DNA from: Siderastrea siderea
Lineage: Eukaryota; Cnidaria; Anthozoa; Scleractinia; Rhizangiidae
Reading direction: 5' to 3'
DNA: 64,000 bases
NCBI GenBank assembly: GCA_964030785.1
Contig: OZ034968.1
Span: 73,209,427 to 73,273,426 of the forward strand
A model generated the notes under the pieces. That model was not told the origin of the DNA, made no database searches, and saw only the letters and a list, made by a program, of their open reading frames with translations. Positions within the stretch are counted from its first letter, which is position 1. Each line of letters begins with the position of its first letter. This document shows, piece by piece, positions 1 through 64,000 of this stretch. A program made the position numbers and the translations under genes.

Positions 1-781
1 CTGTTAGTATGAGTTAAGATGATGGAAACTTGACTGGTTTTCATTAAGCCTACCGGACACTTCTAGTTTACTGCATTGCAGTACTCCAAATGTTGTCAAA
101 TGGTTGCAAATTTATCTTGTTTTTAGATAATGAGTGAATTGTGAGGAATATACTCAGGAGGCGGTGAGAGTAGAGGTACCTTAGTAGTTTTGCCACTCAT
201 TATATCAAACCAAACTGGCAGCTGTTTGAATTAAACTCTTGACATGGCAAACTTAGGAAAAAGAATTATAATAGTGAACTGGAAACAGCTTGGTGAACTA
301 CATGTTAGGAGTATCACTACTCCCCTCTGGAATGACAGACCATCCTAGCTAATTTGGTTTGTTTGCAGGGCTTTCAATAAGAATCTGAGTAGGTGGCAAA
401 ATTTTAGGAGTAGGCGGAGAATGAAATACTCGCGCCAAAGGCGTAAGATTCGAGGGGGTCCAGGGGTATTCTCGCCCAGAAAATTTCCAAGATTTGGGCC
501 TCTTAGAATGCATTTCCTGCATTCTAGAGCAAGAATTAGGGTATTTGAACAGAACAGGAAACACAAATCGCCACTGAAATTACTCAGAATTCTGGCAAGA
601 TTCTTCTGTTTTTCATGAATAAATCTTGGCCAATCCAGGACTCATTTTCTGTGGCGAATGTTTCTCATGTTAGTCGTAAATTACATGTATGAGGTAATTT
701 CTCAATCAAATAGGTGGCGAGTTAATGAAGAATAGCCGGCCCTTATTGAAAACCCTGTGTTTGTTTGCTTTTTTTTCTTAG
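1..781. other. Intron sequence upstream of the first visible ELP2 exon
   Basis: No coding exon is visible. The first exon in the window begins at 782 in the middle of a codon and encodes what matches roughly residue 230 of human ELP2. This stretch is therefore best read as intron of that gene, with earlier exons outside the window. The short open frames here show no recognisable protein. Confidence 0.6.
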
Positions 782-3700
782 ATGGTGGTGATCTTCTTCT
801 TGCTAGTTGTGCACAGGATACATTCATAAGAATCTGGAGAATTTCACATGACAACAAAATACACAAATCTAAAGCAAACAATGTACATGATGAATTACAG
901 GAGCTGAAACTTACCTCAAACATTTTTAATATCACCAATAGAGGTACATGCCATAATTAAAATTAATGTGATCTATAATTTAATTTCACTTCAAACAAGA
1001 TACAGTATTATTAATAATAATTATGGACATGTCTGTCATACTGCAGTGTATCTCTATTTATGCTAAACATTCTTGGCTAATATTAATTTTAAGTGTAGTG
1101 CATTTGTCACTTGTGTTTTAGCACATTTTGACGTCTTCTGTGATCTATTACTGAACAGATGCAATATGGCAACATGGAATCTTTTTGTTTTATAATGAAG
1201 AGACAAAAGTTGCCAATGATGACATCATCTATGCGTCTGTCCTCTAATTGATCACACCTGAGAACAATGAAAATTTGCATAGATTTCAGCATATTATATA
1301 AAATTTAATTTCACTTGAAAAAAGATACAATATATTAATTATGGACATGTCTGTCATACTGCACCGTATCTATATTTATGGTAAACATTGTATGTGCATT
1401 AATTTTATTACCTCTTACATGTGTAAGTACATGTACCGGTACTTAAGTTAAATGTGTATTGTTATAAAACCTATAGGATTAGAGAAAGAATTTTCTGTAG
1501 TTCTGGAATCAGTGTTGACAGGACATGAAGGTTGGATTTATGGCGTTCACTGGCAACCTGCTGTTAGGAGAGGTATTAGCACATTGGTGACATTATTACA
1601 AAATTTCTTTGAGTTCTCTTGTTTTCTTCCAGCCTTTAACTTTACAGAAAAGCTCTCAAATTGTTTTGACTGTTACTCTAACCTGTCTACAGTTGTTTGT
1701 TATTCCATCCAATAGAAACACTTGAACAAACCACCTGAAAAGTCAAGATTATCCATTACATAACCCCTTTAAAAATCGTTAGCAAATTTGACTTACCCAT
1801 TATTCACAGCATTTTTTAAACTGTTAAACACTTTTTTTTTTGAAAAATTAAGTGTTAAAAAAACTAATTTAATAACAAATGTTGTTAGTTATCTGTTTCT
1901 TACATTTTCCCACGGTATTGTTTACTGTGGGCACCAATCAGTATTTAATCATTATAAAATGTAATGCCTTTTTCTGTTGCTTTTAATTAATAATAACAGG
2001 TACTGGAACCTTCACACAGCCCATGTCACTGCTTTCAGCATCAATGGATAAGACTTTAATAGTCTGGACACCGGATGAGGAATCCGGGGTCTGGTTAGAA
2101 AAGGTAATTAGGTACCTAACTAGACAATGAATGTAAAACGGCCTTGTTAAATTTGGCACGATTAATTTCTCAGGAAAGTACCCCTTAGTAGCTTTTATCT
2201 GTGAAGGAGAATAGACTAAAATGGAGAGAGCACTTTTGGATTATTCCATGTAGCTTAAAATAATTTGAACCCTACACAGTGTCCAGCACAGTAGTGTGAG
2301 TGATGTCTTGACTTCGCCATTAAAACTTAACTGCTAAATGAGCAAAAACGGATGATAGGCTTAATTTCTGCTACTCTGTTGGATCCAGTCTTTTAGGGCT
2401 TTATGCTTGGACTTGTTTTTCCCAGGCACAGCTAAAAATTGTGCCTACAGTATGTTGATGAATACCACAGAAAACTTTAAAACTGGTTAACCCCCACAGA
2501 AACAAAATATGCAGCTGTAATAATGGATAGATAACAAATGTTTGGTGATATTGGGAGCTTGGAACTGTGGACTTGAAACCACTCAATCATTTTATCCATT
2601 ATAAGGTGACAGCAAATGCACTAGTTGATAGCAAAACAGTCATGTTTACATGGTAGAGTCTTTAATTATTTTATTATCATTGCTATTCTTGCAGGTTCAT
2701 GTTGGTGAAGTTGGTGGTACCACACTTGGATTTTATGGAGGAGTTTATAGTCCTAATGGTCATTCCATCTTGGGACATGGATATCAAGGAGCTTTTCACC
2801 TGTGGAACAATGTATCAACTGAGGTAAGTTAAGCGCATCATAGTATCCTTTTGATTTTGTGGCAATTTTTTATAATAAAAAAAAATTGTTTTGTTTTGGT
2901 CTAGCTAGAGAGTAGAAGTGGCTTAATAAAATTATTTTCAAATTTAAAAAGGTCAAGTGACACAATTGCAAAATGTTTAATTTTAAATAAAGAGAATTAG
3001 AATGAACAAAATTTTAGTTAAATTACAATGCAAAAAAACTTTCAAACTTGTGCTTTTATTTGATAGGGTGAGGAAAGATGGGTACCTGGAGTGGCAGTCA
3101 GTGGACACTTTGGCCCAGTTCAGGTGTGGCAGTTACAACTGTATTACATGTAGTACTTTTAATGCCAAGAAAAGTTTGCCTTGCACAGCATGGGATGATT
3201 ACAGGAAAACCATGATGATAATCAAATTCAAAACAATATTTTGTTGTGTGTTGCAGGATATTGACTGGGATCCTGTTGATGGTCAGTTTCTTGTGAGTGT
3301 CAGCAGTGATCAGACAACAAGATTGCATGCTCCTTGGAAACAAGAGGGATTACAGGTGACTTCATCACACATTATTCTTCATGTGCTTTAAGGACAGTGC
3401 CTTCTAATACAGAGGTATTTTGGTAAAGGTTATGACTATGGCAAAATAGCAGTTCTTAGCAAGAGTAATTGGAATCTAAAAAGAAAAATGTGGATAATCA
3501 CGCATTTTCAGAGATAATTGAGCAAACATAATTCTAAGGAAGCTTTTAAATACAAAGAATGTATGGCAATTTCTTTCCAAATTTAAGGTTGATTATTTCT
3601 GAAAAATGTGCGGTTAAGCCCCAATTTTCTTTCTGGGTTCTGATAGCCTTTGCTAAGATCTGCTTTTTCCACATAGTCATAAACCGCACAAAAATATCTT

Positions 3701-6700
3701 TGTATTAAAAGGTAAATTCCTTAAGAAACTTCAATATCTCGGGCCATACCAAAGATGCACAGAATGTATGCGCAGTAACAAAAGGAGGCAACATCCTTAA
3801 GAACAACAAATCTCATTTCGCCATTAATTTGTCACCCGTGACTAGCTTGCATGGTGGTGTGGGCCAGCAGAGAAGACTGCCAAATCCACAATAAAAGTAC
3901 AAGGCTGTAAAGAATGGCAGTTTTGTGGCTGCTACCCACCCTTGTCATGGCTTTGTGCTCTTATTGCAGCTTATTATCTTTCCCCAAGAAAGGCTCTATA
4001 CTAACTGTACTGCATACGTGGTGTAGATGTTGTGGTTCAATTTTATCCTTGGTTCAATTTTTATTTTCCTTTGTTCTTTTTATGCTAATAAATTTATTTA
4101 TTTTATTTATGATAATCAATATGAAACAAAAGAAAATAAAAATTGAACCAAGGGTAATATATGTCTTCCAGTTGCTGAATAAATGACATTTTTCTTAACG
4201 TTAATTTGCTTTGCAGTCTGTGTGGTGTGAAATTGCTCGTCCACAGGTTCATGGTTACGATATGCAGTGTCTGAGCATGCTCAGTAGGTACAGACTTGCA
4301 TCTGGTGCAGATGAAAAAGTAAGTGAACAGAACTAACATTGTAACACACTCAGTCACATTACTCTCCAAGCACCAAAGAACATTACAATATGCTCTGTGG
4401 ATAGCGGAGGCCACACAGTGTGTACCTAAAGTATATTCACCTTACCTTTTCAGAGTTTGTTTCCCACTTGTCTAGAATTTGCTTGAATGTTGGTCAAATC
4501 AGTACGTAAACATTGCCCCGGACGTCTACTTGTACATTGTATCCCCAATTATTGAAATATCTCTTTTCTGAACTCTTGACAGTTAGCTTCTTGTGTGAAG
4601 ATAGTGTTTGCCTTAATTACCTGAATGCTTCATGGCAATGTAGATTTCATGGTGGCCTCAGACATCCACTTTCGTTCTCCGTTTTGTTTGTAAATCGTTA
4701 ATAATACGATATACGGTGTAACTGTGACTGTTCGGCATATGGGTGTATAAAACCCTTTCACTCCCAGAGTCAGTTATGGAGACATTAAGGTGATTCTAAC
4801 TTCTGAGTCTGTGGATGAAAACCTATGGTGTGATCAATCAAATGAAACCTCTTCAGCAGTACTTTCACACGGTACTATTAAGAATTAAGTATTTTATACA
4901 ATGAAATTTGGGATTCGTCCTGAATTTTGATTTAAGGCACTCTTGGAAGTGAAAGCCCTTACCCCAAATACACTGCATGTAGGCAATCGTATGCATTGCC
5001 ATGGTTTCTGCCGCATTTACGTGTAAAAGTTTGTTGGGATATGAACCTTTTAAAACTTGTTACTCATTTCAGGTTCTTAGAGTATTTAGTGCTCCTCGTC
5101 AGTTTATGGAGACTTTTCAAGAGCTTTGCAGAGTGGAAGAGAACAACAAGGTGTGTGGAGTCCGTTGTTGTAGTATTACGTAAATGATGACAGTTGTTGT
5201 TTTTGCTAGTGTTTGGAGGTCGATGTTGTGTACAATGTAATAAACAAATAATTACACACATGTAATAAACAAATTATTTTCTTATTTCTTCTCCGAGCTT
5301 AAAATTCACCATCTTTCTTTATTTATCACCTATAGTACACTTCGACATTGCTGATCCTAGCAGTATGCAGGACGCGTGTCATCACGAACTCAGTAAAAAT
5401 GACCTATGCTCGCCACGAGTCTCCCAGTAGCTCAGTGGTTAGAGCGTCCGACCGGTGTTACGGAAGGTCATGGGTTCGATTGCCGTCGGGGACTCAGATT
5501 TTTGCTTTGTCCCACGCTCGCGACATGCTGAATATTCCATCTTTTCTTATTTCTTCTCCGAGCTTAAAATTCACCATCTTTCTTTATTTATCACCTATAG
5601 GACACTTCGACATTGCTGATCCTAGCAGTATGCAGGACGCGTGTCATCACGAACACAGTAAATATGACCTATGCTCGCCACGAGTCTCCCAGTAGCTCAG
5701 TGGTTAGAGCGTCCGACCGGTGTTACGGAAGGTCATGGGTTCGATTCCCGTCGGGGACTCAGATTTTTTCTTTGTCCCATGCTCGCGACATGCTGAATAT
5801 TCCATCTTTTCTTAAAATAATTACACACTTTTGTGTTTTCTGACCTTTTCTTATTTTTGACTTTCATTTTCTTCGTGACAGTAGTTGACAGTCTAGGGAG
5901 TTATAACATCACGTTTGATGTTTAACAGCTTAGGAACTCACAGCTGTACAATAGATATCTAATAGATCATCCCGCAGAATTATTAAATGGCCTTAAAACG
6001 TTGTGGGTAAAGCCAAAACAACATTTTCAGTCCATTGACTCAATTATGTGTTAATGTGTATATGACCTATGTGTTAATGACGCTTGTAAGAGATAAATGA
6101 ATATTGTCTTATTAACCTAAATTGATTCAAGGTGCACGACAGTTTGCCTGTTGGAGCCAGTGTGCCTGCTCTTGGACTTTCCAACAAAGCTGTTTTTGAA
6201 GGTGAGATTTTGCAACACTTGGCAACAGTTGTTGACCGAAATTTGCGCTGCATGTGTGTTAAGAGTGATAAAATTTGGGAGTAGAAAATTTAGTATGTGT
6301 AGTGCTAAAAAGTTGCAAACCGTCAGTACAGCATGGGGAATGGAAAGTGATATTGTGTACTCATATAACGTTTTTGATGCTTTTGAATTAAAGCGGGATT
6401 AAAGTGAACTCTGCATTAGTAAATCACACTGCCATTTAAAATACACTGCACATGTACATGGCTCGCATATCCGCATGAAGCTTCGGACTTGTGGATTTTT
6501 TCATTCACCTATTATCGTTGTGTCAAAAAGTTCATAATATTTTTTGCATAGCCGTGAGGTTTCGCAAAGTTAGCACCGAATTTAAATTACACTATTGGTC
6601 TCCTACAGTCTCTTTGTTCTCTTTTTTGCCCCTGCATATTGAACGTTCTTTGACCCTCTTTTTCTCTTTATGCACTGTTTACAATGACCCCTTCGGCTGT

Positions 6701-9700
6701 TAGTCCGGTCGTCAACGGGCCATGAACCTCTTTCTGTATTAACGTGGTGACCGGATTAAAGGAGTCTTTTACACTCGAAAATGACTACGTGGACATTCTC
6801 GGATCAAAAAAAAAAACCCGGCTCAAATTCGCTAACAACAGGTATTTTTATATTTGATCGTTTTTAACCATGTGAGGTCAAAAACAATTCAGGCTAAACA
6901 AAGGCGTATAACGAGAAGGAAACTTCAAATTTTCCGATTACTGTTCACCGGGAGATTTGAATTTTCAGCGGGACCGAAGTTAGGAGCAATTTGCCCCCTG
7001 GGGGAGGGTCAGGATTACAATTGACACGACGAAACTAACGACGCTGGGGTGAGGGGTATGCGAAAGTTTTGTTTGTGAGGCATAATGTAGCTGAGTTCAT
7101 CGGATATCGTGACAGCAAAGTACGTCTTCAACAACCGCACTAGTTTGAGTTCTCATGGATTTTAGCGCGTTTCGTTATGAGAGAAAACCGTTCAAATTTC
7201 GTACCACAGACATAATTGTTACGCAAATGAGTTATCTTTCTTTATTCGTCACCCATTCATGGCTGAAAGTTAATCTGCAAAGCAAACTGAAACTGAGTTA
7301 GTCGCATAACAAGAAACGTGCAAAGAGCTTAACTTCTCTCAACAACCGCTTTTGTTATGTTTTGTTATTTATCAGTCACTTCGCTGCAAAATCACAAGCC
7401 ACTGAAATAATTGTATGCTAGCAAAGAGTAAGCAATGGGCTGTAAAGCTCAGGTTAAAATTAAGTGCCCGTATTAACGGAGTGGCCGTGAGATGGGTTCC
7501 AGCGTAATAAGTTTACCTTTTTAACGTTTCTGTAAACAGGTGACCTGAACAGCCTGAAGAGGGACCTTGAGGACCCAGCCAGGCCCATGAAGTCCTCAGC
7601 GTTTGCTAGTGAGGAGCCTGCTCCCTTTACGCCATTCTCGTTAAAAGGTTTTAAATTTATTTCTTTTATAACTCTAAAAGCTTTTCAGCTCCACTAAAGC
7701 TCTTTTGAGGTTCTTATTTATACCCCCTTTCTCCATGTGAAACGGGGCGCCACGAAGCTCTCGGAACGCTTCACAGCATTGGCTGAGAAAACAATAAACA
7801 AACGGAAACAATGACGCCAGCCCCGAAAACAACAGAGCTTCGTGGTAATAGGGTCCACAGAAATTAGAGGTTCTAAAGAGCTTCGTGCGCGCTGTGTGAA
7901 AACGTTCATTTTCCAGTTACATGTACCTTCCATCTCCCGTCCGTATGTGTTTCTAACACTGAAGACTTCTGAAATGCTGTCCGCTTCCGATTTATTCAAG
8001 GTGGTAAACGTAGTTACAAAACGCGAGGCAGTAATTTTGGCTGTATTATTCATCTTGTGCAATAAGACAGACTGAATCGGAGCTGCATGTATTACAATGT
8101 CGTTTGCCCGAATCTTAACACGGTGAGCAATCAAAGTTAAGAACAGAAGGACAGTATGTATAAAGTCTGTTTTGTTAAGGTATATTATCTTGATGTTTGC
8201 ACTCTTTATTACTTATCCACATACAGAGCCTCCTACAGAAGATATCTTGCACCAGAACACACTATGGCCTGAGATGCAGAAACTGTGAGTTAAATTCTTA
8301 CTGTATATTTCGAGTAACGAGAACTCAATTTCTTGAATTTCGTAGCAGTAGAAGGAATTCTGCACAGGTATCGCAGTGGTCATTAGTTCAAATCCCATCA
8401 ATTGATGTTTATTCTGTGGTTTCGATTCTTTTCAACCACGAGACGCAAATTTCTCATTCAGGCTCAATTTTCTTTGTAGATATGGCCATGGATATGAAAT
8501 ATTTTGCGTGGCTTCGACTCCTGACGGGACGCTTTTGGCTTCAGCCTGCAAGGTTTGTGTGCTACTGGCTGTAAACAGGGAAAGAATGGTAATCCAATGT
8601 AATGCCCCCCTCCCCCCTCCCCCCTCCCTCCTCTATTCGCCATAAGTTAGTTGTTGTCATGCTGCAGCCTTTTAGAGCTGATGGGATCAATCGCTGACTT
8701 CTTCCCAGTCATCTCCCTTGACTAGAGTCGCGACAAGAGGGACGAATAAGGATGAGTTAGCATTTTCCTGCATTTGGTGCGTGTATGTATTGTATCATCG
8801 GTAATCGCTTAAATTATTAGCGTTTAGTGTCGACATTTTTTAATCTTAAAATCAACGTTAAAGCAGCATTCCGAAGAAAGGTGGAAATGTGGCACTATTA
8901 TATCTGATCTTGTTTCTTTTCAATCTAGGCTTCAAAACCAGAACATGCAGCAATAATATTATGGGATACTGCAACCTGGAGGCAGATCTGCTCTCTTTCC
9001 TCTCACGTACTCACTGTAACACAAATGACTTTTGATCACAGTGGTCAGCGACTTCTCTCTGTGTCACGTGACCGCTGCTGGTCTGTTTTCAAGAGAAAGC
9101 ATGAAACCGAGGAAGGTGAGTGTTGCAAACATTCCCGTCTTTTCTTGTAAATTCTTGTAAAATTAGTGAAAAGTTTAATGAACTACAACGAAGAAACATT
9201 TTTAAATTGCTATAGGAACTAACGGTAAATGAGGTGGAAATTATGGCCACAAAGATGTAACGTAAACAGATACACTGTATCTAATAAGGTGGGGGTTTTT
9301 TGTACAGGATCGCTTTTCAGACTTGTAGCTCGAAGTGACAAAAAGAATCAACACGCGAGGATTATTTGGTCGTGTGCTTGGAGTGGAGATGACAAATACT
9401 TCGCTACAGCTTCAAGGGACAAAAAGGTATAAAAATACCCTTTAGTTTTCCACCATTTTGAGAAGTGGGCAAAAAGGCGCAAATTACTTGGGGCCCGCAT
9501 TCAGACGCCTTCCTATCTCCGTGCATTGTTGGAAGGAAAGAAATGTAATGCATGAAAACTTGGCAAGAAATTGTGGTTGCTGATATTTCAGAATGTCAGT
9601 GCATGGGATTGGTAACACATCAAGTCCTTGCACAAATTCTCAAGAGGGGTTGGCCAGAGAGCCGTAGTCCCTGATGCAGAACGAAACGAAACGATATATG

Positions 9701-11730
9701 CACATTTTGCAAAAGTTAAATGAACTTGTCATACTATTTTGCGGTAGTTGTCCAACTTGAGGTACACAGCTCTTGAAGAATGGTGTATTGGCATATTCAG
9801 TATATTTGTCAGTGAAACCCTGTTCAAGTCCAAAAATGGAAACAAGTTTTTATTATTATTAGTTGGATTACTCAACAAGCCCTTGATGCTGGCTCTCTGC
9901 GAAAAACTGACTAAGCTGGACTGTTCACGATACAATTGTTGTACTTAACTTTGTAACGCGCGTTTGTTGTTATAGTCGATGTACATGCGCTAAGCTATCT
10001 GCAAATCTGCCTTGAAGAAACCTTTTTGTTCTGTATTGGGGAATATTGCCCTTGTTGGTTTTTTGTAAGTTTATGGATCTCACCTCCGAGTTAGTCTGTC
10101 TACCAATATTTTCCAAATAAGGACATCACGTTTCATGTAGTTCATTACCCTCTCTGTTCTGGAGTGATATATTTTGGCTTTCCTGTAGGTTATCATGTGG
10201 GGAGATACAGACCCACCTAATGACAGCTGGCAAACTGTTTCTAGTTCATTAGATATCAGTGAAGCTGCCACTGCTGTAGATATTGCGGCTGTGATGACAA
10301 ACAACTCCAAGTAAGTGTTCAAGTTTGAAGCTACATAGATAACTTTTCCCTTTAATGTGTGTATCAGTGATGTTTGAGTTATCTAACACTCATTCATCAA
10401 GTTAGAAGCAATGCTTAACGGGAATATAGACTGATAATAGCGACAGCGAGAGCAAAACAAAGCGTTTTTTCCGGTGCTCGTTATTTGCTATTATTTTATG
10501 TGAAGGTGAGGAGGCTGAATGTTTAGTGAATATGAGAATTATTCCGTGGGGGGGGGGGGGATTTTCATCCGGTTGAGGGTTTGCAACCTTCCTCCACCTC
10601 CCTCCGCCATAAGAAGATCAGTCAAATACAGGAAGTGACTTTCACACGCCGCTAAAGCCTTTAACACATCAACTTTCAACTACAGCTTTATTTAAACATT
10701 GCAATTTGATACCACTTCCATTTTCAAGCAAAGAAAATGACGTTAGCTGACACTGGATGTTAGTTTCCGTCAAAAGCTGTAAATTATTTAACATTGTTCC
10801 CTCATGGGATCATTTCTGACTGCTCTGATGGTTTTTGCTTGTAAGGTACCTTGTTGCGGTTGGTACTGAGTCCGGACGCATTTTTCTCTATTCCTGGGGT
10901 TCGAGTGGCCGAGACGCAAGTCCTGGTGGAGACTGGAGTCTGCTTCATGCTCTGGACCAATCGTATCCTTTCTTTACATTTTGATATCCCGCTCACATAC
11001 TTGTCGAGGCTCCTCGAGGTAAAAGGCTGTCGTGCGTGCGTCCTGCTTTCTCGCTTTCGCTGGCCTTTGTCCACTTCAGAAAAAAAGAGACCGTCATACA
11101 AGAAGAAAAACAGTATATGTTTTTTGTCGTTAAAATGTAGTCTGTTTTTGACCGCCGGAAATTCCAATCCATTTTATGCGCTGGTGAGTTTTAAGGTGAC
11201 GTTACACGGGAGGATTCGCAACGACGATTTTCAGCGCACCACTGTTGCGCCCAGTCCCTGCCATCGTGTTGTTTCCTTAGACAAAAAACTTCGCCCCACA
11301 GTCTCTCTTTACCCAGGTGTATAAATGAGAACCTGCGACATGCTGCAGGGGGAAACCCTACGATGGACTAGCATCCCATCCAGGGGGGAGTAGCAATACT
11401 CTCAGTTACCTCATGCTACAGAACTAGCATCAATAGCATCAATTTCGCGCGAATTTCAGATCAAGCAATTTCAATTTCAGATTAGGCAGCTTACATTATT
11501 TCACTGCGTAAACTGCCGATAAGATGTAATTCTCAAGAATTGTCATACTGTAATGCCCAAATTTTCCTTACATCACGTGACTTCTTTCGTACAGAATTTG
11601 TCACGTGCTCACTGTACGCCGGTTGCAATGGAGACGAGCCAGGGACTGTAATGACAGCTCTTGTTTGCAAGTGGCGAGCTGCGGCTTGGATCATAGCGTC
11701 AGAATTTATAATGTCGCCATTACTACGTGA
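782..11730 (+). CDS. ELP2: Elongator complex protein 2 (WD40), 5'-partial, 17 exons
   Basis: ELP2 is the double WD40 beta-propeller scaffold of the Elongator complex, which modifies wobble uridines in tRNA. Exons read from splice sites and phase: 782-943, 1477-1572, 2000-2103, 2695-2823, 3067-3123, 3257-3355, 4217-4318, 5073-5150, 6132-6201, 7540-7647, 8227-8284, 8480-8552, 8929-9115, 9308-9426, 10189-10310, 10846-10962, 11595-11730. They join without a frame break into 604 residues ending in TGA at 11728. Family signatures seen include [106 protein letters not shown], and a last blade ending [14 protein letters not shown]. The order and spacing match human ELP2 from about residue 230 to the C terminus. 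About a quarter of the protein lies upstream of the window. The donor of the 7540-7647 exon (GTTTTA) is weak, but the phase fits. A possible poly(A) signal AATAAA lies near 12189. Confidence 0.96.
979..1390 (+). repeat. Direct repeat of about 90 bp in an ELP2 intron
   Basis: Positions about 979-1072 and 1306-1390 are two diverged copies of one segment. Both contain TATGGACATGTCTGTCATAC, a shared TAATTTCACTT start and a shared TAAACATT end. No inverted termini are seen. This is either a local duplication or two fragments of one dispersed repeat. Confidence 0.7.
4047..4153. repeat. Foldback hairpin in an ELP2 intron
   Basis: About 29 bp starting CCTTGGTTCAATTTTTATTT at 4047 is repeated inverted, with one mismatch, ending at 4153. 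The loop is about 50 bp and AT-rich. It looks like a very short foldback element. It sits 63 bp upstream of the exon at 4217. Confidence 0.75.
5281..5813 (+). repeat. Tandem pair of a 265-bp tRNA-derived (SINE-like) repeat
   Basis: Two nearly identical units (5281-5545 and 5546-5813) lie head to tail in an ELP2 intron. Each contains a tRNA-like block (about 5423-5498 and 5688-5763) with a box A-like TAGCTCAGTGGTTAGAGC and a box B-like GGGTTCGATTCCC (the first copy has one base changed). The cloverleaf is poor: the anticodon arm TCCG..CGGA carries a loop with CCGGTGT, so the base before the would-be anticodon is C rather than the near-universal T33. This points to a tRNA-derived repeat rather than a working tRNA. 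The first unit differs from the second at only a few sites, so the duplication is recent. Confidence 0.75.
8607..8633. repeat. C-rich simple repeat, (CCCCCCT)n type
   Basis: Short run of CCCCCCTC/CCCTCC units in an ELP2 intron. A simple repeat with no other signal. Confidence 0.8.
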
Positions 11731-12397
11731 CAAGATGTTTTACTGTCAGGCAACACTATCTGTATGGAGGTTTCCAATGTACAATCAACAACAGTGTTAC
11801 TGTGTGTTATCACGCAATGCTGCCTCAAAAACCTTTTGAGGGAAACGCAGTAAAACTGTGCAGTGGTAGAATATGTGCCAGTGTCAAGCAACATTGGCGT
11901 TTCACCTATAACCAGGAATACATTCCAGGAATCTGAGTGACGAAAAATGTCACTGTCACGCAAGACTGCCTGGAAAAGGGGCTATTTATATTCCATCGCA
12001 TGGGTCAAAGTCTTTCTTTGAACATCTGGTTGTCTTGCTGGCCTCATGGAAGTGTTAATCCAGGAGCCCCGTATAATTTGCATACACGGAGTATCTCCTG
12101 ATTGTTTGGATAGGAGCACAACAATTTACCTTTGGCAACATAAAGACGGATAGTTCGAAGAAAATTACTTATTTTGACTCGTTCTCAAAATAAACAAAGT
12201 CAGTCTACTTTATTTGACAAGTTGTTTTCGTTTTCTAAGTTCAGGAAAGAGTTGGTTAAAGTCCCTTCTTGTTAACGAGAACAAACGTCGCCGTCGCGAT
12301 TTCGTAAAATCCGTATCTGCGATTACTAAAACGCGTTTGCCCCCTTCGAATCAACGTTACCTATCTTTGTTGATGCCTTCTTTAAACTGAGAACTCT
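11731..12397. other. ELP2 3' region and convergent intergenic spacer
   Basis: This stretch follows the ELP2 stop codon and contains AATAAA near 12189, a plausible poly(A) signal for ELP2. The convergent EF-hand gene ends at 12398. Several short open frames occur, but none shows a recognisable domain. Confidence 0.55.
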
Positions 12398-15300
12398 TCA
12401 AATGGTAAAGTTAGCCATAAGCAGCGGACAGTCTAGAAGAGGATAATCATAATCGTATAACAAAGTCACAGGCTCGGGTTCCTCCGGCGGCAAAGTCCCA
12501 ACAAACCCGAACTCTTTGAGCTTCCTGGTAGAATCCAGCTCCTCTTTCTCTCCATTCTCTTTCTTTTGGTAAATTCTTATGTTCAGTGTGCAGGGCCCCA
12601 ACTCCCGCTTGACAATCAGCGATATTCCATATATGGTAATGTTCGAAGGGACCTGCGCACTGATGTGTCCTGGCATCGAGGTGACTTCCTGGAAAGCTAT
12701 ACTGTTCAAGTCCAACATGATGTACCTGTACATGAGATAACAGATGGTCAGCGTGTAGCAAACAATGCATTTGCATGTTTGATTGGTCTCCTGTATGGGA
12801 GAGAGCAGTAGCGGCGGCGCCCTTGAAACGAACGGGCGCTCGCAGCTTCATTGCTCACGTAGCCATTGCGACTTACGTTTATCAAATCAATTTATACGAC
12901 TTGAAATAGTAAACAAAACAGTTAACTCGGAGTCGAACGCACTAAGGAAAAATTTTCGTGTTACAATTATCTTTTTAGTTAGATGAAAATACTATTCAAG
13001 AACTAAAAAGTAAGAAAAATCTCACCCTGAAACTTCTTCAGCGACAGGCTCCCACAGTCCCACATTGCAATTTGGGCAGGGCTGTAGCTGAGCGGAGGGT
13101 TCGTCGTAGTCCTCTACGTCAGCGGCCTTCCTGATAGCTCCAGTCCCCATTTTCAATCGACGGCTCAGCTTCTTAAATTCCCGATAATCGATCTGTTTGT
13201 CGCCATCTGAGTCCAGAGCCATTGCTATTATGTAGATTTCCACTTGAGTTGCTGGAGCTCCTTCAAAAACGATAAGCGGTGTTTAGAATAACAAATAGGG
13301 CGCAGTTAACGTGCTTGGCACGTATCGCGCGCGGGAACTGCGCTTGAGGTGAAATGCGCACGTGTAAAATGCGTGAAAAGCACGTTGCAAACGCGGCTTG
13401 CACACGCTTTATACCACGCGTTCTGCTAAGGACCATTTTCACCTGATATTTAACAAAAACGTGAATGGAGCCACGTATGAGTTAAGCACCTCTCTATTTC
13501 TGCGGCGTCCACTGAAAACAGCCTAGTTAATTGGAATGTTTTAGGCGAGCGTTTTTCACATGACGTCAGCATCGTCGGCGACCAAATTTCTATACAAGAA
13601 AAGGGTGACTTATTTCCCTGACTGTGAAAAAAAGTCTTCATTATTCTTAAATATTTTGATATCATTGTTTCTTTTTCGAAAATTGAAATCTCTCTCTGCG
13701 AAATTAACGGATTAGAGACTTCCGATTTACAGGTACAAACGGCAATTTGGGACTAATCGTACCAAGCAATAGTACCAACATTACAATATAACAAATTTTG
13801 GAGCATTTTGACATTTCGCGGTGGCTTCCTGCGGCAAAAAATGCCAAAATCTTAAAAGTATAAATTTTGTTAAATCCGCTCCGATGTAAATAGCTCTGAG
13901 TGACGTACGTCTTCCATCTCGCTCGCACGTCAGGCCCATACAGGCCCATCTCCTTGCCGCAAGTGTCACGGCCCTGAGAGAAAGAGTAGACTTCTCAAGA
14001 AATAAGCTCAAAGATTCAATTTAATTTTCTTGCACTGTCTTACAGAAGATACAGACTTTTAACTGTAATTCAAGCTTTACCTGTACAACTTCGGCTTGAA
14101 ACAATAAAACAATTTGAAGACAGCTCGCACGAGTTCAGCTGCCGACTATTAACATGTATTAAAAATAACTACGGGAAGAAAAGCGCTTTGTTGCTATCTT
14201 GTTCATCCTCGTACGAGTCATCAGTCACGGACCTCTAGATTTGTAGTTAGCTGAATAAAGCGTTTCATCGTTTCAGATGTTTCAAAATTGTAGTCTGTGC
14301 ACTAAATTATATGAGATCACTAAAACAAGCAAAGATTTGAAAATGCTTTAGAGCTTGTGTAAACGCTGTGTTCTAGGAGTATCATGAAGGTCTTGAACTC
14401 TGTCATCTCCATTTTTATCATCAGATGACTGATTCGTTGTTTTTCTTGTTTGTTGTTTTTGTTATTGTTGTAATATCGTCAGATATTTACTAACAGTTTA
14501 CCAACATTTGAACTCGGTTTTCTAACTTGTTCCAATAGATTCAGTAAAAGTTCACACTGAGAAACCAGTCATGTATGAAATGCAAATTACTTCCAATTAG
14601 TACTATTAGTGCCAAGGCCTGTAAATCGGAAATGTCTATTAAGATGTTGCGACAATTATAACAAGATAACAACTCTTCATAAAGTGCGTTGTATACACGC
14701 TTGTCAAATACGTTGTCATTCAATTACTTTTCGATTAGCGAGTACTCAAATCCATTTCACTTGACAAATATCAGCAATTGAGTTTGTTCCACTCTGTTTA
14801 CTTAATTTCATAGACGGAAACACATTCAAAATGCTTACCTAAATCTCTCATTCCATCTGCAAACTCTTCGTATGAAAGCCTACCGCTGTTGTCCGCATCA
14901 AATCTTCGGAAAAGATCTAGTATGCGACCATAGTTCGAGTTCACCCAGTTCAGCATGCGATCCTGAAAGTCGTGAAAGATCTCCTTGCAGGAAATTACCC
15001 TGCTAAGCTCTGATCGGGAAACTCCCTGTTAGTTAAAGTAGATGAAAAACTGTTAGCGATGTTTTTGAAAGTATTTGAAGTGTTTGTTTGTCTTGATTGG
15101 TCAGATAACGGATAGAAATATCGTGTTAGAAATAGCCTCAAGCATCCAGTTATCACAGCTTCGCTGATCGCGATATTTTCATATCATATCTACAGCCGGC
15201 ATCTGTTCAAACGGGAGTGCAAAACAGTTTTTCAGGCAAAGAATGCTTTGACCCGAAAAAACCTTAATATCGTTACTAGAAAAAAAAAGTGAAATTAAAA

Positions 15301-15496
15301 GTGTTTTATTAGTAGCAGCTAATGCGAACGATTTCAAGATCGGGTTCAGATTTCCCGTTGCTAAGATTTTCATAATTTTCATCAATGAAGCCTATCACAA
15401 GGTTATTGCCTGCTTTAGATGATGCAGTAAAGCGATCAAAGCATAACACGAAATTTTAATAAAGAAAAAAGAAAAAAATATTACCTTTTCAGCCAT
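12398..15496 (-). CDS. EF-hand calcium-binding protein of unknown family, 253 aa, 4 exons
   Basis: I do not recognise the family. Exons in order of translation: 15485-15496 (MAEK), 14839-15025, 13026-13260, 12398-12725. Phases agree and give 253 residues and a TGA at 12398-12400. The start is the first ATG before a good GTAA donor. Residues about 47-58 (DADNSGRLSYEE) and about 84-95 (DSDGDKQIDYRE) are two canonical 12-residue EF-hand loops with Asp at 1 and 3 and Glu at 12, so Ca2+ binding is likely. A CPNCNVGLWEP segment follows. The last exon encodes about 110 residues rich in beta-type patterns (TLNIRIYQKKENG, PVTLLYDYDYPLLDCP), possibly a ubiquitin-like or other small beta fold. No signal peptide or membrane segment is seen. 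A cytosolic Ca2+-responsive protein is an inference. The gene is convergent with ELP2. Confidence 0.85.
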
Positions 15497-16413
15497 CGCA
15501 CAACTGTAACTAGAGCGAATATTCAATTTTCAACAAACCGGGTTGCTGAAACATTGTCAAGGTGTTTGTCTCCTCATAATGTATTCATGCAGTTGATCAC
15601 ATTCAATATCATTATAGATATTCTGCGCGAAAAAAGGGTTTTAATTGTTGTGGTTTTCTTGCGTTACTATCGAGTTTTCTTGATCAAAAGATAATGTTGT
15701 GAAGCTGTTAATGAATCGAGGAAACGTATAGCGACCACCTACCGTAATTAGGCTGAAGTGGGAGTTTTGAGGATTGGTGATATGAATTTGAATAAATAAG
15801 CAACCTTTTTTGCAAAAACACCTGTCGAGAGTTTTTCTTTTCGCCTCTAAAAACAAAGGCATTTATATCATCTAAATGCTTGTTAGCTGTTGCAGTTTTA
15901 TTGCTCTGCATGACTGATTTTAAGAAGTGACGTCATTGTAAATGGTTTTTGTTTTGCTAATTTTTGCAAACCCGTCGAAGGAGATTCGCGTTTATAACGC
16001 ATTTTGTCTTATCATACATAACGTGCCGCGATTAAAAATCTTTCTTACGTAAAATTCCGCTTTTGCGTAGATGTTCCTCACTGCTTCGTTATTTTTCATA
16101 AAACTAATATGCTTACGTAAAATTAACTGCTGTTTGTAACAAAATAACAACCTGAAACCTGGCTATATTTTCGCGGTTATTCTTGCTAAACCGTTCTCGC
16201 GGGAACTGCGTGGCAAAACGGAGTTTTAGCAAGCGACACGCATAAGGCCCCTGCCAACATCACTTACATTCAACGTTGTTAAATCCAGCAAGTTAAATGC
16301 GGTCGGGAATCCTGGTGAATGGTGTTTTGAAAAATTATTCTGAAAGATGTTGTCTGATGTTGAACGGCGTTAAACAAAGTTTGATTGCCGTCAGACATTC
16401 GAACAACAAAGTT

Positions 16414-16819
16414 TAAAGGAGTTGTGTCATGGAATTTAGCGAAATTCAGCTTCTAGGACCTGGCCACCAAATTAAGCAAAACACGATAAAAATAACCACT
16501 TAAAACATGGACGAAAGGTTTAAATAACACAGCAAACACAAAGGAAGGCACATTTGGGCCAAACTAAAGAAGATTAACATGGATTGCAACTGGGGTTTTT
16601 GAAAAACTGTCAGGCTGAACAGTTTTCAAAGTTTATCTTTGTTGTTTGGTGATTTAAATATAACGCTCGGGATACTCATATTTTGTTTGTCACATTAAGC
16701 TGTTATTTTGTCATTTACAAGAAATTTCCTCGCTAACGTTAAGTTCCAGACCAAGTAAGGGCGAGTAATTTGAAAAATTAACCAAATTTGGCTGGACTGC
16801 CGTGACACAGCCCCTTTAA
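16414..16819. mobile_element. Possible MITE with about 18-bp terminal inverted repeats
   Basis: The left end AAAGGAGTTGTGTCATGG and the inverted right end AAAGGGGCTGTGTCACGG match over 15 of 18 positions. The interior of about 370 bp is non-coding. Flanks are TA-rich, so the target duplication cannot be fixed with certainty. It is a small non-autonomous DNA transposon by structure only. Confidence 0.55.
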
Positions 16820-19393
16820 TACATATACTACAACGTTAGCTAATGTTATAAGATGTTGGAATCCGTTTGACCGAGTGCTAAGAGAAAATTAAGTGCGCTG
16901 TTAAAATGCGTCCTGATCGCAAGTTATTTTAAGATGATTTCATCGAAATAGAAGGAATATTTAAAATTTTCTAAGACCTGGTCCAACTGGTAAATATGTC
17001 TAGAACATTTCAAAAATGCAACAAAAAATAGGGGTCACCGAGCTTGTTTTGGCACAACATGGATAGCCATTGATAGCAACTATACGACCAGCAAGGTTTT
17101 CCTGAGAAACCCTAGTAATCAGAAATGAGGACTAAAATTGCTCAAATTCATTGCTTGTATTGAAATATTGGAGCAATTCAATAAAATAGACATTTATCTT
17201 GCATTGTATACTATTTTAGTTGAACAGGAATTGAGGATATGAAAAAATTAAAGAATTTGCTGCGTGCGTAATTACATACTCTGCTGTACCTAAAGGCGCG
17301 TTCTTTTCGGCATTTAAATAAAAATATCTCAAAGCAGAATTTTTAACTTTTCTTGAAATAGCGATCTGTTTTACTCGACTGTGTGCTATTTGAACTTATG
17401 TATTAAAAATGGGGGTCACTGAGCAAATTTAGGAGAAAACGACCTGTTATTTCTCTGAACTGCTCAGCCTTCATAGAAAACCTATCACGTTCCGAAGGTG
17501 CGCGCACTCGTGCACGCGCTAATCAAGCAAAAAATGATGCGCAGAAAGGCTGCGCAATGCAATTGAAGGGAAACACCTTTAATAAAAGGATGGTTTCAAA
17601 ACAGATTACTGCTACAGCTTTTAAAATTCTTTTTATATGCATATAATGTAATGGTTCTGTCAGTGTTATGTTGTTATATCAAACGATGGATTCCCCCCCA
17701 AAATAAATAAATAAATAAATAAACGCAAACAAAATCTGAAAAACAAGCAAAAATGGATGTCAGAACTGCTGAGCAAAGTACTGGTGAATAACCAGGCAAA
17801 TATGAAGCAAAATGTCCAAGCTAGAAAGTTTCCTAAAAGTGGTTTTCACGCATCGATCAGTGATACAATTTGGACAGAAAGACATCCCATGACTTCGCCA
17901 GGCCTGGAAAGCAAATATCAATTTCCATGACTTTCCATGACTGTGTGAGCCCTGGAATAGTATATAGATAGTTGTGTTGAACTGACAAACAACACCAACA
18001 ACAAATTGTGATCCCATCAGTTTAACTGGATTATATTTCAAGTTTTAAATTTTCCTTAATATAAAATAAAACTAACAGATGTACTCCGATACCCTGGCCA
18101 ACTTTTGGAAAATTTACCATTAACAATACTGGGGAAACATTTCCATCAAATTATTTCCTTCCTACAAAAATAGCTTATTTAAATAGATTCAACGAAATAA
18201 CTAAATGTTAACTTTAAAAAATCTATCATTTTCTGTTACATAAGCTTTCAAAATTATATCACGACTGTTTTAAATAACTCATATGAACTAACTGATCCTC
18301 TTCGTCCCAGCTGGGACATAAGGCCGCAATCCTACGCCGCCACTGAACCCTGTCTTGTAAATAAGTTATATGCTATTCACTATGCATTGAGATTTCCGAA
18401 AAAAATTCGGTGGTTTATCGTTTTTTTATGTCAACAGTTTCTAGCCTTCTTTGCAGGCAACTCTAAGTTTGTAATCGTGGGCAACCATACATAGTCAAGG
18501 ACGCGGGTACCCTGAGGGCGATCAAGAAGCTCACAGTAAGCACGTGAGTTACATAATACTGGCTCTCCCAGCCTTTGCTCCCTGTCTCTATCAGTCTTTT
18601 CTCACCATTTCGCAAGCCAGAGGAATCCAACTGTTTGTTTTCTCAAATATTTAGAGATGCTTGCAAAGGAGGTTATACTGCGTCGTCGGTGCATACGAAC
18701 GTATAATCCTATATTTCCCTGTCATAAAATTATGACAGCCGATAACTGATCACCATTGAATAGCTGAATCTTACTTTTACTCTTTGAGAGCTTGGAAATA
18801 GTAAATAAATAATGAGGCAAGAATTACCTGAAATAACGTCACCTAGAAGTAACTAGGCTCCCAAAATTGACGGTTTTCATTTGAACTTCGTAAATTCAAC
18901 CAACTACGTATACTCTGGCCAATCAAAACACGCTCACAATGCTTTTTACAGCGCTTTTTTTAAAGTAACAAAACGTACGTATGAAGTGCATTGCATTCCC
19001 GGAGCATCCGTTTCTCAGCGAGTGGTTGGTGGAACGGAGGCTCTAATGACACGTAAAACAAACTAAGAAACGAAAAGACGAACAAATGAGCCAAGCAAAC
19101 GATGCAACGACAAGGAAAGTTGCGGAAAGTTATCTGAAACTACAACAAACTTCACTCGCTTAACCTCAAGTTCATATGAAATTAAATCTTGCAAGTTCAG
19201 CAACATAAAATGGTTGTAATTTTCTATGGTGCCAGCATAAATGTACATTGACATTACGTAAATTTTGTACAGTTTCAGGGAACAGCCGTTAAGATCTCAT
19301 ACAATTCATTTATAAAAGGCGTTCCTTTACTTTACTATTTTCGTACATGGTGTGAGAATGCACTGCACCTTCTTGCTTGTAAAAGCACGCAGG

Positions 19394-19839
19394 CTTGAAG
19401 TGCAACTTACCTCAAAATATTTTTTTGGGCTAAGATAAATCGCCGCTTTTAATAAATCTATAAATTTTGCCTTTTTTTCCTGGAAATTTGACTTTTATTG
19501 GGCTGTAAAAGTTGCTAAGACTTGTGGATATTTCATCCACGACCGAGCAAGTGAGGGGCATGGGTCTATTCCTGAAGTGACGTCACAAAGTGCTTTGCAT
19601 CGCTATTTTCAAAGAACTACCGCGATGCAAAACAGTTTGTGACGTCATTTCAGGAATAGACCCATGCCCCTACTTTCCCGATCATGAAACAAATGACGAC
19701 CAGTTTTCGTCACTTTATAGGCCCATTAAGAGTGGAATTTCCGAGAAAAATATTGAAAAAAGGGTCTAAAATATCTGAGACAGGTGCAGAGAATTGCCTA
19801 AGTGAAAAAAAAAAAATTGTGGTTAGGTGCACTTTCAAG
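19394..19839. mobile_element. Foldback MITE, copy 1 of a family also at 63025-63447
   Basis: The ends run CTTGAAGTGCAACTTACC and, inverted, CTTGAAAGTGCACCTAACC. The two halves are long inverted repeats. The central arms include GGGGCATGGGTCTATTCCTG and its inverse, next to a TGACGTCAC-type CRE-like octamer. No coding capacity. The second copy near the right end of the window shares termini and centre. Ends are less well matched than in copy 2, so this copy is probably older. Confidence 0.8.
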
Positions 19840-19905
19840 TAGCCGCCTTTCCTTCGCTCCCAAGGATTGGAGGGCTTAGAACAGGAAAACTGTTATCAAT
19901 AAAAG

Positions 19906-22900
19906 TTAAATTTCTTTCACCAGTTTGGTGGCGTCTGATTTAGACTGATTCGCTTTGTCAGATTTCTTTCGGAAAGACAACCTTGCAGGACCAAGACACG
20001 AAAAGAGATCTGATTTCTTCTTCTTCTTTCCTCCTCTCGCGTCCCTCAAATGGACATCCTCGCCAAAAGTCATCAAGTAATCACCATCAGTCTGCACATG
20101 ATCAGCATCATCCTGTAAAACTGCTGTACATTCTTCGTTGATAGAGGCGCCGTCTGGGTTACGTGATGTCAAAGGAATGCTGTCGTGTGAAAGTCGTTCC
20201 AGGATGCACTCGGAGTTTCTGTGCCAAGGATCTACAATGCCAGCTGAGTCGAGAAGTTCTTCCTGAGGTGCGGATTCGTCTTGCGGCCTAAGTAGAGAGA
20301 GATGAAAAGTTTGTCCCGTTGTACTTGACCCTCCACCGAAAAAATCGTATTTTTCTGGACATGAGCAGTTATGCACTTGATTGGTTCCCTGTTACGAGAC
20401 TATCTAATTTTATTTAATTCCCAATCTCAGTTATTGAATTTCAAGCTTTCTGATTGGTTCACCACACGCAAGTTATCAGCGAAAAACCCTGCTTTTTGCC
20501 TTATAAGGAAATTGGTTACCATGCTAAGCGTGGCGGCGTTCAAAAGGGTTCTCGTCACAAAACAAACGTTTTGTTCAGAAGAATGAGGAAAAAAGTTACA
20601 ACAGCAAAAATGACTGAAGTTGAAAATTTGACACAACAAATATTCCACTCGCGCCTGTTAGTTATGCGGTAATTATAGCCAACACGGTGCCTTGCTTATC
20701 CCCTCATATGCAACGCACATGCGTGATCAGGGAATAATTGTTAAATGTTCAATGCTCGCTCGTGGAGTAATTAGAGTACACTCAGCCCTTGGATGGCTAT
20801 GATTGGTTAACTGATACTAGACTATCAGAGCATATTCTGTCAGTGGAGAAGTCGCCCAAGCAACCAGGGAATACCACATCGATTAGTACATTAACTTCTT
20901 TGTGATCATTTTGGACTTTTACATATAACAACACTATTACTCCGCTCAATTTCGTTGTGCACGAAGTCATAGTCAGCTCTGAGTAACGCGCCTTGCTGGT
21001 TATAAGCCTATAAAAACGAGGTCACCTTCGTCTTACCTGACGGGTATTTCTTGTGTACTCGTCTGACATTCTTTATCACTGAGTCGTATCTTTACTGGAG
21101 GGTCTGTCACTACTGCAGCATCTAAACCAACAACACAAACACAGACAATGAGCCAGATCTCAACACTTTGCTTTTCCTAGATGAACGCATGGGAGGACAA
21201 ACAGTTCCGTCATTCCTGAACTAGTGCTTAAGAATTTTCCCGCGATTTTATCGAGTTCCCGGACAAGAAAGCAGAATTTTACTGTTTCATAAACTGTCAC
21301 GGTATTGACGGTTTATTTCCACGTCAGTCTGTCAGGACGAACCGTGACGAACGAGCTTCGTGTCCATTTACGAGAGGATCAGCTTACGGAAAGTCAAACA
21401 AATAAACGGGCAGGAGGCGTAGATAGGATGTTTGTAAACAGGGCCGACTAGACTTGCAATTACTACCAAAAGATGGATAAAAACAGAACAACATGTACTT
21501 ACCTTTTCTTATTCGTCTTCTCAGCGATCGTATTGGTTCAAGGTCTGTTTGAATCTTCCGATCAACCTAAAGATATTAACACAAAAAATAATGAAGTTAT
21601 GGTAAAGTGGTGATGGCGATGGTTATAGTAATAGACTCAGTACACAGCACATGCACACCTCGCATACGGCTTCAACACGGAGAACCAACCAACCAACCAA
21701 CCAACCAACCGAACAAACAAACAAACAAAAAACAACCAAATGAAATACAAAACTAAGAAGGAAACCTATTTCATTCCCCTTCTTACACAGTATGTGGCCA
21801 GTGAAAACACTTTTTTCTGCAATTTATGTACCTTTATGTTCAGTGAAAACACTTTTTTTCTGCAATTTATATACATGTTGTTTCAAACAACATGCACATA
21901 ACTTATGAAGTTTATAACGGTCTAAAGTTTCTCAACAGGCTTACGTCAAGATATATATTTCAGCCACTAAAATGAGTTAGTCCGGGACTGACTTTTACAA
22001 TAACAGGTATTTTTGAGCATCCTAATCTTACAGCCCGACAAAGTCGACATTTGAAACTGACTTATGATAATAATGATTTCTGGAATCTGTTTGGCCACGA
22101 GATTTACGCTTGCCACGAAACAAGTGGGCCCCAACAAAACATAACCAGGCATAACAGAAACATGAAAGGCAACCCACCTTTAAGGGGACATGAATAACTG
22201 TAGGTAACTCAGTCCTTGTTGATCGTTGGATCTTCTCCGTGTCTCGTCTGTTTTGTAAAACAAGTATACAACTCATCACTGTCTTGTTTACTAGTAACAG
22301 GTTCACTGCTTCCTCCAGCAGGGGTGGGGTGAGGTCCAGACCTTGTTCTTCTTCTACTGCGAGTTTGCTAAGATCTGCAATGTCAAACAGAAAACGATTT
22401 TTATGTCCACGTTTAGATTTTACGTTTACTGTGAGTCATGCTATGAATGAAATAACTGCATTTACTTTGCTGTGATTTTTCGGCGCTAAGAACAAAGAGT
22501 TGGTGAAAGAAAAAGAAGTCTGTTTACTGAACTAATCATTGACACATGAGCACATATATTCTCCTTTGTGGAGCAGAGAGGTTTCGCTACTCACAAACGC
22601 ACACGCATATTCCATGGGGCAGAGACCACTGATTTTAACCACTTACCGCCGCATATCCTACAGAGTAGCTTTTCTTTGACACCTTCAAATAAACGTCTCA
22701 TGGCACGCGACAACTCTGAAACAAAAAGAAGTAAGGAATGAATGAACGTACCCCGCTCCACGCTACTCCACAGGACCTAAGACGGTTCTTAACCTCAGCG
22801 TTTGTTCGAGAGCTTGGTTTATGGTAAAAATGGATCCCCTTCTGTTTTTAGAGGGTACATGAACAATAGATGCTCCCTTTAAGCTCTTTATTTCTAAAAA

Positions 22901-25900
22901 TACAAATCTGGTAAACTGATTTGCGGACCAAACATATCGCCTTGGGAGAACTGAATGAAAAATGAGCAGCACCACAGGAAACTACCAATTGATTTTGCTT
23001 AAAAAAGGCTTTCGTCCTAGCTGTTCAAAGCGCGATTACGATAATTCAGGATTTGTGTTTACACTGAATTCAAAATCTTATTTGAACCAGAGCGGCAAAT
23101 AACAGCTGTTCATTGGAAAATGGTCGAAATTCTCTCTGTGGTCCGACATAATGTCCTAAAGAAAGGACATCCGACCACATCTTTATTTTGTCTGACCCAG
23201 ATGCTGACTTAGCTGGACACATGTCCTTTCAAACAAAAAACAATTGCAGCCTTTACTTAGAATTAAAAAACCCCTGCAATATTCCCTTTTCCTTGAATTT
23301 TCCCGAGAGGCTTATGGGTTTCTTAGAACTGGATTAGCTCTTGGAAGGGTAACAATAATCACTGAAATACTATAACAAACCTCCTTCCCGAAGGAAAGGA
23401 ACCTCCACGCCAAAAACCTCAGAAAAGAAGTTGACCGTCTCAGAGTCCAGCTCGGTTTTCAGGCGGCACAAGTCATTTTCTAAGTGCACGACTTTATTCT
23501 TCACTGACTGAATCTCATCAGTCTCAGTACAGTCATTAAAAAACTCTAGATCCTCATCCTCTTCTTCTGCTAGAGGTACGCATGCGCTCGTGTTACACCG
23601 CTTGACAGGATAACTGTTTGCTCGACATCGTCCAGTGATATCGATTGGTTGGCTTCGTTTAACCCCACTTGAGGAGTGTTCAGAGTCGCTATGCTGACTG
23701 CTGCATCCGCTGTCATTAGGTCGATGACGGCACTGCGGGCTCAGCGGTTCGTCTTCCAAGAAAGATTCCATGCTTGAACTGGAAGTTCCGTCTTGCCCTC
23801 TTTGCTCTTCAGAGTCCACTGATGAAAAACTCTTCTTTGAATCGCATTGCAGCTCTAAGAACGAACTCTTTAACGGAAGGAGCGGAACCGAACCAGGTTT
23901 TTGCGATTCCCGGGAAAGCTTCGGGGATGGAGGAAACTGAAGAAGGTATAACTCACGTAAGGAATCGGTGCTTGTTAAAGAAAAGCGACTGTCTCCTCGC
24001 TGCCTGCCTCGTAAATTGTTCAATAATAATCCTCCCTTTTCTAAAACGCTCGAGCTAACAGAATGAATGACGTCATCCTCGTACTCTGCGCAGCCACTGT
24101 CACGTGACTGGGGATCGTGAACGCTGCAAGCTTGGGACAGATCCTGCATTTGATACAGCAGTTGTAGCGACATAATCTCAGCTAATAGAACATTATACAG
24201 CGTCTCTGTTTGATTTGTCCCAGGAGGCATTCGAGGAAAATCCGCTTCGTCGAACATTGCTGCAGTTTGCGTGTGTCGCTCGTGAGAAGGAGACTGGACT
24301 AAACGATTCTGTAACTCAATGATTCGTTGTTTTTCTTCTTCAAGTGATTTCTCAAGTTTTTCCTGTTCGAGTTGCTTTAGAATTTGTGACCGCCTTTTCT
24401 CATCCGCAAGCGCTTTCTCGTATTCTTCTTTCGTGCGCTGTTCTATCGCCCATGAGCGTCTCTTCTCTTCATCCAGCGCGTTCTGCAGGCGTCGTTTTTC
24501 TTGCTCTTCGCTGCTTAAGATTCGCTGCCGTTCTATGAGTAGTGCCGCTTCTAAAGAAGCATGGTGCATTCCTTCAAGAACACGTCGCTGGCCTCTCTCG
24601 TCAAATAGCGTTTTTGCTAGGCTCTCGTTTTCCTTCTGAAGGTTTTGAATCTAAGAAAAAAAGACAGCCTTTCATTGCCAACGACTTGCTAGAGTAAGCT
24701 ATGATTTTCTCTTATAACTTGCCACGCAACGCAATTGCTAGATAAGTTGTAAAAAAAACAATGTCTCTGTAACAAAAGCTCCTTACAACTTGACTCTCGG
24801 CAAGAAATTTCGAACAGAGTAAGTACAAATATCGTCTTGTTTTAACAAGCAAGATGCGCTTTCAGTTGAAGTGTAATTAAGCCTTGCTCACTTTTCCACT
24901 CAGGCTAAAAGTGATATTAAGGTCAATATAGTTGCGTTAAACTTAACTGTATTGAACGCTTTCAAAAACACTTAACAGTTTTTCTTCCGAAATAGGAGTG
25001 AACTAATTTCAATTTAAAACCAGGAAAAACCTGGGATAGACATATCGGGATAGACATATCATGGGAAAGGAAATCAAACATAACATCATAGAACTGTTTT
25101 AGTGCAATAATATATGTAAATTTAATACACCTGAGAAAAAAAACAACTCCAGATATTGATAAAGCTGTTTTCTCGACAGCGAAAGATACGAGACTATCGC
25201 CTGGAGGGTACTTGAAGAGGCTAGCCACGGCATTTCTCGGCTGTTCTTTACAAACAGTAACGAAACGATTTCCGGAAAAAAGATAACGTTTCCTCGTACA
25301 TTACGTTTAGTAAGTTTTGTTTTGACCTTTTGATACAACTGGCATAAACAATTCCAGCTCTAATACAAAAACACAAGTTTCATTTGTCCAAATGAGCCGT
25401 TTCCTCTCACAGCTCTGACCGGATCCCGTGTCTACTGTTTTTGCGAAAAAACAAATGTTCCGTTTCAGCTGCCATTTGCTTACAAATTCCTCATGAATAA
25501 GAATTCCGTTGGCTCGTGGAACAATCTTATCACTGGGAGGTGAAACGATCACACAAAAAGAAACCACGGGAGCAATGAAACAGCTTTGTGTGGTAAACCA
25601 TTTTTTCTTAACATTCGCATAAGTGAAAACGACAGAAAAACGTTTACTACAATTTAGTTGAAATTGATATCAATATCCGCTCAAGGGAATCAAAGTTTGA
25701 AAACTCGTCAATAGTTGCTCAGTGCTTTTCAAGGTAAACTTAAACTCTTAGGCAGCAAATTGTTAGATTATATACGCCATAAGTGAGTCCGACTATAAGA
25801 CAGAAATTGGCGGGCAACGTGAATTAAATTGTAAACACATGTCCGGCTGGAAGGTTGTTAAAAAGCTGCGTACTTTGCAAGTCGGTTCGGATTCCGTCAG

Positions 25901-28900
25901 CAAAGTTGCAAGGTTGAATACAATTATTTATCTTATTTCCTCCGTCATCTATCTCCGTTTCTTTCTTTGGTAAACAAAAAGCGCACTACTTTCTCTCACT
26001 ATTATTTTTGTTTTGCTTCATTCGTTTCGCGCGATTCTATTGCCAGGTTCGTCAAAACATCCAAGGCTAATACGTACCTCGATCCTATGGCGATCTTGCT
26101 CGGCCTCTAGAAGAGCTTGTATTTCACCCAGTTTCGCTTCAGCATCAGACTTGATGGTGTAACTTTGCTTCTCAAAATTCTCCTTCTGTGCCTTTATTTC
26201 CAACTCTGAAACAAGAGGAAAAACACAAGATCAGCAAAGATTTTTGAGAAAATACTAAGATATGTTATGTTGGGAACTATAAACACATTTTAGCTGGTTA
26301 AATTAAATATTCACGGCGATCTTTCCGTAGAAATATCTTCATACCTCCATTTCGCGGGGATTTTCTGAGTAACTTTTCAATTAAATTCATTTTCTGGTCT
26401 ACCGCCTCGGTGGGCGAACGATACCGGAATGAGAAAAGCAGTGAAGGCTGTGAAGGATGTTTCCAAGCTGTCACTATGGCTCAATATGCGTTCACTTTCA
26501 TGTGTTCACAGCAAGTTGTCCATGAGGAAAACCTGACACCGAAATAAGACAAATTGCCTCCGATTTATGATTCACTTACACAGCGAGAAGACAAGAGCGA
26601 TATTTCGTTTTACGAAATGCTAGCCTTTAAAAAACCTCTTTTGAATGACTCTTCACTAGTGGAAGGCATTCTACAATGAAACGTTTCGAAAAGTGTTGTG
26701 ACACCACAAAGGTTCGTGGTGTTTTGTTGACAAATGTCTGCGCTGTAGTCCTATTGGCTCTCGCAAATGCATATCGACTTTGCTTGCCTATAACCACGAG
26801 ACTAATATAGTTCAGAAATGACCTCATTGTTTATCCTAAAAGGATCAACCGCTTATCGGGCCACCTGCTTCACCAAAACCAAAACAACAAACTGACCAAT
26901 CAGAAAGCAGTTCATATTAAAATCCACCAATCAGAAGTCTCTATTGACGCCAGGTGTATTGCATGCGGAGCTCGAGGCGAAATTGGCGCCAAACGCATGG
27001 ACCAGTTGCAAGCGGCTGGTTTTGTGCGAGCGCTATAATGAAAATGCTGCCTGCCTTCCAATAATGCGATTGTTAAAAATTTACTTGACATGTAAGCGGC
27101 GATGTGTTGAGTTTTAATTAACACGATAGATTGCTTAGTTTTATGACGCACTACAAATTCAATTTGAACTGCTTTTAGCATTCATGACACCGTACAAACA
27201 AAGCTCAATATTGACGAGACTGATCCGATTTAATATTAAAATGAAGATGCATTTCAAATGCACTTTAGAGTCTTTAAAACGGATTGAAGTAAAATTCTGC
27301 AAAATTGCTCGCTTAAAGTTACTCTTTCATTAAACATTCGCTCGAAACCGTCACTAAAATAAATAAAACAAACCAATTCAACTGTCAGTAGGAAGCAACT
27401 TAAAAGCTGCGCGAACTTAAAATTGTGAGCCTCGAGAATTAGATTCTGACCAAACTGTCATCCTATTTCTGCGTGCTTTCCAAAACGTGACGTTGGTTTA
27501 CTCGAGCACTGAAAAAACTGGCGTGTTATCCATAGCCTTCTACCTGGATGGTGATCAAATTTATTTTCTAACCAGTTACAGTTAAGTCGACTTACAGAAT
27601 ACAGTATTCTTTGTTTAGATGCACTACCAAATTTTCCCAACCAACCGTAAATGGTACACAAAAACAGTAATGGACATAAAATTAAAGCAAAGAAAGGAAA
27701 ATTGAGTAAAAATTGATTGCAAATGCTTCTTTATCAAAGAAATATTGACAGTAACGCCGCATACTATGCGTAAAAAATTAAACTTAAGTGAGACGATATC
27801 AACTAAACCGCAACCTCCCGCAAATTCGCGACGAATATTTTTACAGCAATTCTCATCACAGTTGAAGTGCTCAGTCATTAAGAAATCAGCTGCATGTTAA
27901 ATCAACAAAGCTTGTTCACTTGCATGGTTCCATGTAAGAAACTTAACCATAAAATAATAAAACAACTGCTGGAAAACCGCAAATTCCTGGTGCACAATGA
28001 CACTACAAAATATTTAACGTTTTGCGCACGTGTCTCCGACACGCGCGTGATTTAAGCTCCGTATCATCTCATATACATCGTATTGCCGAAAAGTGAAAAA
28101 AAGTATATTCGCGGAAGAGAAATTTGAGTTGTCTTTAAATGTGACTAAAACTACAGCGAAACGATAAACCAAACAAACAAACAAAAAATGCATTAAGACG
28201 GGCAATCATCAACAGACAAACTATTAACTAAAGTAGTTCAAGTTACGTGCATTGAAAAAACTCCGTAGCGTAATTGACCAGTGGAAATATACGTAGCGCG
28301 AAGCACTACTAACATTTACATACCAAAGTCTAACTTATTGACCGCCACAAAACTTATGCATTTCATGTTTACCGCCGACAACTATTTGCACCTTTAAAAA
28401 GACATAAATACACTCCTTATGAACCCAAGCGTGAGATAGTGTGGAGGTTCGAGTTGTGCCTTAAAACATATTAAACGTCGGACAAAGTTACGACGACTTT
28501 TTTCTTGTGTACGCTCGAAATCCAGCACCTTCGATTTCAAAAAATACATAGCGAAAACTTAGAGACAAGCGAAGCCAAAACGCAATAACTGGGGTTTTAA
28601 AAAAATAAAGTTTTCGTTTCTTGTTGTTCCCAAAAAGAAGCGTATTTCATGTTTCCTGAACGCACAGAACCGAAAAATAATAACGCAATATTCATACCTT
28701 GTGTTTCAATCTTCTTTCTTAAGTCTTCCGATAACTTGACGTAATCAACCTGTCAAAAAGACGAAGAAGGGTTAATTTCTGAGCATCTGGTGAATATATT
28801 TTCGTGCAACGAGAGAAAACTCTCATATAAGTGTACTGCGTAAAAGTAAAAACCTCGCGTGGTCGAAATGGCTCGTACGGTCGCACAAAAATGGCTTTTG

Positions 28901-31900
28901 CCAAACACGAGAATATGGCAGGATGTTTGTGACAGCAAGTACACTGCCTAATGGCCCTCAGTTCCGAAGTGAATTTCAAATGAGGATTTTAACCAAAGAA
29001 AGCAACGTAAATTATACTTGCAAATCACAAAATTCGGTCAATCACAGAATTGTCATGATCTTCGCTTCCTGAAAAAAATCTGCATAAAACATACATCGAC
29101 CGAAAAGTAGTCGAACACGTATTGTGACACCGCCTAACTTAAAAAAAAAAACTTGTAAAAAGACAGCTAATTACAAAACAGCCGCATGTTACGCTTGATA
29201 AACACTCAGTTTCCTTTTTTTCTTTGTAAATTCGCGCCAAAATTATATTCTCTGTAGAAAGATGACACATGGGCTAACATCAAAATGCAATTAACAAACC
29301 CTAAATTCGTCGAAAATAGATCGTCACGGCATACTACTCCGCAAACGAACTCTTGCATGTCGACAAAACGGCTCGAGATGTTGTCGCTAATAGGGCTTCA
29401 CTCGTACATTTGGAAGTAATTTCTCCAGTCTTTTCACCAGTTACTCCAATATTGCCTCGTGGAGACGGCGTGTCAGAACAGAAATAGTAGCAAATGGTTC
29501 TAATAGTCAATAAAATAAAATCTGCCTTAGCAACCTTTTCTTACACTTAAGCATTCATTGTTAAAGGAAAAGCTTCATGCTGAGGGTTTATTATTTTGAG
29601 CCGTCTGGTTATCTTTGCTGTATACATTCGGCCACGTGGTTGAATATACAGACAATATTCTGAACAGGTTATCCTGAATTTCCCACTGTTTCTTGTCACG
29701 CATTGGCGAGGTTGAGTGAATGGAATATGGCCGAAATATCAACTTGTAGAAATGCGATATAAATCAGTAGTAGTAAAGAAAAAATATATATGCAAAGCCG
29801 AGAAACTGGAAAACCATTATAATAGCCACTACAAGAAACTCGAACGTTAAATGTTATCTAGGCTGCTCACGCTTGCTTATTTTGTAATTTTCAGGTGTCG
29901 GGTTAGAAGATATACTAAACAAAGATGGATGAGACAGTGCGCACAAGGTCAGCGGTATGATAAAAAATGACAGATTAGAATAACCAAACATTTCGTTGAA
30001 AAGCATGTTGGACTACCCTGTTAAAAATGCTCTTTGTAAAACCGTGAAACGAAAATGCCAGATCCATTTCGTTTACCCAAATCCCCCCTGTTGGTTTTTA
30101 ATTCTCAACTGAGTTGCCCATATCCGGTCATTTTACATGTGTAAAAGTTCGATAATCTTTCAAAAATCTTTCAGAGGGAATATTGATGTTTGAGCGCTGA
30201 ATAAAGTATTAAGAAGACATTAAACATAGAACAGTTTAACTCACAAGTGGCCTAGCAGTATGGTGTCCTTCTCTGGCGATGCTTATAGTTATAGTGGTTT
30301 TGCAGTCACTGTGACCACAAAACGTAACGCATTTTGAAAGTGCTTAATGGGACGCAACATTCAGGTCTTTCCGGAATCGACTCCAGTATTCGAAAGTCTA
30401 AAAGATGACATGCTCGTGAGGTAAAACTTACTTTCAACAATTTTGGTTCAGTTTGTTTTCCCATACAGAATTTCCGTTTTATTAATTTTGGTAAAATAAA
30501 TAAAGCGTTGCGTCATCTGTGAACATTTTACGTGAAACACGCCATACAAACCATGAGGCATTTGCGTTATGTTAGCGATGCGGAAACCAACCTCAGGCTA
30601 GGTGTGATAAGATATATTTAGTACTGGTAAGATTATTAACTATGTCCCACAAATTCAAGACCACAGAGGTAAAAACGTTTTAAAGAAGACAAAAAACTTG
30701 GCGCCAACTTGTACAGCATAACATAATCCACACACACAACATCCCCTGCAACCGCCCCCCCCCCCCCCCCCACCTCCAATGCAAGAGCTCGATAGCTCTC
30801 ATTTGAATTATCACACTTCAGGATTTCAACTACGGGTTCAAAAGCTTAGAATTACCTTGAACTACAGGATTTAAAATATATATATAATTACACATACTCT
30901 ATGTGGCTTGGGCACAAATCTGCTCAACTTACATCCACGTTGATGTATGCCGTAGTGGTGATCTTGAGCGCCCGCTGACCAAAGTCCAGCGTGCATCGAG
31001 TTTCGGTCACATCTCTTAGCAACGGTGAAACACACATCTGTTAATATTTGAAAACAGCTAAGTTATCCGCGAGAAAAAGCATCTATTACAAACTAATCAT
31101 AAAATTGTACGAGCGCTATAAGGTTATCCCGTTCTCCATATATTCTGCTCTGTTTTGTTAAATTATAACCGCATAAAAATGGCAGCTACCGCCGACCAAT
31201 TAAGGCGTTTTTCAGCGCTGTCGGCTTTCTGACGTTAACCGTAAAGGCAACCTAGTTCCCAGGGTCTTAGGAAAGGGAAGAAAACTCACCACAAAACTAG
31301 TTTTGCAGTTTCCACCAAGGCTGTCCTGTAAAAGTCGAGTCAGTGAAGAATTTCTGTACGGGATGTGAGTTCTTTTCTTGCCTTCAGACAGTGCGTGTAT
31401 TGTGTTACTATAGGGTAAAAGACAACAAATCAGATGAAAAAATAGGGTTAAAATGACGGAGAAAGATGAGAGTGTCGCTACGCACGTGCATCATGGATCC
31501 ATACGTACCCCAGTTCTAAGAGGGATAGGTTAACGGTCTGTAGTTCTGATAGTCGTTCCCCTTCAACCCCGGCCTTCTTTATCCGTTCGCTTCCAGCGAG
31601 GTCACAGCTGTTCAAGAGAAATTTTACGTAAGTAGAAAACAAAAGTGGCGCTCCTCGGTACAGTGCACTATGCATCGTGTAGCGTATACTGTATACCAAA
31701 AATGCGTAGAATGCTCGGTCAGCGTCATCTTGTTGAGTATACGATTTCCTTAAGCCTCATCCTCCTCATCATCATCATCACCATATCCCTTATTTAAACA
31801 TGATAAAAATCTTAAAGCAAAATGTTTATGGACTCATGTAATATACAGGGCAAAAATTCAAATTAGATACAATACACAAATACGGTAATTCTCCTAAGAA

Positions 31901-34900
31901 CAATATTCAATAAGAAATTAGGAGAGATTACGCAGGAAGAGCCTGTGTAATCCCGCACGACGGCAAGCGCGACAGTGGAATTTGACCACGCTTCAAGCCC
32001 CGATCTGTGCCCTACGCATGCCAGGTGTATAAATAGAGGGTGCTAATGGGGGTACCCAATTGTCAGTAAACTACTAATTTTTCGTCCAAATGTCAGTTAA
32101 CTACTATTTTTTTGGCCAATTGTCAGTTAACTACTAATTGTAGTTAGCTATTAACTTTCCTTTTTACAGCGCAAATTATTGCGTCATAACCCGAATTTTT
32201 CTTACGTGAATCATCCTTGGGGATGAGACCTTACTCAAATCAAGAAATAAATTACAGCTTCTGGACATGAAAATAATTATTTAAAAAAAACCAATTAAAT
32301 CAAGATTAATCAGAAATCTTGCTCATTACGAAAGGGCTTGTGTATTGTCGACCTCTAATCAATTATTGACTCGCCACTGGAGCTTCGCGCTTCGACCTTC
32401 TTGTGATCTTTTCGCGTCAAAAGCAATCGGCAATCGGCTCTTAGAGCCGGCTTCATGCTGAAGTAACTGCACCTAAACACAATGACTGGGGGCCAGTCAG
32501 ACTCGTACCCAGTCGCTATTTTTCCTTCGCCCCTTCCCATTGTCACCCCGCGTGCCTCAATAGAATCCAATCTTCTCTCCCTTTACCCCGGAATCATACA
32601 TGACTGGGTACGAGTCTGAGGGCCACTGGTAGACTTACATGTTAATTCTTCCAGTTATAAGCACATCTTCACGGATCCTGATGCTTTCCAAGAATGACTC
32701 GTCGTCATCATCATCCTGAACGCAAGGATATGAATTAGGTAAGTGTGGAGTTTACTGAAAGGCTAATATATAGTCACGAATCCTATTCTATATCGTCATG
32801 ACCTTCAAACTACAACTGTGATTGTGAAATACTAAAATTTAGGCCCCGTTTACATGAGTTATTTCATCCCGGGATGAGTTTCAACCCGGGATGAGTTTCA
32901 ACCCGGGATGACTTTCATCTCATCCCGGGATGACTTTCATCTCGGTGTTTGGTCATTTACCTGTAAGTGTTTACATGATTCAGTTGGAGCAAAAATGCGT
33001 TCGCCCCGGGATGAATTCATCCTGGTCTTCAGCACCGGGATGAAATCATCCCGGGGCGAACACATTTTTGCTCCAAATCATGTAAACACTCAAAGGTAAA
33101 TGACCAGACACCGAGATGAAAGTCATCCCGGGATGAGATACAAGTCATCCCGGGATGAAATAACTCATGTAAACGGCGCCTTAGTAAAAACCATCTGAAG
33201 TCCAGTTCTTTCACAGGCCGACGTACCAAGTGTCAACCTTGTCCTGTCGTGTCCAACCTACTCTATTGTTTAGAAAAAATGATTTTGTGACGATAGAATA
33301 ACATTAAGGGAGAATAACTGGGATGTCGCCTTACTCTGGCAATTGAAAAAAAAAAAACAATGTAACGCGAGATTTCAAACGAAACTGAGTGCCCTTGGAT
33401 ATACTCATGTACACGACAAATCCGACAAAACTCACATCACCAAAGCCAAATTCCGGGATATCAGGACTTCCAGGACCTCTCTATAAAAGAAATAAAAGTA
33501 CATCATGAATCAGTTTTATGAACCCTCAAATAAGTGCCTCAACAAACCAGCCGATGGTTTTGTTGAAGAGGGCCTCTTACCCATCCTTCACTTTCCGTTC
33601 CGCTTTCCAGTGAGGAGTCCATCGAAAACTGTAGATCACTTCCTTCTGACCCGCTTGGTGAGTTCAGCAAAGACTCTTCTGATTCCGCGAATCCATGCGT
33701 CAGTTCCCCAACAGACCAGCGGTTTGGCTGCGGAGCAGCCGTAACTGAGATCTCTGGTAGTGACGACAAGTGCATGCTATGCCGATGTGTGTCTGAGCGT
33801 GCTGGGGTCGAGGTCTTGCGCGGTATAAAGCTCTGTGGTCTGCTTGAGGTAAGTTTGGAGGGCAATCTCGGTGGTTTATTTTCCTCACGAAGACGGTCTA
33901 AACTACTTGTAGATCTTGCTGGCTTGCGTGATGACAAACTACGTGACGGAGAAGGCGTGACAGGCGAAGAAGATGGTAGAAGACTACTTTCACTGACACT
34001 GGAGATACCTGTGTAAAAGAAAACAAATAAAGTGTCGAGAAGAACTCTATACCAGAGATCAAACATTCCACTTACGGCGGATCTCTAAATGAAAAGTACT
34101 GGAGGTCGGAAGGACTCTCATTAGCCCCTGAGCCAAACATTGCAGGCGTGAAAGCGACGTGGAGGTGCGCTCAGTCCCAAGCGCAGCAAAGCACACATGA
34201 CGTTTACGTTGCTGAGCAACGTTTACTACCTAACCGTTGCCGTGGAAAAACAGGCAGTTTTTTGCTATACTCGTGCGACCGACTGACGTGACATTCCCGA
34301 GCATGGGTGTATACTGATCATTATGTACGTCGGTGATTTTCACTCATATGGAAGAAAAAATATGATCCAAAGTCCCTGCACACAGTTAACGTTGGTTCAC
34401 GTCACAATCCGTGGAAATTATAGAGGTTAGATGAGGTGAAAGTTTGAATTCAGTTGATGCACTCGAAAAACGTTATTGATTTGCCGGGAAAATTTCGAGA
34501 CCATGTGCTATATTTCTGGCATTTGATACCTGTTGCAGCTGCTTTGACGCCACCTTTGGAGCGTGTTCTTTCCACCTTTATCTGACACACGGAGTGGGAT
34601 CTGATGTTAAGTGACAAAAAAGAGTCAGTAGAGCCAAACAACCGTCTGAACGTGTTTTGTGCTTTTACAAGGGCCGCCAACGGCTGGCTATAAAAGCAGG
34701 GACTGAGTCCACCCTCATGCGACACCAAGACATTAACGTTACAGAAATTTCACGCAGGAGAAATGATCCCTCACGGAATTGTGGCCGTTAAAAACGGCTT
34801 TAAAATAACATCTCACGGCAAATTCTAATTCGGTTCCTTTTTTTATTACAGAGAATAATTTACAGACAATTACAGTTTACGACTATTTCACTATTTTGCA

Positions 34901-37900
34901 GACCAAAGTCTGCGGTTCTTAGGCTCAAACAAAAGGGCCATCAGTTCTACTAGAGGGAACACACTTTTAAAGCCCCGCCTAAACGGTCAAACATTTTCGT
35001 CCAACATCGTGTTTGTCACACAAAACGTTCGGTGGCTAAACGGGCAAACAATGTTTGACAAACATCGGACAATGGAAATGTAAAGTTAAGAGAGGGTTCA
35101 AAACAGTAAAACATGTTCTTCCAACACGATATTGGACGAAAATGTTTGATCGTTCATCCGGGGCTTAAGATTAGCAAGTATAATTTAAGCGTTGCCTTTC
35201 TACACAGGAAAAGATTGTAAGAGTGACAGTGACAGTGAGTTTTCGAAATCCAGTGGAGCGCTGTTTGTGAGATGCAGGATCATACATCTTGTACTATTAA
35301 TACCTGCTAGAAACTCGATTCATTCGAGTTTCACCAAAAATGAGCTTCTTCTTTCCCAGTTTTAGCAAAGCAAGAACTTCAGCAGTGTCACGCACAACAA
35401 AGGTTGAAAGGTTTTCCACATACACACCTGTAATACAAGACATTGAATAGCTGTGTATTCTAAATTCATTGATTAGGATTTATCTGACATGAACGTAACT
35501 GATTGGAAATGGGAAATGGCTACGATGTCCACATCTCTTGGAGGTACAGTGTACTGAAACCACAGCACCCAAGTCTAGAGGTGTCTGTTGGTGAGAGTTG
35601 CTCATGGTCCAGTCTCTTTTTTGATCCAGCAGGTGCCCATCTGTGAGAAACAACCATCAAATAGGTACCCATCCTAAAGTGTAAAAATCTTTATGACTAA
35701 CCTCTAAGAGGTGCCTTCGTTAGAACCCATCCCTTAGTAAAAAGATGCCAGTTTGGAAATCGAATAATATAAGATGGCTATCTTGAAGACCATCTATAAC
35801 ACGTACATTGTACGAAGTGCCTCCATCTCTCATTCAACAGATACTCTTTAAGGCTCATGCTAAGAAATAATGTTTAAACTGTTTAATGTTTTATACCTTT
35901 TTTGGGATCCTCTCTCAGCACTAACTCAACTTTGGAGTTAGCATTAAGCAAGTCAAAAATTTTTTCTTGATAGATCTGGAGATAGGACATGCACACCTAG
36001 AAAAAGTTAACAAAATCAATTTACTATTCTGGATACATAAAGAAGTGTAAAATGTTAGTCTATTCCCAGCCATTTGTTTAGAGCATTGGGCAATTTTTTA
36101 CTTGCCTTGAGTTCCTTCTAGCCATATGGCAATAATTTAATTACTTGTTTACTTTCTAGTAATAGTAACGGTTCACTTGTTTACCCCATAGTCATGGTAA
36201 CTGTTTTCTTGTTTACCTTGTAGTCATGGTATTTGTCAAGATGAATCCTCCTAAATATTTTTTCAACTACTTGAACACAGATCCCATCACTTGACATCAT
36301 GGTGTGGGTCTTTCCTGTTAAGAAATATCATGAAAGCATTTTAACATTTCCTCTACTTCACTGATTTACGTGCATGTAATCCCCCTTTCAACAACTTAAA
36401 CCTGTTTGAGACATGAGTTTTTGTACCCTATTTAAGATCCAGCCTATACAACCGACCTATTCCATCTATCAGACTTAAGTGTAACACAAAATGGTCCTCT
36501 AGCTACTAACAAAATGGCTTAATAACTACCACTAGACTTTGGTAACTGTAAATACAGTCGAGCCTTGATTATCCAGATTCAGTGGGACTGCTGACTGAAA
36601 AGTTGTAATCAAGAGTCCAGATTTATAAGGAAGAAAAATGGATTTTTCTCAATGTAACTCAATCAAAATTGAATATGATAAATCACCAAACAAGACTTGG
36701 TTTCAGAGGATACTGTATTTACAGACAGCTAAATTATCCTCATGTTCGACTTTCCCTTTTTTGATAGCATTCTTCGTTACATTTCCCTGGGGAACGTTAA
36801 CATGAGTAAACGAATTGGTGAAGCCTGTTGAAATTCACACTTTTTCCACTCAAAGATGTCATGACCATCACTTAATGTTTATAAAATAAATATATCAGGG
36901 CCACTGAGAATAAGACAACAATGCACAATCAAAAGTCCAGAGAATCAAGGTTTAATGACTGCATATCTCAAATAAAGTCCAAAGCACCTCCCATCCCCCA
37001 TAAACCAGGGTTCATTCATCTGCAGAGATCCACCTACTTTTTACTGACAAACAGCCCTTTTTCCATAGTGTTGCAGAGTTGAATATTATCTTTTTTTGGT
37101 GGGGAGTGTGTGTGGTGGGGGGGGGGGGGGGGCATCCCATGAGGGGTATTCCATGCCATGCCATTTTCTGTGTCCTTCCCTGAGGGCTCCTTACTCTTAC
37201 AGTTTCCTTCTCTCCCACTTCTCTTCTTGTTCTTTTATTGCAAACTTTTATGTCTCTTACCTGTGCCTGTCTGACCATATGCCATGAGAGTTCCATTGAA
37301 GCCTGAGAACACTGCATCAACCAGTGGCCTGCCAACAGTATTAAAGACCTACAAAAATATGTGGAAATAGCCAAAAATGAAAGAACACAATTATTTGGTT
37401 GCATGTTATTTTGGAAAAATTTAAAAGGTTTTTAAGGTTTGTACATAATAAAAAGCGCTTACAGACATCATAGGTACTGTAACAAACCTGTCCATTGCTT
37501 GCTTGAGGGGTGAATATTTTGTCAAACTTATATCGTCTTTCCTTGGCATCATTGAGCGAAACCTGTTCACATATATGACACAGTACACTATTAACATCCT
37601 TTTAAAGGTTCGTAAATATTGAGTGTGATGAAGGTTACTTTGAAACCATGGACATCTGCAAACATTAATTTAACTGGAGCCAAATCAAAAGGAATGGATA
37701 AAGACAAGTGGTGAGTCCAGCTGTTGAAATGGTGCCAACATTAATGGTACTATTTTGAAATAAAATGACCATGATTGGATCATAAAATCAAGGTAAAATC
37801 ACAAAGCTGTAATTGAAAGCAGTCTGACTAATAAAACTAAATATTTTTTTGTGAAGTAGTGCCTTTTGTGTTGAGATCACTGCAGGCCCCACTTTTGTTA

Positions 37901-40900
37901 AGTATAGAGTGTGTTCCACACATTTAATCAGCAGTTTAAGCAGCATGTCTAAACATTTAAGTTTCTACTGTGTTTCAAATACTGGTATTCTAAGAATTTT
38001 TTTTGGGGGGGGGGGGAGGGATAAACTAATTTTGATGTTCTATTTTTTTAAATCCTCATTCAATTTCCATGCTGAATCAGCCTGCATGACTTCTAAAATG
38101 CTTCTCAAAGTACCAATCTCTCTCAACAGCTTCAGCAGGGGTGTGAGGAAAAAAAACAGCATGCACTTTGACCATGGCTAACTAGCAGTTGTATACTTTT
38201 AATTAGCGCTGACAAATTTGCAACTCAGAGCTTGAAATCTAAACTCTCAAAATCAATTATCAAAAAATATTTTACAAACATCTCTTGCATGATTCATTCA
38301 ACAAAATCAGGAATTCTAGAAAAAACAACTTGCATTAACCTCTACAGCTAAACAAATGTTTGATTCGTGTCAATTGCAAAAAAAAACAAAACAATTAAAA
38401 CAAAAACAAAAACATCCTAGTGCTTGAGCAAGCAGCAGGAGAAATTTGTTGTTTGATAGCATGTTTGTTATTTAACAATATATTTTGGCCCTCCTGTTGA
38501 AGTGCCTCCCAAAAAGGGTGGAAGAAAAGTTGTTTTGCATTTTGTGGTCTTATAACCTCTCTTGTTAATGCCTATATTTCACATTCTTTGCATTGTTGGT
38601 GTCCTAAAATAATCATTGCCGGTATTAACCAGGGACAATTAAATCAATCTAGTACTGTCCATTTAACCCAGTTCAATCAATTTCTATGTTACGTTTGTAC
38701 TAAGGACTTTAAGTCATCGTAAATTGTTTAGGGGAGAAGATAAAAGACTCATGACAAGAAATCTATGAGACAATAAAATGGGAAATGATATAAACCGAAA
38801 TACTGTTTGTCGGTCTGTTCCGAAAAGACTAGAAAAACAATTGTCTAATTGTTTCATGCATTGTTCTTATCAGTTGCAAGAAGTCTTCAAAATCCGGGCT
38901 GATTTTTAAACTGTCAGCATTAAAAATAATATAACTTTGATCTCGTCTAACTAACCATTCTTGAAAATACAATCTGTGTATTGTCCTTGTAAGAATTACT
39001 GAATTTGATCTATTGATGAGACGACATAAATTAAGACTACGAAAATTAAACATGGCCCGTGCGCAATTAATTTGTTATTGACAGCGTAAATTAGAGATTC
39101 GTAAAAGAAAATACTGCTGACAAGCTTAGAAATTAAGCGCTGCGGTGAAAAGGTACAAACGCTTCACTTGATGTTTAGTACACTTGGCTAATAAGTATGT
39201 GTAAAAAACACTAAAATCAGCTAACTAATTTATTCGCGCGACAGTGAAATACACGTTAAAAAGACTTTGTTCACCTTATTATTGTTATTTTATGTATAAA
39301 ACGTTCACAGTTTGCCTTTTCAGATTAATAAAAACATTCCAGAAAAGATGAGAACCCTTGAATTTGTCAGGAAATAGCACATCAACGCGGAAATAAAATA
39401 TTTGAAAAATATAATTCGAGTGCACGTGAAAACCATCACGCGAAGCTCCCGTAGTGGACAAATTCCTTTTCGGTCAAAAATTAAATAAACAAACAAACTA
39501 AAATGCTTACCTCAGATCTGGCGGACTCCACATCAACACCAAGACTTTCTTGCCTTTTCGATTCTTCGAGAGTCCTTGGTCGTACACGGACGTAGACGCG
39601 AATTCTGTCCGATTCTATATTGGACGCGGAAAGCATAAAAGCGTAAATTAACGCTAGTCACGCGGTCGGTTCCGAATAACCTTTTGCTAAGCTGATGTTT
39701 ATACCGCGTGCGTATTATATCAGCCTTTTGATTGTTTTGTTGTGTATTTAATGTGTCCAAGAACAAAGTGCCATTCGAGACAGAGCAAACGCCAAACTAA
39801 ACACTCAGATGAAATGCCAAACAAATGAACACATAATACTATTGTGAAGGATTCAACAAGTACTGCTATTTAACTCACCGCCTTCCCGTGATCTTAAAGG
39901 CTTCTTATCTCTCATCTGGCCTTAGATAAATATACCCAGTGCTACGGAAGCCAAAATGTGGTTCCTGTAAGGCTAGATTTCAAAACATCCATTTCATAAC
40001 CCGATTGCCTGCCGCCAAATCACCGTCAAATGCTCTACGCACAGCTCATGCAAATTAACAGCTACTTGAGATAAATTCGCTTATTCAATGACACACGTGA
40101 CAACATTACCACCAACCCTGTAAATTTTGCTCCAATATTTTATTTCCTGTTGTGACAAACAATAAAACTTGATATTGAGTGGAAAAGCAAGTTTTCAAGT
40201 ACTTCTAGAAGACTGAAGTATGTTTATACATCAAATAAATACGGTGGCCCATATCTGCAAAACACAACAACAAATTCTTTAACACAAATTCAAATTCACT
40301 AAACACAACAACAAATTCTTAAACACAAATTCAAATTCACTAAACACAACAACAAATTCTTAAACACAAATTCAAATTTACTAAACACAACACAGTACAG
40401 CAAATTCGTTTAACAAAAATTCAAATTCAATAGACACAACAACAAATTCGTTAAACACAAATCAAAATGCACTAAACACAACAACAAATTTGTTAAACAC
40501 AAATCAAAATGCAGTAAACACAACAACAAATTCGTTAAACACAAACCAAAATGCAGTAAACACAACAACAAATTCGTTAAACACAAATCAAAATGCACCA
40601 AACACAAAGCAGAAGTGATATAATTCATGACAATTATTCAACGTCTAAACCCAACATTTGTCAACCGCTGACAACTCGCTTTTACAAAAGCCCGCCATTT
40701 TCTGCCATTTAAAAGTGTGAAGAAGGTAGAAGATGGATGGTTTTCTTAAGTGCTTGTATTGCTCGGAAGAGCTCGAGACCACGTTCGTGTTTTGTCCCAG
40801 ATGTGGAACAGCTGTCGATGAAGAGGAGGTTCTCATACGTTATTACTTCGATCGTGGATTTCATTACTCGATCATTTTACAATTATTGAAGAAGTACCAC

Positions 40901-43900
40901 GCAATTGAAATGTCTATGCGGACACTTCACAACAGACTTCGAGAGTATGGACTGAGAAGAAGGGATACAAAGACTGACGATAGGGACGTACACCAGGCTA
41001 TCCAGCAAGAATTAGATGGGCCCGGTTGTATGAGGGGTTATCGAGCTATGTGGCACTGCCTTCATTTGAATTACGGGATTCAGGCACCAAGAAGCAAGGT
41101 GGAGAGCATATTACGTGCGTCAGGTAGATCCCGAAGGAACAGCTCTTCGAAGGGCTCATAGACTAAGGAGAAGGATGTACACTAACCCCGGGCCTAATTT
41201 TGCGTGGCACGTAGACGGCTACGATAAACTTAAGCCCTATGGCTTTCCTATCCATGGTTGCGTAGACGGTTTCAGTCGTCGAGTCATGTGGTTAAAGATT
41301 TGCCCCTCAAACAACGACCCATCTCACGTAGCTTCGTTGTTTTACGACTGCGTTTTTTCGAACAAAGGTTGTCCAAGAGTTTTCCGAACAGACTGTGGTA
41401 CTGAAAACGGGACCATGGCAGCCATGCAGTGTTACTTTCGTGGATCTGGAAACGACGATCAAGCGGGATTAAATGCACATAGATACGGCTCGTCTCCAGC
41501 AAACCAGCGCATCGAGAGAATGGTGGTCATTTTATCGTCACGATAGATCAACTTGGTGGATAAATTTTTTTAAAGATTTAGTGGACAGAAGCGTTGTCAA
41601 CACTGCAAGTGAATTAAGTATGCAATGTCTATGGTTCTGTTTCAAAGACATCTTGCAGGCAGATCTAGACCACGTACGGGATCACTGGAATACCCATTAC
41701 ATTCGCAAATCACGACACGATACCATCCCTGGGAGACGTGATGAACTTTTCTACCTTCCAGAGAACAGTGGATTTGAAGATTTCAAATGTCTGGTTACCG
41801 ATCAGCAACTGGATGATATGGCCGTGTACTGTGCTGTTGGCAATGATGAAAACATCTTTACAGAGTATTTTAATTATGTGCTAGAAAGTTTGAATCTGCA
41901 CCCCCCTGCAAACTGGAGGGAGGCTTTAGCCCTTTTCCAACATCTGATGCAGATAGCAGGATAACTCATACCACTGCACATGACATTTGTCTATCGTTAA
42001 CTGTAATGCACTTATCAATGTTTTGCCCGACCCAGGAGAGGGCAGGTTTACCTGGGGGTATTTTTTACTGCTTGCATGTCAATAGCCCCACTCCCCCTAC
42101 AATGGAGCACCATTTTGCCAAATATCCTCCCCCCCCCCCCCCCCCCCGGGAAAGCACGTCTTAAATACAGTTCAGTACGGATGTATTTACTTCAGGAACA
42201 GGCCATAAAAAATATTTAAAATGGCCATTTCATGAAGGTCCAGTTCATGATTGTTCAAATGATTGTGGTCAGTTGCTAAAAATTCACCAGTTCATGACTA
42301 ATTTATGTTTGGCCACAAGGTTACTAACTTGTCAGCTTCAATAACATGTTTACTTCTGAAATTATGAATATATGAAACTCATATATTTGAACTGCAGAAT
42401 GAAGAAATAAGTGTAAAGAAGATCCTCGCAGTTATTAACGCAACTTATGCAGTTGCGAAAAGAAAGCCCTGAAAAAATCAGGCTTGCCGGGATTCGAACC
42501 CTGACCTCTGCGATACCGGTGCAGCGCTCTAACCAATTGAGCTAACAAGCCAACTGGGAGCTGGGGCCCGTTTCTAGAAACTCCCGATAACTTTCCGGGC
42601 CCGAAAACTGTTTTAGGTGCACAATATTCTCCAACAGCTATATAAATTTTATTGATTTTGAAAGCTAAATTTTAATCTTTATAATTTCATGACGCATATC
42701 TCTAAGTTTGCACCAATAATTACCATTAGCTGACAAATAAATGAGCTCGAAAAAAATACTTACCAGGCCCGGAAAGTTACCGGGAGTTTCGAGAAACGGG
42801 CCCCTGGTCATTAAATTGGTTCGTAATATACCCGGGAAAGATGAAGATGAAATTATGAATATATGAAACTCATATATTTGAACTGCGGAATGAAGAAATA
42901 AGTGGCTTGTTAGCTCAATTGGTTAGAGCGCTGCACCGGTATCGCAGAGGTCAGGGTTCGAATCCCGGCAAGCCTGATTTTTTCAGGGCTTTCTTTTCGC
43001 AACTGCATAAGTTGCGTTAATAACTGCGAGGATCTTCTTTACACTTATTTCTTCATTCCGCAGTTCAAATATATGAGTTTCATATATTCATAATTTCATC
43101 TTCATCTTTCCCGGGTATATTACGAACCAATTTAATGACCAGCTCCCAGTTGGCTTGTTAGCTCAATTGGTTAGAGCGCTCCACCGGTATCGCAGAGGTC
43201 AGGGTTCGAATCCCGGCAAGCCTGATTTTTTCAGGGCTTTCTTTTCGCAACTGCATAAGTTGCGTTAATAACTGCGAGGATCTTCTTTACACTTATTTCT
43301 TCATTCCGCAGTTCAAATATATGAGTTTCATATATTCATAATTTCATCTTCATCTTTCCCGGGTATATTACGAACCAATTTAATGACCAGCTCCCAGTTG
43401 GCTTGTTAGCTCAATTGGTTAGAGCGCTGCACCGGTATCGCAGAGGTCAGGGTTCGAATCCCGGCAAGCCTGATTTTTTCAGGGCTTTCTTTTCGCAACT
43501 GCATAAGTTGCGTTAATAACTGCGAGGATCTTCTTTACACTTATGTTTACTTCTGTAAGGTTTTCTCTCTTGTCTCAATTCCAAGCTTTGTCAGCTCTGC
43601 TTTACAAAATTCCCACCTAAGACCCCCACTCCCAGGCACCCATCTGATGAATTTTCCTTTCATGGAATGCAGTCCCATGCCCGACCCTCTCGGGGGATAG
43701 AGGGAGTGTTGAGCAACAATAACAACACATTTTTCTTGTGTACATAGGGATTCAGCCAATTAATTTGTTGCTCAAATAGATACCAGGCAGTTGCAAGGAC
43801 GTAAGTGTAACCTTCTTATTATTTCTACAGAAGGACCTTCAAATGAATAACTCTAAACAGCAACCAGAATCTTAAAATTTCTACTAAGACCATGCTGAAC

Positions 43901-43979
43901 TGTGATCAGACTGGCATTATCATTGTAATTTTTTTTTTGCACAATTGAAAATTTTTACATTTATAATTGTGCAATAGAA

Positions 43980-44034
<55 letters not shown>

Positions 44035-47000
44035 GTGCTGTTATCCTTGTGTCATTTCATGATCCTGTTGTTGTGTGCTAATGTTGTTGTTGTTGTTCTT
44101 GTTCCTATTGGCCTTGTTTTCTACACCTTTGTAGGATCTGAGCAAACAAAAACAGCATAAATTGAGGCCCTATTTCAGACCAGTGTTGTCATAATTGATA
44201 CCTTCTGCTCAAAACCTCACACTTTAGGAGGGACGTATATGTACAAAGCGTTTACCATGGGGTACATATAAAATGAAATAGAGCAGTGAAATAGTTTCAA
44301 CAAAATCATCTTTATTCATTGGTGTTCAGCTGTCAGTTTCGTTTCACTTCAACATGAAGTTTCCTCTAATAGGAATAAAATATCAATATTCCAAAGGGAA
44401 AAACGGTATAGCTTCAAATTAAACTACTTTTCCATGTGCAGCATCAGAAATACAGTTTCAAGTTGCAAAAATTTCAAAATTCACTAATGAAAATCTCGCC
44501 TCAGTAAATAGTAGCTACATGTAAATTTCAACTAAGTAACAAGGTTGTAACGAATCTTCACAATAAATGATTGTAGCTCTTCAGTACTCACAGATCCAGG
44601 AAGACAACAAACCCCTTGAACTGAACAAACCAGTTTCGATGTATGTTCTAAGCAAGAACCACCTGCAACTATGCATATCCATAACCCTTTGTATTGAGAA
44701 ATGCAAATGTAAGATCTTGTTTGAAATCATCGTAACTTGCATGGGTTACTGGTAGCCGTAATTTACAGGCACATGCATTTGCCATTGGAAACGTAGACAT
44801 TATATTATCCTTCCCTTCGGGCTCATGGAGGAAGCTAAGCTGTAATGCCAGGCCACATGGAGGAACCTTCCTTAAGCCAGTGACAAAGAAAAGAATATCA
44901 CTGAAAGTGATTTCAACTGACTGATCTTCAACATCTTGGAGATAGTCTCTCCAATGAGATAGAACTAGACTCTCACGTTGACGGTTATTTGACCCTTCAT
45001 CACTGTAGTTAATAGTAAAGAGACAATCAAATAAATCTGCATTAAGCTGAACATTGGAATAGCAGAACACTTCTTTAAATTTTTCATAATGTTCTGTCAT
45101 AGCCCCTAAGACACCTAATGTAGAAAGACCTGCTTTGAAACGTTCAAAGCAGGCATGTCCCCTACCTAACACAAACCAATGGGCAGTGTTTTGAACAACA
45201 CTTAAAACATCATCCTGTTTTCTTAATATCTGAAGGGTGCCTGCCAGTTCTAAAACTTTTTCTAGATTATCTTCTGAAATCAGGTTTTGAGCTTCTTTAA
45301 CTGTTTTGGCATCTTTTAAACGTTGTAGAGAATTTCTTAGCTCTACATCGTACACATCCTCCAGGTTTACAGTCGTTTGCATGACTCCTTTTGTCAGTGC
45401 ATCATATAAGGGTAACCCGAAGCACTTTGGCCCGGGTCCACCATGCACTACTGACATGGCAATAAGCTCACCAGCATAAAAATAAAAATCATCTCCTAGA
45501 TAGTTAGAGTTGCATGACAAATATTTGTTTTTTTCTGTGCCACAGAATAACTGTGAATTCATCATCCACTCCATCACAAGGGTAAAAAATTCCCTTTTTG
45601 GCCCCCCTAAATCTACTGCTCCCTCAGGAGTTCCCGAATCATCAGTAAATTTAACTGAGACCTTGCTCTCAGGGGAAAATGACTTTCTTCTGAGACCTCT
45701 TAAAGCCCCTTCCCAAAGATGACTACGACTGATATTAAATTTGGAAATCTTATCCTCATTAATCGCACAGGCCAATTGTGTAAGTATATCTTGTAATGAT
45801 GAACCACTGTTTGTTTCCAGTACTCCTGGAAAATCTTCATGGTTAGCCTCTTCCTCTGATTCACTACTATTGTGTTGTTCTTCACAAAGCAAGGAGGCAT
45901 ACAGCAGGTCACTATCAGATGTAGCTGTGCAATCTGGGTCTCCAACATTAATTAACATGTCTGATGAGTTTTGACTGGTCAGTTTTTGGAGTTCCCTGTA
46001 AAATGAAGATGTAAGCATTCCTTTGGTGGATATCGTGCAACCAAACCAAATCCAAGCTATGACTAAAACTACGACTAAAATTGGATTGGAAGGACATTCC
46101 ACAACACTAAAATTATATTTCATGATTATACCTATGTTGAGGGCCAAGTTGAAGAGGAGGTTCACACTCATCTGTTCTAACTTTTTTCTTCCTATAAAAA
46201 AGTAAATATTTTGACATTAATTTTAAACAAGGCATCTTTTATTCTGAAGGAATCCAGAATTGAAAAGATATTCTACAAATATGGTTTAATGATTATACCG
46301 GTGTTGAGAATCAGGATTAGGTTAAAGCAGATGTTCTTCTTGAGGTTCACAGTCCTCTTTTCCAATTCTCCTTCTGTTGAAAAATAGCAAACATTAAATC
46401 AACATAAGATAATTTTAAAAAAAGTAGCTTTTGCTCTGAAAGAGAGATGTCAGGGATATGCACTGTAAAATACGACTGCATGGATGAAAATATGACTCCA
46501 TATAACTAATTTATTTACAGTCCTCCCAGTACAGTATGTAGCGCCATTCTGCCTAAGCCAGTCTTGTTAAAGATTAAAAGCACGCAAAGTTTGTTCTATT
46601 TTCTATATCACTTCAGTGATCCGTACAGCATATCTTACCTTGTATCATGACTATCAGACTCCTCATCAGCATCATTATCGATTTCCAACTGTTCCGGTTC
46701 GTCTGGGCACAAGTACAAGGTTATCCTGTTGTACTGTTTTCCTAAATCTTCTTTGTATTTTCGCAAAGTAAACGCTTCCTCTGGTTGACCTGGGAGAGTC
46801 ATAGCCGATTGGCCATCGGGGTAAACTAGTTTCCAGCTTGTTGTCGTGTCAAATGACTTGTCATGAGCCTGTCGCTTCACCAAGGCCTCCGCGAACACTT
46901 CTATGTACTCTGAATCCTTTTTTACTTTTAAGGGCAATGTTTTTCCACGAACTGGTGTAACCACATCTGGACTAACGTACCGCATGATACCTATGTTTAT

Positions 47001-48240
47001 TAGTGCGAACGGATCCACGTTTTTGGACTTCGCTGCCTTTTTCTTTGAGCCACTTCGGAAGTGAGTAGACCTCTCTTCGGTTTTCTTTGCTGCATAGTTT
47101 TTGAAGGACAGACATTTTGTTGCTGCATTCTTATTTGTTTCATTTGTATTAACGATGTTGCTCCCTCTCTTTTGTCCGCAAAAAGGACAAAAATTAGCTG
47201 AAGGATCCAAACCAGCTCCACAGCTGGAACAAAACATTGCGAAATGGCGGAACACTGGCGGGCTTTAGCAAAAGCGAGTTGTCAGCGGTTGACAAATGTT
47301 GGGTTTAGACGTTGAATAAATGTCATGAATTATATCACTTCTGCTTTGTGTTTGGTGCATTTTGATTTGTGTTTAACGAATTTGTGGTTGTGTTTACTGC
47401 ATTTTGATTTGTGTTTAACAAATTTGTTGTTGTGTTTAGTGCATTTTGATTTGTGTTTAACGAATTTGTTGTTGTGTCTATTGAATTTGAATTTTTGTTA
47501 AACGAATTTGCTGTTGTGTTTAGTAAATTTGAATTTGTGTTTAAGAATTTGTTGTTGTGTTTAGTGAATTTGAATTTGTGTTTAAGAATTTGTTGTTGTG
47601 TTTATTGAATTTGAATTTGTGTTAAAGAATTTGTTGTTGCGTTTTGCAGATATGGGCCACCGTAAATAAAGGTAAGCTTGTATCAAAGTTTCGCGATTCA
47701 TCATTTTTTTTCGGATAATGTTTAAATTCAGTGGACAATTTTCAGTGACTTGCGGATCCTACAAATAATGCAGAGTAGGACTAAATAGATTTTTGGTTTC
47801 GTTTTCTACGGTGATATCTTTTTTGAAAGGGGCAACCGGAAAGTACGAAGATTTCGAACGGTGAGACACTGCCGCCGGCAGTACCGTTCATTGTGTGCAC
47901 TTTGCTGTATAAGCTTAAATCATCCGGTGAGCATAACATGATGATGTTCTTGTATGTACAGGTTAATTCCATAACCTTTATAAATTTCAGCATTAAGACG
48001 TGCAAACTGTTTATATGCCCACTTACAGTGACACTAAACTAGAAAATTAAAATTTGTATTTGATTCCCCCTACCTGCACGACCTCATCACTGTTCGTACC
48101 CTATCACCAGAAAAAAATCTTCAGAAGTTGAAGATTTAAGAAAAGTACACCAATAGGTAGCTATAATACAAGGAATGATTGAAGATTATAAGTTCTCTAA
48201 AATAAATCTTACATGACAAGCTCCTGCTGGACGCCATCAT
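19906..48240 (-). CDS. Kinesin-like motor protein, about 1282 aa, 23 exons, ARK/KIN-UB-like
   Basis: ATP-driven microtubule motor. Exons in translation order: 48213-48240, 39879-39920, 39511-39614, 37488-37562, 37261-37348, 36217-36314, 35897-35996, 35304-35427, 34530-34600, 33581-34008, 33436-33480, 32639-32715, 31509-31607, 31290-31407, 30933-31037, 28698-28749, 26078-26205, 23381-24650, 22647-22715, 22178-22374, 21503-21566, 21037-21121, 19906-20287. All phases agree (3849 nt). The motor starts [11 protein letters not shown] (about 27-37). The P-loop GQTGTGKT is at about 108-115, switch I NRVSSRSH at about 215-222, and switch II DLAGSE at about 429-434. The motor ends [10 protein letters not shown]. 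Roughly 160 Ser/Pro-rich residues split switch I from switch II. A coiled coil follows ([14 protein letters not shown] region), then an acidic Ser-rich tail and a basic C terminus (GGKKKKKSD). FGQRALKI and [14 protein letters not shown] recall ARK/KIN-UB kinesins, but I see no armadillo repeats. If exon 1 is not used, translation could begin at MRDKK in exon 2, giving about 1271 aa. Confidence 0.9.
21690..21740. repeat. (AACC)n and (AAAC)n simple repeats
   Basis: Consecutive CCAA and then CAAA tetranucleotide runs in a kinesin intron. A microsatellite. Confidence 0.85.
21796..21884. repeat. Short tandem duplication in a kinesin intron
   Basis: The segment CAGTGAAAACACTTTTTTCT followed by GCAATTTAT occurs twice in a row, with a slightly longer T run in the second copy. 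No further structure is seen. Confidence 0.7.
30751..30768. repeat. Poly-C tract
   Basis: An uninterrupted run of C in a kinesin intron, likely variable in length. Similar G or C runs lie near 10550, 37120, 38007, 42131 and 50650. Confidence 0.85.
32046..32155. repeat. Three imperfect tandem copies of a roughly 35-bp unit
   Basis: The motif TGTCAGTTAACTACTA occurs three times (once as CAGTAAACTACTA) at regular spacing, followed by the partly inverted TAGTTAGCTA. This is a small minisatellite in a kinesin intron. Confidence 0.7.
32484..32630. mobile_element. Small inverted-repeat element (147 bp)
   Basis: The left arm GTCAGACTCGTACCCAGTC is matched by the inverted right arm GACTGGGTACGAGTCTGA. 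The outer bases (ACTGGGGGCC and GGCCACTGGT) are less well matched. The interior is non-coding. The CTCGTACCCAG core also occurs in the inverted element at 58590-58756, which suggests related families. Confidence 0.65.
32842..33180. mobile_element. 339-bp foldback MITE with TTA target duplication, rich in CATCCCGGGATG
   Basis: The left terminus GGCCCCGTTTACATGAG and the inverted right terminus GGCGCCGTTTACATGAG extend as inverted repeats for about 36 bp with one mismatch. TTA lies directly outside both ends (32839-32841 and 33181-33183). The element contains many copies of the palindrome CATCCCGGGATG or its halves, so each arm is itself a series of small palindromes. The 3-bp TTA duplication and terminal G-rich repeat fit PIF/Harbinger-type non-autonomous elements. 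Confidence 0.85.
34971..35165. mobile_element. 195-bp MITE, AGCCCCG family copy 1, TAA target duplication
   Basis: The element begins AGCCCCG and ends CGGGGCT, with TAA directly outside both ends (34968-34970 and 35166-35168). The inner arms are inverted too (CATTTTCGTCCAACATCGTG against a CACGATATTGGACG form). The same family is found at 55066-55260. Structure is PIF/Harbinger-like, non-autonomous. Confidence 0.8.
36141..36228 (-). repeat. Tandem repeat covering a kinesin exon-intron junction
   Basis: About three 32-bp units lie in a row. The first contains the true exon end and donor (ACTACAAG|GTAAAC on the minus strand, exon end 36217). The second carries a degenerate copy, ACTATGGG|GTAAAC, whose donor would end an exon at 36185. 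Use of that donor would add 32 nt and break the frame. The third copy is more diverged. Confidence 0.7.
40258..40620. repeat. Minisatellite in the left terminal inverted repeat
   Basis: About eight units of about 40 bp, each built from AACACAACAACAAATTC and AAACACAAATCAAAATGCA or AAATTCAAATTCACT variants. The array is mirrored, inverted, at about 47338-47645 in the right terminal repeat. Outer units carry the AATTCAAATTC form and inner ones the ATCAAAATGCA form on both sides, so the whole array was inherited as part of the inverted repeat. Confidence 0.85.
40733..41964 (+). pseudogene. DDE integrase (transposase) of the IS3EU-like element, frameshifted
   Basis: The transposase begins at ATG 40733 just inside the left terminal repeat, with a zinc ribbon (CLYCSEE...FCPRCG), then a helix-turn-helix-like stretch ([18 protein letters not shown]). 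The catalytic core follows. The first Asp is in [15 protein letters not shown], the second in [15 protein letters not shown], and the Glu lies in NQRIE just before WWSF. The C-terminal part includes [16 protein letters not shown] and [12 protein letters not shown]. The reading is broken twice. Near 41113-41120 the frame moves (about 4 extra bases around CGTGCGTCAG), so [10 protein letters not shown] continues in another frame. At about 41518-41526 one extra A separates NQRIE from WWSFYRH. Everything else is well kept, so the copy looks recently inactivated. An intron is unlikely at either break because no splice sites fit. Confidence 0.85.
41990..42356. other. Spacer inside the transposon between the integrase and the tRNA-like repeat block
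   Basis: Non-coding, with a C-rich tract near 42131-42147. I see no gene or clear structure. Confidence 0.5.
42357..43545. repeat. Cluster of four tRNA-like repeat units, one inverted and three in tandem
   Basis: A 248-bp unit is present as three direct copies whose tRNA-like blocks start at 42904, 43152 and 43400, plus one inverted copy with its block at about 42480-42552. Each block reads GGCTTGTTAGCTCAATTGG, then GGTTAGAGCG, and near its end GGGTTCGAATCCCGG, i.e. clear box A and box B. The acceptor arm pairs 6 bp (GGCTTG/CAAGCC). The anticodon arm is CTGC..GCAG with loop ACCGGTATC, in which C replaces T33. A nominal GGT (Thr) anticodon can be read, but the defects favour a tRNA-derived repeat. 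Copies are almost identical to each other (one has CTCCACC for CTGCACC). Confidence 0.8.
42565..42808. mobile_element. MITE nested inside the tRNA-like repeat block
   Basis: GGGCCCGTTTCTAGAAACTC on the left is matched by an inverted GAGTTTCGAGAAACGGGCCC on the right. The neighbouring tandem units preserve the uninterrupted site (on the minus strand of the later copies, GGGAGCTGGTCATTAAATT), so the insertion and a 3- to 4-bp duplication (CTG or CTGG) can be read directly. The interior of about 200 bp is AT-rich and non-coding, with a second inverted pair GATAACTTTCCGGG / CCCGGAAAGTTACC. Confidence 0.8.
43981..44032. repeat. (TTA)n microsatellite
   Basis: About 17 consecutive TTA units inside the transposon, between the tRNA-like block and the HECT gene's 3' end. 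Confidence 0.95.
44669..47237 (-). CDS. Zinc-ribbon / HECT-domain protein of the transposon, about 661 aa
   Basis: Carried by the transposon and convergent with its integrase. Exon 1 (46639-47237) starts with ATG just inside the right terminal repeat and encodes a zinc ribbon ([10 protein letters not shown]...[11 protein letters not shown]), a basic linker and a domain with [18 protein letters not shown]. Its phase joins either directly to the last exon (44669-45995) or through a 60-nt exon at 46132-46191 that keeps the frame. The last exon encodes an acidic stretch, then a HECT C-lobe-like region ([18 protein letters not shown]...[16 protein letters not shown]...) ending KGYGYA. In [10 protein letters not shown] the first Cys aligns with the catalytic Cys of HECT ubiquitin ligases, and the terminal aromatic-Ala is like the usual FGFA ending. 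No frame break is seen, unlike the integrase. Similar G2E3-like HECT proteins are known from other animal transposons. A role in transposition is inferred, not shown. Confidence 0.8.
46291..46383 (-). pseudogene. Duplicated, probably dead copy of the 60-nt mini-exon
   Basis: On the minus strand this segment has a good acceptor (TTTTCAACAG) and a donor GTATAATCAT identical to that of the mini-exon at 46132-46191. The content is similar (GAGGACTGTGAACCTC here, GATGAGTGTGAACCTC there). Read in phase it meets a TAA stop after CATCTGCTT, so including it would truncate the HECT protein. It looks like a tandem duplication of the exon with its intron borders, later decayed or used as a poison exon. 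Confidence 0.55.
47250..47664. repeat. Right terminal inverted repeat of the IS3EU-like transposon
   Basis: Inverse of 40240-40704 with moderate divergence. It contains the mirrored minisatellite (TTTGTTGTTGTGTTTAGTG units) and the inner unique part TGTTGGGTTTAGACGTTG. The terminal GGGCCACCGTA lies next to the AATAAA target duplication. Confidence 0.85.
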
Positions 48241-49036
48241 GATTTTTCTGAACACTGTGAACAGCAAAACCGCTGACTATTTGAAGGCGCCCTGAAGAGG
48301 AGAGCGTTAACTACAGATAATCTAAAATTCGCTCACGACATGTTTTCTTTTATCTCGGAAAATAGACAAAAAGTTTATATGAGCTGTATGATCCGCCAAA
48401 CCATTACCGCGCATAACTTATAACGCTTCTCTCAGAATTTACACTCATTCAGACTAAGGTCAACAAAAACTTCTGCGTGACATCTTGAGTGTTACTCGTA
48501 CTGAGGACATCCAGAAACCCACCTTTCTAGACTTGTTCCGAGTTGCTCGTCTCTTCTCATGGGGACAGAGGAGACGTTTAGATAATGGCAAAACACGCGC
48601 TCGGAAATTTTGTGTGTATTGCGCGCCATGCGATGCAAAAGGTTGTCTGCGAAACGAGTAGAAGCAGCCACCACCTTGCCTTGGACCACGCGAGCATCCT
48701 CCATAATCAGAACGAGCGACTTGGAGCAAGTCTAGCTAGGGTTAACCCCAAAGGGTAAAAAGTGTGGATCTTGCAGCTCAGTCAGCCCCGTGGAAAATCA
48801 CTTTTAAACGCGTAGCTATATTGCGTTTGCGTATTTGCTCACTTTTCGAACATCTGGATTGCACGCGCCAAGCATTAGTTGCGCGTGTACGTAATCGCTT
48901 CGAAACGTTGTCATGGAAATAACCAACGGTTTTAAACAAGGCAGCCATTGTTTTTCCTTCAGAGGATAAGCTCCATTGTTGCGAAACAAAGACGTTGTCA
49001 CATTTGCATTGTCGATTGTTTATTGCAATTCAGACA
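48241..49036. promoter_or_regulatory. Divergent spacer between the kinesin and Sox start codons
   Basis: About 800 bp separate two divergent start codons, so this stretch must hold both promoters or act as one bidirectional promoter. No TATA box stands out. A 70-codon open frame on the minus strand (48492-48704) shows no known domain and may be 5' UTR. The region is richer in G+C than its surroundings, as expected of a promoter. Confidence 0.5.
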
Positions 49037-50302
49037 ATGCCAAACTTGACGACATCAAAAAACGAACACAATGGTTCAATTACCAGCAAATCTTCACCAA
49101 GCGATGGACTGGCGTTGCAAACAAAACAAGAAGAGAAAAGATCGACGCATGAAAAAATTCAGACGCCTAAGAAGTCAGTGGTACAGAATGGCTCACCCAA
49201 CCACTCTACTCCCAAAAACGAAACAAAAACTCGGGAATTTTCCTGTCCTGCTTCGCCGGTTCAAAAGACTTCAAACAACTCCACACCACAATCCACGGAT
49301 TTAGCAAATCCTGGTAGCTTCAAAGGCTTCCCTTTTGATCCGATGAGCCAAACATTTCTCCGTATGCCTCATATGTACCACAGCCTTCAAGCGCAGCTCC
49401 AACAAAGCAATTCCCCTAAAGTGAAACGGCCAATGAATGCATTTATGATCTGGGCGCGGCTGTATCGATCGACTATCGCTAAACGATACCCAAACGCGAA
49501 CAACGCTGAGATAAGCGTAAAGCTAGGAGAGATCTGGAACGAGCTCTCCACGGAACAACAGCGGCCCTATTTTGATGAAGCTTCTCGTTTAAAGGAAAAG
49601 CACCGAATGGAGCATCCAAATTGGGTTTATCAACCAAGGCCGTCAAAACGGCGACTGACGTACATGACGACGCATAGTCCTGGTGGTATGCAGTTTAACA
49701 GCGCTTCTTATAGCTACCAGCGCACTCACGGTCCTCAGGCAGTCAACAGTAGTCCTCCACTTTCTCCTCAAGCCATGCACGAACAAGCAAACTCATCGAT
49801 ATGTTTTCAACCACGGAGTCTCAAAGAAGCTTTCAATCTGGCGCATCGGGTTCCTTCAAGCATGAACAGATTGTGTGAGAGCTCGCGTAGTGTTGGATTA
49901 CCTTCAGTCACAGAGCACGGCCTGTTTGGAAATGAGGAACGGAACGCAGCAAATGGCAAAGAAAACGTTTGCGCGAAGGAACAAGAGCAGGCCGTGGATT
50001 GGCTGAAAGTTGAAGCGTCAAAATTTGAGGAAGAGCAAATAGCAGCACGTCGCACCCGGGAGAACTGCATCGTGAACGACGCCATGCTGCCAACTGTGGA
50101 TCACTTGAACGATGAACAGGAACAAGTAGCCCAGATTAAGCAGGAAATGGATAGTGAAGGCAATGACTTGGAAAGGTACCTCGCGGGACTAGATGAAACA
50201 ATAAAGGAGAGTCTGGAGAAACTTAATGAGGTACCTGATGAACTGGACTTGCTGGATGATGAAAACATGGACATGCTAAGTGATATAGAAGAAGACGACT
50301 AA
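49037..50302 (+). CDS. SOX30-like (SoxH) HMG-box transcription factor, 421 aa, intronless
   Basis: A nuclear DNA-binding regulator. The HMG box (residues about 129-200) reads [17 protein letters not shown], then [17 protein letters not shown], then [15 protein letters not shown] and ends [21 protein letters not shown] and WVYQPRPxKR right after the box are features of the SOX30 (group H) branch, where other Sox proteins usually have NSEISK and YKYRPRRK. The N-terminal 128 residues are polar, Ser/Thr/Gln-rich. The C terminus is strongly acidic ([19 protein letters not shown]), a likely activation or interaction region. The start at 49037 is the first ATG of the frame. A poly(A) signal AATAAA lies at 50368-50373, 66 bp after the stop. 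One uninterrupted exon holds the full HMG box, unlike the many-exon neighbours, so it may be a retrocopy or simply intron-poor. Confidence 0.92.
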
Positions 50303-50367
50303 CTAAATAGTAAAAATTTCAAAGCAATTTGATGAATCTCAAATGATGCGTGATTATTTAATTCTTA

Positions 50368-50373
50368 AATAAA
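50368..50373 (+). terminator. Poly(A) signal of the Sox gene
   Basis: AATAAA 66 bp after the stop codon of the intronless Sox gene, followed by a GT-rich stretch near 50376-50385. Confidence 0.75.
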
Positions 50374-50399
50374 GATTGTCTTATAGAAGAATGGAGTTG

Positions 50400-52082
50400 C
50401 CCATTTTTCTTATGTGATCTTGTATTTTTTAATCTCATAGTAAATTGCATTAGCTTGTCTTGAAATTGAGTTTTGCAGGGCATCTTCATACACTAAAAAT
50501 TAAACGAAGTACTTAGTAAAAGGGTTTTGAGAAATACGAGAAGAATCGCTAGCCTAGGTTTCTGAGTCGGGAAGCGCGATTTCCTGGGAGGCTACACACG
50601 GGATAGGACCACCTTAGCACGGACGGACCATTAGAAAAGTTATGGTGGGGGTGGGGGGGGGGGGGAGTACAAAAAAGATTCATGCAAGGGAAAACAGAGG
50701 GAAAAAATTTTTTGCACAGCGAGTAGCCCCCAAAAATGTCATTTCATGCAGAAAAAACATTCCTGCAAGGGAAATGTTGAAGCCGAAAAATACGTGCCGC
50801 TCGAAAATCCCGCCCCCCCCCCCATGCAGTTAAGCTGTGTTCAAACACTAACATACGAACACACGGTGCAACTTCTAACTCTTACCGTGAATACATAACA
50901 TCAGTTGCGGGTAACATTGCACCCAACTATTCCTATCACTAGGATAAATGATAAACAAAAGTTCACAGTATTGCGTGGCACTATTTCAGATGAAAATATT
51001 AATAAAAAACAAAAGGTAGTGAAGAGCCAAAAAAGTTTTTTCAAAAACTTTTTTGGCACTTCACTACCTTTTGTTTTTAATATTTTATTCCGATTACTGC
51101 CCGATGTAGAATGCCGGGGTATCAGAGCTGGGGTGGACACAAGCTGCAATTTTGTAACTCGCAATGTTGTACTTTCTCATTTTGCAACTTTCCTTTCGAT
51201 TTCATTGAGGTGCATGCGAACGCTATTCAAGTAAAATTAGCCGAATAGCAATTGCTACTATAAAGACCCAAACGAATGTACACTTTTTGGTCCCGTCCCC
51301 CCCTGCGCATTACCCAGAACACCAATGCAATTGTGCCAGAAGTTGCGATCTGATTCAGTTTTTGAAAACGAAAGTCTGCGCGCGTCGACAAATGAAGCCA
51401 AAACTACTCTCATTTAGAAGCAAACTTGCATATTTTAATATCTACGTTCCCCTTGCAAATGGACGTGACGTGCAAATGAACAAATTCAATCCCTACTACA
51501 TACACAAAAGTTAAATAGAAAATGGCTGTCCAGCCGTTTCTGCTTTCAAAACGATGAGAACTTTAACTCTATTATTAAATTCGTCTAAACTTACAACATT
51601 AACTCGCACACGAATTAAACGATTGTTACAATTTCTTAGGCGGAGAATACGAAAATATTCTCTGGCCATTCCGTGCTAATGCGTCTGAAAAGAGGACAAA
51701 TGTTACAGTTCTATTATCTAAAAAATGAAATGCAATGTTAACTTTTATCAGAAACTGCTAATATAATAAAGATTTCACACGCAAGCGATTATGATGATCA
51801 TGACTTTTAGACTCTGGAAATGATTTTCCCCAAAGTCGAGGAAACGTCAATCGCCAACAGACCCTTTTCTGAGACAGTACTTCCTTACTACAGGACATTT
51901 TCGCGGCATCAATAAATTTTGGCGAATTTGTAGAATTTGTCGAAAATTTGGCTTCTAACAAAGGCCAGTAAATATGAGAATTTCACGACTTGAGAAAAAC
52001 GCGAAAATTTGGTGTCGCGAAAAATTTCCTATAATAAGGTACCCTCACCTAAACAGTTATACTTGACAAACTAGTTGCACAC
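50400..52082. other. Intergenic region without a recognised gene
   Basis: Between the convergent ends of the Sox gene and the discoidin/ILEI gene. It holds a G-rich run near 50648, a C-rich run near 50813, the hairpin at 51005-51079 and otherwise AT-rich sequence. Short open frames show no recognisable protein. GGGAGGCTA near 50588 resembles the terminus of the palindrome at 61181-61288 and may be a remnant of that family. Confidence 0.5.
51005..51079. repeat. Near-perfect 37-bp hairpin with minimal loop
   Basis: The left arm AAAACAAAAGGTAGTGAAGA continuing with GCCAAAAAAGTTTTT is inverted immediately afterwards with a single internal mismatch (AGAGCC against AGTGCC) and a loop of only a few bases. 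Weaker pairing extends outward. It could be a very small foldback element, a cruciform, or the stem of a small-RNA precursor. Confidence 0.8.
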
Positions 52083-55000
52083 TTATGCGCAACCATGGTG
52101 TGAGAGATAGGGAATTTTAACCGTAATTTCCGACGGACCATGTGCCGCTGATGCCTCTGCAAATCGAATCCAATCCAGCTGATCATGAGAACCCTTATAC
52201 CCGACGAGGGTCCACGAGGCGCGCCAACCAGAGGGCCTCGGATTTATTGCACCAAGTTGTAGCAGTTGGTGATCAGCTCCTTGCTTGGCGCTTTCGGCTG
52301 CATCGCCGCCATGCCACCCTTCATCTTTAACAGCTATCAGCACAATCACGTTGTCTGAAAGGCCGTCAATAAATGCACCCATTTCGTCAAATTTCGTGTG
52401 ATAATGGTGCGTGTCAAATGAACGAGAATCAATAAAACTTCCTTCCCTGCTTAGTACAACCACGTTATGTCCAATTTCCTGAAAGAAAAAAAACATAGCT
52501 TTAGTGTTTTGAGTAATGACCAGGAGTAATGACACGAATTTGGAACATTTGCTTTAGTTCCCGGAGCTAGGATACTCATGAAGAGCCATTCTTTGTCAAA
52601 TTCCGGTGAGAAATTTCATTTTAATTATTGGCTATTTAAAAAAACCACTTTTCTTCCCATGGCCAGCATTATTGCATGGTGGAACACTCTTTAGTGGCAT
52701 TTACAGAAACATAGGCATGCAGTGCATGCAGAACCGGTGACGTTTCTTTTTTTACCTTGTCACAAATGGCACAACTAGTTACGTTTCTATGCAAGTGAGC
52801 AGAAACTTGGCCGCCAACAATACACCACAACTCTGGCTTCCGAATGCTCAGATCTCAGATTTTCTAACTTTCTGGGGAACACGTGACTTCATTTTCGCCG
52901 TTAGTTCCCAGTCACGCTGACAACACATTGCGTGTGTAGCTGCACGTGCCACCGAGATCCTGCCCAAACGTGCAGGAAAATCATTTGCAAGCGCAAGCAG
53001 TTATTCCTTCTATTTTATTACGGTATTTATCTGCCTATAGGCTGGAGTTTGGCTTTAACTCACGCCGACAATTTAAGGGGTATGTTTTCTTGTTGCAAGT
53101 CAAGTCGGCTATGATAATTTTCGTCTTTTTGCTTCTCGAATCGCGAAGCAAAGCATGCTTATTTACATAATAATTGTTTACATTTCTAAATTTTCCACGT
53201 TAAAAAAGTTATTTTTAGCTCTCGTGTAAACTTGTTTTACGTCTCCACTTTTTAGCCGAATAAATTTCGTTTGCTTTGCCTTCGAACAGCACGAAAGTGT
53301 TAAAATTCAGCTCGCGCTTTCAAAAGCTGCTTGCTTCCCAGTCTCAGAAAAACAGTTATCTCGCATTCGAATTGGTTCTGCATGGAAATCAAAATGGGCT
53401 CCTTCAAAAAACGAATAATTCGGCTTGAAGATTAGAAAAGGGAAACGAGTGCAAATATAAACGAGATTTGCATGGGAATTCGCGAACCAAGTCGAGTTCA
53501 TTGTCTTGCCTGCATTTTTTTTTTCGGAAATTTGTATCCCTTGGGCAAGTACACTAGCAAAAAACCTGCCAAACCTTAGTCCACAAAAACAGCGCATTCG
53601 ACGGGTTATTCGATGCAAAATGAAGTAGGTCCTAGTTGACTGAGATCGAATCCAGACACTTCACAGTCCAGGCGAGGTACTCCAAGTTATACGCTATTTT
53701 ACTTTTCTGTGTGGCACACCCTTACTCCAAACCCATAGGGTACCCCCGGGCCTCACAGGCGGAGACAAACATCGTTCGCTCGTTGAAATTTAGCCTCCTA
53801 CATAAACTGAGTGAGGTCACGTTAGTGACGTCACCGGTAAAAAAATGAAATAAATAAAAAACAAACAAAATTATATAAAATTTCCAATAGCGATTTTTCA
53901 TGCATGTGACCAGTAGTGACCAATACTTTTAAAGCCCGTATCAAGTTATATGAGAGGATCACTCCAAGGGGTTGTTTCGAAGGGTACAGTAGATGAACTA
54001 TATCTAATAATCCCGGGGTAATACCACCAAAAAAATTAACGTTACAGCCAACTCTCTCTGACTCGAAGATGACACCCTCCGGACCAGCTCCAGCTTTAGG
54101 TTCCGCCTTATAGAGGTGACCGCCTTATCAAGAGTCATGTAAGTTGACAGTAGAAAATCGTAACGTCAGAACTAGAACGAGATCTTTCTTTATAGATCAA
54201 GTTAAAATTTAAAGCTGTACACAAATGATCTGCAATTCTGATTGCTTTAGCTTTTGATCAAGGCGTTTGATCAAGAAAGGATAAAGGGGTAAGAGAGCTA
54301 CTCCTCGATATAGATCCTATCCCCATCGTAATCCCTCTTAAGATATTTCAGTAACAAAATGGCGGGAAACTCAAATTTCAAATAACTTATCGAGTTTTAA
54401 AGCCTCGCCGTGAACATGAAATTGGCGCCAAATTTTGCTTTTAGTATTATGGGATATCTTATGACGTTTCAGAAAGACCTTGTTTTAAGGATCCTTATTC
54501 ACCCAAAAGATATAACGTTTTGAAATTTCGATTACGATGGGGATAGGGGCTATATGGGGTATTAACTCTCTTACCTCGTTATCTTCTCTTGCTTTCAATT
54601 GAGCTGTAGATAAGGCTGGTCCTATATCTACCTCACCCTCATTTGTCCTCCACAACTACTTTCGATACCGGTTTTTGAATCAGCACAACAACACAAAGAA
54701 CAAGAGCACTATAACGAGGTTTTTCACGCCAGTTATTTCGTTGGTTAGACAAAATACTTTCCTGTACTTTGTAAGCCGAGTGATTCAGTGTTCGGCTTTC
54801 CCTCACAAAGACATTCGTCAGATTACTGTAAAATATACAATAAACAATATCCTTTCTTGTAATCAGATCAGTTTCCGGATTTCCGACCTATAATCGATTG
54901 ATTGTGCAAAAAAATAAGTTTGTGTTCCCCTGGGGGTATTTTTCAGCCGAATTTTGCTAAAAATTAAAGTGATCGCTGTCCGCAAGTCACAAAGAAACCA

Positions 55001-58000
55001 GAGAAATTCGGCCGGGATCAGCCATATACGTCCGCCTTAGAGAGGTGTCGCCTTAAGCCCCGGCAAAACCATCAAACAGTTTCGTCCTACATTGTTTTCG
55101 TCACACAAAACGTTCGGTGGCTAAACCGGGAAAACGATGTTTGACCAAACATCGGACAATGGAAACCATTTAAATGCAAAGTTGAGAGAGGCAGCTAAAC
55201 AGTGAAACATGTTCTTTCAACACGATGTTGGACGAAAATGTTGATAGTTAAGCCGGAGCTTTACAGCGGTGTCCGCTGAGAGAGAGTTGACTGACTGTAC
55301 AGTACAAGCGGATGTTTCACAATTCGCGCAAAGACGTTTCGGGCCCGAAACACTATGATACATCTGATGAGTTTTCGCGTTCAAGTGCATTCGGGGGAAG
55401 ATTGAGCAAGCTCATAACAGTCCCTTTCTAGATAATCAAGATGGCAAGCTTATCAGACGAGTGAGCGAAGGAGAAAAACAAACCCGGCGAGACTGGAGTG
55501 AAAGGGCCGAGGGGAAACTGAGAGAGAGACGGTAAAGAAGGGGGCTGCGCTCTTAATTGTAACCGACGCGTTCGAATTTCCCCTTGTACGAGCAAAAGAA
55601 GATTCCCATTGGTCCATATTCAATTTTTCGCTGGGTTTGGCGGTGTGGGTTACCTGAAGGCGTCAGTTATAGCTAAGACTGCAGTCCCTTTATCTCCCGC
55701 ATTTTCCCCAATTCTTTCCTCGGCCCTTTCGGGCAATTCAGCCCTCGCGCGTGAAGCTCATACGCACGCTCGAAAGTTTAGTCGCCGCTCGACTGTCTAC
55801 CAAGATACTACCTGAAACGCAGGCCAGAGCTAAACTGAGAATCAACTGGAACTAACTAAAAATACCAAGGTTGGGCTAAAAAGGCAATAAGTAGGATTCT
55901 TGAAGAAGCTACTGATAGGGGAGCCATGTTTGCTTCAAAGCCTTTGATCGTCAAAAACTGTGATCTCCTAACTTATACTAAAAAGAAAGATTTTTATCAA
56001 ATATAATTTTAAAAGGATAAACAGACAGATTCTCTAGACTTAACACGATGTTCCACTTTGTACTCTATGTAGATTTGGACTCAGAAGTATAAAAGCGACC
56101 TCTTCACTTACTTGTGAGGGAGTCAAACACGGTAGAATTCTTTTCGAGAGGTTGAAAGAAACAAGACAAACACTGAACAACAAAGTGCCGCATCGTATCA
56201 TTGTAAACTAGATAAAGGCTAATCTGATAACCGACAGCAGCCATTGTGAAAAACAGAGAATAGTAGCCCTGTGCTAAAAACTAACATTAAGTGCTCTTTC
56301 CACTCCGTTCACCAAGATTGAGGCCGAGTTTGCCACGCACGTTGCAGTTGAGGGGTCGTGGTATGCCGAAGAGCAGATATAAATATCAATGTAACCTGGG
56401 CAAAGTACAAGATGTATTTAAGTCCCCTGCTGTTCAAGTCAGGATTAATTGCGGATAATACAGGTACAAATCAGATTATTATGCACTTTGTCCACTAGAA
56501 AACGTTTTCCTCTTTTTGCTCAGCAGTCGTTGAAGAGTAATTCCTGAGCATGGAGTTTTATTTCAAGTTATCTAACTCCGAGTAGGAGTCGGCAATGGTG
56601 GATTTACGTTAACTCTATAGAAAATGGTATAGACAGAATAACGCCATTTGAGGACAAGTGTTATTTCAAGAGTAAAAACCCGATTTAGAGTTAAAATCAG
56701 GAATTAAAATAACCCACATAAACCTGGTCTAAATAGATTACTTTGTGACTTAATTGTTCAAACAAGAAGGAAAAGAAAAACTAAAGCGGTGCACATTTTA
56801 TTAAGTATAACGGTACCATTGTACAAAACTCTATCTACGGTATGTATACTAGCAGAAAAACTTGCTTTAATAAAACTATGAGGGATGTTACCTTCACAAT
56901 ACGTTTTACTGAGACACTGAGTTCTTACTGAGTTTTATTTTATGGCCAGAAAAAGAAAGATGCTAAACGTTTTCAACAACATACTGCGGCTAAACCCTGT
57001 CAAAAAAAACCTTGCTGCTTCACCCAAGCAATTTCCCTTAAATACAAGTACCGTTTTTAAACACCAGAATCTGGGCTCAAAAAACTGCGTCCGCAGGGTG
57101 CAATTCAAAATCATACTGACCATGCATGAGGAGAGATGCTTCACTTACCCACGCCTGAAATGGGAAAAAGACTAGATTACCGGCGAAATCGTGAGTGTTA
57201 CGCTGCCAAATTTGTGGTCAAGTTTCGACTACAGGCAATCGGCAATACACTTCTGTCCGTGATCATACCTTCTATCAAAATTTACGATGACTTTTTATAG
57301 CGCGAGTGTACTCAACCGAGATGGTAACTTCTAGAAAGATATAAGGAGGCAGTGCAACTGAAGTTCTTCTACCGATTGCTTTAGGACCGACTTTCCAAGC
57401 CTAAGAAAATCCCAGTCACAGACAATGTTAATGAATTGGGACTTTGAAACGAGTTTTGCATGCATGACTCACGCAGTGCGAGTTACAAAGGTGGCATGTT
57501 GCATTAGTCATGAGCACTAGACATAACGTAATCAGCCCTTAGAGAGAGTTGGAGAGCGGTTTATTTAATATTTAGCTATCGCAGGATTTCATAGTAAAAA
57601 ATGAATGTAAAGTATCATGGAGTAGACAATATGGAGTAATATGGAGTAGACAATTGTGCGCAAAAGTCCAGAGAATAATGACAGAAGTAGTATTGCAGTG
57701 TAGCAGTCTATATGGTCATTGATTCGGAGGTCGCAGAGCAGTAAAACATTGTAGTGGTTAATACAACTTTTTTTTAAGACTCAAAACGGTCACACAAGCA
57801 GCTGACTACTGAGAAAGCACTTTCAATGAATGGATATATTCAACAAATAAGCTTGCATTCGTTCGAATGAATTTCATCTTTCTTATATATGAAGAATTTT
57901 GTAAATTTAGCCACTCAACAATTATACAAGTTACTTTCTTAAAGTTACTAGTTTTCAAGTCAGATCTTTAAAAATGATACATAAGTGAAAGTCTTGTTAT

Positions 58001-61000
58001 TTAGGCTATGGCGATTTCGTTGTACTTTTTGGTGCAAGTGTTTAGTTTGCACACGAGTGAAATCTTGAAGAGTCGCTTACGGACCAGTGCATTTCCAAAT
58101 TGCCTTCACTTTCCACTCCGATGACTCCTCCACATGAACACCTTGACCAGATACTGTAAATAGATTAACAGGAAACACAACAGTTAGACTGCTGGCAGTC
58201 CCTTTCTGGATAGTTAAGAGGCCGCGCGAAATAGCCCAGCGAAAAAGCCGAAACCTGGAGCGAACGTGCGGAGGGCGCGCCCTCTCGACTATCCAAAAAG
58301 GGCCTGCTAGCAGTCTAACCCAGTTTCTTCTGGCGTTTTTCTCCACGCTCCAATCTCGCGCGCGGTTGATAGCTCGCGCTCTCAGCTATTTCGCGCGCCC
58401 TCTTGACTATCCAAAAAGGGCCTGCTAGCAGTCTACATTGCAGTTAAATAGTCAGAGATCTTGAAGTTTGGGTGGTATCGTCGTATCCACAGCTCCAGCA
58501 CTTTCACCTACACGTCCTCCATATCCACTGTTTTCATGCAGTATATATGGAACAGATATCATAAATGGAGAGTTTCCTTTGAGCCCAATCTCGTACCCAG
58601 CGTCCTCAGGCTTCTTGGTTAGCGGGTGGTCGCTGGGAGATAGTCTGGGGTAATGGGAATCCTGCGGTTAACGGTTCTTAGCTTTGTTACAGTGAACAGA
58701 GAGTCTCTCCCGGCAACCACCCGCTGACCAAGAAGCCTGAGGACTCTGGGTACGAGATCGCTTTGAGCCTACTGACTGAAAATTTGAAACACATAAGCTA
58801 TTTATTAAAACTTTCACCTTAAACATTACCAACCTATTCAACATTTTAGCTCAAGTAGGAAGATCAAGCATATAAGGCAATCACTATTTAAGTTAAATTT
58901 TCATAACAACAAGAACGTTACAAATTTCTAGTCACCATAACACTCCTTACCTCCCCACTTGGTACCACTGTTCGAAGTGATCGTGTGCTCAGCCAGCGGT
59001 GTAATAGTAGTGTTGGTAATAGCAAAATCATTTTCCAACATAACAGCGACAATGGTGGTGTCTTTTGCTTTAGCCGTATCCCAGACATTCTGAGGGACAG
59101 CCACAGGCTTTGATGATTCGCATGATTGGTCTATTGTGATTTTGAAAACCGCTTTTCCGTTCCTGCTCACTCCGTACAGGGTGCTGTCGACGGGGTCATA
59201 GCCGAGAATTGCGATCACACCATGGTGCATGACTGTAAAGGGAGAGACAAACAAAGAAACAAACAAGCAAGTCATTAGCAAGCCAAAATGAACGCATTTG
59301 GGCGTCCCGTAAGTTATCATGCTTGTATTCACCATCTGGGAGCTTGAGAGAAAGAGGAACTTTGCGACTGTGGGTCTTAGGCTTGTTTAGGTGAATAATT
59401 TTGGGAGGAAAATGGGGTACAGGGTTTATAAATAATGTGGAACAAGTTGGCACGTGTAGTGTGAGGTAAGACATAGGATTAAAGAACTGGCAGGGATAAA
59501 CAGTGGGTGGGATTAGGTACGACTTTTTATGGTTAGCAGAAACAGGGAAAGGTGTCAGGGGCAACAAATTGGGACAGAATGTAGGGTTTGACACTTGAAC
59601 TGAAGTGTATGGGTTAGAGTAGGTTAGAATTTATAAGGGGCCGAAGACCTAGTTGCAGTTGTTCTGATTGTGGGAGCGAAGTAAAGGCGGTCCGCGAGAA
59701 ATCTGAAACTGGAGTTTAAGCAACCATTACGACAACGCGAACGAAAACGTCACCCAAAAATAAATTCGCCTTTTTCATGTACTCCGGGATAAGTCATGGT
59801 CGTTCATTTATCACGTGACCAAACTATCCAGGAAATGAATTCGTACACACGGCGAAAGGAAGGACTTAAGAGAGTTCAGAGAACGGCAAAGAAATGTACC
59901 AGAATGTTTAAAGCACGTGCAGAGCCATTGTTTTACTGGTTACTTAAAGTCCTTAACATTACGAGCGCTGAAGGAAGTGGGCTGAAAATAGTTTTTTCTT
60001 ACGCCCGATCTTTCCTTCGCTCCTCAGAGCAATCTGAACGCTAGGAAAAGGCTAGGTCGAGCCATGTTCAGTGGTATGCAATAGATAGGTGCAATGTATA
60101 GGGTGGTGGAGGGCAAGATCTCCTTCAGTTATTTGACTTTGATGTAGGGAAGAGTGAACTAACACTTTTTTAAATGTGAATTATAGCGTCGCTTTGTTTC
60201 ACCTCAGTAGTTTTACAAGAATTAGCTTATAATAATTGCCAACTTACGTTTCCACGACGCACCCCTGTCACAGCTGCAGAAGCAGCTGGAAGAATGGACC
60301 TTGCTGGAAAGTGAAAGAACGCGTCAGTTGTGACAAACGAGTTATTTATGCGTTACTCGTAGTCCCCCGATCCCCCCCGTTCTTTTCCCATCTTTCCACA
60401 GTAACTGAAAAATAAAATCTCCCCCTCTCGAGCCACGTTTTTTAAAAGCCGTCTAATATGTGGAACCACGTCAGCGTTGGCAAACAGGCTTGTGCATGAC
60501 GAGTGCATGATGAGGTCACCTAACGCTTACTAACTAAACAACTCAATGCCTTACTTGTACATGTCCATGGGCACGCTGTGAACATGCATGCAGTCAGTGG
60601 TTTTGTCCAAGAGATATCCACGACTGGTAAACTTCAAGGGACCTACAAAAAGGGATAAATAATTAAAGAAAACCTACTTGGAATTACTCCCAATAGAAGC
60701 TTCAAACCGTAATAAATTATAATTAATACCGGAAAATGTTTTATCACGTTTACAAGTAGTGTAATTTGGTTCTAAGAGGGTATTTACATGAGACCTGGAC
60801 GAACTCAGACCGGCATGAGTTCGTATCGGCCTCCATACATTTCTTTTCTTGTGTTTACATGAGACCGGTCTGAAAATGAACTCAGATCGGTCTGACTTCG
60901 TTTCAGTCGCTGGACCAAGACGAGTGACTTTCGTACCGGTTTGAGTTCGTACCGTTCTCATGTAAAACAGAAACAAATCTCAGACCGGGTCCGAGTCTAA

Positions 61001-63844
61001 TATGTTCCTTCTTTTGGCTTCATCATTTTTGCTGTTTCTTAGCAATGATAGCATCACTATTACGGATATTACATTAGTGAACAAGACGTAGAAAGCAGCA
61101 TCAATTGAGTACATGCTTGCGTGAATATGTGGGAGTCCGCCATTTTGAGATACTGCACAGTACACAGGCCGCCCAACGAGTAGCCTCCCACGCAGTCGTT
61201 TTTAGGGGAGTCGTATTACCCTCCTCCCCAAAAAATTGTGGGGAGGAGGGTAATACGACTCCCCTAAAAACGACTGCGTGGGAGGTTACCCAATGAGCGT
61301 TACTTGTATTTTTCTGTGGTCAGTAAATTCTACGGCTGTCTATTGGCGTACATTGTGTGCCAGTTGGTTTAATATTAAATAATGTTTAATATTGATATTG
61401 CGCATTTTCTATGAGAATAAATAATCGAAATATAAAGGTTGTATTGCTCCAAGATCTGCTGTCTTTGAGTTGGTACCGGTCTCATGTAGTAATCGACCAA
61501 GTGTTTCGTCCCGGTCTCATGTAAAACGGCTGCAAGAATTTCGTACCGGTACAAGTTCGTACCGGTCTGAGTTCGTCCCGGTCTCATGTAAATACCCACT
61601 AACTTTGAGGATTTTGATAAAATCAAGAAATGTGACCACTCCCATGAAAGCAATTTAGCAGCACTTTCTTCCAGTGTGCGCTTTTTGTTAAGTGTTATTT
61701 TGCTTTGATTTGTTTGCTTTTTGATTGGTTTTAAAAAAACTCGCGCAGCCACGTTCTCAACCGAATAGTTAGGCAACCCTACCAAAACATACAATGTTTG
61801 TCAATTGTGGGTCAGCGGAGTAATAAGAAATGTGACCATCCAGATAAACGTTTTTAGCTGAATCGTATTTTATTTAAATGTCTCTGCCAATTGAATTGCA
61901 AAAAAAAAATTGAATTTTGTCACCGTTTTGAGGTAAAAAGCCCTTGACGATGAAACAAATACGTTTCAGTAAATCAAAGGTACCTGGAATAAGAGGCTGA
62001 TTCAGTTTGCACCCGTAGAACTCAACTTTAAGGGCGATGTTGTTTTCCCAGGTAGTCGGATTAATGCGGACAAACACAGCTTCAATCGGTACGGGCAAGA
62101 TGACGCTTGTTCCGTAGTCAGCATTTTTGTTACCCACGAATTCCTTAAAGTAAAACAAGAAACAAACAGTCTTCGAGCGGTGCGAGCGCATATGCTAAAA
62201 TCTCTACCAACCTTAAATTCGACATGCGCGTAAGGCAGCGCCAAGTCCCCTCGCAATCCTTGCACTGTCCGGTACTTTTTTCCCCATCCCTTCCTGGGAG
62301 CAGGTGGACTAATTAAAAGTTCCTACGAAGAGACTCCGCTCCGAGGTTCAAACCCTTACCCTTCAATATAACTAATGTTTAGGGAAATGGTCCCCCTTGT
62401 ATATACCTAGAAAAAAGATTATTGCATGTACGTCTTTTAAACAGACAAAAATAAGCATGAGGCGTACATTAGACCATCCCCGCGGTATGAACCTTGAAAC
62501 TAAGCCAAAAACAGTAAATCATAGTGGGATTTTTGTCGTTTGAAGGCTCCAACTTTCGCATATTTTTGCGTTTTGCTCTCCGCCAAAATTTTGCAGACGT
62601 ATTAGAAGTTAGACTTAGCTGCTCTCTTTTTCAATTCAGTTTAAGTTGTATTTCGGCTACTTTTTATCATACCGAAACAGTAAATTTCCCCACCCTTCAG
62701 TATGCTGAAAGTGCAAAAAAGGCACCCTCTCGGACGAAGCCTCCCCTAAGCATCCCTTAAAGACAAAATCATTATATACGTAACCAGTGAGTGAGTGAGT
62801 GAGTGAGTGAGTACTAGTGAGTGAGTGAGTGAGTGAGTGAGTGAGTGAGTGAGTGAGTGAGTGAGTGAGTACTAATGAGTGAGTGAGTGAGTGAGTAAGT
62901 AATTAAGTAAGTAAGTAAACGGCTAGCTATATACATCTAATATTCGTACATATGCTTATCTTACGCGAGGAACTCTCAGTCGACATCAAAATACGCTAAT
63001 AAGCACTTAATGCGGCGCTATTTTTTTAAAGTGCACCTAACCCCAAAATATTTTTTTCGCTAACATAACTCTTTGCACCTGTTCGAAAAGCATTACGCCT
63101 TTTTTTATGAAATCCCCCTCAGTCTTGACTTTTTATAGGCTGTAAAAGTTACGAAATCTAGCCATCATCTGGTACACGACCGAGCTAGCGAGGGCATGGG
63201 TCTATTCTGGATTTGACATCACAAACTGATTTGTATCTCCTTAAGTCTTTGTAAACATGCATGCAAAGCAGTTTGTGACGTCAAATCAAGAATAGACCCA
63301 TGCCCCTTCTAACTCGGTCGTGCGACAAATGGTGCTTAGAAGCCCACAATAAAGTCAAAAACTGGAAATAATGGCGAAATGTTTTTAAAATAGGTGCAAA
63401 GATTTATATTAGCGTAAAAAATATTTTGGGGTTAGGTGCACTTTAAATAATTAAAAGTAATTAAGCCATCAATATTATAGCCTTTTCAGGGAGTCTTCAA
63501 TATTATATCCTTTTCAGCGTGCGAGTTTCGTTGCACGTTGTACTGTAGACGTTGTATAGAATACTGTCGAGAAACTTGGGCCTAGCTAAAAAGATAAAGT
63601 CACATGAATTCCAAAACATCGCTTCTACACCTGTTATATGCCTTTGTTTTTAGCTATTATTCCTGGCGAAGACTGTTTTACCTTTGTTTTGCTTCCTTCC
63701 TTGTATGGTGTCCAAATAACGCCATTATCGCTGTAGTAGAGGTGGAAGGTTCTGACGAAGTTTTTTCCCTGACCTTTCATGCTGAGTCGACGAATCTTCA
63801 CTTTGCTGGTGAAGTTAACTTCGAAGAACTGATGTTTTTCTTCC
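52083..63844 (-). CDS. Discoidin (F5/8C) and ILEI-domain protein, 5'-partial, probably secreted
   Basis: The 3' part of a multi-exon gene; the N terminus lies beyond 64000. Phase-consistent exons: 63682-63844, 61984-62143, 60555-60642, 60248-60303, 58951-59232, 58081-58153, at least one not found, then 52083-52478. The first two encode the second half of an F5/8 type C domain (HQFFEVNFTSKVKIRRLSMK, FHLYYSDNGVIWTPY, FVRINPTTWENNIALKVEFY, GC). A Cys-containing middle follows (SCFCSCDRG), then a 94-residue unit with AILGYDPVDSTLYGVSRNGK and a short segment ending KAIWKCTGP. The last exon encodes an ILEI/FAM3-like fold (IGHNVVVLSREGSFIDSRSF, FIDGLSDNVIVLIAVKDEGW, RASWTLVGYKG), as in FAM3, TMEM2 and POMGNT1, which tends to bind carbohydrate. 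The exon before it must end in phase 0 and begin in phase 2, and should carry the N-terminal ILEI strand. I could not place it between 52479 and 58080. An extracellular carbohydrate- or surface-binding role is inferred. Confidence 0.8.
54044..55300. mobile_element. Possible larger inverted-repeat element carrying a nested MITE
   Basis: The left end has TACAGCCAACTCTCTC followed by CGCCTTATAGAGGTGACCGC. The right end has GAGAGAGTTGACTGACTGTA, with CGCCTTAGAGAGGTGTCGCC between. The shared AGTCAACTCTCTC and CGCCTTA..GAGGTG motifs suggest related termini in opposite orientation. The middle is diverged and I cannot fix the exact ends or a target duplication. Confidence 0.4.
55066..55260. mobile_element. 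195-bp MITE, AGCCCCG family copy 2, TTA target duplication
   Basis: It begins AGCCCCG and ends GGAGCT, with TTA directly outside both ends (55063-55065 and 55261-55263). The interior shares long stretches with copy 1, such as CACACAAAACGTTCGGTGGC and AAACATCGGACAATGGAAA. It is nested in the larger inverted structure, interrupting CGCCTTA...CAGCGGTG. Confidence 0.85.
58187..58437. repeat. Repeat with inverted and direct copies of a TAGACTGCTGGCAG end
   Basis: TAGACTGCTGGCAGTCCCTT at about 58187 is matched by inverted AAGGGCCTGCTAGCAGTCTA ends at about 58317 and again at about 58433. The two right ends are direct repeats of each other and both follow GACTATCCAAA. The structure suggests one foldback element with a duplicated right half, or two overlapping insertions. 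Confidence 0.65.
58590..58756. mobile_element. Foldback element, 167 bp
   Basis: TCTCGTACCCAGCGTCCTCA with GGCTTCTTGG and CGGGTGGT on the left are inverted on the right (ACCACCCGCTGACCAAGAAG, CCTGAGGACTCTGGGTACGA). The arms are about 50 bp with a few mismatches. Non-coding. Confidence 0.75.
60776..61599. mobile_element. 824-bp inverted-repeat element with TAA target duplication
   Basis: The left end GAGGGTATTTACATGAGACC matches the inverted right end GTGGGTATTTACATGAGACC at 19 of 20 bases. TAA lies outside both ends (60773-60775 and 61600-61602). Both arms carry repeated ACCGGTCTGA/TTCGTACCGGT motifs, so each arm is a set of short palindromes, as in the element at 32842-33180. It is interrupted by the palindrome at 61181-61288. 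PIF/Harbinger-like by its 3-bp TAA duplication. Confidence 0.85.
61181..61288. mobile_element. 108-bp near-perfect palindrome with 9-bp target duplication, nested
   Basis: It starts TAGCCTCCCACGCAGTCG and ends with the inverse (one mismatch at GGTTA). Arms of about 48 bp flank a short AAAAAATTGT centre. The flanks CCCAACGAG (61172-61180) and CCCAATGAG (61289-61297) form a 9-bp duplication with one change. The length of the duplication suggests a Mutator-like (MULE) non-autonomous element. It lies inside the 60776-61599 element, so it is the younger insertion. Confidence 0.85.
62786..62920. repeat. (GAGT)n microsatellite with ACTA interruptions
   Basis: A long tetranucleotide array of GTGAGTGA units interrupted twice by ACTAGTGA or ACTAATGA, then drifting into (AAGT)n. 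It lies in an intron of the discoidin/ILEI gene. Confidence 0.95.
63025..63447. mobile_element. Foldback MITE, copy 2 of the family at 19394-19839
   Basis: TTTAAAGTGCACCTAACCCC and its inverse form the ends. The centre again has GGGCATGGGTCTATTCTGGA and its inverse next to a TGACGTCA-like site. The termini are better preserved than in copy 1. TTTAAA at both ends hides the exact duplication. Confidence 0.85.
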
Positions 63845-64000
63845 CTGCAACACAAAAGATAAATTATGAATTACCGAAGGGCTTCTTGCAAGATCCCAGA
63901 TAGGTGCAAACTTGAGTATCTGTACTCCATGAGTCATTCATGTCATCTGTTCAATGACTTGTCCAAACTTTTCATTCATTCAACTCATCTATTCATAAAT

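Follow-up and report, generated by a model that had tools for sequence, protein, structure and literature searches.

We found that a 64,000-nucleotide stretch of the genome of the coral Siderastrea siderea (assembly GCA_964030785.1, contig OZ034968.1, forward-strand positions 73,209,427 to 73,273,426; hereafter the window) contains a two-gene transposon, in which the genes for a transposase and a HECT protein are arranged head-on and each lies just inside the same terminal inverted repeat. The convergent pairing, which an initial annotation had singled out from the window alone, proved recurrent: it was found in 13 of 15 copies of the family and at nine of ten loci from other families, and all 54 nearby pairs detected across the genome were convergent. 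We tentatively propose, with a little less than even confidence, that the element is an IS3EU-type transposon whose HECT ligase would ubiquitylate the proteins bound to its ends, the transposase first.

Boundaries and terminal repeats of the element

The transposon spans positions 40240-47664, and the interval 40658..47310 assigned to it earlier was too short. Its left tip, TACGGTGG at 40240, and its right tip, CCACCGTA at 47664, are each adjoined on the outside by the same 6 bp, AATAAA (40234..40239 and 47665..47670), which constitute the target-site duplication. The left terminal inverted repeat is 458 bp long (40240..40697, plus strand) and the right one 408 bp (47257..47664, minus strand); they are identical at 402 of the 408 aligned bases (98.5%, gaps of 42, 7 and 1 aside), which is far beyond chance. 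Both contain subterminal repeats, which at the left end are tandem 42/21-bp units (40260-40608) and at the right end occupy 47345-47644. The repeat had been described as shared up to the start codons; both genes do start just inside the same repeat, but the match ends 36 nt short of the transposase ATG and 19 nt short of the HECT ATG.

Four tRNA-Thr(GGT) genes, one on the minus and three on the plus strand, lie inside the transposon, flanked by the 3' ends of both genes (42357-43544), in near-identical 248-bp units. An open frame with a SOX-like HMG box is located 1.3 kb past the element (48995-50302).

Because the repeat-to-ATG gaps are only 36 and 19 nt, transcription would have to initiate within the repeat itself, within the short gap or beyond the element. 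TATA-like patterns (ATATAA), to which a promoter role can be ascribed conditionally, are present 116 nt upstream of the transposase ATG (40617..40622, plus strand) and 98 nt upstream of the HECT ATG (47335-47330, minus strand). The motif CCGCCAT, which we take to be a YY1/TISU initiator (CCGCCAT/ATGGCGG), lies 41 nt upstream of the transposase ATG, at the inner edge of the repeat (40692..40698, plus strand), and again 13 nt upstream of the HECT ATG (47244..47250, minus strand). It occurs within 60 nt of 9 of 14 gene starts, as against a total of 20 occurrences across 94 kb of sequence from the loci concerned; the 14 starts comprise the two in the window and, from ten other loci, ten transposase and two HECT starts, with that of the L031 transposase being a guess. 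The spacing and the recurring start-site motif make it plausible, as had been suggested for the repeat as a whole, that the inner repeat edge serves as the promoter of both genes.

Transposase gene

The transposase gene (40733..41964, plus strand) encodes a zinc ribbon, a helix-turn-helix-like stretch and an rva_4 integrase core. The window copy has two frameshifts, and copies L013, L014, L019 and L022 have no stop across 407 transposase residues. The rva_4 profile was found in 30 of 30 transposase relatives. The catalytic D, D and E are among the invariant columns of the transposase alignment, and no HHCC set is conserved upstream of them in the same alignment. The N-terminal ribbons of both proteins are located where they had been annotated and match Pfam Zn_Ribbon_1. 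That of the transposase (C-x2-C-x10-C-x2-C, here CLYC-x10-CPRC; 40751..40804, plus strand) does so at E=1.1e-4, under the curated cut-off, and that of the HECT protein, of the same spacing (CSSC-x10-CPFC; 47231-47178, minus strand), at E=2.9e-6, above it. Relatives of the transposase with 32-36% identity (L001-L003) were also seen in a sponge-symbiont assembly, on small contigs that are perhaps sponge DNA in the symbiont bin.

HECT gene and its product

The HECT gene lies on the minus strand, and its three exons (47237-46639, 46191-46132 and 45995-44669) together form a 661-residue open frame. The first carries the ribbon and a predicted ubiquitin-like (UBL) domain (residues 74-181; 47018-46695), which would thus lie between the ribbon and the HECT domain. 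The small middle exon was placed by splice signals and the open frame, and its junction is also present in protein P0002 of Montipora, one of the corals that figure among the closest named relatives. An exon-like stretch at about 46373-46299 was excluded from the gene model because its inclusion adds an in-frame stop. The last exon encodes the HECT domain (residues 221-661; Pfam HECT, E=5.7e-11), with the codon of the catalytic Cys, residue 628 of 661, at 44773-44771.

A profile comparison matched the protein to NEDD4 (E=7.8e-23), and the best Foldseek match of its structure model was Smurf2 (E=5.1e-15); Pfam, the model and Foldseek agree on a HECT fold with the catalytic Cys in the C-lobe. 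Conservation of this Cys, suggested earlier as a check, is high: it is present in 83 of the 90 HECT hits with a residue at that place (9 further hits have a gap) and in 41 of 41 sequences of a chosen alignment. The product is predicted to be an active ubiquitin ligase.

Copies of the window family

The genome (831 Mb, 402 contigs) was searched with the left inner end of the element, that is, the transposase end, so that the search covers elements retaining this end. From 29 matches, 17 stretches representing 14 other elements were taken. Including the window, both genes are present in convergent orientation, in varying states of decay, in 13 of 15 elements, two of which (L016/17 and L023/24) are lengthened by insertions. 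Most members thus retain the HECT gene, contrary to the finding named beforehand as fatal to the pairing, although the two genes are not always present together: L025 has no HECT match, and L028 has mere remnants (transposase residues 5-81 and HECT protein residues 5-22). L025 (C7:35968500-35978000) keeps both tips and is not an ordinary insertion, because its flanks are inverted copies of one another. L028 (C7:39363500-39372500) is a derivative that retains both ends and, of each gene, no more than the first codons, separated by about 6.5 kb of other sequence.

A perfect 6-bp target duplication flanks 7 of the 12 elements in which both tips were found, and the left tip reads TACGG in 13 of the 14 elements in which it could be read, that of L028 being altered. 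Of the 12 readable transposase starts, 8 have all four ribbon Cys; of 12 HECT starts, 10 do, and of the remaining two one has a frameshift and the other a stop. The transposase DNA of the copies is 93-99% identical to that of the window, and therefore the family was mobile fairly recently.

Nonsynonymous/synonymous ratios were calculated for each copy against the window and then against a base-matched expectation, with each change counted once. By copy, the ratio was 0.10-0.68 for HECT exon 4 and 0.18-2.14 for exon 1 (8 copies each). When all changes are counted, selection on HECT looks weak (0.65 for exon 4 and 0.83 for exon 1), and the transposase ratio is 0.62; for changes common to at least two copies, the ratios are 0.28 for exon 4 (5 of 13 changes nonsynonymous), 0.47 for exon 1 and 0.40 for the transposase. 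These ratios, based on small numbers, are consistent with constraint during the active period of the family.

Pairing in other families

A transposase search of the genome, in which 102 of 1034 candidates were scored, gave at least 115 matches. Ten other-family loci (L029 and L030 belong to one family), with transposases 39-55% identical to the query, were chosen before any result of a HECT genome search was available. A HECT-type partner faces the transposase at nine of them: the HECT profile gives strong matches (E between 1e-177 and 5e-7) at L029-L034 and L038 and weak ones at L037 (1.3e-4) and L035 (1.3e-3), where the N-terminal part of the partner is clear, and it was unmatched at L036. 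L030 is a second complete case: its tips are TACGGTGGCC, its subterminal repeats differ from those in the window, its target duplication is ACTTTC, and its HECT protein begins with a ribbon and its transposase with a variant of one.

Across the genome, where 95 of 260 HECT candidates were scored, 19 of the 41 HECT-exon groups have a transposase group within 10 kb, and every one of these 19 is convergent with it, with 0.09 expected; the other 22 have no transposase within 10 kb among those listed from the 102 scored candidates. The first exon, for which all 149 of 149 candidates were scored and whose matches show the ribbon-UBL part and not HECT itself, gave 54 of 80 groups within 10 kb of a transposase, all 54 convergent, with 0.18 expected, and other families supply 42 of these 54. 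Viewed from the transposase side, where again 102 of 1034 candidates were scored, an exon-1 match lies within 10 kb of 54 of 96 groups. These group counts do not represent independent events, because near-identical copies are counted apart.

Distribution and kinship of the zinc ribbons

Ribbons are common in both genes and universal in neither. A strict N-terminal ribbon occurs in 61 of the 120 public transposases listed (1360 found). Among exon-1 hits it occurs in 25 of 68, which amounts to 25 of the 29 reaching residue 1, and the remaining four look damaged; within the genome, 29 of 66 other-family exon-1 groups align from residue 3 or earlier. One HECT protein of a toothfish and one of Lingula also start with a ribbon, and the HECT relatives P0072, P0075 and P0089, as well as the partial P0068, have no N-terminal ribbon. 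Since many relatives of both genes are without ribbons, a ribbon-based address could not be general. The transposases of L034, L035, L036 and L037 seemingly begin with a hydrophobic stretch in place of the ribbon.

The two ribbons had been suspected to be related, and here the evidence divides. In the set-wide comparison, HECT ribbons were no closer to transposase ribbons than column-shuffled ones (mean best score 29.8 vs 29.6 +/- 1.2; 79 of 200 shuffles as high), and on a tree of 119 transposases the ribbon trait changes at least 13 times, a count inflated by late start-site calls. Both results fit an independent origin of the two ribbons, alike only in having the widespread zinc-ribbon pattern; we give such an origin an even chance, and under it the two-gene transposon would stand and the idea of a shared address would fail. 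Against it, the transposase ribbons of L033 and L038, which lie in a separate upstream exon missed by the ORF-based search, are nearer to HECT ribbons (best scores of 38 and 32, respectively) than to transposase ribbons (24 and 16), and the HECT ribbon of L030 shows the opposite pattern (34 against transposase ribbons, 25 against HECT ribbons). The ribbon may conceivably be a shared address tag, passed between element ends during evolution, that takes both proteins to the same repeat, where the ligase would dismantle the transposase-DNA complex via the ubiquitin system of the cell; we regard this specific form as improbable. Such dismantling would be a eukaryotic counterpart of the unfoldase step with which phage Mu transposition ends.

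Possible roles of the HECT protein

The same terminal repeat leads into a ribbon-bearing DDE transposase at one end and a ribbon-bearing HECT protein at the other. The ribbons may guide the two proteins to the repeats; the ligase may then mark the end-bound transposase, whereupon the complex would be dismantled, or the amount of transposase limited, after transposition. We prefer action on end-bound proteins, foremost the transposase, because each of the two proteins begins with a ribbon, the repeat is likely a shared promoter and the pairing is persistent.

A host target is nearly as likely. The HECT protein may ubiquitylate a silencing, repair or restriction protein of the host, with the ribbon serving for protein contact instead of binding to the ends of the element; this alternative, to which we assign roughly a one-in-three chance, is favored by the existence of HECT lineages without a ribbon. 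Host-directed enzymes also have a precedent in the superfamily, since fungal IS3EU elements carry, beside an alpha-kinase gene, TET/JBP genes thought to counter methylation (PMC12730594). However, the window family has kept a ribbon at the start of each gene, and the host-directed alternative comes with no candidate target. That the HECT gene is a captured host gene traveling as a passenger with no role in transposition is the least probable alternative, for although the window copy has an open HECT frame beside a frameshifted transposase and L025 retains both tips without HECT, the pair persists at 9 of 10 other-family loci whose transposases share just 39-55% identity with the query, and 83 of 90 hits have retained the catalytic Cys.

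If action on end-bound proteins is correct, this genome harbors IS3EU elements equipped with a ubiquitin ligase of their own, and ubiquitin would be part of the life cycle of a DNA transposon.

Comparison with known systems

The window protein resembles NEDD4/Smurf-type ligases in HECT fold and profile, but identity in the structural matches is 16-20%, and a ribbon and a predicted UBL domain are found in the window protein, whereas NEDD4/Smurf-type ligases have C2 and WW domains. Among the 99 HECT relatives listed, 15 of the 22 named hits are called 'G2/M phase-specific E3 ubiquitin-protein ligase-like', and two such animal proteins (P0076 and P0083) are among those sharing the middle domain of exon 1. 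G2E3 has PHD/RING-like zinc domains N-terminal to HECT, and its record P0097 differs from the window protein in having a PHD domain, 28% identity and no Cys at the catalytic place. Domain searches of the window protein found no PHD or RING domain, and only the short zinc ribbon and a domain without a Pfam match precede HECT; hence it was not classified as G2E3. If our reading is true, this suggests that some of the animal genes bearing the G2/M name are transposon genes, a point relevant to claims of gene-family expansion. The protein P0087 of the hemichordate Ptychodera flava has a TDP-43-type N-terminal domain joined to the exon-1 domain and to a partial HECT domain.

Judged by its ends and target-site duplication, the element belongs with IS3EU/GingerRoot (PMC10045372), with which it shares TA..TA termini (TACGG..CCGTA in the window), a 6-bp target duplication (perfect in 7 of 12 family elements; ACTTTC in L030) and an IS3/IS481-like DDE transposase without an upstream HHCC domain. 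It differs in its HECT partner, ribbon and convergent second gene, which the accessible part of that source does not mention. No report of a transposase-HECT pair was found in the literature searched.

The TET-bearing fungal IS3EU elements (PMC12730594) likewise have TAYGG..CCRTA tips and a 6-bp target duplication, and the words HECT, zinc and ribbon are absent from the portion of that text at hand. In the arrangement described there, the transposase and alpha-kinase genes are opposite in orientation with the TET/JBP gene between them, so that alpha-kinase and TET/JBP stand where the window element has the HECT protein. By analogy, a gene for a protein-modifying enzyme lying opposite to the transposase in both cases hints at a slot for such enzymes in the superfamily.
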